A stretch of 64,000 bases of DNA from Flavobacterium sp. Its GTDB lineage: Bacteria; Bacteroidota; Bacteroidia; Flavobacteriales; Flavobacteriaceae. Positions 1 to 64,000 of this stretch are shown piece by piece (position 1 is the first letter of the stretch; each line of letters begins with the position of its first letter). Position numbers and translations under genes: made by a program. The notes beneath the pieces were generated by a model that saw only the letters and a list, made by a program, of their open reading frames with translations, was not told the DNA's origin and searched no databases. The DNA lies in contig JAQSDU010000014.1 of the NCBI GenBank assembly GCA_029946065.1, positions 799,623 through 863,622 of the forward strand. The letters run 5' to 3'.

Positions 1-222
1 CATCAGCCCTGATAAAAGAATCTGTTTTTTAAGTTGTATCGCCCAATAAAAGAAAAATAATAAGTTCAAAATTAGCATCATAGGCAAAAACAAACTAAGA
101 ACCGACAAAAAAGGAAAAAGCTTTGGTGCCAGAAACGGCAAAATATAAGCAATGATCGTGAGTATAGTGAGCACTATATTCAGGACAAAAGTTACTTTAT
201 TGAACCAAGAGAGTTGCTTCAT
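1..222 (-). CDS. Partial CDS (C-terminus outside window): N-terminal membrane segment, possibly an endonuclease/exonuclease/phosphatase family protein
   Basis: Minus-strand ORF read by eye from ATG at 220-222: MKQLSWFNKVTFVLNIVLTILTIIAYILPFLAPKLFPFLSVLSLFLPMMLILNLLFFFYWAIQLKKQILLSGLM; at least two TM helices. Family guess is only by analogy to rhomboid-adjacent genes in Flavobacterium. Confidence 0.5.
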   Translation of the reverse strand, partial: MKQLSWFNKVTFVLNIVLTILTIIAYILPFLAPKLFPFLSVLSLFLPMMLILNLLFFFYWAIQLKKQILLSGLM

Positions 223-277
223 TGACCATGATAAATTATGAATCTACTAATCTACAAACAATTAACAAGAATGAAAA

Positions 278-1147
278 TTATTTTCCAGCTTTGAACAGAA
301 ATTCTTTTTCTTCTTTGGTAAGGCTGTCATAACCCGACTGGCTGATTTTGTCGAGAATTTCGTCAGTCTGCTGCTGGGTTTTGTCTTTTGCAATGATTTT
401 TGAGGCAGTCTTTTTTGCAATCGGTTTCTTGTAATTCCTATACACTTTCTTGAACGGCGTTTTCTTTTCCGGTTTAAATATATTCACAAAAAAAACAATG
501 ATTCTGGTGACGACTTGACTTATATCGAAACCATTCTGGAGTAATTTTATATAGGTAAATCCGAAGAAAGCGCCGCCCAAATGTGCAATATGACCTCCAG
601 GATTTTCCAATCGCATTTGTATCAAATCCAAAAGCAAAATGACGGTAGTAATATGCCAGAGCTTCACATTTCCAATTAATAATAATCTTACATACCGCAT
701 TGGGCTATAAGTTGTTGCTGCAACCAAAACTGCCATGATTGCACCAGATGCCCCAACCATTGGCAACGGATCGTAATGCAAAACATAAAAGCCGACAATA
801 AAAACACCACCGGCAAAAATCGCACTTAAAAGATATAAACCTAAAAATTGCTTGTCGTTGAAATAAGTCAGAAACAATTGCGACGAAAAATTAAGCACCA
901 TCATGTTGAATAGCAAATGCCAAAATGAACCGTGCAGGAAGGCATAAGTTAACAATGTCCATGGATAAAGCAATACTTCACTAGGATTTGAAGAAAGTGA
1001 CAGCCAATGCGGATAATAAAATTCTCTGGTTTTAAAGTCACAAAAAATGGCAACCGAGATAATAAAAATCCCGACATTCAGATAAATTAGCTTTTCTGCC
1101 AATCCACCAATACGGTAATTGAATTTTATATCTTTTAGGATGCTCAT
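278..1147 (-). CDS. Rhomboid family intramembrane serine protease
   Basis: HGSFWHLLFNMMVL, GASGAIMA (catalytic Ser) and HIAHLGG (catalytic His) motifs in a multi-TM protein. Confidence 0.92.
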   Translation of the reverse strand: MSILKDIKFNYRIGGLAEKLIYLNVGIFIISVAIFCDFKTREFYYPHWLSLSSNPSEVLLYPWTLLTYAFLHGSFWHLLFNMMVLNFSSQLFLTYFNDKQFLGLYLLSAIFAGGVFIVGFYVLHYDPLPMVGASGAIMAVLVAATTYSPMRYVRLLLIGNVKLWHITTVILLLDLIQMRLENPGGHIAHLGGAFFGFTYIKLLQNGFDISQVVTRIIVFFVNIFKPEKKTPFKKVYRNYKKPIAKKTASKIIAKDKTQQQTDEILDKISQSGYDSLTKEEKEFLFKAGK

Positions 1148-1150
1148 GAA

Positions 1151-1954
1151 TTAATTCCAGCGTTTGTGGTTGTATCGATTATTTCGCCATGTCCACATCA
1201 TGATAAATCCGATAAGTGCACCGCCAATATGTGCAAAATGCGCCACATTATCACCCGAAAAAGAAGTTACTCCTAAAAACAAATCAATTAAAACTATAAT
1301 TGGGACAAAGTATTTTGCCTTAATTGGAACCGGAATAAAAAGCATCGCGAGCTCGGCATCTGGGAACATAAATGCAAAAGCAATTAACAATCCATAAATT
1401 GCGCCGGAAGCACCAACCATCTGCCCTTGTGACTGCTTCGTGGCTTCAAATAAAGCGTTGAAATTTTCCTGATTTAATAATTGTAATTTTCCAAGATTTT
1501 CAAGAAACGGTTTTAAAGCATCTTCAAGGAGTGTACCGCTGTAATACTGTCCTTCTACGATATTAAAATTTAATATCTGTCGGATTGCATCACTTGACAA
1601 ATTAAGGTCAGCAGCAGCTTTTAATGTCTGATGAATCTCGAAATAATTGACACCCATCTGAAATACTGCAGCACCAAATCCACAAGAAAAATAAAAGAAA
1701 AGAAACCTCTTGGTACCCCAAAAACGTTCTAAAACAGAACCAAATGAAACCAAAGCAAACATATTAAATGCAATATGCATCACAGAGCCGTGCATGAACA
1801 TATGCGTGATAAGTTGCCAAATTTGGAAATTATTATTTTCAAAATAGTGCAAAGCAAAAAGATTATCAATTGGTTCAATAAATTGCGCAGCAATAAAAAC
1901 CATTACATTAATAATCAACAACTGTTTAACAGTTGGCGTCATGTTGTCCATCAT
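1151..1954 (-). CDS. Rhomboid family intramembrane serine protease (second copy, with a long inter-TM insertion)
   Basis: HGSVMHIAFNMFAL, GASGAIYG, VAHFAHIGGALIGF motifs. Confidence 0.92.
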   Translation of the reverse strand: MMDNMTPTVKQLLIINVMVFIAAQFIEPIDNLFALHYFENNNFQIWQLITHMFMHGSVMHIAFNMFALVSFGSVLERFWGTKRFLFFYFSCGFGAAVFQMGVNYFEIHQTLKAAADLNLSSDAIRQILNFNIVEGQYYSGTLLEDALKPFLENLGKLQLLNQENFNALFEATKQSQGQMVGASGAIYGLLIAFAFMFPDAELAMLFIPVPIKAKYFVPIIVLIDLFLGVTSFSGDNVAHFAHIGGALIGFIMMWTWRNNRYNHKRWN

Positions 1955-3804
1955 AAGGCAAATTTTTTATCTATATCTTCCACACGCATCGTGATGAAAG
2001 TGGGTTTTTGAAATGGTGAAACATTTGGTTCCTTGCAGGCGAAAAGTCCGTTAACGAGATTTTCCTGCTCTTTTTCGGTCAAATAAGTGCCGGTCTTTAC
2101 CGCAAGACTTCTGGCCATCGATTTGGCAATGCTGTCATTTTGGCAAAAACTGTTCTCGGGAACTTCTTCTTGCAAATCGCTCAACAATTGTTCCAATACG
2201 ATCGAAACCTCGCTTTCGGAAACATTGACAGGCAAACCTGAAATCACAACATGATCTTCGTGCGTTTCCTCAAAAACAAATCCGGTATTGACGAGCGAAC
2301 TTTTCAATTCGGCGATCAATGCCATTTCTGAATAAGAGAAATACAAATTCAGCGGAAAAAGCAATTGCTGACTTGCCGCTTGATTAACCGTAATATTCGT
2401 AAGAAATTGCTCGTACAAAATTCTTTGGTGCGCCCGCTGCTGGTCCATAATCACCATTCCTGATTTTATCGGACTGACAATATATTTTTTATGGAGTTGA
2501 TAGGTTTTGGTAACGGTTTGCTCCATTTCGCTTTCGTCGAACAATGAAGCAGTAAATTCTTCCGTTTCAAACTGCATCGGTGGCTGATCGGCAATCGTTT
2601 CGGTATCTTGTCGCAATCCGACGTATAACGACTGCCAATTGTTAGTTTCCGGCTTTTTATAAGTATTGCTTCCAAAAGGTCGCGAAGGTTTTTCTTCAGC
2701 AAACGGATTGAAATTTCCATCCACCTGAATCGTCGGCACAGCAGCTTCCATGTCTTTATAATGATACGGCGTATCGAGATTTGAATCGCGCTCAAAATCC
2801 AATACTGGTGCGACATTAAATTGCCCTAGGCTATGTTTTATCGACGATCTCAAAATCGCATAAAGTGCATGTTCATCGTCAAATTTGATTTCTGTTTTTG
2901 TCGGATGAATATTAATATCGATGGCATTCGGCGGTACATCAAGGTATAAAAAATAACTCGGTTGACTGCCGTCTTTCAGTAATCCTTCATAAGCTGCCAT
3001 AATCGCATGATGCAAATAGCCACTTTTTATAAATCGGTCATTAACGAAAAAAAACTGCTCACCCCTACTCTTTTTGGAGAATTCGGGTTTGCTGACGAAA
3101 CCCTGAATTGTCACAATTTCGGTAGTTTCCTGAACCGGAACCAGTTTTTCATTGGTCTTTCCGGCAAAAACATTCACGATGCGCTGCCTTAAATTCGACT
3201 GCGGAAGGTTGAACATTTCGCCGCCATTATGGTACATCGTAAAATGAATGTTAGGATGTGCCAAAGCGACGCGCTGGAATTCATCAATAATATACCTTTG
3301 CTCGACGGTATCCGATTTTAGGAAATTGCGCCTTGCGGGAATATTAAAAAACAAATGTTTGATAGAAAACGAAGTGCCTTTTGGCAAAACCGCCACATCC
3401 TGACTGATAAATTTGCTGCCCTCGATGATGATGTGTGTACCTAGCTCTTCTTGATCTTGTTTGGTTTTGAGTTCTACATGTGCAATGGCCGCAATCGATG
3501 CCAAAGCTTCGCCACGAAATCCTTTGGTGTGCAAAGCAAATAAATCTTCTGCCACACGTATTTTGGAGGTAGCATGTCTTTCAAAACACATCCTAGCATC
3601 GGTAACACCCATTCCTAGGCCGTTGTCGATCACCTGAATCAATGTCTTTCCGGCATCTTTGATGATGAGTTTGATATCGGTAGCTTTCGCATCAACAGCA
3701 TTTTCAAGTAATTCTTTTACGGCAGAAGCAGGTCTTTGCACGACTTCTCCGGCAGCAATTTGGTTGGCAACATGGTCTGGAAGTAACTGGATTATACTGG
3801 ACAT
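1951..3804 (-). CDS. mutL: DNA mismatch repair protein MutL
   Basis: MSSIIQLLPDHVANQIAAGEVVQRPASAVKELLENAVDAKAT...; GHL ATPase motifs (DNGLGM, GFRGEALASI). Start placed at MSSII rather than the longer ORF start at 3828. Confidence 0.96.
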   Translation of the reverse strand: MSSIIQLLPDHVANQIAAGEVVQRPASAVKELLENAVDAKATDIKLIIKDAGKTLIQVIDNGLGMGVTDARMCFERHATSKIRVAEDLFALHTKGFRGEALASIAAIAHVELKTKQDQEELGTHIIIEGSKFISQDVAVLPKGTSFSIKHLFFNIPARRNFLKSDTVEQRYIIDEFQRVALAHPNIHFTMYHNGGEMFNLPQSNLRQRIVNVFAGKTNEKLVPVQETTEIVTIQGFVSKPEFSKKSRGEQFFFVNDRFIKSGYLHHAIMAAYEGLLKDGSQPSYFLYLDVPPNAIDINIHPTKTEIKFDDEHALYAILRSSIKHSLGQFNVAPVLDFERDSNLDTPYHYKDMEAAVPTIQVDGNFNPFAEEKPSRPFGSNTYKKPETNNWQSLYVGLRQDTETIADQPPMQFETEEFTASLFDESEMEQTVTKTYQLHKKYIVSPIKSGMVIMDQQRAHQRILYEQFLTNITVNQAASQQLLFPLNLYFSYSEMALIAELKSSLVNTGFVFEETHEDHVVISGLPVNVSESEVSIVLEQLLSDLQEEVPENSFCQNDSIAKSMARSLAVKTGTYLTEKEQENLVNGLFACKEPNVSPFQKPTFITMRVEDIDKKFAL

Positions 3805-4009
3805 TCTCGTATTTACATTGACTTTCAAAGTTAAACAAATATTTGAAAGTAGTCGAATGATGAAAAGGCGAAAATCATAAAGTTTTACACAAAAAGCACA
3901 ATGGCAAATCCCAAATCTTCACTTATAAATTTCGATTTTTAAAGGTCCAAACATCAGAAGCTTTTAAAATTTGGAATTTACTTGTTTTTGGGGATTTGTC
4001 TTTTGGGAT

Positions 4010-4528
4010 TTATTTCCTAAAACCTTGTATCGGTGCAACTCTTGAAGTCTTTCTTAGTTGCGCCATTTTTATCGCGGCAATCGCTGCTTCAGTGCCTTTA
4101 TTGCCATGAATACCACCACTTCTGTCGATAGATTGCTGTTCGGTATTGTCGGTCAATAAGCAGAAAATCACAGGAACATCGCCTTGCACATTCAAGTCCT
4201 TGATGCCTTGTGTCACGCCTTCACAAACGAATTCAAAATGCATCGTTTCTCCTTTAATGACACAGCCGATGGTAATGACCACATCTGGCTTTTGGGTTTC
4301 GATCATTTTCTTCGCACCATAAATAAGCTCGAAGCTTCCTGGAACATCCCAACGAAGTATATTTTCCGGAAGCGCACCACAATCCAATAATGCCGTTTTA
4401 GCACCATCAAAAAGACCGTTGGTCACGTGATCATTCCATTCTGAAACAACAATCCCAAACCGAAAATCTTTCGCATTTGGGATTGTGTTTTTATCGTAAT
4501 TGGATAAATTTTTATTTGCTGTAGCCAT
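4010..4528 (-). CDS. ribH: 6,7-dimethyl-8-ribityllumazine synthase
   Basis: FGIVVSEWNDHVTNGLFDGA, VPGSFELIYGAKKM, GCVIKGETMHFEFVCEGV. Confidence 0.95.
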   Translation of the reverse strand: MATANKNLSNYDKNTIPNAKDFRFGIVVSEWNDHVTNGLFDGAKTALLDCGALPENILRWDVPGSFELIYGAKKMIETQKPDVVITIGCVIKGETMHFEFVCEGVTQGIKDLNVQGDVPVIFCLLTDNTEQQSIDRSGGIHGNKGTEAAIAAIKMAQLRKTSRVAPIQGFRK

Positions 4529-4601
4529 ATTTATCAGGTTGCAGGCCGCAGATTACAGTTTGGCAGCACTGAATACTACCATCTGACCACTGCTGTCTGA
4601 T

Positions 4602-5384
4602 TTATTGTGCCAGACCAATCAAAGCATCAATACCTTGAGCATCTGCACTGCTGCTATAATTGTCCTTAACATTTTGGAAGTTTTTGAGTGCTTCTGCTTT
4701 GTTTTTCAAGGCCAATTGAATTTTTCCTGCTTTTACAAGGTAACGCGGTGTAGTCACATCATTTTTGTTCATTTCTGAAGCTTGTGTGTAATATTCCAAC
4801 GCTTTTTTAAGGTCGTTTTTCTCTGCATAAGCATCGCCTAAACATCCTTTTGCATAAACACTTACAACTGCATCTTCCGCTTTGAATTGCTCCAAATAAG
4901 TAATCGCTTTGTCATACTGTTTTGTGTAAAGATAAGCCATACCTGCATTGTAAGCGGCAAGATTTCCAGCTTTCGTTCCCGAATATTCATCGGCAAGCGC
5001 TACGAAACCTCTTTTACCTTCGGCACCGTTTAACGCTAATTTGAATAAAGAATCACTTTTTACGCCTGTCAAAGCCGAGTCGAAATTTTTCTGAGCAGTG
5101 TACATTTCGTTCGTCGCTTCAACTTCTTTCGGCTCTTGAATGAATTTATTATAAGCAAAATAACCAACTACGGCTAAAGTGATTACCAAAACGGCTCCGA
5201 AAATTACTTTTGAATTTTTCTCTACAAATGCTTCTGTTCTTGAAGCAGTTTCGTCAAGCGTATTGAAAACGCCTGCGGTTGTGCTATCTTTCTCTTCAAC
5301 GTTCACATCTTCAATATAATTATCGTCCAGTTTTTCCTCTTTCGGTTTTGGTGCTTTATATCCTCTTTTGTTATAGGTTGCCAT
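4602..5384 (-). CDS. Tetratricopeptide repeat protein with single TM anchor
   Basis: N-terminal acidic cytosolic segment, TM (VIFGAVLVITLAVVGYFAYNKF), TPR-like repeats. Confidence 0.8.
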   Translation of the reverse strand: MATYNKRGYKAPKPKEEKLDDNYIEDVNVEEKDSTTAGVFNTLDETASRTEAFVEKNSKVIFGAVLVITLAVVGYFAYNKFIQEPKEVEATNEMYTAQKNFDSALTGVKSDSLFKLALNGAEGKRGFVALADEYSGTKAGNLAAYNAGMAYLYTKQYDKAITYLEQFKAEDAVVSVYAKGCLGDAYAEKNDLKKALEYYTQASEMNKNDVTTPRYLVKAGKIQLALKNKAEALKNFQNVKDNYSSSADAQGIDALIGLAQ

Positions 5385-5405
5385 TTATTATAATTTAGTG
5401 AGGTG

Positions 5406-5413
5406 CAAAAATA
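5406..5413 (-). promoter_or_regulatory. Bacteroidota -7 promoter element TAnnTTTG (TATTTTTG) for the TPR gene
   Basis: caaaaata on + strand, 22 nt upstream of ATG at 5384. Confidence 0.4.
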
Positions 5414-5540
5414 AAATTTTTATTCAAATCTAAAAGATGTTTTGTCGTTATTTTTCAATAATTTGCACAGGTCAAAAAAACAGCTACTTCTTTTTCGTGT
5501 AAACGAAACAAAAAAATCAGTATTCACAAGGGTTTACACA

Positions 5541-6620
5541 ATGTATTTAAAAAAAATTTCTTTATTCAATTATAAAAATTTTTCGGAAATCAATTTCGAT
5601 TTTGACTCCAAAATCAATTGCTTTGTGGGAAAAAACGGCATCGGCAAAACCAATGTGCTCGATGCCATCTACCATCTGTCTTACGGGAAGAGTTATTTTA
5701 ATCCGCTCGCCGTTCAGAATATCCGCCATAATGAAGAATTTTTCGTGATTGACGGCGAATTTGAAAAAGACGAACGCACCGAACAAATCGTCTGCAGCCT
5801 CAAAAAAGGACAGAAAAAAATCCTGAAACGCAACGGAAAACCGTATGAGAAATTTTCAGATCATGTTGGCTTTATTCCGCTCGTAATTATCTCACCTGCC
5901 GACCGCGATTTGATTGTTGAAGGCAGCGAAACCCGTCGAAAATTCATCGACAGCGTCATCTCACAATCCGATTCTGCTTATCTACAGCAACTCATTCAAT
6001 ACCAAAAAGTACTCAGCCAGCGCAATGCCTTGTTAAAATATTTCGCACTCAACCACGTGTATGAAACCGAGACTTTGTCTATATATAATGGACAACTAAA
6101 CGCACTTGCAGCGGAAATTTTCGAAAAGCGAAAACAATTCCTCGAAGCTTTTATCCCTATTTTCAACCAACATCACAAAGCAATAACCGGCTCGAAAGAA
6201 ACCGTACAGTTGGTCTATGAAAGTCATTTGCATGAAAAACCGTTATTGACACTTTTGGAAGAAAATATCAGCAAAGACCGTGCATTGCATTACACCAGCG
6301 TTGGCATTCACCGTGATGATCTGGCTTTTGAAATCGACCACTATTCTATCAAAAAATTCGGATCACAAGGACAACAAAAGTCATTTCTCATAGCTTTAAA
6401 ACTCGCCCAATTCGAATTCATCAAAAAACACAGCGGTCAAAAACCGATTTTATTGTTCGATGACATTTTCGATAAGCTCGACGAATCGCGTGTAGGAAAA
6501 ATAATCGAAATGGTCAATAATGACGATTTTGGACAGTTGTTTATTTCGGATACGCATCCGGAACGCACCGAAAGCATTGTAAAATCGACACATCAGACTT
6601 ATACTATCTTCAACTTATAA
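5541..6620 (+). CDS. recF: DNA replication and repair protein RecF
   Basis: [53 protein letters not shown]; Walker [15 protein letters not shown] track begins upstream at 5442; ATG at 5541 fits the family N-terminus. Confidence 0.93.
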
Positions 6621-6694
6621 ACTTCCTGCCCGATTTTATACAAATATGGCAAGTAAAGCCTTCAATAATATAAATTTAACTGCGACAGTACTAA

Positions 6695-6896
6695 GTAATA
6701 ATATTTATAGCTACGTAATTATATTTATATAAATGAAACATTATTTTAATCTATTGTATTAAATTTTTGAAATAAAACAATAAAATTTTATACCAATGAA
6801 ATAATGCAAATTATCAATGTAATGATATTTATATCATAGTAATAATATTCATACTACAGTAATGCTATTTTATATAATCGTAATTTTATAAGCCAG
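6695..6896. repeat. Degenerate ~20-bp tandem repeat (gtaataatatttatagctac-like), two blocks
   Basis: Units at 6695-6714, 6715-6734, 6819-6838, 6839-6858, 6859-6879, then a partial unit from 6880. Confidence 0.55.
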
Positions 6897-6993
6897 TTAC
6901 ACTCCTTGATTTGCAGCATATTTTAATCATAAATTAATGTTAAAAAAAATAAAAAATACTTACTTTAGCACCTTAATTTATAATCTGATTGCA

Positions 6994-7686
6994 ATGAAAT
7001 CAAGTTTTTCCATTGTTGTACTTATCGCTTTGGTCATCGCATCATGCACAGCCCAAACAACAAAAACACAAACGATTCCGGCAACAGCTTTCGCCGAGAA
7101 AATAAAAACTACAACCAATCCGCAAATTATTGATGTGCGCTCGCCAGAAGAATTTACTTCGGGACATCTTGACAATGCGACCAATATCAACTGGAATGGA
7201 GCTGATTTTGAAGGTAAAATCAAAGAATACGACAAATCAAAACCAATTTTTGTTTATTGCATGAGCGGTGGAAGAAGTCATGCCGCAGCGGCAAAAATGG
7301 AAGCTGCAGGTTTCACCAATATATATGAACTTCAAGGCGGCATCCTGAAATGGAACGCTGCCGGACTCGGAAAACCAACCGATAAAATCATCGGTATGTG
7401 TCCGCAAGAATTTGGTGATTTGATTAAAACCGACAAAAAAGTGCTCGTGAATTTTTATGCCGAATGGTGTGAGCCATGCAAAAAAATGGCTCCTTATATT
7501 ACCAAAATGGAAAAAGAATTGGCAGACAAAGTAGTTATTGTAAGGCTCAATGCCGACGAAAATAAAACCATGATCAACGAAATGAAAATCGATGAACTTC
7601 CAGCGCTTTTTATCTATGAAAATGGAAAAATAATCTGGAAACACAACGGTTTTATCAGTGAAGAAGATTTAAAAAAGCAATTATAA
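6994..7686 (+). CDS. Predicted lipoprotein: rhodanese-thioredoxin fusion
   Basis: MKSSFSIVVLIALVIASC lipobox; rhodanese DVRSPEEFTSGHL...VYCMSGGRSHAAA; thioredoxin FYAEWCEPCKKMAP. Start at 6994 matches the signal peptide better than 6937. Confidence 0.88.
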   Translation: MKSSFSIVVLIALVIASCTAQTTKTQTIPATAFAEKIKTTTNPQIIDVRSPEEFTSGHLDNATNINWNGADFEGKIKEYDKSKPIFVYCMSGGRSHAAAAKMEAAGFTNIYELQGGILKWNAAGLGKPTDKIIGMCPQEFGDLIKTDKKVLVNFYAEWCEPCKKMAPYITKMEKELADKVVIVRLNADENKTMINEMKIDELPALFIYENGKIIWKHNGFISEEDLKKQL

Positions 7687-7687
7687 T

Positions 7688-8365
7688 ATGCTCGCTACAG
7701 CATCCATACAATTTTTAAACGAACTGAAAGCCAACAACAACCGCGACTGGTTTTTGGCGCAAAAAAAACGTTATGAAATATACAAAGCCGACTATCACAA
7801 ACTGGTCGCTGATTTTCTCGATGCCATGAAACCACTCGATCCGGCATTGGAATTGCTTGAAGTCAAACATTGTACATTCCGTATCAATCGCGACATCCGA
7901 TTCTCCAAAGACAAATCACCCTATAAAGACCACATGGGTTTGTGGTTCTCCTCGGGTGCGAAAGGTGCCAATCGTGCCGGATACTATGTTCATATTGCAC
8001 CAACAGGTAGTTTTGTCGCCGGCGGATTTTACCAACCCGATGCCGATGAACTAAAAAAAGTACGCAAAGAAATCGCTTTCTTTTATGAGGATCTAGAAGC
8101 CATTGTAAACGAAAAAAACTTCAAATCGATATACGGAAAACTTGAAAAAAACGAAAACAATTCCCTCAAAACCGTACCGAAAGGTTACGAAAAAGACCAT
8201 CCGGCAATTGAATTCTTGAAATTGAAAAGTTTCACCGCAACGCATAGTTTCGAGATTTCTGAAGCAACCAAAAGAGATTTCGTTGCGCAAACATCGCAAA
8301 AACTCATTGCATTGAAACCGCTTATAGACTTCGTTAACCGCGCTTTGACCACAGACGAATTCTAA
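7688..8365 (+). CDS. DUF2461 family protein
   Basis: FLNELKANNNRDWFLAQKKRYE, FRINRDIRFSKDKSPYKDHMGLWFSSG family motifs. Confidence 0.88.
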   Translation: MLATASIQFLNELKANNNRDWFLAQKKRYEIYKADYHKLVADFLDAMKPLDPALELLEVKHCTFRINRDIRFSKDKSPYKDHMGLWFSSGAKGANRAGYYVHIAPTGSFVAGGFYQPDADELKKVRKEIAFFYEDLEAIVNEKNFKSIYGKLEKNENNSLKTVPKGYEKDHPAIEFLKLKSFTATHSFEISEATKRDFVAQTSQKLIALKPLIDFVNRALTTDEF

Positions 8366-9429
8366 TGAAACAAAGAAAAATCCTCTTTCTCGGAGAATCA
8401 TATCGCGCCGATGCCATCACTTGGATGGACGGCCTGAAAGAATTCGGAAACTTCGAAATTATTACTTGGGAACTCAAAACCCCAAGCAATGGCATTGTCA
8501 ACCGTATTAAAAGGATTTTTGAATTCAAGCTGGCATTTTTCAGTATAAAAAAACTGATTAAAAAACACAATCCTGATATGGTGATTGCAGAACGTACAAC
8601 AAGTTATGGTTTTTTAGCGGCACTTTCTGGCATAAGACCGGTTGCTATCGCACAGCAAGGACGCACCGATTTGTGGCCTGAAAATTCCATTTTATTGCCC
8701 TTCAAACGGATCATACAAAATTATGCCTTCAAAAAAGCAGATATCATCCACGCTTGGGGTCCAGTAATGACATTTTCGATGATAGAAGCCAATGTCGATA
8801 TGGAAAAAGTACTAATCTTACCAAAAGGCATCAAACTTGAAGTTTTTAAAAACGGCGACAAACCGGAAGCAAAATTAAACGCCATCGTCACCCGCTCCTT
8901 ACAACCGGAATATAGGCACGATACAATTTTAAAAGCTTTTGATCGCTTAAACCAAAAAGGAGTTGATTTCGTACTTACCATCGTTGGAGATGGTACCGAA
9001 CTCAAAAATCTTAAAAAACTGGCTAAAAAACTGAACATTTCCGAACGAGTGCATTTTACAGGAAGAATCCTGAATTCCGACTTACCACAACTGCTACAAC
9101 AATCCAATTTCTATTTGAGTATGCCTATTACCGAAGGCGTTTCGGCTTCTTTATTTGAAGCGATGGCAGCAGGTTGTTATCCTGTTGTGACCGACATTCC
9201 GGGAAATCAAAGCTGGATCAACCACCGTGAAAACGGACAATTAATTGAAATTGACAATGTCGAAATGCTTGCCGATGAACTCATTTGGGCATATGAAAAT
9301 ATAGATTACAGAAAAAAAGCCGTAACCGACAACCGGAAGTTCGTCGAACAAAATGCAGATTACAACACCAATATGAAAATTATTGCCGACCGTTACCACC
9401 AATTAATTAACACTTTTGAAACCGTTTAG
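8365..9429 (+). CDS. Glycosyltransferase family 4-like protein
   Basis: LTIVGDGTELKNLKKLAKKLNISERVHFTGRI, SMPITEGVSASLFEAMAAGCYPVVTDIPGN; start overlaps the upstream stop (TAATG). Confidence 0.9.
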   Translation: MKQRKILFLGESYRADAITWMDGLKEFGNFEIITWELKTPSNGIVNRIKRIFEFKLAFFSIKKLIKKHNPDMVIAERTTSYGFLAALSGIRPVAIAQQGRTDLWPENSILLPFKRIIQNYAFKKADIIHAWGPVMTFSMIEANVDMEKVLILPKGIKLEVFKNGDKPEAKLNAIVTRSLQPEYRHDTILKAFDRLNQKGVDFVLTIVGDGTELKNLKKLAKKLNISERVHFTGRILNSDLPQLLQQSNFYLSMPITEGVSASLFEAMAAGCYPVVTDIPGNQSWINHRENGQLIEIDNVEMLADELIWAYENIDYRKKAVTDNRKFVEQNADYNTNMKIIADRYHQLINTFETV

Positions 9430-9431
9430 TT

Positions 9432-11300
9432 ATGTGTGGAATTAATGGAATCCTGCATTTGCAGTCACAGAGAAAAGCCGATGAGCGCGTTGCCACCAAA
9501 ATGCGCGATGCGTTGGAACATCGCGGTCCGGATGATAAAGGTTTGTTTATCGAAAATAATATCGCTTTAGGTCACAGAAGATTGTCAATTCTTGACGTTT
9601 CTTCCGCCGGACACCAACCATTTTTGTCTGATGACGGCAGGTTTGTGATGGTTTATAATGGTGAAATTTATAATTTCCGTGAATTTTATCCGGAACTAAA
9701 AAGTAGCGGATTTGACATAAGAACCAACTCAGATACCGAAGTACTACTCAAATTATTCCAACTACATGGCATCAAAATGCTGAACCGCCTCAACGGAATG
9801 TTTGCTTTTGCCATTTGGGACAAGAAAGAAAAGAAATTGACAGTCATTCGCGACAGAATGGGCGTCAAGCCTTTATACTATACTTTTTATGACGAAACTT
9901 TTTATTTCGCATCAGAACAAAAAGCCCTTTTTACTGCCGGTGTTCCTTTAAAAATGGCACCGGACGGATTGGAAGAATATATTTTCAACCGATTTGTTGC
10001 TGGAGAAAATACGCTTTACCAAAACGTAAAAAAGCTTTTGCCGGGACATATCATGACGATTTCTGAAGACCGAAAAATCACCTCCGAAAAATGGTGGGAT
10101 TTGAAAAAAGAAATCCAAAACCAATCAAAAATTGCAGATCCTATCGATTGGTTCCGTTCCACTTTTGACGATTCCATAAAACTCCGCATGGTGAGCGATG
10201 TGCCTGTTGGCGTACTACTGAGTGGCGGACTTGATTCGTCGTCTGTGCTTGCATCTTTGCACCATCAAAATTATAAAGACATCCAGACTTTCAATATCGG
10301 ATTCAAGGAAGAAGAGCACAACGAAGCACATTTGGCGAAATTAATGGCTCAAAAATACAATTACGGTTTCCACACAATGGAACTCGAAAACAAAAATCTT
10401 TACGACAAACTTATTAAATCGACCTATTTTCAGGATGAACCGATCATGCACTTGAGTGAACCACATCTTTTGGCTGTTTCTCAAATGGCAAAACCATCTG
10501 TAAAAGTGCTGCTTTCCGGAGAAGGCGCCGATGAATTGATGGGCGGTTATGTGCGCTACAAAGCCTTGCAATATCCTACTTTATTAAATTCAATCGCCGG
10601 AATTGGAAGCATCGAAATGTTTTCGAAAAAACCACGTTACGAAAAATTATTACGCTACTCACAAATCAAAAATGATCGCGATTTAGTACTTTTCAACGGC
10701 TCGAATATTTTTCCAAAAGACATCGAAAACACTTTTGGAATCAGCCATGAGCCGAAAAATGATTACCGTAAAAATATTTATAAAGAAGCCGCTGAATTGT
10801 ATCCGAACAACCTCAGAAGACAAGCATTATACTTCGATCAACATACTTATCTATGTTCGCTTTTAGACCGAAACGACCGCTGCACAATGGGCGCTTCAAT
10901 TGAATGCCGCGAACCATTTTTGGATCCTAGACTTGTAATTGGCTTGGGTTCGCTAGAAGACAAATGGCTTTTTACAGGAAAAAAAGGCAAATATGTGTTG
11001 AAAACTGCCATGCAGCAACGTCTTCCTGAAGAAATTCTGAATTTCAGAAAGATCGGATTGAGTGCACCTTGGGGCAATTATATTACGAAAAGCCCAGCTT
11101 TCGCGGAAGAACTCGAGTCTTTTTCAAAAAGTGACTTATTCCGGATGCCGTACTTTGAAAACATCAATATTAACAAGCTAATCCAGCACTTGCAATCTGG
11201 CGACAATAGAATGACGTCGTATATCATGCCGTTGTTCACAATGCATATTTGGCTTAAAAATTATGTAGAAAACTTCACTTCCGTAAGAGATTTGCTGTAA
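9432..11300 (+). CDS. asnB: Asparagine synthase (glutamine-hydrolysing)
   Basis: MCGINGILHLQ (Cys2 nucleophile), DVPVGVLLSGGLDSSSVLA, LLSGEGADELMGGY. Confidence 0.93.
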   Translation: MCGINGILHLQSQRKADERVATKMRDALEHRGPDDKGLFIENNIALGHRRLSILDVSSAGHQPFLSDDGRFVMVYNGEIYNFREFYPELKSSGFDIRTNSDTEVLLKLFQLHGIKMLNRLNGMFAFAIWDKKEKKLTVIRDRMGVKPLYYTFYDETFYFASEQKALFTAGVPLKMAPDGLEEYIFNRFVAGENTLYQNVKKLLPGHIMTISEDRKITSEKWWDLKKEIQNQSKIADPIDWFRSTFDDSIKLRMVSDVPVGVLLSGGLDSSSVLASLHHQNYKDIQTFNIGFKEEEHNEAHLAKLMAQKYNYGFHTMELENKNLYDKLIKSTYFQDEPIMHLSEPHLLAVSQMAKPSVKVLLSGEGADELMGGYVRYKALQYPTLLNSIAGIGSIEMFSKKPRYEKLLRYSQIKNDRDLVLFNGSNIFPKDIENTFGISHEPKNDYRKNIYKEAAELYPNNLRRQALYFDQHTYLCSLLDRNDRCTMGASIECREPFLDPRLVIGLGSLEDKWLFTGKKGKYVLKTAMQQRLPEEILNFRKIGLSAPWGNYITKSPAFAEELESFSKSDLFRMPYFENININKLIQHLQSGDNRMTSYIMPLFTMHIWLKNYVENFTSVRDLL

Positions 11301-11326
11301 ATTTGACGGCAAGCTTTACACCGTTT

Positions 11327-12340
11327 ATGGAAATTATCGAACATTTTTCCCTGAAAAATTACAATACTTTTGGCATCGAAGCCAGCGCAAGACTTTTTGT
11401 TGCCGCAGATTCTGTCGCAGCATTAAAGACTGTTTTACAGCATAATGCTTCCGAAAAAAAATTCATTCTTGGCGGTGGCAGTAATATGTTGCTTACCAAA
11501 GATATTGATGCATTGGTCATTCATATTAATTTAAAAGGCAAAAAAGTCATCCGCGAAGACGAAGATTTTGTTTGGGTAGAAAGTCAAGCTGGTGAAAACT
11601 GGCACGAATTTGTACTTTGGACAATCGAACAAAATTTCGGCGGTCTAGAAAATATGTCTTTGATTCCAGGAAATGTTGGCACTACTCCGGTACAAAATAT
11701 CGGTGCTTATGGTGCTGAAATCAAAGACAGTTTTGTTTCTTGCAATGCTGTTAATATCGAAACGCAAGAAATCAGGACTTTTACACATGAAGAATGTCAA
11801 TTTGGGTACCGTGAAAGCATCTTTAAAAATACCGTAAAAGACCAATTTATCATTACATCTGTTGTTTTTAAGTTGACCAAACGAAATCACCACATTAATA
11901 TTTCTTATGGCGATATCACTTCAGAACTTGCCAAACAAAATGTCACTGTTCCAACATTAAAAGATGTCAGCAACGCCGTGATCGCCATTAGACAAAGTAA
12001 ACTTCCCGACCCAAAAGTTTTGGGCAACAGTGGCAGTTTTTTTAAAAATCCGATTTTGAAGCAAGCTGATTTTCAAAAAATACATGCCAAATTCCCCGAA
12101 ATGAAATATTTTGTGGTTTCGGATACCGAAGTAAAAGTACCCGCAGGTTGGCTGATTGAACAAGCTGGATTTAAAGGAAAACGCTTTGGCGATGCGGGCA
12201 TTCATAAAAACCAGGCATTGGTATTAGTGAATTATGGCAATGCGACTGGAAGTGAAATATTAGCCGTTTCTAAAAACATACAACAGACAATTTTCGATAC
12301 TTTTGGTATTGCTATTGAAGCGGAAGTCAATATTATTTAA
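11327..12340 (+). CDS. murB: UDP-N-acetylenolpyruvoylglucosamine reductase
   Basis: NTFGIEASARLF, LGGGSNMLLT, NVGTTPVQNIGAYGAEI, GNSGSFFKNPI, AGWLIEQAGFKGKRFGDAGIH. Confidence 0.95.
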   Translation: MEIIEHFSLKNYNTFGIEASARLFVAADSVAALKTVLQHNASEKKFILGGGSNMLLTKDIDALVIHINLKGKKVIREDEDFVWVESQAGENWHEFVLWTIEQNFGGLENMSLIPGNVGTTPVQNIGAYGAEIKDSFVSCNAVNIETQEIRTFTHEECQFGYRESIFKNTVKDQFIITSVVFKLTKRNHHINISYGDITSELAKQNVTVPTLKDVSNAVIAIRQSKLPDPKVLGNSGSFFKNPILKQADFQKIHAKFPEMKYFVVSDTEVKVPAGWLIEQAGFKGKRFGDAGIHKNQALVLVNYGNATGSEILAVSKNIQQTIFDTFGIAIEAEVNII

Positions 12341-12418
12341 GGTGCTGGATTTTGAGTATTAGGTATTTAGCAAATCCGAATTCCTAAACCAAAACCCGTC
12401 ACCCAAAACGCAAAACCT

Positions 12419-13036
12419 ATGTACATTCCCGACATCTATAAAAACCATAATCAAGCTGAAATCGAGGGTTTTCTAAAGAACAACAGCTTCGGAATTTTGG
12501 TCAATCAAACAAATGGAAGACTTTGGGCGACGCATATTCCGTTGGAATTGGAACACAAAAACGGGAAGGCATTTTTATGCGGACATATTTCAAAAGAAAA
12601 TCCGCAATGGGAAGGTTTTACAGATAACAATCAGGTTTTGGCCGTTTTTTCGGGACCGCATGCTTATATTTCATCTTCGTGGTATGATCATGAAAACGTG
12701 CCGACTTGGAATTACATTGCCGTTCATGTTTATGGAAAAGTAAAAATAGTCGATGAAAAAACAACAATCGCAATGCTGAAACAACTTGTTGACAAATACG
12801 AATCCAATTCTGAAAATCCGGTACGCATTGAAAATTTATCAAAAAAAACAATGCTACAAGCGCGCGGCATAGTAGGTTTTGAAATTGAAATCGAATCGAT
12901 TGAAGCTACTCGAAAAATGTCACAAAACCGCAATGAAAAAAATTACAATACCATTATTGAAAAATTATCCGAAACCAAAACCGATAATGGCGTGGCTGTT
13001 GCCGAAGAAATGCGCAGGTGTCCCATTCATAAATAA
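12419..13036 (+). CDS. FMN-binding negative transcriptional regulator (PaiB-like)
   Basis: MYIPDIYKNHNQAEIEGFLKNNSFGILV..., ENPQWEGF...VLAVFSGPHAYISSSWY...VPTWNYIAVHVYGK. Confidence 0.88.
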   Translation: MYIPDIYKNHNQAEIEGFLKNNSFGILVNQTNGRLWATHIPLELEHKNGKAFLCGHISKENPQWEGFTDNNQVLAVFSGPHAYISSSWYDHENVPTWNYIAVHVYGKVKIVDEKTTIAMLKQLVDKYESNSENPVRIENLSKKTMLQARGIVGFEIEIESIEATRKMSQNRNEKNYNTIIEKLSETKTDNGVAVAEEMRRCPIHK

Positions 13037-13044
13037 TTCCAAAA

Positions 13045-13590
13045 ATGCATCCAACTATAAAAGCAGATTTATACCGATATAACGGATTGAGTGGTTTTAG
13101 CGGCTTCCTCAAAGGGCTTTGCATTCCGGGATTTAGGTATATGTATCTCGTTCGAAAATCAGCTATTTATGGTAAATTTTCATTACCTGGAATATGCTTC
13201 AGGTTATTAAAACGACGTTATAGTTATAAATACGGCTTCCAGATTCCACCCAAAACTGAAATTGGAGCAGGATTTTATATCGGTCATTATGGGACAATTA
13301 TCATTAATTCCGGTGCAAAAATTGGCAAAAACTGCAATATTAGTCCGGGCGTTACCATTGGCATGGCCAACCGCGGCGTGCGAAAAGGTTGCCCTGTAAT
13401 TGGCGATAAAGTCTGGATGGGCACAAATTGCGTGATCGTTGGCAACATTACCGTAGGTTCCAATGTCATGATCGCTCCAAATACATTTGTGAATATGGAC
13501 GTACCTAAAAATTCATTGGTGATTGGAAATCCGGGGCAAATCTTTCCTAAGGAAAACGCCACCCAATTTTACGTTGAAAATGTCTATTAG
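13045..13590 (+). CDS. Serine acetyltransferase-like left-handed beta-helix acyltransferase
   Basis: Hexapeptide repeats: IGAGFYIGHYGTIIINSGAKIGKNCNISPGVTIGMANRG...IGDKVWMGTNCVIVGNITVGSNVMIAPN. Confidence 0.85.
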   Translation: MHPTIKADLYRYNGLSGFSGFLKGLCIPGFRYMYLVRKSAIYGKFSLPGICFRLLKRRYSYKYGFQIPPKTEIGAGFYIGHYGTIIINSGAKIGKNCNISPGVTIGMANRGVRKGCPVIGDKVWMGTNCVIVGNITVGSNVMIAPNTFVNMDVPKNSLVIGNPGQIFPKENATQFYVENVY

Positions 13591-13772
13591 ATTCTATGTG
13601 GCGGATTTTAGATTGCAGATAGCAAGTAAAAAACCTGATTTATATGCTACAACTCCCGTTTCTTTTTTTTAACTATTCGAATTTACTGCTGAAATCTGCT
13701 GTCTGCCAACTGCCTCCCCTTAATTGTTAATTCTTTATCGCTTTTTCGTTCTTCCTTTTAAATATGGAATTG

Positions 13773-13780
13773 TACATTTG
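13773..13780 (+). promoter_or_regulatory. -7 element TACATTTG upstream of GT2 gene
   Basis: Matches TAnnTTTG, 30 nt upstream of ATG 13811. Confidence 0.45.
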
Positions 13781-13810
13781 CGAAAAATTTAACTGACTAT
13801 AAAAAGGACC

Positions 13811-14917
13811 ATGCTGCCACTGATTTTTTGCCTATTTATTCTCGTTGCGACGCTACAACTAATATACTATGTTATTGTTTTTGGGAAATTTGCATTTGTA
13901 AAAGCCAAAAAAAACAATCCGAAAAAAATTCCGGTTTCGGTGATTGTATGTGCCAAGAATGAGGCAGAAAATGTTGCCAAATTTATTCCGCTACTTGCAG
14001 AACAGAATTATCCTGATTACGAAATTGTGTTGATTGACGATGCTTCCAGCGATGAGACTTTAGACATTTTTGAGGATTTTGAAAAACAGTATACTAACGT
14101 CCGATTAGTGAAAGTAGCCAACAACGAAGCGTTTTGGGGCAACAAAAAATTCGCACTTACTTTGGGCATCAAGGCTTCCCGGAAAGAATACCTTTTGTTT
14201 ACTGACGCCGATTGTTATCCTACTTCCAAAAATTGGATTGCCGATATGACGTCAAATTTTACGATGCAAAAAACCATCGTACTCGGTTATGGTGCTTATG
14301 AAAAAATCCCGAATTCCTTCCTCAATAAAATCATCCGTTTTGAAACGGTTTTAACAGCAGTTCAATATTTTTCATGGGCAAAAATCGGTATGCCATATAT
14401 GGGTGTTGGTAGGAATCTCGCATACAAAAAAGACGAATTCTTCAAGGTTGACGGTTATCGCGACCATTTGAAAATACGCTCAGGCGACGACGATTTGTTC
14501 ATCAACCAAGTTGCAACTAAAAAAAACACAACAATTTGCTTTACGCCAGATAGTTTTACCTATTCTAAACCAAAAACTACTTTCTCGGCTTGGTTCAACC
14601 AAAAAAGGCGTCATGTTTCCACCGCAGCTTTATACAAACCTTTCGACAGAGCCCAACTTGGCTTGTTCTATGCGTCGCAATTACTGTTCTTTTTGTTGCC
14701 AATTGTATTGCTCGCGTTTCAATTCCAATGGATTGCAGTTGTGGCGATTATCGGTTTTAGATATATGTTCACATGGCTCACACTTGGTTTTGCTGCCGGA
14801 AAATTAAAAGAAAAAGACACGATGTATTGGTTTCCTATTGTCGAAATAGTGCTAATCTTCACACAATTGAATATCTTTATAACCAATAGTTTCTCAAAAC
14901 CCGTACATTGGAAATAA
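13811..14917 (+). CDS. Glycosyltransferase family 2 membrane protein
   Basis: VSVIVCAKNEAENVAKFIPLLAEQNYPDYEIVLIDDASSDET, TDADCYPTS, RRHVST (QxxRW-like), C-terminal TMs. Confidence 0.9.
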   Translation: MLPLIFCLFILVATLQLIYYVIVFGKFAFVKAKKNNPKKIPVSVIVCAKNEAENVAKFIPLLAEQNYPDYEIVLIDDASSDETLDIFEDFEKQYTNVRLVKVANNEAFWGNKKFALTLGIKASRKEYLLFTDADCYPTSKNWIADMTSNFTMQKTIVLGYGAYEKIPNSFLNKIIRFETVLTAVQYFSWAKIGMPYMGVGRNLAYKKDEFFKVDGYRDHLKIRSGDDDLFINQVATKKNTTICFTPDSFTYSKPKTTFSAWFNQKRRHVSTAALYKPFDRAQLGLFYASQLLFFLLPIVLLAFQFQWIAVVAIIGFRYMFTWLTLGFAAGKLKEKDTMYWFPIVEIVLIFTQLNIFITNSFSKPVHWK

Positions 14918-15459
14918 AACCTTATATAGAAAAAGCGAAAATCGGCGATCAGGTAGCCTTCACTTTTCTATTGGATTATTACTGGAATGAAGTATATGGT
15001 TTTATGCTAAAGCGTACGGAAAACGAAACCGATGCCGAAGACATTACCATCGAAACTTTCTCGAAAGCTTTTGATAAAATAGCTACCTATAATCCTGAAT
15101 TTCAGTTCAATACTTGGCTGATTGCCATTGCAAAAAATGTGCATATCGATTTACTTCGTAAAAAAAAATCTTCCCTTTTTATTGAAATCACCGACGAAGA
15201 AGACCAACAAGCATACAATGTTGCCGACACCACACCATCTGCAGAAGATGAACTGATTACAGAGCAAAACCTTTCGCGCCTGTTACAGTTCATCAAGGAA
15301 TTAAAACCACATTACCAAGAAGTGATCCAACTGCGCTACTTCCAAGAATTGAGTTACCAGGAAATTGCCGATAAGATTGGTGAACCTTTGAATAACGTTA
15401 AAATCAAGCTACTTCGTGCCAAGAAATTATTGGCAGAAATTATTCAGGAGCGGAATTAA
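14908..15459 (+). CDS. RNA polymerase sigma factor, sigma-70 / ECF family (probable TTG start)
   Basis: AEDITIETFSKAFDKIATYNPEFQFNTWLIAIAKNVHIDLLRKKK (sigma2), ELSYQEIADKIGEPLNNVKIKLLRAKKLL (sigma4). Confidence 0.9.
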   Translation: MEIKPYIEKAKIGDQVAFTFLLDYYWNEVYGFMLKRTENETDAEDITIETFSKAFDKIATYNPEFQFNTWLIAIAKNVHIDLLRKKKSSLFIEITDEEDQQAYNVADTTPSAEDELITEQNLSRLLQFIKELKPHYQEVIQLRYFQELSYQEIADKIGEPLNNVKIKLLRAKKLLAEIIQERN

Positions 15460-15730
15460 TGAATAATAAATAATAATTGTTATTAACCTGAATCAATCTC
15501 CAGTTCCAACTATTTTTTTGCGATTATTGATTATATACGCATCCAAATCATAACTTGAATTTTCTAATTTTCTCTGCAATTATTAATTATTAACTGTTAA
15601 TTATTAATTGTCTTTCCAACCTTTTAATATTTTTCTTCATCTATATATTAAAATGCATAACTATTACGTTATAGCATTAAACACCTTCGTTTATGAAATG
15701 ACCAATACTTAACCTTTAACTATTACAATT

Positions 15731-16561
15731 ATGTCTAAATTAAGTATTTTCGACAGCGCCTGGACCGATATGGTTTTCGAAGGCCGAAACAAGGATTACG
15801 GCGCTTACCAACTGCGCAAGGAAAATCCTAGAACTACAATTATCGCACTTTTCACTGCATTGGCTTTATTGGGCGTTGCGCTCACCATTCCGAATGTTGT
15901 GAGATATTTCAATCCGCAAGCAATTGCAAGCATTCCCGATGAAACGGTTGTGCTTCATGAAGCTACAGACTTCGTTTTACCTGTCGAACCACCAAAACCC
16001 GAACCACCAAAACCTGCTGTAAAAGCTGCAGCTCCATTGACTCCCGAAGTACCGGATACTTTCAGAGAGATGCAGATGACTGAAAAACCAACTAATACAA
16101 CGCCACAAAATAATACAGAAGCTGTACCCGAAGGAAATCCGAACGGATTGATAAACGGAACGGGCTTACCAACGAGCAATGGGACTTCAACCAAAGCAGA
16201 TCCAATTCCAGCAGCACCTGATTCAGACGGAAGGGAAATACTTTTGGAAGCCAGTTTAGATGTAAAGCCTAAATTCCCAGGTGGAATGGAACGTTTCTAT
16301 AAATATGTTGGCAACAATTTTCACGCCCCGGAAGAATCCAGTAATGCTGGAGCATCCATAAAAGTATTTGTGTCATTTGTAATTGAAAAAGATGGCACGA
16401 TGACCGACATCAAGGTTTTGAGAAATCCAGGATATGGTATGGACAAGGAAGCCATCCGTGTATTAAAGTCTTTAAAAACAAAATGGGAACCGGGCATATA
16501 CAAAGGGCAGAAAGTGCGTACCGCATTTACATTGCCGATAACGGTAAAAACTCCTGACTAG
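15731..16561 (+). CDS. Energy transducer TonB
   Basis: TM, Pro-rich linker PVEPPKPEPPKPAVK, C-terminal TonB domain (GASIKVFVSFVIEKDGTMTDIKVLRNPGYGMDKEAIRVLKSLKTKWEPGIYKGQKVRTAFTLPI). Confidence 0.93.
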   Translation: MSKLSIFDSAWTDMVFEGRNKDYGAYQLRKENPRTTIIALFTALALLGVALTIPNVVRYFNPQAIASIPDETVVLHEATDFVLPVEPPKPEPPKPAVKAAAPLTPEVPDTFREMQMTEKPTNTTPQNNTEAVPEGNPNGLINGTGLPTSNGTSTKADPIPAAPDSDGREILLEASLDVKPKFPGGMERFYKYVGNNFHAPEESSNAGASIKVFVSFVIEKDGTMTDIKVLRNPGYGMDKEAIRVLKSLKTKWEPGIYKGQKVRTAFTLPITVKTPD

Positions 16562-16614
16562 CAGACTACAGTAGTCGGATTGCCGAGTAAACTGTAATAA
16601 GATTTTAGTCAAAC

Positions 16615-16663
16615 ACAAAAAGTCGAAAGTCGCACGCAACGGTGTAACTTTCGACTTTTTTTA
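16615..16663 (+). terminator. Rho-independent terminator after tonB gene
   Basis: aaaaagtcgaaagt...actttcgactttttttt inverted repeat, 14-bp stem. Confidence 0.75.
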
Positions 16664-16694
16664 CTGTAACCTGCCTACTACAATCTGCGAAAAC

Positions 16695-16904
16695 CTACGC
16701 TTTCTTCACAAACTCTGTGCGAAGCACCATCGCAGTTTTATTCACGCGGCAATCGATTTCTGCTGGATCGTCCGTTAGGCGGATATTTTTTACCATCGTA
16801 CCTCTTTTGATGACATCTGATGAGCCTCTTACCTTAAGGTCTTTTATTACTGTGACGGAATCGCCGTCGCTTAAAATATTGCCGTTGCTGTCTTTTACGT
16901 CCAT
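16695..16904 (-). CDS. PhnA/YjdM C-terminal-domain-only protein
   Basis: [51 protein letters not shown]. Confidence 0.85.
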
Positions 16905-17022
16905 GTTATTTGTTTTTAAGGAACAAAAATAGGTTTTTTTGGTGGATTCAGTTATTGGTTTATTGGTTATCTAATGGCAATACAAATTACCAAACAACCA
17001 AATAAATACATACCTTTTTTAA

Positions 17023-17030
17023 TATATTTG
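17023..17030 (+). promoter_or_regulatory. -7 element TATATTTG upstream of MFS transporter
   Basis: Matches TAnnTTTG; implies the true start is ATG 17046, not 16974. Confidence 0.5.
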
Positions 17031-17045
17031 GACAAACATCCGAAC

Positions 17046-18290
17046 ATGCAGCAATTCACCTTTCGTCAGAAACTAAAATTCTTACTAAGCCTTCCCGTAA
17101 TTGTAGCGGCTCTCGGCTATTTTGTTGATATTTACGATTTGCTTTTGTTTGGTATTGTCCGCATTCCGAGTCTGAAAGACCTCAACATCGATGCCGACAC
17201 AATGGGTACGATTATCATCAATTTTCAAATGACCGGTCTCTTAATTGGTGGCGTTTTATGGGGAATTCTAGGTGATAAAAAAGGACGACTTTCCGTATTA
17301 TTCGGCTCGATACTGGTATATTCACTCGCCAATATTGCTTGTGGATTTTTACCGCAAATGTATTTTGCCGACAAACTCACGATTTATGCCGCACTTCGTT
17401 TTATCGCCGGAATAGGATTGGCTGGAGAATTAGGTGCCGGAATTACACTAGTTTCTGAAAGTCTCCCGAAAGAACTGCGCGCCATCGGCACATCGATTGT
17501 TGCCGGTTTTGGACTATTGGGCGCTGTCGTAGCACAACTTACTGTAGCATTAGCAGGACACTGGACGTGGGCTTACTTCATAGGCGGCGGCCTCGGATTA
17601 GCACTTTTACTATTGCGAATCGGTGTTTTAGAAAGTGGTTTATACAAGCATATCGAAAAGCAGGCTTCCATTTCAAAAGGGAATTTTATTTCCTTTTTTA
17701 CCGATTTTGAGCGTTTTAAGAAATACATCAAATGCATCGCTATTGGATTGCCTACTTGGTTTTGCGTCGGGATTCTTGCGATGATGTCGAACCAGTTTGC
17801 ACCGGCGTTAGGCATCGCTTCCATACAACCCGGAAAAGCAATTATGTGGGCTTATGTCGGAATTTCCATCGGCGATTTTGCGAGCGGATTTATTTCACAA
17901 GCCTTGCATTCCCGAAAAAAAGCTATCTTTTATATGATGCTTTTTACAATCGTTGGAGTATGTCTTATGCTTTTTGGCGGTGCGAAAACCGAAAATATGT
18001 ATTATTTTTATTGTGCATGGCTAGGACTCGGCACCGGCTATTGGGCGATGTTCGTGACCGTTGCAGCAGAACAATTTGGCACCAATATCAGAAGTACTGC
18101 CACTACAACCGTTCCGAATATGGTGCGTGGATTGGTCCCGGTAATGCTCATGGGATTCGATTTCTTTAAGGTTACACAAGGCGTTGTTATTGCCGCAGTT
18201 ATCGTCGGCATCATCGTTTTTATCTTAGGAATTTATTCAACTTTGACTATTGCCGAAACACACAATCGGGATTTAGATTTTACCGAGTAG
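17046..18290 (+). CDS. MFS transporter
   Basis: 12-TM pattern, GILGDKKGRLSVLFGSI (MFS loop 2-3 motif); start revised from the ORF track. Confidence 0.9.
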   Translation: MQQFTFRQKLKFLLSLPVIVAALGYFVDIYDLLLFGIVRIPSLKDLNIDADTMGTIIINFQMTGLLIGGVLWGILGDKKGRLSVLFGSILVYSLANIACGFLPQMYFADKLTIYAALRFIAGIGLAGELGAGITLVSESLPKELRAIGTSIVAGFGLLGAVVAQLTVALAGHWTWAYFIGGGLGLALLLLRIGVLESGLYKHIEKQASISKGNFISFFTDFERFKKYIKCIAIGLPTWFCVGILAMMSNQFAPALGIASIQPGKAIMWAYVGISIGDFASGFISQALHSRKKAIFYMMLFTIVGVCLMLFGGAKTENMYYFYCAWLGLGTGYWAMFVTVAAEQFGTNIRSTATTTVPNMVRGLVPVMLMGFDFFKVTQGVVIAAVIVGIIVFILGIYSTLTIAETHNRDLDFTE

Positions 18291-18333
18291 TATTATTTTA
18301 CTGATATTCGTATAGCCTTGTTTAAATAATAAT

Positions 18334-18957
18334 ATGAAAAAATACATTGCCATCATCTGCATTTCGTTTCTCTCACTCGTCAGTTGTAATAAAAACGAAA
18401 CAAAATCAGCATCGCCTGAAAAACCGCAACCTGAAACCATCGCACCAAAAGACACTGTAGGCAATAAAACACCGGAAGAAGCAGAAGATCCTTGCGTTGC
18501 CGGAACACCAGAACCTATCATCAGACGCGATCATGTGGCAAATTATAAATTTAAAATACTGACCAAACAAACACTTGAAGAAACCGCATTACTTAATAAT
18601 GGCGACCATGTTTCTATCATCATTGGTGGTTGTGAATATTATACACTCACTTTCAGGTTTGAAACTTCGCGTTTCAATGATCCTACTGATGACATTGCTG
18701 CTTGGTATGCCAATGCACATGATTTGGTGACAGAAAATCTCGCCACATGGGGCAACCCAAACATCGAAATTAAACGTGGGCTGATGGCTCTTAGTGACTA
18801 TCGGAATAAAAACATAGAAAACGGACAACTCAAATTCAATGAAGAAATTGATTTCGATAGTGATGAAATTCGCAATTTCGTTATCCTTGAAAAAATTGAA
18901 AAGCTCGAGAATGGTAAGTTTGCTGTTACTGTTGTTTTCTCAAGAGGTCCTTTGTAA
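18334..18957 (+). CDS. Hypothetical lipoprotein
   Basis: MKKYIAIICISFLSLVSCNKNE lipobox; no family recognised. Confidence 0.75.
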   Translation: MKKYIAIICISFLSLVSCNKNETKSASPEKPQPETIAPKDTVGNKTPEEAEDPCVAGTPEPIIRRDHVANYKFKILTKQTLEETALLNNGDHVSIIIGGCEYYTLTFRFETSRFNDPTDDIAAWYANAHDLVTENLATWGNPNIEIKRGLMALSDYRNKNIENGQLKFNEEIDFDSDEIRNFVILEKIEKLENGKFAVTVVFSRGPL

Positions 18958-19017
18958 TCCTTATACCACCATCACAAATCTCAATTCTAAAATCTAATAT
19001 CTAAAATCTTATTTCCC

Positions 19018-19025
19018 TATCTTTG
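19018..19025 (+). promoter_or_regulatory. -7 element TATCTTTG upstream of lipA
   Basis: Matches TAnnTTTG 18 nt before ATG 19044. Confidence 0.5.
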
Positions 19026-19043
19026 TCCTTTCAAAATAACAAT

Positions 19044-19916
19044 ATGGAAACAGTGTTAGATAATGTGGCGTTGCCGACCGGAAAGCCGAAATGGTTAAAG
19101 GTAAAACTGCCTATCGGACAGAAATATACTGAACTGCGAGGTCTTGTTGACAAATACAAACTCAACACGATTTGTACCTCAGGTAGTTGCCCGAATATGG
19201 GTGAATGCTGGGGCGAAGGTACTGCGACATTCATGATCCTTGGTAATATTTGTACACGTTCTTGTGGTTTTTGCGGCGTAAAAACAGGAAGACCTGAAAC
19301 GGTTGACTGGGATGAACCTGAAAAAGTAGCGCGTTCCATCAAAATCATGAACATCAAACATGCCGTGGTGACCAGCGTTGACCGCGACGATTTGAAAGAT
19401 ATGGGTTCCATCATTTGGTTGGAAACCGTTCGCGCCATTCGCAGGATGAATCCTGAAACGACATTAGAGACTTTAATTCCCGATTTTCAAGGTGTAGAAC
19501 GAATTATCGATCGCATCGTAGAAGCCAATCCTGAAGTCGTTTCGCATAATATGGAAACTGTTCGCCGATTAACACGCGAAGTAAGAATTCAGGCAAAATA
19601 CGACCGCAGTTTGGCGGTTTTGAAATACTTAAAAGAAAAAGGTGTCAACCGCACCAAATCTGGCATCATGCTAGGGTTGGGCGAAACCGAGGAAGAAGTT
19701 ATTCAGACGATGAAAGATCTGCGCGAAGCGAATGTCGATGTCGTGACCATCGGTCAATACTTACAGCCAAGCAAAAAACACCTCCCTGTAAAGGAATATA
19801 TAACGCCAGATCAATTCGCCAAATATGAAAAATTGGGATTGGAAATGGGTTTTCGTCATGTAGAAAGCGGCGCTTTGGTGAGAAGTTCTTATAAAGCGCA
19901 GAAACATATTTTATAA
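19044..19916 (+). CDS. lipA: Lipoyl synthase
   Basis: [41 protein letters not shown] (both Fe-S Cys motifs), start at METVLDN. Confidence 0.97.
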
Positions 19917-19934
19917 TTATCGTGAGTGATTTTT

Positions 19935-20002
19935 GCCACGAATTGCACGAATTTTCACGAATTACGATCTAAAAATTAGTGAAAATTCGTGCAATTCGTG
20001 GC
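19935..20002. repeat. Perfect 24-bp inverted repeat (gccacgaattgcacgaattttcac / gtgaaaattcgtgcaattcgtggc), 20-nt spacer
   Basis: Arms 19935-19958 and 19979-20002 are exact reverse complements. Confidence 0.9.
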
Positions 20003-20023
20003 TAATTTTTTTAATGCACAGAA

Positions 20024-21016
20024 ATGAAAATAAGAATTGCTATCAACGGATTCGGTCGTATCGGAAGAAATCTATTCCGACTTTTACTCGACCATCCAAC
20101 CATCGAAGTCGTTGCCATCAATGATATCGCCGATAATCGCACGATGTCACACCTCATCAAATACGACAGTATCCATGGCGTTTTACCTTTTGATTGTTCA
20201 TTCGATGAAAAAGGAATTATCGTTAACGGCCAGCATTATCTTTTCTTCCACGAAAAAAGCATTGCCAACCTCGACTGGCAATCACACGACATTGATTTTG
20301 TAGTCGAATCTACGGGAAAATATAAGACTTTTGACGAAATCAACGCACATATTGTAAGCGGTGCTAAAAAAGTAATTTTATCAGCGCCTTCTGAAGTCGA
20401 TACCATCAAAACGGTAGTTTTAGGCGTGAACGAAAATATCCTTGATGGAACAGAACTAATCGTTTCCAATGCCAGTTGTACGACCAACAACGCCGCGCCG
20501 ATGATGCAAGTTATTAATGATTTGTGCGGCATTGAACAGGCTTATATAACGACAGTCCACTCCTACACTACCGACCAAAGTCTGCACGACCAACCTCACA
20601 AAGATCTGCGAAGAGCACGTGGCGCCAGTCAATCGATAGTACCAACAACCACGGGAGCTGCGAAAGCATTGACTAAAATTTTTCCTGAATTTGAAGGTAA
20701 AATTGGTGGCAGCGGTATTCGTGTTCCGGTTCCTGATGGCTCTTTGACTGATATAACTTGCTATGTAAAAAGAGAAGTCACCATTGAAGAAATTAATACT
20801 GCTTTCAAATCGGCTTGCGAAAATCACTTTAAAGGTATTATGGCTTATACGGAAGACCCAATTGTTTCGGTTGACATTATCGGCAATCGAAATTCGTGTC
20901 TTTTTGATGCACAGTTGACATCTGTGATTGATAAAATGGTAAAAGTAGTTGGTTGGTATGACAATGAAATCGGATATTCATCACGGATTATCGATTTGAT
21001 TGTTTTTTTAAGTTGA
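20024..21016 (+). CDS. gap: Glyceraldehyde-3-phosphate dehydrogenase, type I
   Basis: INGFGRIGRNLFRLLLDHPTIEVVAIND, SNASCTTNNAAPMM, WYDNEIGYSSRIIDL. Confidence 0.96.
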   Translation: MKIRIAINGFGRIGRNLFRLLLDHPTIEVVAINDIADNRTMSHLIKYDSIHGVLPFDCSFDEKGIIVNGQHYLFFHEKSIANLDWQSHDIDFVVESTGKYKTFDEINAHIVSGAKKVILSAPSEVDTIKTVVLGVNENILDGTELIVSNASCTTNNAAPMMQVINDLCGIEQAYITTVHSYTTDQSLHDQPHKDLRRARGASQSIVPTTTGAAKALTKIFPEFEGKIGGSGIRVPVPDGSLTDITCYVKREVTIEEINTAFKSACENHFKGIMAYTEDPIVSVDIIGNRNSCLFDAQLTSVIDKMVKVVGWYDNEIGYSSRIIDLIVFLS

Positions 21017-21131
21017 CAGTTTACCGTTAACGGTTTATAGGATACAAACTGCCGAAAAAATTACGCGAACATAAAAACTACACAAGATTAAAGTTGACCA
21101 ATGTAAGGATTCATAGATAAACTGCAAACTC

Positions 21132-22007
21132 TTAATACGTTAAAATCAACTCCTTTATCAAACGCCTTACCAACGGTTCTGCTTTTTGTGCCGCTTCCAA
21201 AACTTCTTTATGTGTAATGCTTTCTATGCTCTCTTCGTTACCAATATCTGTAATTACAGAAATTCCAAAGGTTTCCAAATCCATGTGACGGGCTACAATT
21301 ACTTCAGGAACAGTTGACATTCCGACGCAATCAGCACCAAGAATTTTTACCATTTTATATTCTGCCAAAGTTTCAAAAGTTGGACCTTGTAAGCCAAGAT
21401 ATATGCCATCTTGTACTTTTATACTGAGTTGTTGCGCCAACTCTTTTGCTTTTGCGATCATGTCCTTCGAAAACGGCTCACTCATATTAACAAATCTCGG
21501 CCCAAAGCGCTCATCGTTAATTCCTCGCAATGGGTGTTCCGGTAAAAGATTGATTTGGTCTTTGAGAATTACAATATCGCCAACCTGATAATTCACATTT
21601 ACACCGCCTGAAGCATTAGAAACGATTAGTTTTTCTACGCCTAAATATTTCATCACACGCACAGGAAAAGTCACTTCCTTCATGTCATAACCTTCATAAA
21701 AATGAAATCGCCCTTGCATCGCCACAACTTTCTTGTAGCCAATTGTTCCGAAAACCAAAGCGCCTTTATGCCCTTGTACAGTCGAAACAGGAAAATTAGG
21801 AATTTCATGATAAGGTAATGTAAATTCGATTTGAATATCATCCGTAAAACTGCCCAATCCTGAGCCTAAGATGATACCATATTCGGGTGCGAAATTGGTT
21901 TTTCCCTTAATATAACTGACGGTTTCTTGTACTTTTTCCCACATTGGTAAATTGGTAAAGTTGTTTAAAGTTAAATTCACTTCAGGAATACAAGGAATCG
22001 TATCCAT
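21132..22007 (-). CDS. Purine-nucleoside phosphorylase
   Basis: GIILGSGLGSFTDDI, VSTVQGHKGALVFGTIG, MQGRFHFYEGYDMKEVTFPVRVMKYLGV, SNASGGVN, STVPEVIVARH. Confidence 0.93.
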   Translation of the reverse strand: MDTIPCIPEVNLTLNNFTNLPMWEKVQETVSYIKGKTNFAPEYGIILGSGLGSFTDDIQIEFTLPYHEIPNFPVSTVQGHKGALVFGTIGYKKVVAMQGRFHFYEGYDMKEVTFPVRVMKYLGVEKLIVSNASGGVNVNYQVGDIVILKDQINLLPEHPLRGINDERFGPRFVNMSEPFSKDMIAKAKELAQQLSIKVQDGIYLGLQGPTFETLAEYKMVKILGADCVGMSTVPEVIVARHMDLETFGISVITDIGNEESIESITHKEVLEAAQKAEPLVRRLIKELILTY

Positions 22008-22046
22008 TTAAAGCGCATAAAACTACAAAGAAAAAAGCACAAATAT

Positions 22047-23342
22047 TTACTTGTCTGCGGTAATTCTCCAGATTACTTTCGCAGCATCATCGGTCACCAG
22101 CAAAGATCCGTCGGCAAGTACAGCAACATCTGCAGGACGACCATATACTTCACTTTTAGAAGCATTGGCTACAAACCCCGTAAGAAAATCTTCTGGCTTT
22201 CCGGAAGGTTTGCCGTCTTTGAAAGGAACAAAAATAACTTTATAACCTGAAATCACAGACCTGTTCCACGAACCGTGCTGTCCGATAAACATGCCGTTTT
22301 TGTACTTTTCAGGAAAAGCATCATTTCTGTAAAAAACCAAACCCAAAGAAGCCGTATGCGAACCCAAAGCAATATCGGGAACAATCGCTTTCTTCACCAA
22401 ATCAGGGCGTTCACCTTTGTGACTTGGGTCTTCATTACCCCCAAAATAAGAATAAGGCCAACCATAAAATCCGCCTTCTTTAACACTCGTTGCATAATCT
22501 GGCACCAGTTCGTCACCAAGATCATCGCGTTCATTGACAGCCGTCCATAAGTTTTTTGAACCCGGTGCCCAGTCCATTCCGTTTGGATTGCGAAGTCCGG
22601 AAGCATAGATTTTCTCTTCGGTACCATCAGGATTGATTTCAAGTATATTGGCACGTCTTATTTCTTCAAGCATACCGTGTTCGGCAACGTTACTTGCAGA
22701 ACCAACAGTAATATAGATTTTTGTTTTCTCTGGATTGGTAATGATATTGCGGGTCCAATGGTTATTGTATCCACCAGACGGAAGTTCAAGAATTTTTTCT
22801 TCCTTACCACTGTTTATAGAATCTTTGGAATTGTAGGGAAAACGAAGCAATTCGTCTGAATTGGCAACATAAAAATAATTGTTAAGCACAAGCATTCCGA
22901 ACGGTTGATTAAGTCCCGACAAATAGGAATACTTGCTTTCATAAACACCGTCTTTGTCTTTGTCTCGGAAAAGCGTAATGCGGTTAGCGCTGCCGAAATT
23001 TTGTGATTTCGATTTGAAGAATTCGTCTTTTTCATCACTGCGTTTCTCTTTTGGTATGCGTGTTCCAGATTCTGCCACAAAAACATCACCATTTTCTGCA
23101 ATGTATAACCAGCGTGGATTTTCGAGCTTGTCTGCGAATTTGGTAACAGTAAAACCTTCTGGCGCAATTGGTTTCTGATCATTTTTCCAACCTAAAACCT
23201 TACTGAAATTTTTGACCGATTTGGTTGCGTAAGGCTTAGGCAGATTGACTCTTTCTTTGTATTCCTGTGCCGACGAAACATTACTTATCATCACGAAAAT
23301 AAGCAACGATAGCGTGTTTTTGATTGAATTATTGAATTGCAT
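22047..23342 (-). CDS. PQQ-dependent sugar (sorbosone-type) dehydrogenase, exported
   Basis: Signal peptide; beta-propeller motifs NPRWLYIAENGDVFVAESGTRI, YASGLRNPNGMDWAPGSKNLWTAVNERDDLGDELVPDY, GQHGSWNRS. Confidence 0.88.
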   Translation of the reverse strand: MQFNNSIKNTLSLLIFVMISNVSSAQEYKERVNLPKPYATKSVKNFSKVLGWKNDQKPIAPEGFTVTKFADKLENPRWLYIAENGDVFVAESGTRIPKEKRSDEKDEFFKSKSQNFGSANRITLFRDKDKDGVYESKYSYLSGLNQPFGMLVLNNYFYVANSDELLRFPYNSKDSINSGKEEKILELPSGGYNNHWTRNIITNPEKTKIYITVGSASNVAEHGMLEEIRRANILEINPDGTEEKIYASGLRNPNGMDWAPGSKNLWTAVNERDDLGDELVPDYATSVKEGGFYGWPYSYFGGNEDPSHKGERPDLVKKAIVPDIALGSHTASLGLVFYRNDAFPEKYKNGMFIGQHGSWNRSVISGYKVIFVPFKDGKPSGKPEDFLTGFVANASKSEVYGRPADVAVLADGSLLVTDDAAKVIWRITADK

Positions 23343-23370
23343 TTGTATTTTTTAAGTTAGATTTTAAATT

Positions 23371-25059
23371 TTACCAGTCGAGTTTCACCAAAGCAACTGC
23401 CTGTCGTTCTAATTTTACAGTAACCACGGTTTTTCCTGATTTTATATTGATATTTTCTGTGCGTACTGATTTTAATTTCCCAGCATTTTCAAGCATTGCG
23501 ATCTGATCGGAAGTTGGATTTTGAGGCGAACCCATTTGCTTCCAAACTTCATAGGAATTGCTATTTTCCTTGTCAATAAGATAAACCGTTACATTTGATT
23601 TTTTTGCAGGAATGTTGTTGATTTTTATGCTTACCTCTTCCGTGAGACCAGGTTTATCATCGTCGTGATAATTCCAAACCATCACCGCAGCCGAATTCAA
23701 ATCTTTGCTCGCCAAAGCGCCAACATCCGAAAATTCCCCTCGAATGCTCGAATCGACAGCCATTCGCAATGGATACATCCGATTGCTTTGTGCCAATATG
23801 CGTATGCTACCCATCATTCCAAACATACGAAAAACGTTAAGCACCGGTTTGTCCACACCATTTGTCGCAAGATCTCGGAAACCATAAAACCAAGGTTGGT
23901 TTTCAAATTCAAACGACCATGAAACGGCACCGAGGAAATTGGCTTTGGTTGTATCTGCCAATAAATATTTCCGTGCAAAAGTAGCAGCGGTATAACTCGA
24001 ATACATAGTTCCATTGCGATATGCATTCTCAGGATTGGTTGCCATACCACATGCCGCACAACCTTCAGGATCAGATTCACCAATAATAATGGGAAGGTTT
24101 TTGGTTTCAGGATAAGAAGTTGCCAATTTAAATCCGGTTTCTATATCGCGTAATTGGGGCGACATGTCCATCCTTACGAATCCATCGACCGATTTAGGCC
24201 AGCCTTTAGCATGGAAAAGTATGGCATCAAGCGGTGCACCTATTTTTCCCGTTGCATAATTGGTTCCCGAAATACAATGTTGCAAAAACTCGTTTACCCA
24301 TGAAGTAGCATCATCCGTTCGGGTTCCTGCGATGTTATTTCCTCCGATTTTTGCCGTTGGAAGTGCTTTCTTCAAACCATCTGCGGCGTAATCATATAAC
24401 TTGAGCCATTCTTCGCGGGTGCCTTTCCAATAATGTCCATTGGGCTCATTCCATACTTCCCAATACCAACTCTCTACTTCCTTTTGTCCATATCGTGCAA
24501 CAGAATGCTTCACCCATTGGTACACTAGTTCACGCCATTTATCATAATCTTTCGGCGGATAAGCCCAGCCCGTAATAATATCGGTATAAGGATCACCGGG
24601 CTTCCAATGGTGGCGGTACGGTGTCGGATGCGTTGAAAGTGCTTCTGGCATAAAGCCGATCTGTGCCAGAGGTTTCATATCACGTTTGATAAAAGTATCG
24701 AAAATACTATCAACGATTTTCCAGTTATAGATCGGGTTTCCATTGTTATCTTCGGTGTAAGCGTTGGTCGATCCCCATTTGAGGGCAGCCGTCCCATCGC
24801 CGGTAACGAGCATACTGTGGGTTCTAACATAAACCGGAACCGGACTCAAAGCAGCGAGTTCCGAAAGCAATTTCGTGCCGTCTTTCATATACGTATAGTT
24901 CGGCTCATCATAACCAAACCATGCCCAGATTGGCTTCATTGGAGCAATTTCGTTGTTTAAATCGACTGTAATTACAGGCTTCACCTCATTTTGCGCGTAG
25001 GAAAGCAAAGTGCATAAAAGCGTGAAAATCGCCATTGAAATCCTAAAACATTGCTGCAT
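23371..25059 (-). CDS. Glycoside hydrolase, GH39-like (beta-xylosidase type), exported
   Basis: Signal peptide; VESWYWEVWNEPNGHYWKGTREEWLKLYDYAADGLKKALPTAKIGG acid/base NEP motif; IIIGESDPEG candidate nucleophile. Confidence 0.85.
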   Translation of the reverse strand: MQQCFRISMAIFTLLCTLLSYAQNEVKPVITVDLNNEIAPMKPIWAWFGYDEPNYTYMKDGTKLLSELAALSPVPVYVRTHSMLVTGDGTAALKWGSTNAYTEDNNGNPIYNWKIVDSIFDTFIKRDMKPLAQIGFMPEALSTHPTPYRHHWKPGDPYTDIITGWAYPPKDYDKWRELVYQWVKHSVARYGQKEVESWYWEVWNEPNGHYWKGTREEWLKLYDYAADGLKKALPTAKIGGNNIAGTRTDDATSWVNEFLQHCISGTNYATGKIGAPLDAILFHAKGWPKSVDGFVRMDMSPQLRDIETGFKLATSYPETKNLPIIIGESDPEGCAACGMATNPENAYRNGTMYSSYTAATFARKYLLADTTKANFLGAVSWSFEFENQPWFYGFRDLATNGVDKPVLNVFRMFGMMGSIRILAQSNRMYPLRMAVDSSIRGEFSDVGALASKDLNSAAVMVWNYHDDDKPGLTEEVSIKINNIPAKKSNVTVYLIDKENSNSYEVWKQMGSPQNPTSDQIAMLENAGKLKSVRTENINIKSGKTVVTVKLERQAVALVKLDW

Positions 25060-25207
25060 ATTCTACATTATTATTTTTGTTCAGTAGGAATATAAAAGTA
25101 TTATTATATTTTTAAACAATAAGTGTTTATATAACATTTATTTAATGTCGCAGTAAAAACCCACGATATTAGAAAGTTGCTCTATAAAAATAAATTCGAA
25201 GTATCGT

Positions 25208-26221
25208 TTAAAAATTGGTAATGAAATCTTTTATTGTCAAGTCAAAAAAAGTGACATTTGAAAGAAACTGGCTTTTTATTGGCAGATAAAACAATTGCGC
25301 TTCGGGAATACTGCCTTTGAGTCGCACATAATCTTTCTCAGTCGTAATAACTGTCTTATTTAAGGCTTTAATTTTAATGTCTGCAATATCCGTCTCCTTA
25401 AAATCATGATGGTCCGGAAATTTCAATATTTCATCATTGGCACCTTTTAGATAATCAAAAAATGGTTTTGGTTTGGCAATTCCAGCGATTAGCAATTTGT
25501 TTTTTTCTTTAATTTCGGTTACAGCGATCGTATTATTTTCGGAAAAAACATAATCATCATAATTAACATAACTAAAAAACAGCTCCTGATTTTGGGTAAT
25601 ATTTAGTTTTTTTCTGATTTCAGATTGTTCCGCTACTACAAGATTTTCAGGGCATTTCGTTACAATAATTATATTTGCCCTTTTCGCACCTGAACGGCTT
25701 TCGCGTAAATTCCCTGTTGGAAGCATAAAATCATCTGCATACAATTCGCCGTAAGAAGTCAGCAAAATATAAAATCCGGCTTTTACTTTCCGGTGTTGGT
25801 AGGCATCGTCAAGTAAAATTACATCCGGCTTTTGATTTTGGGATAGCAATTGCGCGATGCCATTCTTTCTATCGGCATCCACAGCGACTTGGATCTCAGG
25901 AAATTTTTGATGGTATTGAAACGGTTCATCGCCGAGCGTTTTCGCATCGTCATCGGCTCCGGCCAGAATAAAACCTTTCGTTTGTCTCTTGTAACCGCGA
26001 CTCAGCGTAGCAATTTTATAATTTGGAGAAAGCAATCGGATTAAATATTCGATCTGTGGTGTTTTTCCCGTCCCGCCAACACTCAGATTCCCAACGGCAA
26101 TTACAGGAATATCAAAAGAATACGATTTCAGAATGCCCTTATCAAACAGAAAATTACGAAAAGCCGTAATCCAGCCGTACAAAACAGCAAATGGGAATAG
26201 TATTTTTCGCAGGAAAAGCAT
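25208..26221 (-). CDS. lpxK: Tetraacyldisaccharide 4'-kinase
   Basis: PVIAVGNLSVGGTGKTPQIEYLI, LSRGYKRQTKGFILAG, DPDVILLDDAYQHRKV-like motif. Confidence 0.95.
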   Translation of the reverse strand: MLFLRKILFPFAVLYGWITAFRNFLFDKGILKSYSFDIPVIAVGNLSVGGTGKTPQIEYLIRLLSPNYKIATLSRGYKRQTKGFILAGADDDAKTLGDEPFQYHQKFPEIQVAVDADRKNGIAQLLSQNQKPDVILLDDAYQHRKVKAGFYILLTSYGELYADDFMLPTGNLRESRSGAKRANIIIVTKCPENLVVAEQSEIRKKLNITQNQELFFSYVNYDDYVFSENNTIAVTEIKEKNKLLIAGIAKPKPFFDYLKGANDEILKFPDHHDFKETDIADIKIKALNKTVITTEKDYVRLKGSIPEAQLFYLPIKSQFLSNVTFFDLTIKDFITNF

Positions 26222-26295
26222 TTTACGAAAGTATAATATTTTTATTTTATAGTTGATTTGTTTATTCGTTAATTTGTTAATCTGAACACACCACT

Positions 26296-27390
26296 ATGAA
26301 AATCTCTGATATTCTTTCCATTCTCGAAGAAATGGCGCCACTGGCTTACGCCGAAGATTTCGACAATGTCGGATTATTGATTGGCGATAAAAACAACGAA
26401 ACCTCTGGTGTACTGGTTTGTCATGACGCACTCGAAAGCGTGATTGACGAAGCTATCGCAAAAAACTGTAACCTTGTCGTTTGCTTCCATCCTATCTTAT
26501 TTTCGGGATTGAAAAAAATTACGGGAAAAAATTACGTTGAACGTTCCGTCATTAAAGCAATTAAAAATGACATTGCCATTTATGCTGTTCATACCGCTTT
26601 AGACAACCATCAATTTGGTGTCAATAAGATTTTTTGTAACGCTTTGGGATTGATAAATACCAAAATATTAGTGCCGAAGCAGCATTTCATTAAAAAATTA
26701 GTCACTTATGCAACACCAGATAATGCTCGAAAAGTCCGCGAAGCAATGTTCGAAGCCGGAGCAGGAAGCATTGGAAATTATGACAACTGCAGTTTCAATT
26801 CGTTCGGCATGGGCACGTACAAAGGCGACTTAAACAGCAATCCTGTAATTGGTGAAAGAGGAAAAAGAACCGAAACTGATGAAATAAAAATCGAAGTCAC
26901 TTTTGAAAAACACCTCGAATCCAAAATCCTGAAAGCACTTTTCTCCAATCATATTTATGAAGAAGTCGCCTACGAAATCTACGATTTACAGAATGCACAT
27001 CAAAATATAGGCCTTGGCATGATTGGTGAATTGCCTACGACGTACAACGAACGGGATTTTCTTCATTTCGTAAAAGATAAAATGCAAGCGAATGGCATCC
27101 GTCACAGCGAATTCTTAAACAAAAATATCCACAAGGTTGCCGTGCTCGGAGGTTCTGGCAGTTTTGCAATAAAGCACGCCATCGCTGCCGGAGCCGACGC
27201 CTTTTTGACTGCCGATTTGAAATACCACCAGTTCTATGAAGCTGAAAATCAATTACTTTTAGCTGATATTGGGCATTTTGAAAGCGAACGTTATACAAAA
27301 AATTATATTGTTGATTATCTTACGAAAAAAATGCCTAATTTTGCATTCATTTTATCAGAAGAAAATACAAATCCAGTTAAGTACTTATAG
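26296..27390 (+). CDS. Nif3-like dinuclear metal-centre protein with PII-like insert
   Basis: MAPLAYAEDFDNVGLLIGD, VVCFHPILFSGLKKITG, AVHTALDNHQFGVN, KVAVLGGSGSFAIKHAIAAGADAFLTADLKYHQFYEA. Confidence 0.93.
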   Translation: MKISDILSILEEMAPLAYAEDFDNVGLLIGDKNNETSGVLVCHDALESVIDEAIAKNCNLVVCFHPILFSGLKKITGKNYVERSVIKAIKNDIAIYAVHTALDNHQFGVNKIFCNALGLINTKILVPKQHFIKKLVTYATPDNARKVREAMFEAGAGSIGNYDNCSFNSFGMGTYKGDLNSNPVIGERGKRTETDEIKIEVTFEKHLESKILKALFSNHIYEEVAYEIYDLQNAHQNIGLGMIGELPTTYNERDFLHFVKDKMQANGIRHSEFLNKNIHKVAVLGGSGSFAIKHAIAAGADAFLTADLKYHQFYEAENQLLLADIGHFESERYTKNYIVDYLTKKMPNFAFILSEENTNPVKYL

Positions 27391-27394
27391 CATT

Positions 27395-28174
27395 ATGGCG
27401 ACTACAAAAGAATTGAGTGTTGAAGACAAGTTAAGAGCGATTTATGATTTACAGTTAATCGACTCAAGAATTGACGAAATCAGAAATGTCCGCGGCGAAC
27501 TGCCTTTAGAGGTAGAAGATTTAGAAGATGAAGTAGCCGGACTAAAATCTCGTTCTGAAAAATTAAAAGCAGATTTAGATGTAATCGAAGAGCAAATCAA
27601 AGCGAAGAAAAACGCCATCGACGAGCACAAAGAATCGATCAAAAAATATACAAAACAACAAGATAGCGTTCGCAACAACCGCGAATTCAACTCGTTGACT
27701 AAAGAAGTAGAATTTCAAGAACTCGAAATCCAATTGGCTGAAAAGCAAATCAAGGAAATGAAAGCTTCTATCGAATATAAAAAACAAATCGTAAGTACTT
27801 CTACAGAAAAACTAGAGCAAAAACAATCGCATTTAAGCCACAAAAAATCAGAGCTAGACGCCATCATGTCTGAAACGGCTAAAGAAGAAGCTTTTCTTTC
27901 TGAAAAATCAGCCGAATATGAAGCGTTGATTGAAACACGTTTGCTAACTGCATACAAAAGAATCAGAAGCAGCGTAAGGAACGGCTTAGCTGTAGTATCT
28001 ATCGAAAGAGGCGCTTCTGCAGGTTCTTTCTTTACGATTCCACCACAAACACAAGTGGAAATCGCCGCCAGAAAAAAAATCATCACCGATGAGCATTCCG
28101 GAAGGATTTTGGTTGACAGCACACTCGCTGAAGAAGAAAAAGAAAAAATGGAAAAATTATTTTCTAAAATATAA
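27395..28174 (+). CDS. Coiled-coil protein of the C4-type zinc-ribbon (zf-RING_7) family, degenerate ribbon
   Basis: ELSVEDKLRAIYDLQLIDSRIDEIRNVRGELPLEVEDLEDEV..., C-terminal RGASAGSFFTIPPQTQVEIAARKKIITDEHSGRILVD; start revised from 27269. Confidence 0.9.
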   Translation: MATTKELSVEDKLRAIYDLQLIDSRIDEIRNVRGELPLEVEDLEDEVAGLKSRSEKLKADLDVIEEQIKAKKNAIDEHKESIKKYTKQQDSVRNNREFNSLTKEVEFQELEIQLAEKQIKEMKASIEYKKQIVSTSTEKLEQKQSHLSHKKSELDAIMSETAKEEAFLSEKSAEYEALIETRLLTAYKRIRSSVRNGLAVVSIERGASAGSFFTIPPQTQVEIAARKKIITDEHSGRILVDSTLAEEEKEKMEKLFSKI

Positions 28175-28179
28175 TCACG

Positions 28180-28206
28180 AAAGCCTCTTCACGGAGGCTT
28201 TTTTTA
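28180..28206 (+). terminator. Rho-independent terminator
   Basis: aagcctc-ttcacg-gaggctttttttt. Confidence 0.85.
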
Positions 28207-28268
28207 TATGAAAAACGTTGTAATAAAATAATGTGTAATAAAAAGAGCCAATTAAGAAACTAGATTTT

Positions 28269-28316
28269 GCCACGAATTATCACAAATTTATTCGTGCAAA
28301 TTCGTGTAATTCGTGG
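28269..28316. repeat. Imperfect palindrome of the same ccacgaattnnnacgaa family as 19935-20002
   Basis: ccacgaatta (28270-28279) pairs with taattcgtgg (28307-28316); inner arms imperfect. Confidence 0.7.
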
Positions 28317-28405
28317 ATAAATACAAATTAGCGTCATTCAATTCCAAAGTTTTATGGATTGTGCCAAAATTCCAAAAATCACACGCTATTTTAGGACAAC
28401 GCCAT

Positions 28406-29254
28406 ATGAAAAAAGTAAAATATTTACTGTTGACCAAATCAATAGGCTTATACCTAAACCTGTTGGTTTTTATATTGCCGGAAAAAGCATCCGGTCTTGC
28501 CTACAAACTCTTCAGCAACCCAAGAATGGGAAGACTTTCGCCTGAAAACCTTCCGCCAGTTTTACAAGGTAAAAAGTCGGAAATTTTATTTCACGACGAG
28601 CATTATTTCCAGACCTATACTTGGAGCGGCAACGCCAAAATAGTCCTGCTCGTTCACGGGTGGGAAAGTAATGCTGCCCGATGGGAGCAATTAATTCCGC
28701 ATCTGCAAAAATCCGGTTATACAATCATTGCCATCGATGCACCGGCGCACGGATTGTCAAGCGGCGAAGAATTTAGCGTTCCCGCTTATGCCGAGTTTAT
28801 CAATGTTGCTGTAGAAAAATTTAAACCAAAATACCTGATTGGGCATTCTATTGGAGGCGCTGCCTGCGTTTACTTCCAGTCGCAATACCAAAATCCGTCA
28901 CTCGAAAAGATGGTTTTGCTCGGCGCACCTTCAGATTTAAAAACTTTAATCGTGAATTTCGGATTGATTTTAAGTCTGAATTCCAAAATGGTAACTTTAC
29001 TCGAAAACCACTTCATTCAGAAACTACAATTCCAAATCGAAGCATTTTCCGGAAAACATTTCGGTAAAAAACTCCACCTAAAAGGCATGATCGCTCACGA
29101 CATCGACGACGACATTGTCGCTTTTGAAGAAAGTCAGAAAATCGCAGGTTCCTGGCAAAACGCCATTTTCGTGCAGACAAAAGGTTTGGGACACAGCATG
29201 CATGACGCCGAATTGTATCAAAAGATTGCTGATTTTTTAGCAATAGATAATTAG
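28406..29254 (+). CDS. Alpha/beta hydrolase
   Basis: VLLVHGWESNAARWEQLIPHLQKSGYTIIAIDAPAHGLSSG, LIGHSIGGAACVYF, GLGHSMHDAELY; start at MKKVKYLL. Confidence 0.88.
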   Translation: MKKVKYLLLTKSIGLYLNLLVFILPEKASGLAYKLFSNPRMGRLSPENLPPVLQGKKSEILFHDEHYFQTYTWSGNAKIVLLVHGWESNAARWEQLIPHLQKSGYTIIAIDAPAHGLSSGEEFSVPAYAEFINVAVEKFKPKYLIGHSIGGAACVYFQSQYQNPSLEKMVLLGAPSDLKTLIVNFGLILSLNSKMVTLLENHFIQKLQFQIEAFSGKHFGKKLHLKGMIAHDIDDDIVAFEESQKIAGSWQNAIFVQTKGLGHSMHDAELYQKIADFLAIDN

Positions 29255-29341
29255 AAAATGTAAAAATTAGATAATTCCGTTTCAAAACGTATTTTTCGGC
29301 AAACAGCATTTTCTAATTTTCTAATTATCAAATTATCTAAT

Positions 29342-29349
29342 TACCTTTG
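29342..29349 (+). promoter_or_regulatory. -7 element TACCTTTG immediately upstream of pseudouridine synthase
   Basis: Matches TAnnTTTG; ends 4 nt before ATG 29354. Confidence 0.5.
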
Positions 29350-29353
29350 CCGT

Positions 29354-30373
29354 ATGGAAGACAACCTAAAAAGACTAAATAAATTCATCGGCGAAACCGG
29401 TTTCTGCTCACGCCGTGAAGCCGACAAATATATCGAAGACGGCCGCGTGACCATCAACGGTATCGTTCCGGAGCTCGGTACAAAAGTGTCACCTGATGAT
29501 GAAGTCCGCATCGACGGAAAACTCATCCGCGAAAAAAACGAAAAACCCGTTTATCTTGCTTTTAACAAACCGGTTGGGATTGAATGTACGACCAATTTGG
29601 AAGTTCGAGAAAATATCGTCGACTTTATCAATTATCCAAAACGTATTTTCCCAATTGGACGATTGGACAAAGCCAGTGAAGGTTTAATTTTTATGACCAA
29701 TGATGGCGATATCGTCAATAAAATTCTTCGCGCCAGAAACAACCACGAAAAAGAATATACGGTGACCGTTGACAAGCCAATTACGGATCGATTCATTGAA
29801 AAAATGGGCAATGGCATTCCAATCCTCGATACCGTTACACGCAAGTGCAAAGTCGAGCAAATCAGCAAATACATCTTTAAAATTATATTGACGCAAGGCT
29901 TGAACCGTCAAATCCGTCGCATGTGCGAATATTTGGGTTATGAGGTGACGTCGCTCAAAAGAATCCGCATTATCAATATTTCGCTTGATGTCCCGGTTGG
30001 CCGTTACCGCGATTTAACCGATGCCGAAATCCTCGAACTAAACCAACTGATTGAACCGTCGAGTAAAACTGAGGATGCTAGTTTTTCGGGAGAAATGCGT
30101 GCCAGCAGAAACGAACCGAGAGAAGGAAGCCGACCGCAAGACGCAGATCGCAGGCGGCAGCTTTCAGGATTTGGGCGCAAAGACTCACAGGAAAAAAAAC
30201 AAAATGCCCCTTGGAAACGCGACAACAATAACGAATCAACTGAAAGAAAAACAGGTATCTTTAAAGATAAAACGCAACCAGACTCAAGGACACCAGAAAA
30301 CAAATCGACTGGCAGAAAAGTAGAATTTATTAAAAAAGACGATCCCAATTATAAGAAAAAAGGCGATTACTAA
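29354..30373 (+). CDS. S4-domain 23S rRNA pseudouridine synthase (RluF/RluB type) with charged disordered tail
   Basis: [30 protein letters not shown] (S4), [56 protein letters not shown]. Confidence 0.93.
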
Positions 30374-30390
30374 AATCAATTATTAGGAAT

Positions 30391-30426
30391 AAAAAAGGCG
30401 CAAAGTAATGTACTTCGCGCCTTTTT
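30391..30426. terminator. Bidirectional terminator between convergent genes
   Basis: aaaaaaggcgcaaagtaatgtacttcgcgccttttt hairpin with A and T flanks. Confidence 0.85.
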
Positions 30427-30443
30427 CCTTTTTGCTGTAAAAC

Positions 30444-31331
30444 TTATTTCTTTGCTTCTCTCCTCTGCTCTCTTGCCAAAAGCGTATTTTTTAACAACAT
30501 TGCAATCGTCATTGGGCCAACCCCACCCGGAACCGGAGTGATATGTGATGCTTTTTTACTTACATTTTCAAAATCTACGTCGCCTGTAATGATGTAACCT
30601 TTTTCAGAAGTTTCATCTGCAACGCGGGTAATTCCAACGTCGATTACTACTGCGCCATCTTTTACCATTTCGGCTTTCAGGTAATTAGGAACGCCCAAAG
30701 CAGTGATAATGATATCTGCTTGGGTTGTGATTTGTGCGATATTTTTGGTATAACTGTGTGTTAGTGTAACGGTTGAGTTTCCTGGAAATCCTTTTCTTCC
30801 CATCAAAATACTCATAGGTCTTCCTACGATATGGCTGCGTCCGATGACGACAGTGTGCTTTCCTTTGGTTTCTACATTGTATCTTTCTAGTAATTCTAAA
30901 ATCCCAAATGGTGTCGCCGGAATAAAAGTGGTCATATCCAAAGCCATCTTTCCAAAATTCTCAGGATGAAAACCGTCAACATCTTTACTTGGATCGATTG
31001 CCATCAAGACTTTTTGTGTATCGATTTGTTCTGGTAACGGCAATTGCACAATGAAACCATCTATATTATCGTCTTCGTTGAGTTCTTTGATTTTTTTGAG
31101 TAGTTCGGTTTCAGAAGTTGTGCTTGGTAATCTTACCATCGTTGATTCAAATCCAACACGTTCGCAGGCTTTGACTTTGCTGCCAACATAAGTTAAACTT
31201 GCGCCATCATTACCGACAATCACGGCAGCAAGGTGCGGCACCTTTTCGCCATTTTTTTTCATCTTATCCACCTGTGCGGTGATTTCGAGTTTGATGTCTT
31301 CTGAAGTTTTTTTTCCGTCGAGTAAAATCAT
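30444..31331 (-). CDS. folD: Bifunctional methylenetetrahydrofolate dehydrogenase/cyclohydrolase
   Basis: VGNDGASLTYVGSKVKACERVGF, DGFIVQLPLPEQID, PSKDVDGFHPENFGKM, VVIGRSHIVGRPMSILM, TPVPGGVGPMTIAMLLKNT. Confidence 0.97.
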   Translation of the reverse strand: MILLDGKKTSEDIKLEITAQVDKMKKNGEKVPHLAAVIVGNDGASLTYVGSKVKACERVGFESTMVRLPSTTSETELLKKIKELNEDDNIDGFIVQLPLPEQIDTQKVLMAIDPSKDVDGFHPENFGKMALDMTTFIPATPFGILELLERYNVETKGKHTVVIGRSHIVGRPMSILMGRKGFPGNSTVTLTHSYTKNIAQITTQADIIITALGVPNYLKAEMVKDGAVVIDVGITRVADETSEKGYIITGDVDFENVSKKASHITPVPGGVGPMTIAMLLKNTLLAREQRREAKK

Positions 31332-31404
31332 GTTTGTTTGGTTATTGGGTTATCTGGTTATTCGCTTTCGGCTAACAAATAACCGAATCCACAAATCGCC
31401 GGTT

Positions 31405-32742
31405 TTATCTCATTCCTTTCATGCCGCCCATCATCTTCATCAGGTTTTTTCCACCCGGACCTTGCATCATTTTCATCATTTTGCTCATCTGATCGAACTG
31501 TTTCATCAGCTGGTTGACTTGCTCTATTTTCGTACCGGAACCTTTTGCAATTCTGGTTTTTCTTTTCATGTCGATCGTTGCCGGTTTGGTTCTTTCGAGC
31601 GGTGTCATCGAATAGATAATGGCTTCAATGTGTTTGAAAGCGTCATCTTCAATCTCAACATCTTTCATGGCTTTTGATGCGCCCGGAATCATTCCGACCA
31701 AATCTTTCATATTACCCATTTTCTTCACTTGCTGAATTTGGGTAAGGAAATCATCAAAACCAAATTCGTTTTTGGCAATTTTCTTTTGTAATTTTCTGGC
31801 TTCTTCTTCGTTGAATTGCTCCTGAGCCCTTTCTACTAAAGACACCACGTCGCCCATTCCAAGAATACGTTCTGCCATACGAACCGGATAAAATACATCA
31901 AGCGCATCCATTTTTTCGCCGGTTCCAACAAATTTGATTGGCTTGTTAACTACCGATTTAATCGAAATAGCGGCACCACCACGTGTATCACCGTCCAATT
32001 TGGTAAGAATTACACCGTCAAAATTTAGTCTGTCGTTGAACGCTTTTGCAGTATTCACCGCGTCTTGTCCTGTCATCGCATCGACAACGAACAAAGTTTC
32101 CTGTGGTTTTAAGGCTTTATGAACGTTTTCTATTTCGGTCATCATCTCTTCATCGACAGCCAAACGGCCGGCAGTATCGACGATTACTACATTGTATCCT
32201 TTTTCTTTTGCATATTTTACTGCGTTGGTTGCAATTTCAACCGGATTATTATTGCCTAATTCAGAATACACTTCAACACCAATTTGATCGCCAACCACGT
32301 GCAATTGGTTGATTGCCGCAGGACGATATACATCACACGCCACCAATAATGGTTTTTTGCCTTTTTTCGTAAGCAGATAATTAGCGAGTTTTCCGGAGAA
32401 AGTTGTTTTACCTGAACCTTGCAAACCTGACATCAAAATGACCGTCGGCGCACCTGAAAGATTGATTCCGGCAACATCGCCGCCCATTAATTCTGTCAGT
32501 TCGTCTTTTACTAATTTAACCAATAATTGGCCTGGCTGTAAAGTTGTCAATACATCCTGACCGATAGCTTTTTCTTTTACTTTAGTAGTAAAATCTTTGG
32601 CGATTTTAAAGTTAACATCGGCATCAAGCAAGGCGCGGCGCACTTCCTTTAAAGTTTCCGCAACGTTTACTTCGGTGATTTTCCCGTGACCTTTTAATAT
32701 GTGGAAAGCTTTATCGAGCTTATCGCTTAAATTATCAAACAT
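31405..32742 (-). CDS. ffh: Signal recognition particle protein
   Basis: MFDNLSDKLDKAFHILKGHGKITE, GLQGSGKTTFSGKLA, DTAGRLAVDE, Met-rich M domain GSGTKIEQVNQLMKQFDQMSKMMKMMQGPGGKNLMKMMGGMKGMR. Confidence 0.97.
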   Translation of the reverse strand: MFDNLSDKLDKAFHILKGHGKITEVNVAETLKEVRRALLDADVNFKIAKDFTTKVKEKAIGQDVLTTLQPGQLLVKLVKDELTELMGGDVAGINLSGAPTVILMSGLQGSGKTTFSGKLANYLLTKKGKKPLLVACDVYRPAAINQLHVVGDQIGVEVYSELGNNNPVEIATNAVKYAKEKGYNVVIVDTAGRLAVDEEMMTEIENVHKALKPQETLFVVDAMTGQDAVNTAKAFNDRLNFDGVILTKLDGDTRGGAAISIKSVVNKPIKFVGTGEKMDALDVFYPVRMAERILGMGDVVSLVERAQEQFNEEEARKLQKKIAKNEFGFDDFLTQIQQVKKMGNMKDLVGMIPGASKAMKDVEIEDDAFKHIEAIIYSMTPLERTKPATIDMKRKTRIAKGSGTKIEQVNQLMKQFDQMSKMMKMMQGPGGKNLMKMMGGMKGMR

Positions 32743-32872
32743 AATTTTGTGTTTTTGAAGCTGCAAAGATAAGGGTAATTAGCGAATTAGAAAATTAGCA
32801 AATTAGATAATTTTCTAATAAAGGACGTTTCTTTGCAACCTTGAGCCCGTTACGCTATCGCTTGGACCTTAT

Positions 32873-32900
32873 TAAAAAAAACCAGCCCTTTCAGGCTGGT
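32873..32900 (-). terminator. Rho-independent terminator for the LamG lipoprotein gene
   Basis: accagcc-ctttca-ggctggt with A-tract on + strand (T-tract on minus). Confidence 0.8.
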
Positions 32901-32933
32901 CAAACAAACTTAAATTAACTATCTAACAACTAA

Positions 32934-34331
32934 CTATTGTACACATGTATTGTTATCGCCGTCGAGATTGAACAATGTCTGCACATCTTCGGCAGAAAGT
33001 GTCTTGCGATAAACCCTTAAATCATCAATATATCCTTTGAAATGTTTTCCTATCACGTAATTACCGAACCACTCTCCAATATCCAAGGTTGGCATGATCG
33101 TACTAAAACGCAGTGCTCCGTCCCTATATAATTTTACGGTATTTCCCGGCGCAACAGTAACGACAAAATGATGCCAGTTTTGGGTATCGGCAGTAAGGTT
33201 AGGATCATTTGACCATTCAGAATCAAAGATGCCTTGCGAAAATTGCCCGAAATATGGCGCGTTAGTATATCCTACTATGAATCCTGAATCGCAATTGCAA
33301 TCATTTGATTTCTCAAAAATCCTATCAGGCGAAATATTATCTATCAATTGTTGGCGGAACCATAAGCTAACCGTAATCGAATCGCCTTGCTTCAAGTGAT
33401 TCATATCTGTTTCAGCAATCGTTAAAACATCAGACTCTTGTCCGCTCATCGAAAGTGCACTATTGGCATTGCCATCTCTGTCAGTAACAAATGTTGGCGA
33501 AAAATTATCGCTAAACACCGCATCTTCATAACTTATTAAATCCTTGGCTTCATTAGCGAAAGGCATATATACAATAAGTCCGTTTATCAATATATTCGGA
33601 TTCGAGCACGGATTGATCATTGGAAAACATTCTGCTATCGCTGCCTGAATCGCCTCGTTGAGTTCATCATTATTATTAATAACAAGGGTTTGTCCATCAG
33701 ACTTGTTTACCGAAATAGGATAATCGATAGCATAATAATCTGCCGCTTGTAAATTGGACAAGAAACCCAACATCTCTAGATTATTTTCGATATTGTAGGT
33801 ATTAGCCAACTGAAAATCGCTATCGTAATTGAAAACCGTAATTGGATAATTAAAGTTAATACATGTTATACTGTCCGGAGCTGGATCAGATTGACAATTG
33901 TTGCGCAATTCTTGCAATTCATTGTGGTTTTGAAGCACGACTTCTGTACCATTCTGGAGAATAGCCGTGACGGGAAAAATAAGTGTGTAATAATCAAGCG
34001 GATACTGAAGATCACCAATAATACTACTTGCAATTGCCAGCTGCGTTTCATTGGTGACTTGTTGTGTAAATTCATTTGCAGAATCTCCTTGATTATCATG
34101 CACAAAAATCGAAAAAGGCATTTTTAGATGAGCGCAATTGGTACTGTCAACAGCAAAATCATTATCGGTAGTATTACTCGCAATTCTAACGAAAAGCGTT
34201 GTCAAATCTGAGGTTAGCCTAAGGTTCTGAGGGTTTTGTTCAGCAATTTCAGTATCTTCACTTTGGCAAGAGACAATAAAAATTGTAGCCAGCAATAATA
34301 AGGAAAAAAGTAACTTTAGGTGTTTTTTCAT
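32934..34331 (-). CDS. Lipoprotein with two tandem repeated domains plus C-terminal LamG/concanavalin-like domain
   Basis: MKKHLKLLFSLLLLATIFIVSCQSED lipobox; GDSITVSLWFRQQ...WHHFVVTVAPGNTVKLYRDG...IDDLRVYRKTLSAEDVQTLFN. Confidence 0.85.
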   Translation of the reverse strand: MKKHLKLLFSLLLLATIFIVSCQSEDTEIAEQNPQNLRLTSDLTTLFVRIASNTTDNDFAVDSTNCAHLKMPFSIFVHDNQGDSANEFTQQVTNETQLAIASSIIGDLQYPLDYYTLIFPVTAILQNGTEVVLQNHNELQELRNNCQSDPAPDSITCINFNYPITVFNYDSDFQLANTYNIENNLEMLGFLSNLQAADYYAIDYPISVNKSDGQTLVINNNDELNEAIQAAIAECFPMINPCSNPNILINGLIVYMPFANEAKDLISYEDAVFSDNFSPTFVTDRDGNANSALSMSGQESDVLTIAETDMNHLKQGDSITVSLWFRQQLIDNISPDRIFEKSNDCNCDSGFIVGYTNAPYFGQFSQGIFDSEWSNDPNLTADTQNWHHFVVTVAPGNTVKLYRDGALRFSTIMPTLDIGEWFGNYVIGKHFKGYIDDLRVYRKTLSAEDVQTLFNLDGDNNTCVQ

Positions 34332-34469
34332 TGCAAAAATCAGGTGGAATTTATTACAAAACAGACAATAAACGCTTTACCCTACTTTAGACATGATTTT
34401 TTTGACAAATGCAGTTAAATGACAAATTAAAAGTAGGGTTTTTAACTTTACAAATGTTAACTAAAGTCA

Positions 34470-34477
34470 TATCTTTA
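34470..34477 (+). promoter_or_regulatory. Putative -7 element (TATCTTTA, one mismatch) for ECF sigma gene
   Basis: 20 nt upstream of ATG 34498. Confidence 0.3.
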
Positions 34478-34497
34478 CAATAAAATTAAAAATAAAT

Positions 34498-35019
34498 ATG
34501 TCTGAAAAGGCTTCATCGCAAAGCGTTTGTGAGGAAAATATATTTTCTTCATTGTTTGAAAGTAACATAAAGACACTGCGCAATTATTTGTTCTATAAAT
34601 TCGGTAATGAAGAGCAGGCGAATGACATAGCACAAGAAGCTTTTATAAAATTATGGGAAAATTGCGCTGCCGTGCCCTTTGAAAAAGCCAAATCATTTTT
34701 ATATACTGTCGCCAATAATGCCACGCTGAATCAAATTGCTCACCAAAAGGTCGTTTTGCAATATGCCAAAAATTCAGTTTCGCGCGAAGCAACTTCACAC
34801 AGTCCAGAGTTTCTTTTTGAAGAAGAAGAATTTCGCATAAAACTTCAAAAAGCGATTGGCAATCTTACCGAAGGACAACGCACAGCTTTCCTGCTGCACC
34901 GCATTGAAGGCAAAAAATACCATGAAATTGCCGTATTATTAGACCTTAGCGTAAAAGCCGTTGAAAAACGAATTTCGGGCGCGCTGTTTTCGCTCAGAAA
35001 AGAAATAGGCAACTTATAG
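34498..35019 (+). CDS. ECF RNA polymerase sigma factor (FecI-like)
   Basis: ANDIAQEAFIKLWENCAAVPFEKAKSFLYTVANNATLNQIAHQK; TEGQRTAFLLHRIEGKKYHEIAVLLDLSVKAVEKRISGAL. Confidence 0.93.
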   Translation: MSEKASSQSVCEENIFSSLFESNIKTLRNYLFYKFGNEEQANDIAQEAFIKLWENCAAVPFEKAKSFLYTVANNATLNQIAHQKVVLQYAKNSVSREATSHSPEFLFEEEEFRIKLQKAIGNLTEGQRTAFLLHRIEGKKYHEIAVLLDLSVKAVEKRISGALFSLRKEIGNL

Positions 35020-35063
35020 TAGGGTTTTAATCGACTCAATTGTTCTAAACAAAAGCATAATTT

Positions 35064-35969
35064 ATGAAAGAGGAAAATGAATTGGCCAAATGGCTTGCCG
35101 GAGAAATGTCTGAAGAAGCACTTCAGCAGTTCCGCCAAACGCCTGAATTTGCCACTTATGAGAAAATTGCAGCCTATTCTACTGAATTAAAAGCCCCGGA
35201 ATTTGATTCTAAAAAAATCTACAGCAACGTTATTTCCCAACCAAAAAAGGTTGTAAAAATTGTACCGATTACAACCTGGATTTTAAGAGTTGCGGCCGTA
35301 TTGGTGATTGGATTAGCTATATTCTACGGCACCACAAATTTTGCAACAAACAGCGAATTGGCATTGACCGGAAAAACAACTTCATTTTCATTACCGGATG
35401 ATTCTCAAGTTGTCTTGAATTCCGGTTCAGAAATTCAATATAAAAAATGGAATTGGAACAATAACAGGCAACTCGACCTCAATGGCGAAGCGTTTTTTAA
35501 AGTTGCAAAAGGAAAAACTTTTGATGTGAACACCAGCCTCGGAAAAGTAACTGTTGTTGGGACACAATTCAGTGTAAAAAACCGAAACGACCGCTTTGAA
35601 GTTGAATGTTTTGAAGGAAAAGTTTGCGTAAGCTCTAAAGACGGTAAACTTTTTACTATGATTGGAAAAGGACAAATTCTGGTATTTGAAAATGGAAAAT
35701 CAATTCCCGCAGCCGCAACAAATTCAAACAAACCTTTATGGGTACAAGATGGAATACGTATTATTTCGCTGCCGCTAAATGAGATTATTAATGAAATCGA
35801 ACGCGATTATGCAATAAAAATAGACAATAAGCTGTTATTATCTTCAGAAAAATTCACGGGAATTCTCCCGAAAAACAATCTCGAAACTGCATTGAAAATT
35901 TTAGGGGAAAGCTATGGTTTTACCTACACTTTGATAGGAAAAGACAAAGTTGAATTGACTCAAAAATAA
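35064..35969 (+). CDS. FecR-like anti-sigma factor
   Basis: TM, FSLPDDSQVVLNSGSEIQYKKWNWNNNRQLDLNGEAFFKVAKGKTFDVNTSLGKVTVVGTQFSVKNR. Confidence 0.93.
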   Translation: MKEENELAKWLAGEMSEEALQQFRQTPEFATYEKIAAYSTELKAPEFDSKKIYSNVISQPKKVVKIVPITTWILRVAAVLVIGLAIFYGTTNFATNSELALTGKTTSFSLPDDSQVVLNSGSEIQYKKWNWNNNRQLDLNGEAFFKVAKGKTFDVNTSLGKVTVVGTQFSVKNRNDRFEVECFEGKVCVSSKDGKLFTMIGKGQILVFENGKSIPAAATNSNKPLWVQDGIRIISLPLNEIINEIERDYAIKIDNKLLLSSEKFTGILPKNNLETALKILGESYGFTYTLIGKDKVELTQK

Positions 35970-36010
35970 CAGGTTTCCTGCATCGGTGCTACGTTAAAAT
36001 GCTATAGATC

Positions 36011-38329
36011 TTGCGAAACAAATGCTTATTATTGCTTTTTGCACTTCTCATTTTTCAGTCGGTTTCGGCTCAAAAACCAGGGACTGTTTCGCTCTTGAAA
36101 GAGATTCTAATCAACATTGAGAAACAACACAAGGTAACTTTTAATTATCTTGACGAACAGATTACGACCTATAGCCTTGTTCCTCCAAAAAACTCATTTT
36201 CTTTACAGCAGAAATTAAATTACCTGAAACTCAAAACCGGGCTCAACTTCGCTATTATTAACGGACAGTCGATTAGTATTTCAAAGCCAATTCGGGAAAA
36301 ATCGCCGGAAATAGCCACAGATAGTGTGCCCGAAATACTTAAAGAAGTCGCAATTGAAGGCTATCTTACCACAGGAATCAACAAAAGAACCGATGGTGCG
36401 TTTCGCGTAAATCCAAAGAAATATGGCATTTTACCCGGATTGACGACACCCGACATTTTGCAAACCATGCAGCAAATTCCGGGAATCATGAGTGTAGATG
36501 AAACAATTTCCAACATCAATATCAGAGGTGGCACACATGATCAAAATTTGTTTACTTGGAATGGTGTACGCATGTTCCAGACAGGACATTTCTTCGGGCT
36601 GATTTCAGCATTCAACCCTTTACCTGCACAGGAAGTGAACATTTATAAAAACGGCAGCAGTGCTTTTTTCGGCGAAAGTGTTTCAGGAGTTGTAGCTATT
36701 TCTACCAAAACCGATTCGATTGAAAAGAGCAATTCGGCATTTGAGACCGATATGATCAGTACCGCCTTTTATTCCAAAATAAAAACTTCCAAAAAATCAT
36801 CATTCCTTATTTCAGGAAGGCGTTCCTATACCGATATTTTTTCGACACCAACCTATGACGCCTATAGTGACCGGATATTCCAAAATACCATTATTACTGA
36901 TATGAATGGCGTAGAAAACACCACTTATAAGTCTAAAAAAACATTTTATTTTTATGATTTTTCCTCGCAATACCAACAAAAAATCGGAAAAAAAAGCGAA
37001 TTGACACTAGATATTATTGCAGTTTACAATTTTCTAGATATTTTTCAACGCAACGATGTTGACACCACTTCCAGGAACAGCGAATTGCGGCAACACAATT
37101 ATGGCGCAAATTTAAATTGGAAAATCAATTGGAATGATGTCAACAGTACCAATATCAATGCCTATAATTCCAATTACAAGCTTGATGCTACAAACGAAGC
37201 AATAGAAAATGATCAGGAATTAAACCAAAAAAACGCCATTAAGGATATAGGGCTTCATATCGAAAATCATCACGAACTCAACGAAAATATAAGCATCAAT
37301 AACGGCTACCAATACCATGAAATCAGCATTACCGATTATGAAAGGATCAATAATCCACTGTTTGCCAGAAGGACGAGGGATGTTTTGAGAACCCACGCCG
37401 TTATTTTGGAAACGGTAATGAAATCTGTTGACAATAAGACATTTGTAAAAGCTGGACTTCGCACTAATTATATAGAAGACTTCAATCTTTTGCTTTTTGA
37501 GCCAAGATTATTGATAAGCCATCAACTGTCAAATCAGGTCACTTTTGAAATGTCGGGTGAAGTGAAAAGCCAAACGGCATCACAAGTAATCGATTTACAG
37601 CAAGACTTTTTAGGGATTGAAAAACGAAGATGGACATTGGCCAACAATGCAGATAAGCCCATACAAAAAAGTGCACAGATTGCTGCAGGTTATACTTTTA
37701 AAAGCAAAAGTTGGCTTGTAACACTTGACAATTATTACAAAAAAGTCACCGGGATCATGAGCCGAAGCCAGTCGTTTCAGAACCAATTGGAGTATTTAAA
37801 ACTGAACGGCAGTTATTCTGTCTTGGGAACGGAATTGCTCGTACAGAAGAATTTTGGAAACTTCCATGCATGGCTTTGCTACAGTTTCAGCCAGAATAAA
37901 TACAAATTTGACAAATACTATCTTCCCGATTTTGCTAGTAATTTTGATGTATCGCAGACATTTTCTGTTGCAACAGTTTATGATCGGAAAAACTTTAAAA
38001 TTGCACTAGGTAGTAAGTGGTACACAGGTAAACCGGAAACAACGCCTAAATCGGAAGAATTGGTTCAAAATGGGTCACAAATCGATTATAACAGCCCCAA
38101 TAATAAAAATTTGGGTGATTATTTTCAAGTCAATTTTTCTACTTCATACCAGTGGCCGCTAAACAAGAAAAGTACCATGAGAGCTAGTTTCTCAATCCTG
38201 AATTTACTCAACAGAAAAAACATCATCAATCGTTATTATCGTATCAATGAAACGGATAATGCGATTGAAACTGTGAATACTTTTTCGTTGGAACGAACAC
38301 CAAATCTGAGTGTGAAGATTACCTTCTAA
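36011..38329 (+). CDS. TonB-dependent receptor with N-terminal STN-like domain
   Basis: Signal peptide; IPGIMSVDETISNINIRGGTHDQNLFTWNGVRMFQTGHFFGLISAFNPLPAQEVNIYKNGSSAFFGESVSGVVAIST plug; C-terminal beta-barrel ending in F. Confidence 0.9.
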   Translation: MRNKCLLLLFALLIFQSVSAQKPGTVSLLKEILINIEKQHKVTFNYLDEQITTYSLVPPKNSFSLQQKLNYLKLKTGLNFAIINGQSISISKPIREKSPEIATDSVPEILKEVAIEGYLTTGINKRTDGAFRVNPKKYGILPGLTTPDILQTMQQIPGIMSVDETISNINIRGGTHDQNLFTWNGVRMFQTGHFFGLISAFNPLPAQEVNIYKNGSSAFFGESVSGVVAISTKTDSIEKSNSAFETDMISTAFYSKIKTSKKSSFLISGRRSYTDIFSTPTYDAYSDRIFQNTIITDMNGVENTTYKSKKTFYFYDFSSQYQQKIGKKSELTLDIIAVYNFLDIFQRNDVDTTSRNSELRQHNYGANLNWKINWNDVNSTNINAYNSNYKLDATNEAIENDQELNQKNAIKDIGLHIENHHELNENISINNGYQYHEISITDYERINNPLFARRTRDVLRTHAVILETVMKSVDNKTFVKAGLRTNYIEDFNLLLFEPRLLISHQLSNQVTFEMSGEVKSQTASQVIDLQQDFLGIEKRRWTLANNADKPIQKSAQIAAGYTFKSKSWLVTLDNYYKKVTGIMSRSQSFQNQLEYLKLNGSYSVLGTELLVQKNFGNFHAWLCYSFSQNKYKFDKYYLPDFASNFDVSQTFSVATVYDRKNFKIALGSKWYTGKPETTPKSEELVQNGSQIDYNSPNNKNLGDYFQVNFSTSYQWPLNKKSTMRASFSILNLLNRKNIINRYYRINETDNAIETVNTFSLERTPNLSVKITF

Positions 38330-38333
38330 ATTT

Positions 38334-39851
38334 TTAGAACTGAAAATAAATAAACGGTTGCGGTCCGCTGGTTGCAGTTGCATAAATTAACCAGTACGTC
38401 AGCGCCAGCACAAATGCTTTCACTACAATCGGGCAACTGTCGAACGCAGATTTCAGGAATCCAATTACTTTTGAAGGCAGGAAATGCCATAAATAACCAA
38501 TCAGCATCACCAAAAATACATTTTTGTAACCTTGCATTATCACCAACCATTCGTTAACGTGAAATTGCAATTGACCGATATTATTGATGACATCAAAAGC
38601 CGTGGTAAAATCTTTGGCACGGAAAAATATCCAGCAAAAAACCACAAAATGAAAAGTCAAAATAACACTTATGAACCAAGTGAGTTTGTTTTTTGGTAAG
38701 CGTAAATAATCCTTGAAAAATCTTTCTATGACCAAAGCCGTTCCGTGTAAAACGCCCCAAATCACAAATTTCCATGACGCACCGTGCCATAATCCGCCGA
38801 GCAACATCGTAAGGAATAAATTCACGTACATACGAAATTTTCCTTTTCGATTGCCGCCAAGCGAAATGTATAAATAATCACGAAGCCAAGTGGACAATGA
38901 AATGTGCCATCTGCGCCAGAATTCCGTAATCGAAGCCGATTTGTATGGCGTACGGAAATTCACCGACAAGCGGAAACCCATCAACAATGCAATTCCAATC
39001 GCCATATCAGAATAACCAGAAAAGTCACAGTAAATCTGAATCGTATAACCATATGAAGCCATTAAATTTTCGAAAGCCGTGTAACTATTTGGCGCATCGA
39101 AAACACGATCGACGAAATTGAGCGAAATATAATCGGATATAAAAGTCTTTTTGATCAAACCGCCGATAATCAGGAATAATGCCGAGTTGACATCTTCTCG
39201 TGTAAGGTTCAGCTTTTTATAAATCTGCGGAATGAATTCTGAAGCGCGCACAATCGGTCCAGCGACGAGTTGTGGGAAAAACGACACAAAAAACATATAA
39301 TCAAGAATGTTCTTGGTTGGCTGTAATTCCTTGCGATAAATATCGATAATATAACTCATGGACTGGAACGTGTAGAATGAAATTCCAACCGGCAGCAACA
39401 CTTTATCGATCATATAATTCGAACCGGAAATTTCATTATAATTGTCGACTATGAACGTTGAATACTTAAAATAACCAAGAAAAGTAAGGTTCAAGATGAC
39501 GCTGATAACGAGGTAAAACTTGCGGTAACCTTCAAGCACTTCTTCGTATAAAAGTTTCGCCAAATTATAATCGGCAACGCCAGAACATACTAAGAGCAGG
39601 AAATAAATACCGCTTGATTTATAATAGAAAAACAATGAAAACGCAAAAACATACAAATTCCGAAGGTGGAACGTTCTAACTTTTGTCGTCATGATATACA
39701 ACGGATAAAAAACCAAGAACAAGCCCAAAAACAATGGCGTATTGAATAAAATCGGCGCTTTTGGATCGTAGGTAAACCAACTTTCCATTTGGTGCACGGT
39801 GATATTCCCGAACACCGACGTAAACCAATGTTGTAAATCTGTTAAAGCCAT
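38334..39851 (-). CDS. MBOAT family O-acyltransferase (AlgI-like)
   Basis: SITEFWRRWHISLSTWLRDYLYISLGGNRKG, LLGGLWHGASWKFVIWGVLHG. Confidence 0.93.
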   Translation of the reverse strand: MALTDLQHWFTSVFGNITVHQMESWFTYDPKAPILFNTPLFLGLFLVFYPLYIMTTKVRTFHLRNLYVFAFSLFFYYKSSGIYFLLLVCSGVADYNLAKLLYEEVLEGYRKFYLVISVILNLTFLGYFKYSTFIVDNYNEISGSNYMIDKVLLPVGISFYTFQSMSYIIDIYRKELQPTKNILDYMFFVSFFPQLVAGPIVRASEFIPQIYKKLNLTREDVNSALFLIIGGLIKKTFISDYISLNFVDRVFDAPNSYTAFENLMASYGYTIQIYCDFSGYSDMAIGIALLMGFRLSVNFRTPYKSASITEFWRRWHISLSTWLRDYLYISLGGNRKGKFRMYVNLFLTMLLGGLWHGASWKFVIWGVLHGTALVIERFFKDYLRLPKNKLTWFISVILTFHFVVFCWIFFRAKDFTTAFDVINNIGQLQFHVNEWLVIMQGYKNVFLVMLIGYLWHFLPSKVIGFLKSAFDSCPIVVKAFVLALTYWLIYATATSGPQPFIYFQF

Positions 39852-41290
39852 TAATTCCTGTTGATTTTATAATCCTGAAATGCTTTTAGAATCGCTTCCG
39901 AGAACAAATCGCCTTGTTTTTCATAGCCTGCTTTTGAATAATGTACGCGGTCGCCTGCCATCAATCCATTCCTAAAATTGCGATTTACGCCAAACAATCC
40001 GCCCAATTGCGAGTACATATCCCAAACGGTATAATTCCCATCAGTTGCGCCATCAATAATTTTTTTGGCGTAATCTGCTGCAAATACATTAGGATATTTG
40101 CGTTTGAAAAGCGATGGCGGTGGTGTAATAACCAAAATATTCACGTTCCCATTTTCTGCTTTTACCTTTTGGATAAAAATATCGAGTTGCTCCATATAAG
40201 CAGTAGCGGTCATCTTATCAAATGATTCATTCGTACCCAAAGCGATGACGACCAAATCCGGTTGAAGTGCTTTTAATTGCTCAAAGAACATTGGATATTT
40301 GTTGTAATCTGAGAATTTTGCGCCGTTAACGCCAATATTATGGTAGATGATTCCGGAGTTTTTATTTTCCAATACAACGCCGTTGAGTGCAAAAGAATTC
40401 TCGCTTTTATTTGGTAAAAGATAAATCCTATCAAGGCTTATATCGGTTTTGTAAGAATGAGTATTTTCGTCGGCATCCATCACAAGCGGAATAAATTCTG
40501 AACGTTGAACTGCCTTCTGTTGCATTTCATTCGTTGGAATTTTTAACGTTTTTCCGGCGCGAATTAAGTTCGATTTTAAGCGGTTGAGCCTTTTAATCTC
40601 AGCAATTGAAACATTGTATTTGTCGGCAATTTCAGAAATGGTCTGACCACTTTTTATTTTATGTGTGATTTTCTTAGGTACGTTCGAGGCTAAAGTAATA
40701 GTTCTTTTCGCAGTCGCAATGTCAAAACTATTAGCGTTATTTGGTGTAATAATTTTTATGGTATTGAATTCGTTGCCAACGACTTTCGTATTAAGTTCAA
40801 TGGCAAAATCATTTGATTTTGTATATAATGCGATGCCGCTCAAACCTACCGGACTTCCGTCAATCGGCGAAACAATGCGGTGGTTCTGCCATCCTAAATT
40901 AGATGAAAAGCGAATGTCCGAAGAGCCATTTGTACGCGCAAGACTGTGTGGAAAAATCAATCCACGTCCGCCGTTGCCGAAATATTGCTGTAAATTCTTG
41001 CGTACTTTATCCGTCATCAAATCTGCCTGAATATGAGAATCGCCAATGTGAACGATATTGATTTTCCGACCTTTTACAACAGGATTATTGCGATCCATAT
41101 CATACAATTTCTCAAAGAATGGAAGAATGGCATTTGGATTTTTGAGGCCGTTTTCCGGCAAAATAATTTCGGCAGTATCCACCATAACCGAATCGGTTTC
41201 AACGGCAATCGAATCCACAACCTGTGCGTGGTTTTTGATACTGAAAAACAGTAACAGCAATAGAAAATACCATTTATTCCTCATCTTCAT
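39851..41290 (-). CDS. SGNH/GDSL-type esterase with internal LysM domain
   Basis: NIVHIGDSHIQADLMTDKVR (Ser), VVIALGTNESFD, DRVHYSKAGYE (Asp-His); LysM KITHKIKSGQTISEIADKYNVSIAEIKRLNRLKSNLIRAGKTLKIP. Confidence 0.9.
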   Translation of the reverse strand: MKMRNKWYFLLLLLFFSIKNHAQVVDSIAVETDSVMVDTAEIILPENGLKNPNAILPFFEKLYDMDRNNPVVKGRKINIVHIGDSHIQADLMTDKVRKNLQQYFGNGGRGLIFPHSLARTNGSSDIRFSSNLGWQNHRIVSPIDGSPVGLSGIALYTKSNDFAIELNTKVVGNEFNTIKIITPNNANSFDIATAKRTITLASNVPKKITHKIKSGQTISEIADKYNVSIAEIKRLNRLKSNLIRAGKTLKIPTNEMQQKAVQRSEFIPLVMDADENTHSYKTDISLDRIYLLPNKSENSFALNGVVLENKNSGIIYHNIGVNGAKFSDYNKYPMFFEQLKALQPDLVVIALGTNESFDKMTATAYMEQLDIFIQKVKAENGNVNILVITPPPSLFKRKYPNVFAADYAKKIIDGATDGNYTVWDMYSQLGGLFGVNRNFRNGLMAGDRVHYSKAGYEKQGDLFSEAILKAFQDYKINRN

Positions 41291-42734
41291 TATTTTGCAT
41301 GATGCTGTCTGACTGCACCGGTTCTTCCGTATCGACTGGTTTTTTCTTTCTTAAACTTTTGTATTCCTCGTAACCTTGAGAAATTTGCGTGTAAAGCATT
41401 CCCGCCACTTTTTTGGCACCCCGGAAATTAAAATGTGTGTAATCTTTGTTCGCTAAAGGCGGATCTTCTTCGGCCCATTTGGTCATCGAGCCATCGCCGC
41501 CCATTAAAGTATAAAGGTTCACAAAACCTGATTTTGTCTTGATGGCATATCGCTTTTGCGAGTTAGAAAGCGGCACGACAGCAGAATCGGTTTTCATTTC
41601 CAAATCATATTTCGAGGCTTTATCAGCAGTAGAAATAATCAGGATGGAAACGCCCGGAAAACATTCGCGCAGGCGATTGACCGTTCGCGTCATGCTTTTG
41701 TCATACCAGCCGTAATCTTTTGTGCCGTAATTAAGGACGTTCGTTCCATAATGCAATACGATCAAATCGTAATCGAGTTTTTCTTGGAAAGCGCGCATCA
41801 GCGTAACATCGAATTTAGAAATCGGGATACCCGAATTACCACGTTGGGAGAAATTATCCACATGAACGCCTTTTCCATCATCGAAATTAAATCCGTAAAC
41901 CGGAATCGAATCGGCATCATGGAAATCGGCTTTTACACTTTTGATGCTATTTTGCGTTAGCACTAAAGTATTGAGGACATTATTTGGTGTGAGCTTTTTG
42001 CGAATCGTATCTTTTCCGATTTGATACGAAAGTACGCCACCTTTATTTTTAGAACTTCCGTAGAACAAAGTCGGATTATCGAGTGTTGAAGTGAATTTTC
42101 CGCTGTTCGCCTTAAATTTCACCCATTCTGTATGTGCGGTATCGTTGGCAAAAAATACGTGACCGTTAACCCCGAAAGGGCGAAGAGGATTTTTTACATT
42201 CAAATAAGACTGCATTTTCCAGTTTGGGGAGAATTGGTGTGTTACGGAACTTCTGGAAGCTGCCGATTCTGATGTAATCGATACAAATCCGACGCCTTTA
42301 CCGCCAAATTTTTCTTGAAAAGCAGTACGTAAATCCTGCACGATAAAATCGCCATCGGTCATAGAATCGCCAAAATATGCGATACGGACATTACCGGTTT
42401 TATTGGTTTCAAGCTGGTATAATTTCTCGAAAAACGGAATCAGGTATTGGTAACCTTTGTAATCATCGAAAGTTTCTTCTGGAAAAGTCACGCCGTTGGT
42501 TTCGTAGTAAACGATAGGCTGGTTGGCTAAAGTGTCGCCAATTCCCGCATTCATTGTGTCCTTTTCGGCCTCGTAAGCGTCGATGAGCATGCTGTCGATA
42601 AGGACGTTTTTGGTCGTTCCGGCTTTGTTGGAAAATATTTTCTTTGGTAAGACATTCTTCAATCCTAAAAAAAAGATTGCAGAGAGTAATATTATCAAAA
42701 AAGACTGAAAAAAATACGATTTACTTGTGTTCAC
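41274..42734 (-). CDS. SGNH/GDSL-type esterase, membrane-anchored
   Basis: N-terminal TM; RIAYFGDSMTDGDFIVQDLR, VLHYGTNVLNYGTKDYGWY, DYTHFNFRGAKKVA. Confidence 0.88.
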   Translation of the reverse strand: MNTSKSYFFQSFLIILLSAIFFLGLKNVLPKKIFSNKAGTTKNVLIDSMLIDAYEAEKDTMNAGIGDTLANQPIVYYETNGVTFPEETFDDYKGYQYLIPFFEKLYQLETNKTGNVRIAYFGDSMTDGDFIVQDLRTAFQEKFGGKGVGFVSITSESAASRSSVTHQFSPNWKMQSYLNVKNPLRPFGVNGHVFFANDTAHTEWVKFKANSGKFTSTLDNPTLFYGSSKNKGGVLSYQIGKDTIRKKLTPNNVLNTLVLTQNSIKSVKADFHDADSIPVYGFNFDDGKGVHVDNFSQRGNSGIPISKFDVTLMRAFQEKLDYDLIVLHYGTNVLNYGTKDYGWYDKSMTRTVNRLRECFPGVSILIISTADKASKYDLEMKTDSAVVPLSNSQKRYAIKTKSGFVNLYTLMGGDGSMTKWAEEDPPLANKDYTHFNFRGAKKVAGMLYTQISQGYEEYKSLRKKKPVDTEEPVQSDSIMQNNEDEE

Positions 42735-42759
42735 TTATGAATCTTGATTTAGCTGTGAA

Positions 42760-44538
42760 TTACATTCTTTCAGGCACCTGTATTCCCAACAACGCAAAAG
42801 CGGAAGCAATAGTATCGGCTACTTTTTTAGACAATTGCACACGGAAGATTTTCTCGTTCATTTTATCAGATCCTAAAATCGGAACCGCTTGATAAAACGA
42901 ATTATATTCTTTCACCAGATCATATACATAATTGGCAACCAGCGCCGGACTGTGGTTTTGTGCGGCATTTTGAATGATTTCCGGATACAATTCAAGTTGT
43001 TTGATGAGCTCTTTTTCTTTATCGTGTAAAACGATATTCTCGGCTAAAACATTGAAATCAAAATCGGCTTTCCTGATAATTGATTGGATTCTGGCGTAAG
43101 TATATTGTATAAAAGGACCCGTATTTCCTTGAAAATCAACAGATTCTTTTGGATCGAAAAGGATCCGCTTTTTCGGATCTACCTTTAATATATAGTATTT
43201 GAGTGCGCCAAGGCCGATTGTTTTGTATAAAACCGCTTTTTCTGCATTGGAATAACCGTCGAGTTTGCCTAGTTCCTCAGCGATTTTTTGGGCAGTTTCG
43301 GTCATTTCTGACATTAAATCATCAGCGTCAACAACGGTTCCTTCGCGGCTTTTCATTTTTCCGGAAGGAAGATCGACCATGCCGTAGGATAGGTGAAAAA
43401 GGTTTGCTGCCCAGTCGAAGCCGAGTTTTTTCAAAATTAGAAATAAAACCTTGAAGTGATAATCTTGCTCATTGCCGACGGTATAAACCATTCCCCCGAC
43501 ATCCGGATAATCTTTGACACGCTGTATGGCCGTGCCAATATCTTGGGTCATATAAACGGCGGTACCATCTGAACGCAAGACAATTTTACGATCTAATCCA
43601 TCTTCTGTGAGGTCAATCCAAACAGAACCATCGGGATCTTTTTCGAAAATTCCTTTTTCTAAACCAAACTGTACAACTTCTTTTCCCAGAAGGTAAGTGT
43701 TACTTTCGTAGTAATAAGAATCAAAATTTACTCCTATATTATTATAGGTCTGTTCGAAACCGGCATAAACCCAATTGTTCATTTTATTCCAAAGTGCGAG
43801 GACCTCTGGTTTTCCAGCTTCCCAGTTTAAAAGCATTTGTTGGGCTTCGAGCATGATTGGTGCTGCTTTTTTGGCTTCTTCCTCGGATTTTCCTTCAGCA
43901 ACTAATTCGCTTATTTGTTTTTTGTATTCTTTGTCGAAAGCGACATAGAAATCCCCAACGAGTTTGTCTCCTTTTAAACCAGTTGATTCTGGGGTTTGTC
44001 CGTTGCCGAATTTTTCCCAAGCAATCATCGATTTACAGATGTGAATACCGCGATCGTTGATAATTTGTGTTTTATAGACTTTTTTGCCCGATGCTTTTAT
44101 GATTTCGGCAACCGAATAACCTAATAATACATTACGAACGTGTCCTAAATGCAGTGGTTTGTTGGTATTTGGTGAAGAATATTCGACCATCATTGCCTTT
44201 TCATCCGCTTTGACGTCAACAAAACCGAATTTTTCGTTGGTTTTTATTTTGTTGAAAAAATCAAGATAGTATTTATCGGAGATTACAATATTTAAAAAGC
44301 CGGAAACTACGTTAAAACGGCTGACTTCATCAACATTATCAACCAAGTATTGTCCGATTTTATTGCCAAGTTCGACGGGATTGCTTTTGATTTGTTTGAG
44401 CAGCGGGAAAATAACCATGGTAATATCGCCTTCGAAATCGCGTCGTGTGGCTTGGAACTCAATTTTATCGATTGTCGTACCAAACAAAACACTAATTGCG
44501 TTTGTGATTTCGGGAGTAAGAATGGCGGTGAGTGACAT
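42760..44538 (-). CDS. argS: Arginyl-tRNA synthetase
   Basis: VEYSSPNTNKPLHLGHVRNVLLG (HIGH), GMVDLPSGKMKSREGTVV. Confidence 0.97.
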   Translation of the reverse strand: MSLTAILTPEITNAISVLFGTTIDKIEFQATRRDFEGDITMVIFPLLKQIKSNPVELGNKIGQYLVDNVDEVSRFNVVSGFLNIVISDKYYLDFFNKIKTNEKFGFVDVKADEKAMMVEYSSPNTNKPLHLGHVRNVLLGYSVAEIIKASGKKVYKTQIINDRGIHICKSMIAWEKFGNGQTPESTGLKGDKLVGDFYVAFDKEYKKQISELVAEGKSEEEAKKAAPIMLEAQQMLLNWEAGKPEVLALWNKMNNWVYAGFEQTYNNIGVNFDSYYYESNTYLLGKEVVQFGLEKGIFEKDPDGSVWIDLTEDGLDRKIVLRSDGTAVYMTQDIGTAIQRVKDYPDVGGMVYTVGNEQDYHFKVLFLILKKLGFDWAANLFHLSYGMVDLPSGKMKSREGTVVDADDLMSEMTETAQKIAEELGKLDGYSNAEKAVLYKTIGLGALKYYILKVDPKKRILFDPKESVDFQGNTGPFIQYTYARIQSIIRKADFDFNVLAENIVLHDKEKELIKQLELYPEIIQNAAQNHSPALVANYVYDLVKEYNSFYQAVPILGSDKMNEKIFRVQLSKKVADTIASAFALLGIQVPERM

Positions 44539-44557
44539 GGTCTAAATTTTAAAAGCG

Positions 44558-44565
44558 CAAAGATA
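44558..44565 (-). promoter_or_regulatory. -7 element TATCTTTG upstream of argS
   Basis: caaagata on + strand, 20 nt before the start codon. Confidence 0.5.
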
Positions 44566-44720
44566 ATTGTAATTCCGTAATATGGATAAGAAAGTTAATT
44601 AATTAGCTACGAAAAGTAGGGTAAACATAAAATTAAACTGTTATTTAAGAGATTTCCGCAGCTTTATAAATTAGTTAACATGATTTTATGAAATTTAGGA
44701 GATATTTATAAAATAATTAT

Positions 44721-44728
44721 TATGTTTG
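44721..44728 (+). promoter_or_regulatory. -7 element TATGTTTG upstream of large adhesin-like gene
   Basis: Matches TAnnTTTG; a second candidate TAATTTTG lies at 44740-44747. Confidence 0.4.
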
Positions 44729-44752
44729 TTACCTTAAAATAATTTTGAAAAA

Positions 44753-47700
44753 ATGAAAAAGATCTTTATTTTTCTACTGTTGACGGTTTGTTTTAGTGGT
44801 TTTTCACAAGGTGTTGTCATTGATGGAAGCACCTACACACCAGACCAACTTGTTAATCAGATTCTTATCAATTCACCCTGTGTTTCAGGCACTAACGTAC
44901 AAGCAACTACGGGTACAACTTTTGGTTCTACTAATGGTATTGGTTATTTTACCAACAGCAATCCTAACTTTCCGTTTGCGAAAGGTGTTGTATTGACAAC
45001 TGGAAATGTGTTGGGCGTTCCAAGCCCGAATAATACTGTATTGAGTGACGGTTCAGCCACATGGCCTGGAGACACTGCCCTTGAGACTATTTTAGCGACA
45101 CAAGGTGTGAATGTAGTATCAAAAAATGCAACTGTTCTTGAGTTTGACTTTATTCCGTCAACGGCAAGTTTTGATTTTTCATTTATTTTTGCTTCCGAAG
45201 AATATGGACAAGGACAATGTAGTTTTTCTGATGCTTTTGCCTTTTTACTTACGCCAGTTTCTCCTACTCCCGGTCCAACTCAAAATATTGCGGTAATTAA
45301 CGGTAATACACCTATTTCTGTTGAAACCATCAGAGATATCGCAAATAATCCTAACTGTCCTTCTGCTAATGCTGCTTTTTTTGGCGCCTATAACGGCCCA
45401 GGATTTGGTCCTGCCATTAACTTCAACGGGCAAACTGTTGAATTGAATGCCCATGCTGATGTCGTTATTGGACAAACCTACCACATTAAGCTGGTCATTG
45501 CCGATGGTGGTAATAATACAGAATACGATTCTGCTATCTTTTTGGAGGCCAACAGTTTTAATATTGGTCAGGATATTTTACCTGCTGACATTCAACTTTG
45601 TTCTAATGATCCACTTCCTACAATCACTACACAGCCGATTCCTGTTCCAACCACTTATGTGTGGACCGAAGTTATTGGCAATACTTTGACACCTTTAGTT
45701 CCTGCTCAAACCGGCTCGTCTTTGAATCTTGCCAATTTAACGACACCTCCCGGAGAAGGAGTACATACTTACAACCTAAATTATGTACGCCAAGGTTGCG
45801 AGGCGGTTGATAACCAGATTGTAGTTACAATCTATCCTCCGGTTAATGCATTGGCGACTGTTCCTCCTATTTACGTTTGTAATTCTGGAGCACCATCTTA
45901 CAGTGTCGATTTAACTAAAAACACTACAATCATATTAAACAATAATACGCCTACAAATACTTCAGATGATTTACCGGCAACTACAAGTATTGCTTATTTT
46001 GATACTGCTGCGAATGCGAATGCCAATGGCAGTACAGGAAATCTTGGAAATACCTACACGTTGCTTAGTACAGACAGTGGTAAAATTATTTATGCTAGAA
46101 TCCAATCTGCGGGATCACCTTGTTACGCTGTAAGACCGTTTGCTTTGAATATTGTAGCAAGCCCTTTAATCGCAGCGACTCCTGCTAATATCACACTTTG
46201 CGCCAGAAACTTAACAGACCCACAACCTTTAGCTAATTTCCCGCTGACTCCAGTAAAAACCGCAGTGTTAGGAAGTCAAGATCCATCTTATAATATTGTA
46301 AGTTTCTATTCTTCAGCTGCTCTTGCCGCTGCTGGAGTGCCCGGAACGGCTTTTACTACTTCTGCCCCTTTAAACCTAACGACCATCACAAGGGTCTTAC
46401 ATATCAGGGTGGCGAATATTTCAAATCCAAGTTGCTATGTGTTAACCTCTATCCAGCTTACTGTCGTTCCATTGCCTCAAGTTGATATTTTACCAGACGT
46501 TGTTGTTTGTGGCTGTTATACACTTCCTCCATTAACTTATTCTGGATCAGGTTATTATACTGCTGCCAATGGCGTAGGCCCTTTAGCCGTAGGAGCTCAA
46601 ATATGTACTACACAAAATATTTACATCTACAATAACAACGGTACTTGTAGCGGGCAAGATACATTTAAGGTTACAAAATCTGATTTACCCGCGATAGCTC
46701 CTGCGTCCGGAACATTTTGTACACAATATGCGCTACCTTCTCTTCCATACGGAACTTATTATGAATTTCCAGGAGGTCCTACCGCAGTTGGAAATGCTGG
46801 AGGACCATTTACCGGACCAGTAACAACAAATAAAACATTATATGTTTACTTTGAAGACACTTCTGTTACACCTTCTTGTGTTCAGGAACAGTCATTTACC
46901 ATTACTATCATACCATTTGTGCCTTTGCAACAATCTGATTATCCTAACCAGTTTGGTTGTACTTCCTATACACTACCTGTTATCGCTGGTGTCACCTATT
47001 ATACTGGCCCTAACAAAGGGTTGCCTATCATAACTGGATCAATCTCCTCACCTGTTACACAAAAAGTAGTATATGCCTATAAGGAAACTGGTACAACACC
47101 TCTAAACTGTAGTTCTGAGGTAAGTTTTACTGTGTTTATTGGCGCTGCACAAATTGTGACGCCTGCCGATGTTGAGTCTTGTACGGCTTATACATTACCT
47201 CCGCTTACAGTAGGTCAATATTTTAACGGACCAGGTGCAACAGGTGGTTCTCCAACAGTCATCAATAGTGGAGAACAAGATGTTTATATTTCTGTCCCGG
47301 GTCAGCCATGTGTTAATGATGTACATTTTCACGTTAAGATTTCAATTCCTGTATTGCCAACATTCCCTAACATCGGTCCATTGTGTGACATTTATTATCT
47401 CCCAAATCCAAACCACACTGGTCATTATTATACCCAACCGGGAGGTTTAGGAACAGAACTCAACCAAGGCGATCCAATCATTGGCCAAGGGATACATACG
47501 CTCTATTTCTATGATGTGCTTCCAAGCGATAGCACTTGTTTTGTTGAGGCAAGCTTTACGGTGGAGATATTCAATTCACCACCTATCGATGCAAAACCCG
47601 TAGAAGTTATTCAATGTAATTCATGCTATACACTTGACGACCTTGTTAATGGAGAATATTATATGTTAGCAGGTGGCCCAACTACCCCAGGCAACACATT

Positions 47701-50590
47701 GCTCGCACCTGGAACACAAATTTGCACTCCCGGCACAACACCAATCTATATATATTCGGGCGCTACCTCTCCAAATACATGCTTTCAAGAATATAGTATT
47801 GACATTGTTATTGTAAGCACGACCGTTAACGACATTGCCGATGTTTATGCTTGTAACAGTTATACTTTGCCGACTATTGTAGGTAATGGCGATTATTATG
47901 AATTACCAGGCGGACCAGATATTTTCGGTGGCAATACACTTGTTCCGGAATTGACTGTGTTAACTCCTGTTAATAATTCAACTGTTTATACCAAAACTTT
48001 TTATGTATATGCACAAGACAACAATAGGGTTGCTTGTTCCGATGAGGATGCGTTTACGGTTACTATTTACCCAACTCCGGTTATTTCACCTATTGTTCCT
48101 AATCCTGTTATTGCATGTGACAGTTATACGTTACCAGCATACAATACTTTTACCACAACTCCAGCCAATGCAGTAAACCATTATTATACTTTACCAGGTG
48201 GTAGTGCTGTCGCTGGCAACATTGAAAGATTTCCTGGTTATGTAGTAAATAGTGACACGACAATATATGTTGTCGCTCAGGTTGGAGATGCAAACATCAC
48301 TTGTTTTGACGAAGAGCCTTTGGCAATTGACATCAATGCTACGCCAGTTTTAGTTCCTGCAGAAATGCAAAACAAAACTGCTTGTGATTCTTATGTCTTG
48401 CCTGCTTTAACTGTTGGAAATTATTATAACGGACCTAATGGAACTGGCGGGCTTCTTGCTAACCTTACCATCACCGGTGCTGGGCCCCATACTATTTATG
48501 CTTATGCTGAGACAGCAACTACGCCTAATTGTACCGTTAGTGGTACCTTTACAGTAACTATTACTGACTCGCCAGTGATCAGCCCGATTACTCCGATAGT
48601 AGCTTGTGATACGTATACGCTTCCTGCTTATAGTGATCCAATGTTTACTTCAACCGGAGCACCTATAACGCATTTTTACACACTCCCTGGCGGACCAACA
48701 ATTCCTGGCGGTAACCCGGAAAAACTTCCAAGTACTGCCATAACAGCTTTAGGAACAACAACATTGTACGCCTATGCTGAAACTGGGACAACACCTAATT
48801 GTTTTGACGAAGAACCGTTTACGATTACAATCAGTGCAACACCAGTATTTTTGGCAACAGAAATCGATACTGAAAACCATTGCGATACTTATACTTTACC
48901 AGCATTGAGCACCGGTAATTATTACAATGGCCCTAATGGAACCGGCGGACTTCTTGCTAACCTTACCATTACTGCATTAGGCGCTACCAATGTCTATGTA
49001 TATTCGGAAAGCCCTTTGAATGCGAACTGTAATGTATCTGCAACATTTGTTGTAAATATTACCGCTACTCCAGTTATAGCTGCTGCAGATATTGCTACGG
49101 TGAATGCTTGTAATGATTATACATTGCCGGCACTTAGCACTACTGCTACTTCAGTTGATTATTACACTGGTCCAAATGGATCGGGTACTTTAATAGCTGC
49201 GGGTACAAATTATACAACCAATCAGGCGATTTATGTGCATGCCGTTAACGGTACTGCCCCGAATACTTGTGTTAGCGATGCACTATTGACCATCAATATC
49301 TATAATGTTGATGAAGCCGTTGATGCAACTGTTTGTGGTTCATATATCTTACCGGCACTTGTTGTTCCGGGCGCAGGATATTATACTTCACCAAACGGTG
49401 CCGGTCCAATTGCTGCAGGTAGTACCTACTCAAATACTCCTGGTATATATACGCTTTATGTATATGGCACCAATCCTGCTGGGACATGTACAGATGAAAG
49501 TACTTTTACAGTGACTATCAATGATAATCCAACAGCGACAATGCCTTCATTAACACAAACTACGGTTTGCGACAGTGACGGTGTTAACGACAATACAACA
49601 CTTATAGATTACGATGCGCTGACTGCAACCATCTTAGGAACCCAAAGCCCAGCTACATACGCCGTGACCTATTACCCTACATTTCCTCAGGCAATAAATC
49701 AAACTGGCGCTTATGTAACCGATAACGGTACAAATCTAGATTATGCCGACAGTCAGATATTTGCGGTAGTTACCAACATTGCAACACCGCTTTGTTTTAC
49801 ACCTATACAAATTGACTTCACAGTAGTGCCAAAACCAGAATCTGATCCACTATCGGGTGTGATTTGTGTTGATGGGCCTACAGGTCAAATTACTCCGGAA
49901 ACAATCGTTAGTGGATTCAGTTCTTCTATTTATAACTTTACCTGGACCAACTCTGATGGTATTGTGGTGAGTACTGCTCCTAATTTCACACCAGTAGAAG
50001 CCGGTATTTATACCTTAATAGTAAGTGCTTATGTTAATGGAATCACTGGCTGTGATTCAGATCCTATACTTGTGACTGTTACGCAATCGCTAATACCACG
50101 TGCCGAAGATATCAGTTTTGAAACTACAGGTTGGTTTACTAATTTCCAAACGTTGACTGTAATTTACAATGGCGATACATCCAACCTTCTTTATTCATTA
50201 GACGGTCAGGAGCCGCAAACTGGCAACGTATTTACTGGTTTGGATTCAGGTCCACATGAAATTACCGTAATTGATATTAATGGTTGTGGCGATGCAATGT
50301 TGCCGATTCCTATACAGATGGTCAACAGTCCTGCGTTTTTTACTCCAAATGGCGATGGCATTAATGACACTTGGAAAATTCCAGTTGTGTCTGATTTACC
50401 TGGCGTAAGATTGTTCATCTATGACCGATACGGTAAATTATTGAAACAATTACAAGTCAGTCAAGATTGGGATGGAAAATTCAATGGAAGTGAATTACCA
50501 GCAGACGATTATTGGTTTACCGTAAATTATGTAGATCCGTTAACCGGATTACCAAAAGAATACAAATCTCACTTCTCTTTAATCAGATAA
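44753..50590 (+). CDS. Large secreted T9SS cargo: choice-of-anchor L-like N-terminus, 13 Cys-containing repeat modules, type-B gliding-motility-associated sorting domain
   Basis: Signal peptide; LDTLVNQILINSPCVSGTN-type/FIFASEEYGQGQCSFSDAFAFLL; modules of CxxYTLP...YYxGPxGxG...IYxYxxx...C...FTVTI; C-term FFTPNGDGINDTWKIP...VRLFIYDRYGKLLKQL...WDGKFNGSELPADDYWFTV. Confidence 0.93.
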   Translation: MKKIFIFLLLTVCFSGFSQGVVIDGSTYTPDQLVNQILINSPCVSGTNVQATTGTTFGSTNGIGYFTNSNPNFPFAKGVVLTTGNVLGVPSPNNTVLSDGSATWPGDTALETILATQGVNVVSKNATVLEFDFIPSTASFDFSFIFASEEYGQGQCSFSDAFAFLLTPVSPTPGPTQNIAVINGNTPISVETIRDIANNPNCPSANAAFFGAYNGPGFGPAINFNGQTVELNAHADVVIGQTYHIKLVIADGGNNTEYDSAIFLEANSFNIGQDILPADIQLCSNDPLPTITTQPIPVPTTYVWTEVIGNTLTPLVPAQTGSSLNLANLTTPPGEGVHTYNLNYVRQGCEAVDNQIVVTIYPPVNALATVPPIYVCNSGAPSYSVDLTKNTTIILNNNTPTNTSDDLPATTSIAYFDTAANANANGSTGNLGNTYTLLSTDSGKIIYARIQSAGSPCYAVRPFALNIVASPLIAATPANITLCARNLTDPQPLANFPLTPVKTAVLGSQDPSYNIVSFYSSAALAAAGVPGTAFTTSAPLNLTTITRVLHIRVANISNPSCYVLTSIQLTVVPLPQVDILPDVVVCGCYTLPPLTYSGSGYYTAANGVGPLAVGAQICTTQNIYIYNNNGTCSGQDTFKVTKSDLPAIAPASGTFCTQYALPSLPYGTYYEFPGGPTAVGNAGGPFTGPVTTNKTLYVYFEDTSVTPSCVQEQSFTITIIPFVPLQQSDYPNQFGCTSYTLPVIAGVTYYTGPNKGLPIITGSISSPVTQKVVYAYKETGTTPLNCSSEVSFTVFIGAAQIVTPADVESCTAYTLPPLTVGQYFNGPGATGGSPTVINSGEQDVYISVPGQPCVNDVHFHVKISIPVLPTFPNIGPLCDIYYLPNPNHTGHYYTQPGGLGTELNQGDPIIGQGIHTLYFYDVLPSDSTCFVEASFTVEIFNSPPIDAKPVEVIQCNSCYTLDDLVNGEYYMLAGGPTTPGNTLLAPGTQICTPGTTPIYIYSGATSPNTCFQEYSIDIVIVSTTVNDIADVYACNSYTLPTIVGNGDYYELPGGPDIFGGNTLVPELTVLTPVNNSTVYTKTFYVYAQDNNRVACSDEDAFTVTIYPTPVISPIVPNPVIACDSYTLPAYNTFTTTPANAVNHYYTLPGGSAVAGNIERFPGYVVNSDTTIYVVAQVGDANITCFDEEPLAIDINATPVLVPAEMQNKTACDSYVLPALTVGNYYNGPNGTGGLLANLTITGAGPHTIYAYAETATTPNCTVSGTFTVTITDSPVISPITPIVACDTYTLPAYSDPMFTSTGAPITHFYTLPGGPTIPGGNPEKLPSTAITALGTTTLYAYAETGTTPNCFDEEPFTITISATPVFLATEIDTENHCDTYTLPALSTGNYYNGPNGTGGLLANLTITALGATNVYVYSESPLNANCNVSATFVVNITATPVIAAADIATVNACNDYTLPALSTTATSVDYYTGPNGSGTLIAAGTNYTTNQAIYVHAVNGTAPNTCVSDALLTINIYNVDEAVDATVCGSYILPALVVPGAGYYTSPNGAGPIAAGSTYSNTPGIYTLYVYGTNPAGTCTDESTFTVTINDNPTATMPSLTQTTVCDSDGVNDNTTLIDYDALTATILGTQSPATYAVTYYPTFPQAINQTGAYVTDNGTNLDYADSQIFAVVTNIATPLCFTPIQIDFTVVPKPESDPLSGVICVDGPTGQITPETIVSGFSSSIYNFTWTNSDGIVVSTAPNFTPVEAGIYTLIVSAYVNGITGCDSDPILVTVTQSLIPRAEDISFETTGWFTNFQTLTVIYNGDTSNLLYSLDGQEPQTGNVFTGLDSGPHEITVIDINGCGDAMLPIPIQMVNSPAFFTPNGDGINDTWKIPVVSDLPGVRLFIYDRYGKLLKQLQVSQDWDGKFNGSELPADDYWFTVNYVDPLTGLPKEYKSHFSLIR
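46501..49520 (+). repeat. 13 tandem Cys-x-x-Tyr-Thr-Leu-Pro protein modules (coding repeat)
   Basis: Read from translated ORF; near-identical DNA at ~48430-48475 and ~48930-48975 (ggnccnaatggaacnggcggncttcttgctaaccttaccat). Confidence 0.85.
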
Positions 50591-50605
50591 GTACATTTAA
50601 ATAAC

Positions 50606-50638
50606 AAAAAGGCTTCCTAAATCAGGAAGCCTTTTTTT
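50606..50638 (+). terminator. Rho-independent terminator after the T9SS cargo gene
   Basis: aaaaaggcttcctaaatcaggaagccttttttt. Confidence 0.88.
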
Positions 50639-50732
50639 ATCAGAAGGAATTATTGTAACAAATTAAAAACACCAGCTACTAACTACCAAAGCAAGTAAAT
50701 TGCAGATTTTAGTTTTAGTTAAGATTTAGTCA

Positions 50733-50767
50733 GAAAAAAAACCGGAGTGTGATGCTCCGGTTTTTAT
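50733..50767 (-). terminator. Rho-independent terminator for fabH
   Basis: aaaaaccggag-tgtgatg-ctccggttttt, A-rich flank on + strand. Confidence 0.82.
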
Positions 50768-50814
50768 TTACTCATTCTTTATAAATTAGAAATTAGGATT
50801 TGAAATTTATTCCC

Positions 50815-51822
50815 TTACCACCTAATAATAACACTTCCCCATGTAAATCCGCTACCGAAAGCAGCAAGCACAACGATATCGCCTGACTTGATTTTTCCTT
50901 GCTCCCACGCCTCCGTTAATGCAATCGGGACAGAAGCCGCAGTAGTATTTCCATATTTTTGTATGTTGTTGTAAACTTGATCATCGTTCAGTCTAAATTT
51001 CTGCTGAATAAACTGCGAAATCCTCAAATTTGCTTGGTGTGGAATCAGCATATTAATATCGGAAACCGTCAAATTGTTTGCCAGTAACCCCTCATTAATT
51101 ACTTCCGAAAAACGAACCACGGCATTTTTAAAAACAAACTGCCCGTTCATGTGTGGCAAATAACTTTCATCATTCGGGTCATTATCGGCAAGAATATCCG
51201 TCACCCAACGACCTCCCATTCCTGGTGCTTTTACCACAAGCTCTTCGGCATGTTCTCCTTCAGAATGTAAATGTGTCGATAGGATTCCTTTGGTTAAATC
51301 TTCTTCCCTGGATAAAATTGCAGCTCCGGCCCCGTCTCCAAAAATAACAGAAACGCCACGACCGCGCGATGTCATATCCAATCCGACAGAATGCACTTCG
51401 GAACCAATGACAAGAATATTCTTATACATCCCAGTTTTGATATATTGGTCTGCCACAGAAACGGCATATACAAATCCGGAACATTGGTTGCGGACATCCA
51501 ATGCACCAATAGTCTTTAATCCTAAATCTCTTTGTACCAAAACACCTGGACCAGGAAAATAATAGTCAGGACTCAAAGTAGCAAAAACAATAAAATCAAT
51601 ATCATCCTTGGAAATACCGGAACGTTCAATTGCAATTTTAGCCGCTTTCACCCCCATTGATGTAGTTGTATCTTCACCGCGAATGATATGTCGTCTTTCC
51701 TTGATTCCGGTACGCTCCTGAATCCATTCGTCGTTCGTGTCAATTATTTTCGACAAATCATCATTGGTAACTATATTGTCGGGCACATAAAAACCGAGTC
51801 CGCTAATTTTTGAATGGTACAT
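50815..51822 (-). CDS. fabH: 3-oxoacyl-ACP synthase III
   Basis: ISGLGFYVPDNIVTNDDLSKIIDTNDEWIQERTGIKERR, DVRNQCSGFVYAVSVADQYI (Cys), IPHQANLRI, FGSGFTWGSVIIRW. Confidence 0.93.
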   Translation of the reverse strand: MYHSKISGLGFYVPDNIVTNDDLSKIIDTNDEWIQERTGIKERRHIIRGEDTTTSMGVKAAKIAIERSGISKDDIDFIVFATLSPDYYFPGPGVLVQRDLGLKTIGALDVRNQCSGFVYAVSVADQYIKTGMYKNILVIGSEVHSVGLDMTSRGRGVSVIFGDGAGAAILSREEDLTKGILSTHLHSEGEHAEELVVKAPGMGGRWVTDILADNDPNDESYLPHMNGQFVFKNAVVRFSEVINEGLLANNLTVSDINMLIPHQANLRISQFIQQKFRLNDDQVYNNIQKYGNTTAASVPIALTEAWEQGKIKSGDIVVLAAFGSGFTWGSVIIRW

Positions 51823-51930
51823 ATATTCCTATTTAGTTAAAAATCCTGTCGCTAATTTGTGTTTTCCTCAAAAAACAACAAGACAAGGTAACGTTTTTTT
51901 GTTAATCAGTAAATTTATTTGAAATGTAAT

Positions 51931-52914
51931 TTACAAAAGCCTGATGTCGATAATTTCCCTATCAGCAGTAAGATAAGCCGATTCGTTTTCCGGAATTTCA
52001 AAAGCACATTCAAAGAAGACGGCTTTTTTTTCAAAAACAGCTTTCACGAGATAATTATTTCCTTTAAAATAACACTGCTTGACAGTGACCATAAAATCTG
52101 AATAATCCGTCAGGAACAATTCACTAGCGTATAAAAAAATGACTTTTTCCTTGTCTTCAAAAGCAATTAGGTTGTGGACTTTCACTTCATTAACTTCCCC
52201 AAAAAGAGAGGCTGCGTATTTATCAATAGGCTTTAGATAAACCTTCGCAGATTGATCATTTTGTACGATTTCACCCGATTTCATTACGATTGTTTCATCG
52301 GAAAATGACAATGCATCGATGCTATCATGAGTAGCAATAATACAAGTGACGCCTTTATGTTTTAGATAAGCGAAAAGATTCCGGCGCAACGCACCTTTTC
52401 GGAAACTATCGATATTGCTGAAAGGTTCATCCAATAGAAGCACTTCTGGCTCTAATGCCAAAACCCTTGCCAACGCAACTCTTTGTTGCTGTCCACCACT
52501 TAAGTATTTTGCTTTTGTATTGGCGAAAGCTGACATTTCGACCATTTCTAGCAATTCGTTTACGCGGGCATTTTTTTCCTCGGGGTATATGTTAGACAGA
52601 AACTTCCCTACATTTTCTGCGACACTCACATAGGGCATCAAATCGTAATCTTGCGCCAAATATTTCATTTCGGGAGCGCCCGGCACCAGATGAAATTTTG
52701 GCCCAAGAATTTGTTTATCATTCCACAAGATCTCGCCTTCGTTTAAATCGTATAGGCCGTAAATCAATTTCAGCAGCGTACTTTTACCGCAGCCGCTTTC
52801 GCCAATTATAGACAAATTTTGACCTTTTTTAAGTGAAAAACTAACGTTGTTGATTACAGTTTGGGTATCGTAAGCAAAAGAAATATTGTTGATTTCGAGC
52901 ATTGGAATTGGCAT
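51931..52914 (-). CDS. ABC transporter ATP-binding protein
   Basis: SIIGESGCGKSTLLKLIYG, KYLSGGQQQRVALARVLALEPEVLLLDEPFSNID; start at MPIPM or MLEINNI. Confidence 0.92.
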   Translation of the reverse strand: MPIPMLEINNISFAYDTQTVINNVSFSLKKGQNLSIIGESGCGKSTLLKLIYGLYDLNEGEILWNDKQILGPKFHLVPGAPEMKYLAQDYDLMPYVSVAENVGKFLSNIYPEEKNARVNELLEMVEMSAFANTKAKYLSGGQQQRVALARVLALEPEVLLLDEPFSNIDSFRKGALRRNLFAYLKHKGVTCIIATHDSIDALSFSDETIVMKSGEIVQNDQSAKVYLKPIDKYAASLFGEVNEVKVHNLIAFEDKEKVIFLYASELFLTDYSDFMVTVKQCYFKGNNYLVKAVFEKKAVFFECAFEIPENESAYLTADREIIDIRLL

Positions 52915-52929
52915 TCGGGTTTTAAAATG

Positions 52930-52937
52930 CAAAGGTA
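52930..52937 (-). promoter_or_regulatory. -7 element TACCTTTG upstream of ABC ATPase
   Basis: caaaggta on + strand; overlaps the over-long ORF-track start. Confidence 0.45.
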
Positions 52938-53101
52938 CATTTTAAGGGTTTGAAAACGGAATGTAATTGGGATTTTAAGACTTTTTGTTTTAAACAAGCT
53001 GTTAGTCATCGGTAAAAGGGCAACATATTTTAAAGAAGCCACCAAGTAAAGCTCTTTTATCAATTAGTTATACCAAAAACAGACACTTAGACACGCTACT
53101 T

Positions 53102-53243
53102 GGACTTAACAACCCATCTCTGGGACTTAAAAACCCATCTCTGGGACTTAAAAAGCGATCTCTTAGACTTAAAAACCCATCTCTTCGACTTATAAACCCA
53201 CCTTCAGGACTTAAAAAACCACTAAAAGGACTTAATTTAAGTC
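53102..53243. repeat. 21-bp minisatellite, about 6.7 copies (ggacttaaaaacccatctctg)
   Basis: Units at 53102, 53123, 53144, 53165, 53186, 53207, 53228; ends in palindrome gacttaa-t-ttaagtc. Confidence 0.92.
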
Positions 53244-53429
53244 TAAATTGCAATTGTAGAAGCATCCTAACTGCATAAAAAAGATAAGGGCGAACCTCAA
53301 ACGTGGAGATCCGCCCTTACCAACCTAACCAATAAAACAAACTATCTATAATGGAGTAAGGAAGTCTGAAAGTTACTTGTGCTTTTTTTGCTTCCTGACT
53401 TTCAGACTTTCAGTCTTTCCGTCTTCCTC

Positions 53430-54740
53430 CTAAAACATATATTTTTTATAATGCTGCGTATCAACATTTGCTTTTAGATCATGTAACAGATTGTACAACC
53501 CGAAAAACGTACGGTTAATGTATAAAAAGTGTTTCGAACTTCTGTTACCATTCATTTTTCGTAATTGTGGGTCTTTTGAAAAAGCTTCTCCCAAATCCGA
53601 AATTTCCTTGAAGAAGGCTTCATTTGAAAAATCGAAATTTTCACTTCTGAATGGTGCCGTACACAAGCTTAGCATTTTATGAAATAATGCTGTAAAATAT
53701 TCAATTTCGTGTTGCGTGTCATCTTTTCGCAATACTTCGAGGTCGTACATTTTTTCCATGAACAAAACCACATTATCCAAAATTTCTGGTTTTGAAATCT
53801 CGAAATACGGATAATAAAACGCGTCTGGTATTTGTTTGACACAACCGAAATCTATTGCAATCAGATTGTCATTTTCGTCAATCAAAAAATTTCCCGGATG
53901 CGGATCGGCATGTACCTGACGCAATTGGTGCATCTGAAAAAGATAAAAATCCCATAGCGATTGCCCTATTTTGTTGGCTTTATCCTGATTTTTATTATGC
54001 GCCGTCCATTCAGACAAATGCTCACCTTCCATCCAATCCATCGTGATGGTTTTTTCGGAAGACAATTCCGGATAATACGTTGGAAAACGCAGGTTCGGAA
54101 TATTCTTGCATGCTTCGGCGATTTCTATTCCTTGTTTCAATTCAAGTTTATAATCTGTCTCTTCCAATAATTTATGTTCAACCTCCTTGAAATACTTCTC
54201 AGAATCTTTTCCTTGAAGGTTGAACATTTTAATTGCAAACGGCTTAACGATTGCAAGGTCTGAGCTGATACTATCTGCCACTCCGGGATATTGGATTTTC
54301 ACAGCAAGTTGTTTCCCATCTTTGGTTGCCTTGTGTACCTGTCCGATACTGGCGGCATTTACGGAATCCGGAGTGAAAGTGTCATATATAGCTTCAGGAT
54401 ATTGTCCTAAATAAGTTTTAAAGGTTTTGCGAACAAGCGGTGCCGATAATGGCGGAACGGAAAATTGCGACAATGAAAATTTATCGACGTAGGCTTTTGG
54501 CAAAATATTTTTGTCCATGCTTAGCATCTGTGCGACTTTCAATGCGCTTCCTTTCATGTTTTTGAGACCATCGTATATATCTTCTGCATTGCTTTCGTTG
54601 AGCTTGTCACGGGTTAGTGATGGGTGGATTATCTTTTCGCCGTAATAAGCTACATAATTACCCCCAACTTTAAATCCGGTTTTAACCAATTGAGACGCAC
54701 GTTCTATTTTTCCTGTGGGTATTTTGCCTAATGTCTTCAT
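53430..54740 (-). CDS. AarF/ABC1/UbiB-family atypical kinase
   Basis: GSALKVAQMLSMDKNILPKAYVDKFSLSQFSVPP, AASIGQVHKATKDGKQLAVKIQYPGV, QVHADPHPGNFLIDENDNLIAIDFGCVKQI. Confidence 0.92.
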   Translation of the reverse strand: MKTLGKIPTGKIERASQLVKTGFKVGGNYVAYYGEKIIHPSLTRDKLNESNAEDIYDGLKNMKGSALKVAQMLSMDKNILPKAYVDKFSLSQFSVPPLSAPLVRKTFKTYLGQYPEAIYDTFTPDSVNAASIGQVHKATKDGKQLAVKIQYPGVADSISSDLAIVKPFAIKMFNLQGKDSEKYFKEVEHKLLEETDYKLELKQGIEIAEACKNIPNLRFPTYYPELSSEKTITMDWMEGEHLSEWTAHNKNQDKANKIGQSLWDFYLFQMHQLRQVHADPHPGNFLIDENDNLIAIDFGCVKQIPDAFYYPYFEISKPEILDNVVLFMEKMYDLEVLRKDDTQHEIEYFTALFHKMLSLCTAPFRSENFDFSNEAFFKEISDLGEAFSKDPQLRKMNGNRSSKHFLYINRTFFGLYNLLHDLKANVDTQHYKKYMF

Positions 54741-54742
54741 CG

Positions 54743-55417
54743 TTATCTCATTTTAGCTTCTTTCCAAAGAAATTTTCCTAAATCAAACAGATTTTCTAAC
54801 GGCTTTGTGTCCAATAAATCGACGGCTGTATTGACGGATTTTTCAATCAGGATGTCTGTTTTTTCAAAACCTTTAGAAGTATCTTCTAACCAAAATTTCA
54901 ATAGCAATAAAAACTGTAACCAAGCACCTTCGGCAAAAACTGGTTTGGCAACTTTTTGCACCTGCTTCATTTGTATAGTTGCACCCGCTTCAATAACATT
55001 TACGACAAAATCACGAAAATGGTTTCTTAACTGCTTTAATTGTTTCAGATTTTTAAGCCCTTCCTTATTTTCGTCGAGCGTATAGACCACGTAGCTGCGG
55101 TTTAACGTTAGGATTTCGAATAAAGTGAAATATAAAGTGAGTAGTTTATTTTTATTTGTATACGCTGCATAACCTTTTTCTTTTTCAATTGCAGTGACTG
55201 CATTTTCAAAAAACTTCACCCAGATTGCCTGCCTTATGCTTTCGATGGAATTGAAGAAAGTATAAAACTCCGATTCTTCAATGCCGTTTTTTTTACAGAA
55301 AGTATAGACATTTAGAGGCTGGTTATTGTTTTCCATCACATCCTGCATATACATTGCAATAATCTGATCGTCATCTAATAACGGTTTTTGTGCAGTTGCT
55401 TTTTTTGCTGTAGCCAT
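54743..55417 (-). CDS. TetR family transcriptional regulator
   Basis: N-terminal HTH-like segment DDDQIIAMYMQDVMENNNQPLNVYTFCKKNGIEESEFYTFFNSIESIRQAIW. Confidence 0.75.
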   Translation of the reverse strand: MATAKKATAQKPLLDDDQIIAMYMQDVMENNNQPLNVYTFCKKNGIEESEFYTFFNSIESIRQAIWVKFFENAVTAIEKEKGYAAYTNKNKLLTLYFTLFEILTLNRSYVVYTLDENKEGLKNLKQLKQLRNHFRDFVVNVIEAGATIQMKQVQKVAKPVFAEGAWLQFLLLLKFWLEDTSKGFEKTDILIEKSVNTAVDLLDTKPLENLFDLGKFLWKEAKMR

Positions 55418-55524
55418 AATAATTGATTTTAATGTTATGTAAATTTACGTTTCAAAAATTTCTGAAACATAAAAACATTTGTTAAAAATCTTTCAAAAAA
55501 AATGAACAGAAATTAATTAGAATA

Positions 55525-55582
55525 ATGAGATAATTAGAAAATGAGATAATTAGAAAATGAGATAATTAGAAAATGAGATAAC
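55525..55582. repeat. 16-bp tandem repeat atgagataattagaaa, 3.6 copies
   Basis: Three exact units 55525-55572 plus partial copy. Confidence 0.93.
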
Positions 55583-55587
55583 TACAA

Positions 55588-55618
55588 AAAAAGCCGACTC
55601 AAATTTGAATCGGCTTTC
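55588..55618 (-). terminator. Rho-independent terminator for OmpA-family gene
   Basis: Minus strand aaagccgattcaaatttgagtcggctttttttt. Confidence 0.85.
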
Positions 55619-55639
55619 AGTAAACTATAATTATAATGA

Positions 55640-56335
55640 TTATTTCTGTGCTTCTTTTTGCGCATCTTGAACCATTTTGTCATTGGCTGTGATAGCGAAT
55701 TCAACGCGACGGTTCTGGCTTCTGCCTTCTGGAGTATCGTTGGTAGCAATTGGATCCGCGATTCCCATTCCGGTTGTCGTGAAACGCGATCCTAACAAAC
55801 CTTTTGAAGCGAGATATGATTTTACCGCTGCAGCTCTTTGCTCAGACAAAGTTTGGTTGTATTCTACTTTACCTGTACTATCTGTGTAACCATAAATCAC
55901 GATATTCGTGTCGGGATATTCACTAAAAACAGGTACTAATTTATCAAGATTGGCTTTTGCAGTAGCTGTAAGCGTTGACTTACTGGTATCGAAACGCACG
56001 GCATTTTCATTCAAAACCAGTTTGATACCTTCTCCAACACGAACAACATCTGCACCCGGAAGCGCATTGTCAATTTGTCTTGCTTGTTTGTCCATTTTGT
56101 TTCCGATAACACCACCGGCAACGCCACCAACAACACCACCAAGTACAGCACCAAGGGCACCATTTCCGCCTTTTCCTAAATTATTTCCAAGGACACCACC
56201 TAAAATTGCACCACCAACGGCACCGATTGCAGCACCACGTTGGGTATTATTGGTATTTTTAACCGCTTCACAACTTGTCAAGATTGAACTCGTACTGAAT
56301 ATTAACGCTAAGGCAATAACTGATATTTTTTTCAT
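55640..56335 (-). CDS. OmpA-family lipoprotein with glycine zipper
   Basis: Lipobox ILTSCEAV; GAAIGAVGGAILGGVLGNNLG...; OmpA IVIYGYTDSTGKVEYNQTLSEQRAAAVKSYLASKGL...SQNRRVEF. Confidence 0.93.
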   Translation of the reverse strand: MKKISVIALALIFSTSSILTSCEAVKNTNNTQRGAAIGAVGGAILGGVLGNNLGKGGNGALGAVLGGVVGGVAGGVIGNKMDKQARQIDNALPGADVVRVGEGIKLVLNENAVRFDTSKSTLTATAKANLDKLVPVFSEYPDTNIVIYGYTDSTGKVEYNQTLSEQRAAAVKSYLASKGLLGSRFTTTGMGIADPIATNDTPEGRSQNRRVEFAITANDKMVQDAQKEAQK

Positions 56336-56361
56336 AATGCTAATTTTATATGTTTATGGGA

Positions 56362-56847
56362 TTAATTTTTTTGGAATTGGTAAACAACACTTGCTATTTT
56401 TCCGGCAACATCAACTTTATCTACAAGCTGAAAAGCGTTTTCAGATTGGTTCGCAACCGTTAAAATGTATCCGTCTCTTACTTTTTTAGCTTTTTCACCA
56501 GCATCCAAAACTTTCAAAACGAACTCACCGTTTTTATTCACATACCATTTGATTGGCGAGCTAAAACTGGTACAATTTGGTTGGTTCAAAACCATACTTC
56601 CTTTATTATTGTTCGAAATAAAGTGCCAAGTGCTTCCTTCAAAACATTTTGAATCTGCCAATTGAAATGAAATTACTTTAATGTACTCCGATCCAGGATA
56701 CGAAACTTTAGTTAATGTCCAGTCGCCTTTCATCGCTACTTCAGATTTATTATCAACACTCAGGCTTGTCGCAGAAGTGGATTTGCAGGCAAAAGTCAAA
56801 ATAGCCACAGCAAATAGAATTGTTAATTTTTTCATTGTCATTGTCAT
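56362..56847 (-). CDS. Lipocalin-like domain lipoprotein
   Basis: Lipobox LTFACKST; MKGDWTLTKVSYPG...FEGSTWHFISNNNKGSMVLN. Confidence 0.8.
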   Translation of the reverse strand: MTMTMKKLTILFAVAILTFACKSTSATSLSVDNKSEVAMKGDWTLTKVSYPGSEYIKVISFQLADSKCFEGSTWHFISNNNKGSMVLNQPNCTSFSSPIKWYVNKNGEFVLKVLDAGEKAKKVRDGYILTVANQSENAFQLVDKVDVAGKIASVVYQFQKN

Positions 56848-57020
56848 TTGAAGTTATTAGTTAATATCCTACAAAGATACAATCCTCAAATTTTAAATCT
56901 GTTGTATAATTAGATAAAAAAATACTAAAATTAACACTTTCCGACATTTTGTCACTTTCTGCAATTTGGTATCTTATTTGAAAGGTGTGGTTTGTAATAA
57001 AACCTTAAAAATAACAGACT

Positions 57021-58907
57021 ATGACAACAGGAAAAATTAATGTTTCAGTAGAAAACATCTTTCCCTTAATCAAGAAATTCTTATACAGCGACCACGAGAT
57101 TTTCCTTCGTGAATTGGTTTCCAACGGTACAGATGCTACTTTAAAATTGAAGCACCTGACCAGTATCGGCGAAGCCAAAGTGGAATATGGCAATCCAATA
57201 ATCGAAATTAAAATCGATAAAGAAGGCAAAAAGCTTCACATTATTGACCAAGGATTGGGTATGACAGCTGATGAAGTGGAAAAATACATCAACCAAGTGG
57301 CGTTTTCTGGTGCTGAAGAATTTCTTGATAAATACAAAGATTCTGCAAAAGATTCTGGTATTATTGGACATTTTGGTCTTGGATTCTATTCCGCATTTAT
57401 GGTCGCCGAAAAAGTAGAAATCATTACCAAATCCTACAAAGACGAGCCTGCAGCACATTGGACATGCGATGGAAGCCCGGAATTTACCCTTGAACCGGCT
57501 GACAAAACTGACAGAGGTACCGAAATCATTTTGCACATCGCCGAAGATTCTGTAGAATTTTTAGAAGATCATAAAATTTCAGAATTGCTGAACAAATACA
57601 ATAAGTTCATGCCAATTCCGATTAAATTCGGCACCAAAAACGAAACGCTTCCAAAACCGGAAGACGCTCCCGAAGACTACCAAACAGAAACTGTTGCAGT
57701 CGATAACATCATCAACAATCCAAATCCGGCTTGGACAAAGCAACCATCGGAATTGAGCGACGACGATTACAAAAAATTTTACCGCGAATTGTATCCGATG
57801 CAATTTGAAGAACCGTTGTTCAACATCCATTTGAATGTGGACTATCCTTTCAATTTAACGGGAATTTTATACTTCCCAAAATTGGGTTCCGATTTGCAAA
57901 TCCAGAAAGACAAAATCCAATTGTACCAAAATCAGGTGTATGTAACGGATAATGTTGAAGGAATCGTTCCAGAATTTTTAACGATGCTGAAAGGCGTGAT
58001 CGATTCGCCAGATATTCCGCTGAATGTTTCGCGTTCTTACCTTCAGGCGGATGGTGCGGTGAAAAAGATTTCGAATTATATCACCAGAAAAGTAGCCGAC
58101 AAACTGAAATCGTTGTTCACAGAAAACCGTGAAGATTTTGAGCAAAAGTGGAATGACATTAAAATCGTTTTGGAATACGGAATGCTTTCTGAGCCAAAAT
58201 TCTATGAAAAATCGGGTGCTTTCGTTTTGTATCCTACCGTTGATGGAAAATATTTTACGCTAGACGAATTAAAAGAAAATTTAAAAGAGAATCACACCAA
58301 CAAAGACGGCAAATTAGTCTTGTTATACGCCGGAAATAAAGATGCACAGCACAGCTATATTGCAGCAGCGAAAGACAAAAACTACGAAGTTTTACTGTTG
58401 GATTCACCTATTATTTCGCATTTAATCCAAAAATTGGAAGGCGATAATAGCGATATTACTTTTGTTCGTGTGGACTCCGATCACATAGACAACCTCATAA
58501 AAAAGGACGAAACAACGATTTCAAAATTGTCTGATGAAGAGAAAGAAAGCCTGAAAACTGTCGTAGAAAATGTGGTGCCAAAACCAACATATTCTGTGCA
58601 AATGGAAGCTTTAGATAGCAATGCAGCACCATTTTTAATTACGCAACCAGAATTCATGCGCAGAATGAAAGAAATGAGCCAATCTGGCGGTGGCGGCATG
58701 TTTGGAATGGGCAATATGCCGGAAATGTACAATCTTGTGGTGAACACTAATTCTGAATTGGCCAACAACATCTTGAATACAACAGACAAATCACAACAAG
58801 AGCATTTGGTAAAACAAGCACTTGACTTGGCCAAATTATCACAAAATTTGTTGAAAGGTGAAGAGCTTACGGCTTTTGTAAAAAGAAGTTTTGAATTGAT
58901 TAAATAA
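57021..58907 (+). CDS. htpG: Molecular chaperone HtpG (Hsp90)
   Basis: YSDHEIFLRELVSNGTDATLKLKHL, DQGLGMTADEVEKYINQVAFSGAEEF, GHFGLGFYSAFMVAEKV, LNVSRSYLQAD. Confidence 0.97.
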   Translation: MTTGKINVSVENIFPLIKKFLYSDHEIFLRELVSNGTDATLKLKHLTSIGEAKVEYGNPIIEIKIDKEGKKLHIIDQGLGMTADEVEKYINQVAFSGAEEFLDKYKDSAKDSGIIGHFGLGFYSAFMVAEKVEIITKSYKDEPAAHWTCDGSPEFTLEPADKTDRGTEIILHIAEDSVEFLEDHKISELLNKYNKFMPIPIKFGTKNETLPKPEDAPEDYQTETVAVDNIINNPNPAWTKQPSELSDDDYKKFYRELYPMQFEEPLFNIHLNVDYPFNLTGILYFPKLGSDLQIQKDKIQLYQNQVYVTDNVEGIVPEFLTMLKGVIDSPDIPLNVSRSYLQADGAVKKISNYITRKVADKLKSLFTENREDFEQKWNDIKIVLEYGMLSEPKFYEKSGAFVLYPTVDGKYFTLDELKENLKENHTNKDGKLVLLYAGNKDAQHSYIAAAKDKNYEVLLLDSPIISHLIQKLEGDNSDITFVRVDSDHIDNLIKKDETTISKLSDEEKESLKTVVENVVPKPTYSVQMEALDSNAAPFLITQPEFMRRMKEMSQSGGGGMFGMGNMPEMYNLVVNTNSELANNILNTTDKSQQEHLVKQALDLAKLSQNLLKGEELTAFVKRSFELIK

Positions 58908-59040
58908 TTTAAAATTTTTGATTTAAGATTTTAACCTGTTGGTGAAAACTGACAGGTTTTTTTATATAAAAAATGAATTGTTGTAAAAGATTATCGAACT
59001 TTGGGAAAATCTGAAATCGAAATCGGAAATCTAAAACGCC

Positions 59041-59442
59041 ATGAAATTACACATAGAAACACCCGCCCTTTTATTCTCTGCAACATCGCTGATTTTGTTG
59101 GCATATACGAATCGGTTTTTGACCATTGCAACCATCGTACGCGGTTTGCGCCAACATTACGAACAAAAAGAAAGCTCAAAAACATTGCTCGAAATCAAGA
59201 ACCTCAACTTGCGATTGATATTGATCCGTTATATGCAGATGTTTGGTGTTTTGAGTTTATTTCTCTCTGTTTTCGCAATGCTTTTGTTGTTTTTAGAATA
59301 CCAATTATCCGGAATTTACTTGTTCGGATTGAGCTTGTTATGCCTTTTGGTTTCGTTGGGGATTTCGTTTTGGGAAATCAGTATTTCGGTTACTGCGTTG
59401 CGTTTGCATTTGAGTGATTTGATTGAAAAGGAAACCAAATAA
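59041..59442 (+). CDS. DUF2721 family membrane protein
   Basis: TPALLFSATSLILLAYTNRFLTIATIVRGLRQHYEQ; three TM helices. Confidence 0.85.
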   Translation: MKLHIETPALLFSATSLILLAYTNRFLTIATIVRGLRQHYEQKESSKTLLEIKNLNLRLILIRYMQMFGVLSLFLSVFAMLLLFLEYQLSGIYLFGLSLLCLLVSLGISFWEISISVTALRLHLSDLIEKETK

Positions 59443-59466
59443 TTCTTACCCCATTATTTTTCTTTG

Positions 59467-59516
59467 CGGCTTCGCGCCTTTGCGAGAGATTTTTTTCTTG
59501 CAAAGACGCGAAGCCG
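59467..59516. repeat. Intergenic palindrome, 20-nt arms with 18/20 pairing (cggcttcgcgcctttgcgag / cttgcaaagacgcgaagccg)
   Basis: Arms 59467-59486 and 59497-59516. Confidence 0.85.
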
Positions 59517-59685
59517 AATAGTTTTATACTAATTCCTTACATCTGAAAATTATATAACCTTTTCAGAAAATCCTATAAAATAAAATGCTACCCGACATAC
59601 TACATTTACTTTATAGCAACGGTATGCAAATGAGGCACATTGTTGTTTCATAAAAACAAAATGCATTAATCTAAACCTATCAATT

Positions 59686-59832
59686 ATGAATTACTATATG
59701 GATATGTTCAACAGCGAAATGGAAATGTTTAACGAAGATATTGACATCACAGGCCGCAAGATCGATATGTTTGAATCGGAAGTCAACATGTTCGGGTCTG
59801 ACAAAGAGCGATTTGAAGAAGAAAATAATTGA
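59686..59832 (+). CDS. 48-aa heptad-patterned small protein (not in supplied ORF track)
   Basis: Translated by hand: MNYYMDMFNSEMEMFNEDIDITGRKIDMFESEVNMFGSDKERFEEENN*; followed by a terminator at 59863-59887. Confidence 0.65.
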   Translation: MNYYMDMFNSEMEMFNEDIDITGRKIDMFESEVNMFGSDKERFEEENN

Positions 59833-59862
59833 GGATAACTACTGCCTATCCTTTATTAGAGA

Positions 59863-59887
59863 AGCCCGCTTGATTGCGGGTTTTTTT
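59863..59887 (+). terminator. Rho-independent terminator after 48-aa ORF
   Basis: cccgc-ttgatt-gcggg followed by T7. Confidence 0.85.
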
Positions 59888-59959
59888 ATGCTTATTAAAC
59901 AACCTAAAATTTATCATCTGTACTAAAAATAAGGAATACAACCCGCAACTGATAAAAAA

Positions 59960-59977
59960 ATACCTACAATTGGGGAT
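59960..59977 (+). promoter_or_regulatory. Candidate operator dyad ATACCTACAATTGGGGAT (copy 1), upstream of 60036 ORF
   Basis: Imperfect dyad; same motif, T-tract and spacing found at 62915-62932. Confidence 0.55.
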
Positions 59978-60035
59978 TTTTTTGTTACTTTAACTTTTCA
60001 CATTTGAAGTGTATAAACTTTAAAATTAGAATGTT

Positions 60036-60500
60036 ATGAATGATTTAACTTACACAGCAGAAAAAGTAAACTTTGACAGTAATGCCAAAACAATAACGGT
60101 TGGCCTGAAGATTCCGATTGAAGATTCTCAAAATCCTTATCAATTTTATCACACGTTTGATTTAAGCACTTCAATGTTTGGGATGCCGGTAAATGCAATC
60201 TTTTGCCATATAAAAAAAAGGGATGATATAGGCACCCGGCTGATGAGCACTACTTTTAATTACGATCTTACAATTGATATTTCAAGCCTTGATGGCAAAT
60301 TTGACTTTTCGCAAGACGAATGTCTTTTCATTCTTCATCATGATAATAAATTCCAAGTCAGTGATGTAGCGGCTATTGAGAAAGTAATAGGGAATTTGTA
60401 TGCAGCAGCCTCAAAAGATCCTTTTTCAATAGATATTGATCAAATAATAGACCCTAAACGTCTAATACCAAGAAGAGTTGGCGTAAGCATAGTAAAATAG
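60036..60500 (+). CDS. Hypothetical protein, 154 aa
   Basis: Intact ORF with promoter-like leader, directly upstream of the histidine kinase; no recognised family. Confidence 0.8.
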   Translation: MNDLTYTAEKVNFDSNAKTITVGLKIPIEDSQNPYQFYHTFDLSTSMFGMPVNAIFCHIKKRDDIGTRLMSTTFNYDLTIDISSLDGKFDFSQDECLFILHHDNKFQVSDVAAIEKVIGNLYAAASKDPFSIDIDQIIDPKRLIPRRVGVSIVK

Positions 60501-60503
60501 CCT

Positions 60504-62282
60504 TTGGAAAAACATATAAAAAAGCACTGCCCGTTCATTATTTTTATTTTTATAATAAACGGGCATGTTTTTGGGCAAAAAATAAACTTTGGAGCAGTCG
60601 AAGATCTTTTAAACACTGGAAAAAATTACAGTGCAATAAAACTTCTTGACCATTATGAACAATTAAAAAACTCTGAAGCAAACCTTGCAAAAATTTATTA
60701 TTACCACGCACTTGCACTAAGCAACGAAAGTGTTGATGACAAGGCTTTTCAGTATTATATCAATTCAAAAAAGAAATTTCTTGCAATCGACAGCCTTGAA
60801 GCAGCTATGAAAATTAATCTCGACATAGCCTCTTTGCTTAGCTCACAAAAAAATCAGATGAATATTGCTAAAACTTATGTACAAGAGTATCTTGATTTCG
60901 CAAAAAAAAACAATAATAGGTTACTTTTGGCAAAAGGCTACGAAAAATGGGGATCCTGTATTCTTGATGATCAACCCAGAGAAAGCCTTAATTTTTACAA
61001 GGCAGGAATAGCTGCAAACAATGCTTCAAAAAACAAGGCACTGTCACTTATCTTATATAACAATATTGGTGTCGTTTATAATGAAAAACTCCAAAATCCG
61101 GATTCTGCTTTATTTTACTATAAAAAAGCTGCCTTATTTATAGAAAACAGAAATCCGAATGATATTTGCAGTGATTTAATAAACCGCGCAGGATGTTATT
61201 ACTACAAAGCTGAATATGCAAAAGCCTTAGCGTTATTAAAAAAAGCAGACGCCATTAAACTGACAAAAAATATTAGCAATACAAAACTCATAATTTATAG
61301 TATTTTGTCATTGAATTATGAGGGAATAGGCGATTATAAGAATGCTTATCTAATGCTTTACGAATCAAACCAGATAAGCGACACCTTACTTATAGAAAAA
61401 CAAAATCTGAAAATTTCCGAACTGAACATATTATACAATACCCAAAAAAAAGAACTTGAAAACCTCGCATTAAAGAATAATATAAAAATCAAGAATATCT
61501 TCTTATACTCTGTTATCGGATTAATCATCATTTTGATACTTATTAGTATCCTAACTTATAAAAATCTCCAAAAAAAGAAAAAAATTGCCGAACAATCCGA
61601 ACTTATTCAAATACAAAAACTTGAAAAAACGCTTAGAGATCAGGAATTACACGAAATTGATGTGATGCTCGAAAGTCAAGAAAAAGAACGCCAACGCCTT
61701 GCCAATGAACTGCATGACAATTTGGGAAGCATGCTGGCCACATTGAAACTCAACTTTCAAAACCTTAAAAGCAAAGCCGAGCATGCTGAACGCGAAAATA
61801 AACTTTACGATAAAACCGATGAACTGATTGAAGAAGCGTATCAAAAAGTACGCAATATTTCACATCTAAAAAACCTTGGTGTCGTTGCCAGCGAAGGACT
61901 ACTAAGTTCCGTAAACAAAATGGCTTCGAAAATGAGCGTGCCGGAAAAACTGACTATAAACGTTATTCCGTTCGGGCTCACCGAAAGACTGGAAAATACG
62001 CTTGAAATTACGCTCTTCAGGATAATTCAGGAATTATGCACCAACATCATCAAGCATTCCGGAGCCAACGAAGTCAACATTTACCTTACCCAGCACAGCA
62101 CCGAAAATTTAAACATAATGATTGAAGACAACGGAAACGGCTTCGATCCGAAAACCCTGGCCGATACCGACGGAATAGGCCTCAAAAGCATTGAAAAGAA
62201 AGTAGAACAAATGGGCGGAAACTTTACGATAGACTCGATTTTATCAAAAGGCACGACCATAATCATCGACCTAAATTTATGA
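60504..62282 (+). CDS. TPR-containing sensor histidine kinase (HisKA_3/NarX-like; TTG start likely)
   Basis: Signal peptide, TPR-like repeats, TM (IFLYSVIGLIIILILISILTY), EKERQRLANELHDNLGSMLATLKLNF H-box, IEDNGNGFDPKTL...GIGLKSIEKKVEQMGG. Confidence 0.93.
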   Translation: MEKHIKKHCPFIIFIFIINGHVFGQKINFGAVEDLLNTGKNYSAIKLLDHYEQLKNSEANLAKIYYYHALALSNESVDDKAFQYYINSKKKFLAIDSLEAAMKINLDIASLLSSQKNQMNIAKTYVQEYLDFAKKNNNRLLLAKGYEKWGSCILDDQPRESLNFYKAGIAANNASKNKALSLILYNNIGVVYNEKLQNPDSALFYYKKAALFIENRNPNDICSDLINRAGCYYYKAEYAKALALLKKADAIKLTKNISNTKLIIYSILSLNYEGIGDYKNAYLMLYESNQISDTLLIEKQNLKISELNILYNTQKKELENLALKNNIKIKNIFLYSVIGLIIILILISILTYKNLQKKKKIAEQSELIQIQKLEKTLRDQELHEIDVMLESQEKERQRLANELHDNLGSMLATLKLNFQNLKSKAEHAERENKLYDKTDELIEEAYQKVRNISHLKNLGVVASEGLLSSVNKMASKMSVPEKLTINVIPFGLTERLENTLEITLFRIIQELCTNIIKHSGANEVNIYLTQHSTENLNIMIEDNGNGFDPKTLADTDGIGLKSIEKKVEQMGGNFTIDSILSKGTTIIIDLNL

Positions 62283-62890
62283 TTACGATTGTTATAGCAG
62301 AAGACCACCAGTCGTTGATAGACGGCATCAAATTATTGCTCGAGACCGAAGATGACATCAGTGTTATTGGTGAAGCCAATGATGGCGAAATGCTATTGGA
62401 AATCGTCAAAAACAAACAGCCACAAGTGGTTATCACAGATATCCGTATGCCAAAATGCGACGGCATCAGCGCTACAAGAAAAATTAAAAAGCAATTTCCG
62501 AACACCAAAGTTATTGCTTTCAGTATGTTTGACCAAAACGAAGCGGTAGCGCAGATGAAGGAAGCCGGTGCTTCGGGTTATATCATGAAAAACTCCTCGC
62601 TCAAGAAAGTTCTCGAAGCCATTCGCGCAGTGGCCAAGGGCCAAACTTTTTTTGATGATGCCATTGGCGCTAAAGACAACCTCACCAAAGAGCAAATCAT
62701 CCTGAGTACGCGCGAAAAGGAAATCCTGCGGCTCATTGGCGAAGGTAAAACCTCACAGGAAATTGCCGATCAGCTTTTTATTGGCAAAAGTACGGTGGAC
62801 ACCCATCGGAAAAATATCCTAAAAAAAATGAATATTTCCGGCAAAACAGATTTGATTCGGTTTGCAGTGGAACGGAAGTATGATTTTTAA
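62279..62890 (+). CDS. NarL/LuxR-family response regulator
   Basis: IVIAEDHQSLIDGIKLLL, ITDIRMPKCDG, C-terminal HTH LSTREKEILRLIGEGKTSQEIADQLFIGKSTVDTHRKNILKKMNI; ATGA overlap with kinase. Confidence 0.95.
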   Translation: MITIVIAEDHQSLIDGIKLLLETEDDISVIGEANDGEMLLEIVKNKQPQVVITDIRMPKCDGISATRKIKKQFPNTKVIAFSMFDQNEAVAQMKEAGASGYIMKNSSLKKVLEAIRAVAKGQTFFDDAIGAKDNLTKEQIILSTREKEILRLIGEGKTSQEIADQLFIGKSTVDTHRKNILKKMNISGKTDLIRFAVERKYDF

Positions 62891-62914
62891 GTAAAGTTTT
62901 GATTATCAATAAAA

Positions 62915-62932
62915 ATCCCCATTGTTGGTGAT
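62915..62932 (+). promoter_or_regulatory. Candidate operator dyad ATCCCCATTGTTGGTGAT (copy 2), upstream of 62990 ORF
   Basis: Same dyad architecture and distance to ATG as copy 1. Confidence 0.55.
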
Positions 62933-62989
62933 TTTTTTGTGGTTAAAAATGTTGAATTTTGTATTGTATAACCTTTTAAATTCAATATT

Positions 62990-63532
62990 ATGGATTCAAA
63001 ATTTATTTTTATGTTTGTATTGCCACTAGCTATCTTGGCTGCTGGCATCTGTCTTTCAATTTGGTCGGACATCCTTAAAGATGCCAGCACAAATCCATTA
63101 AAACCTTACAGTTTTGCTAATACACAACTGATGTGGTGGACACTCATTATCGTTTGTACATTTTGTTATGCCTATGGCTGTGGCAATTTTGAGATCCCTA
63201 AAATGTCCAATTCAAGTTTGATACTATTAGGCATAAGTTTAGGTACTACTACAGCTGCAAAAATCATTGATAATCGAGACGCTGCTACAGCAATTGTTAG
63301 GCACCAAGACACCAACAACGGGCGACACTTTTTTTCTAATATATTAAGTGATGGCAACGGTATCAGTGTGCACCGATTTCAAGCTTTTGTCTTTAATATC
63401 ATTTTTGGATGTATGTTCTTAAATGATTTTTTTCCCGACTGCAATTTTATCGAATTTAATCCTAACGAATTGGCTCTCATGGGTGTAAGTTCTGCAGCCT
63501 ATATAAGCTTAAAAGCCACTGAAAATAAATAA
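62990..63532 (+). CDS. Uncharacterised four-TM membrane protein with internal duplication
   Basis: Hydrophobic segments; YSFANTQLMWWTLIIVCTF...LLGISLGT and ISVHRFQAFVFNIIFGCMF...LALMGVSSAA halves. Confidence 0.85.
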   Translation: MDSKFIFMFVLPLAILAAGICLSIWSDILKDASTNPLKPYSFANTQLMWWTLIIVCTFCYAYGCGNFEIPKMSNSSLILLGISLGTTTAAKIIDNRDAATAIVRHQDTNNGRHFFSNILSDGNGISVHRFQAFVFNIIFGCMFLNDFFPDCNFIEFNPNELALMGVSSAAYISLKATENK

Positions 63533-63588
63533 TTCACACCCAGATGCCGAAAAGGGAAAGAGTAGGCGATTTTTAAAACTTAGAAATT

Positions 63589-63882
63589 ATGATAAATATT
63601 ACTACAACAGTTTTCGGAGGAATAGCTCCACTGCCAATCAAGGTTTCAATTGACAACCTTGACAACGATCATGATGTTAAATTCGCCCGAACAGCATCAT
63701 TTAACGAAAATTTCAATCTTCCTCCTGGTAGATACATGATTGTTATTTCGGGGATGAATCCAAAAGATGGAAGAACCGAAATGAGTGTAACTGGAGATTT
63801 TTCTGAAGGTCCTCTTCCGACACCAGACAGAACAACAGATAAGCCTTTCTATTCAAAATTATTCTATTGCGTAATAAGTTAG
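63589..63882 (+). CDS. Hypothetical small protein, predicted beta-rich
   Basis: Intact 97-aa ORF NITTTVFGGIAPLPIKVSIDNL...FNLPPGRYMIVISGMNPKDGRTEMSVTGDFSEGPLP. Confidence 0.7.
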   Translation: MINITTTVFGGIAPLPIKVSIDNLDNDHDVKFARTASFNENFNLPPGRYMIVISGMNPKDGRTEMSVTGDFSEGPLPTPDRTTDKPFYSKLFYCVIS

Positions 63883-63886
63883 AACT

Positions 63887-64000
63887 ATGAAAACGTGTAT
63901 ATTCATAATACTCACTTTATTACTGTCAATAAATGTGAATGCCCAAGAATCATTAATGACGATGGATAACAATTCTAAATCCGGGAATTTTAAAGATGTC
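63887..64000 (+). CDS. Partial CDS running off window: exported protein N-terminus
   Basis: MKTCIFIILTLLLSINVNAQESLMTMDNNSKSGNFKDV..., signal peptide; starts 4 nt after the upstream stop. Confidence 0.7.
   Translation, partial: MKTCIFIILTLLLSINVNAQESLMTMDNNSKSGNFKDV

What the first reader, a model, noticed from the sequence alone, without database searches (positions are those of the whole stretch)
59960..62990. Duplicated ~75-bp leader with an 18-bp dyad upstream of two uncharacterised genes flanking a histidine kinase/response regulator
Seen directly: ATACCTACAATTGGGGATTTTTTTGT (59960-) and ATCCCCATTGTTGGTGATTTTTTTGT (62915-) share an AT-n-CC-n-A-N4-TGG[GT]GAT dyad followed by T7-G-T. Both are then followed, ~35 bp later, by TGTATAA[AC]CTTT[AT]AAATT. 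ATG lies 76 and 75 bp from the dyad start. The genes that follow (60036 and 62990) are not homologous by eye, so the conserved part is the control region. Inference: this is the operator/promoter of the NarL/LuxR-type regulator encoded between them (62279-62890), giving an autoregulated small regulon.
Basis: partly seen in the sequence, partly recalled or inferred. Interest (0 to 1): 0.75.

Follow-up and report, generated by a model that had tools for sequence, protein, structure and literature searches.

The report
Two-component operator with swappable target genes
Two similar 18-base palindromes in this Flavobacterium genome are very probably the docking sites of the signal-response protein encoded between them; across related species the switch and its sites are kept while the genes it controls are swapped for unrelated ones, including peptide-antibiotic-like and immune-effector-like genes.

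Summary
In detail: dyads at 59960-59977 and 62915-62932 are the only two exact matches of the shared motif in the genome. Orthologues of the response regulator in many Flavobacteriaceae loci carry near-perfect palindromes, ATMCCYA-N4-TRGGKAT plus a T-run, at the same two places: upstream of the [small protein - TPR kinase - regulator] operon and just after the regulator. The exact motif occurs in 52 of 58 Flavobacterium genomes with the regulator and 22 of 341 without. TTTG of a Bacteroidetes -7 box follows at fixed spacing, putting the operator centre near -42.5, as at NarL-activated promoters. Site 2 goes with a co-directional next gene, which argues against a mere terminator. The new part is the target slot behind site 2: in closely related species, roughly 90-98% identical flanks enclose unrelated cargo. 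Cargo elsewhere includes a class V lanthipeptide-like cluster, a radical-SAM gene, a ThsB-like TIR protein and a CBASS-like patatin; here it is a membrane protein, a 97-aa protein behind a near-threshold DUF805b RNA, and a secreted 372-aa protein. DNA binding, direction of control, signal and cargo function are untested.

The parts
59960..59977 (+). operator site 1, dyad ATACCTACAATTGGGGAT (T-run to 59983)
   Evidence: conserved position in orthologues
59999..60006 (+). -7 box CACATTTG of the operon promoter; predicted start of transcription about 60011
   Evidence: column 44 TTTG in 25/38 site-1 copies; box occupies -12 to -5 (PMC9723704)
60036..60500 (+). F2 protein, 154 aa, no known family; predicted beta-sandwich
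   Evidence: no Pfam/NCBIfam hit; AlphaFold pLDDT 90.6; no confident PDB fold match; homologues head the operon elsewhere
60504..62282 (+). TPR sensor histidine kinase (HisKA_3, HATPase_c), 592 aa from a TTG start
62279..62890 (+). LuxR/NarL-type response regulator, 203 aa
   Evidence: Response_reg 2.4e-27, GerE 4e-20
62915..62932 (+). operator site 2, dyad ATCCCCATTGTTGGTGAT (T-run to 62938)
   Evidence: conserved position in orthologues
62954..62961 (+). -7 box GAATTTTG of the cargo promoter; predicted start of transcription about 62966
62990..63532 (+). cargo gene 1: membrane protein, 180 aa
   Evidence: no Pfam hit; 64% identical homologue in the same slot of L087
63537..63568 (+). DUF805b-like RNA leader (RF02914), 20 nt before the next start codon
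   Evidence: 31.1 bits, E 6e-6, gathering score 35.6
63589..63882 (+). cargo gene 2: 97-aa protein; the operon continues past the window with a secreted 372-aa protein (L031 5910-7028)
   Evidence: paralogues beside another kinase/regulator pair

Best explanation
The two dyads are binding sites for a dimer of the LuxR/NarL-type response regulator encoded at 62279-62890. The TPR-sensor kinase phosphorylates the regulator, which then binds each palindrome at about -42.5, next to the -33 region, and most likely activates transcription by contacting RNA polymerase at a promoter that has a -7 box but a poor -33 element. Site 1 gives positive autoregulation of the operon [154-aa protein - kinase - regulator]. 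Site 2 switches on the cargo operon that follows (180-aa, 97-aa and 372-aa genes). Across Flavobacteriaceae the control module and sites are kept while the cargo is replaced. Shown by computation: the sites, their conserved positions, co-occurrence with the regulator, -7 box spacing, and cargo replacement between conserved flanks. Inferred: direct binding, activation rather than repression, the signal, and what the cargo does (probably antagonism or defence).
For: Only two exact motif matches in the genome, both here. Among 64 loci examined, window included, 37 have a site 1 and 31 a site 2 by the alignment criterion (listing). Exact motif in 52/58 genomes with the regulator against 22/341 without; the backwards control pattern matched twice in 400 genomes. 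TTTG begins at columns 43-45 in 32/38 site-1 and 18/32 site-2 copies, control windows averaging 0 and 0.5; with the -7 box at -12 to -5 (PMC9723704) the dyad centre is at -42.5. NarL binds inverted 7-2-7 sites at comparable places (-44.5 at ogt, just upstream of -35 at yeaR; PMC7419079). Arm positions 3/16 and 6/13 change together; site-1/site-2 pairs of one genome differ by 2.6 bases against 4.0 for shuffled pairs, 0 of 5000 shuffles as low. Site 2 goes with a co-directional next gene, 28/39 against 5/19, p=0.0017. Cargo replaced between flanks of about 90-98% identity, 21-45% inside.
Against: No binding or expression data. The window's own sites are imperfect palindromes and match the NarL heptamer only in part. 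The A-tract/dyad/T-tract also folds as an RNA hairpin (-11.2 and -8.4 kcal/mol), so a terminator role as well cannot be excluded. 22 genomes without the orthologue have the motif and 6 with it lack an exact match. Distant orthologues (Tenacibaculum, Mesonia, Salegentibacter) mostly lack it. Some distal motif copies lack a convincing promoter. Counts are not corrected for phylogeny, and the -7 columns come from related sequences. A site at -42.5 could also serve a repressor.
Confidence: 0.85

Rival explanations
1. The dyads with their T-runs are intrinsic transcription terminators, site 2 ending the regulator mRNA and site 1 ending transcription from upstream.
For: A-tract, dyad and T-tract fold as hairpins followed by U-runs; some copies between convergent genes (L065, L066, L069) lack a -7 box at the usual place.
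Against: The motif follows presence of the regulator across genomes. Site 2 is commoner before co-directional genes, 28/39 against 5/19. A -7 box follows at fixed spacing. A stronger terminator-like hairpin (-18.5 kcal/mol) already stands at 59856-59892, upstream of site 1.
Confidence: 0.07
2. The dyads are operators of a different regulator, or of several paralogous LuxR-type regulators, and the neighbouring regulator is a bystander.
For: 22 genomes without the orthologue carry the motif; this genome has 16 GerE matches; a paralogous locus of similar layout, L155, has a related palindrome ATACCTCTTTTGGGGTAT at a different place relative to its -7 box.
Against: Presence of this orthologue predicts the motif, genomes lacking it mostly lack the motif although regulator relatives are numerous there, and the sites flank this gene at fixed positions.
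Confidence: 0.06
3. The regulator binds the dyads but represses, keeping operon and cargo off until phosphorylation changes binding.
For: A site abutting the -33 region could also block RNA polymerase; no expression data.
Against: The half-site and T-run replace a -33 element, which suits an activator-dependent promoter; NarL activates from comparable positions (PMC7419079).
Confidence: 0.12

Closest known systems
Escherichia coli NarX/NarL and 7-2-7 NarL sites (yeaR-yoaG, ogt)
   Same: Receiver+GerE regulator; inverted repeat of 7-bp elements 2 bp apart; site just upstream of the -35/-33 region (PMC7419079).
   Different: Consensus here TMCCYAN-NN-NTRGGKA rather than TACYYMT-NN-AKRRGTA (NarL letters from memory); Bacteroidetes -7 box; TPR sensor; no sign of a nitrate link; variable cargo as targets.
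Porphyromonas gingivalis FimS/FimR
   Same: Bacteroidota two-component system with a periplasmic TPR sensor domain; regulator activates a gene cluster; signal unknown (PMC11053733). NCBIfam FimS model matches at E 5e-17.
   Different: Score far below the FimS cut-off; different targets; no two-operator cassette or exchangeable cargo in the passages read.
Class V lanthipeptide clusters (cacaoidin, lexapeptide)
   Same: Cargo of the Flavobacterium humi cassette (L056): a 109-aa possible precursor, an APH-type kinase (E 4e-13) and a HopA1-type lyase (E 9e-36), the enzyme pair that dehydrates Ser/Thr (PMC9486802).
   Different: One cargo type among many; product not shown; absent from this window.
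DUF805b RNA (Rfam RF02914)
   Same: Element at 63537-63568, 20 nt before a start codon.
   Different: Below the gathering score; a general leader in Flavobacterium, 108 of 121 genomes, near a LuxR-type regulator in only 3 of 40 sampled loci.

Membership tests
NarL/FixJ (LuxR-type) response regulator | Receiver domain followed by GerE DNA-binding domain | tested here: met
   PF00072 E 2.4e-27 and PF00196 E 4e-20, both above cut-off
NarL 7-2-7 binding site | Inverted repeat of two 7-bp elements separated by 2 bp | tested here: met
   Family consensus TMCCYAN-NN-NTRGGKA inside the 18-bp dyad
NarL 7-2-7 binding site | Heptamer sequence TACYYMT (from memory) | tested here: inconclusive
   ATACCCA/ATACCTA sites of some orthologues fit; ATCCC sites and the window's own copies fit only partly
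NarL 7-2-7 binding site | Binding by the phosphorylated regulator | not testable with these tools
   Needs EMSA, footprinting or DAP-seq
Bacteroidetes sigma-A promoter | -7 box TAnnTTTG | tested here: met
   TTTG beginning at columns 43-45 in 32/38 and 18/32 sites; the TA part is often GA or CA
Bacteroidetes sigma-A promoter | -33 element at usual spacing | tested here: inconclusive
   Place taken by the right half-site and T-run
Intrinsic terminator | Hairpin plus U-run ending a gene whatever lies next | tested here: inconclusive
   Hairpin and U-run present, but site 2 depends on the orientation of the next gene and the motif on the regulator
FimS/FimR | FimS equivalog score | tested here: not met
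   61.5 bits against a cut-off of 600
DUF805b RNA (RF02914) | Score at or above the gathering threshold | tested here: not met
   31.1 against 35.6 bits, E 6e-6; five other copies in the genome are above threshold
Known anti-phage defence system | PADLOC models match the cargo of this window | tested here: not met
   No hit for the 180-, 97- or 372-aa proteins; hits only for cargo of other loci, L076, L077 and L158

The most novel reading that the evidence does not exclude
A conserved two-component cassette with two matched operators works as a portable control unit with an exchangeable effector slot: the TPR kinase, LuxR-type regulator and operators stay, while weapon- or defence-type genes behind operator 2 (lanthipeptide-like, radical-SAM, ThsB-like TIR, CBASS-like patatin, secreted proteins) are swapped by recombination between constant flanks, so that immune-type effectors stand under transcriptional two-component control in Flavobacteriaceae.
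Probability: 0.45. Interest if true: 0.75.

Novelty: new variant of a known kind. Interest (0 to 1): 0.6.

Why it matters
Autoregulated NarL-type systems are ordinary. A regulator and operator pair that stays constant while its target genes are replaced wholesale between close relatives is not, and it gives a handle: the operator motif finds candidate antagonism and defence genes that have no recognisable family. It also supplies a testable regulator-site pair with a defined distance to the -7 box in Bacteroidota, where activator-dependent promoters are little known. If the cargo proves to be effectors, the signal sensed by the TPR kinase becomes a concrete question about what makes Flavobacterium deploy them.

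Tried and rejected
(1) Terminator reading: weighed and set low. (2) DUF805b RNA as a mark of regulator-controlled cargo: in this genome 4 of 6 DUF805b places lie beside a LuxR-type regulator, but of 40 loci sampled from other Flavobacterium genomes only 3 do; rejected as a general rule, the element being a common leader 20-29 nt before start codons. The sample took strong hits, so weak copies were not tested. (3) A third operator in this genome, C11:234523 (one mismatch): no convincing -7 box or gene behind it. (4) Function of the F2 protein from fold: confident model, but the best PDB match has E 0.066 and TM 0.31, not usable. (5) Plasmid carriage of the cassette: no match in 72,556 plasmids at E 1e-40. 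(6) Pfam, NCBIfam and PADLOC gave nothing for the window's cargo proteins. (8) Literature searches of the held library found no description of this cassette; subscription papers are not held. (9) The distinctness of chromosomal neighbourhoods was scored on automatic gene families; some labels are rough (for example L077).

Full report
WHAT IS THERE. The leaders are 72% identical over 72 nt. In the 3.83-Mb genome the shared pattern has two exact matches, both here. The genome belongs to the genus whose named relatives are Flavobacterium.

THE GENES. Site 1 precedes an operon of three: a 154-aa protein of no known family (F2), a histidine kinase with TPR repeats, HisKA_3 and HATPase_c, and a 203-aa Response_reg+GerE regulator. 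Site 2 lies 24 nt after the regulator stop codon and precedes a 180-aa membrane protein, a 97-aa protein and, beyond the window, a 372-aa protein with a signal-peptide-like start. F2 is predicted with confidence as a beta-sandwich (pLDDT 90.6) with no usable match in the PDB.

ORTHOLOGUES. The regulator was sought in 400 genomes of the genus (59 rows with matches, own included) and in GTDB contigs, which gave about 60 Flavobacteriaceae loci, L046-L108. F2-kinase-regulator is the conserved core. Near-perfect palindromes with T-runs stand at two places relative to it. By the alignment criterion, 38 copies in 37 loci belong to site 1 and 32 copies in 31 loci to site 2; their consensus is AAAAATCCCYATTnnTRGGGATTTTTTT and, about 15 nt on, AAtTTTG.

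CO-OCCURRENCE. Exact ATMCCYANNNNTRGGKATTTTTT was found in 52 of 58 other Flavobacterium genomes with the regulator and in 22 of 341 without (odds ratio 126, Fisher p 1.5e-40). The backwards pattern matched twice in 400 genomes. Species are not independent, so the p-value is only indicative, but the contrast is large.

PROMOTER GEOMETRY. TTTG begins at columns 43-45 in 32/38 site-1 and 18/32 site-2 copies; control windows average 0 and 0.5. In Flavobacterium psychrophilum the sigma-A -7 box TAnnTTTG lies at -12 to -5 (PMC9723704). That puts the dyad centre at -42.5 and the predicted starts at about 60011 and 62966. E. coli NarL binds inverted 7-2-7 sites, with one at -44.5 in ogt and one just upstream of -35 in yeaR-yoaG (PMC7419079).

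DYAD BEHAVIOUR. Among 32 distinct sites, positions 3/16 and 6/13 change together more than shuffles do (4 and 6 of 1000 as high), and the site-1/site-2 pair of one locus differs by 2.6 bases against 4.0 in shuffled pairs (0 of 5000). Both fit a shared DNA-binding dimer; the arm covariation alone would also fit an RNA hairpin.

TERMINATOR RIVAL. The dyads can fold as hairpins of -11.2 and -8.4 kcal/mol, weaker than the -18.5 of the hairpin at 59856-59892. A site 2 is found in 28 of 39 loci whose next gene runs the same way and in 5 of 19 whose next gene is convergent (p=0.0017). A terminator would be wanted in both. Three of the five exceptions lack a -7 box at the place, so some copies may be terminators.

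THE CARGO SLOT. The genes after site 2 differ from species to species, most of them in families seen once or twice among the loci. In L059/L062, L060/L062 and L052/L085 the kinase, regulator and operator are mostly 90-98% identical, the cargo falls to 21-45%, and identity returns in the gene beyond. Several of these cargo genes share the signal-peptide start and then diverge. Recognised cargo: APH kinase plus HopA1-type lyase with a small gene in F. humi, the enzyme pair of class V lanthipeptides (PMC9486802); radical SAM in L058; a patatin (Pfam E 5e-8; PADLOC phospholipase effector E 2.5e-24 over its first 130 residues) beside a TIGR02594 protein in L077; a ThsB-like TIR protein in L076 (E 7.5e-39). 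The window's cargo matches no family. The core occurs in at least nine gene neighbourhoods, mostly one per clade, so it has changed place rarely and cargo often.

PARALOGUES IN THIS GENOME. Another kinase/regulator pair (L158) stands beside paralogues of the 97-aa (29%) and 372-aa (38%) proteins together with a ThsB-like TIR, a TPR-S and a GH19 gene. A third locus (L155) repeats the order small protein - TPR kinase - regulator.

CONCLUSION. The unexpected part is that the regulon's second half is an exchangeable slot. Binding, sign of regulation, signal and cargo function are inference.

Noticed in passing
63537-63568: DUF805b-like RNA leader (RF02914) 20 nt before the 97-aa gene; about 10 copies in the genome, and in 108 of 121 Flavobacterium genomes, always 20-29 nt before a start codon in the sampled loci.
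   Followed up: partly
L158 (G000:C14:722000-734000): Cargo-like cluster beside a different LuxR-type kinase/regulator pair: ThsB-type TIR protein, TPR-S protein, GH19 chitinase-like protein, DUF5675 protein, and paralogues of the window's 97- and 372-aa proteins.
   Followed up: partly
L155 (G000:C14:764000-777000): Second [small protein - TPR kinase - LuxR regulator] operon, divergent from four DUF805b leaders and a ricin-type lectin gene; its intergenic region has the palindrome ATACCTCTTTTGGGGTAT just downstream of a TATATTTG box.
   Followed up: no
59686-59832: Short ORF for a 48-aa acidic, Met/Phe-rich protein (MNYYMDMFNSEMEMFNEDIDITGRKIDMF...) followed by a strong terminator-like hairpin at 59856-59892.
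   Followed up: no
59462-59521: Imperfect 26-nt inverted repeat around 'CTTTGCGGCTTCGCGCCTTTGCGAGA' after the DUF2721 gene; gave only chance-level Rfam matches.
   Followed up: no
L155-L159 and sampled loci L167, L170, L173, L176: DUF805b leaders elsewhere precede small Cys-rich peptides with a GG motif (MKNLKNLRNIEVLSKNEQKFIIGG...), which look like bacteriocin precursors.
   Followed up: no
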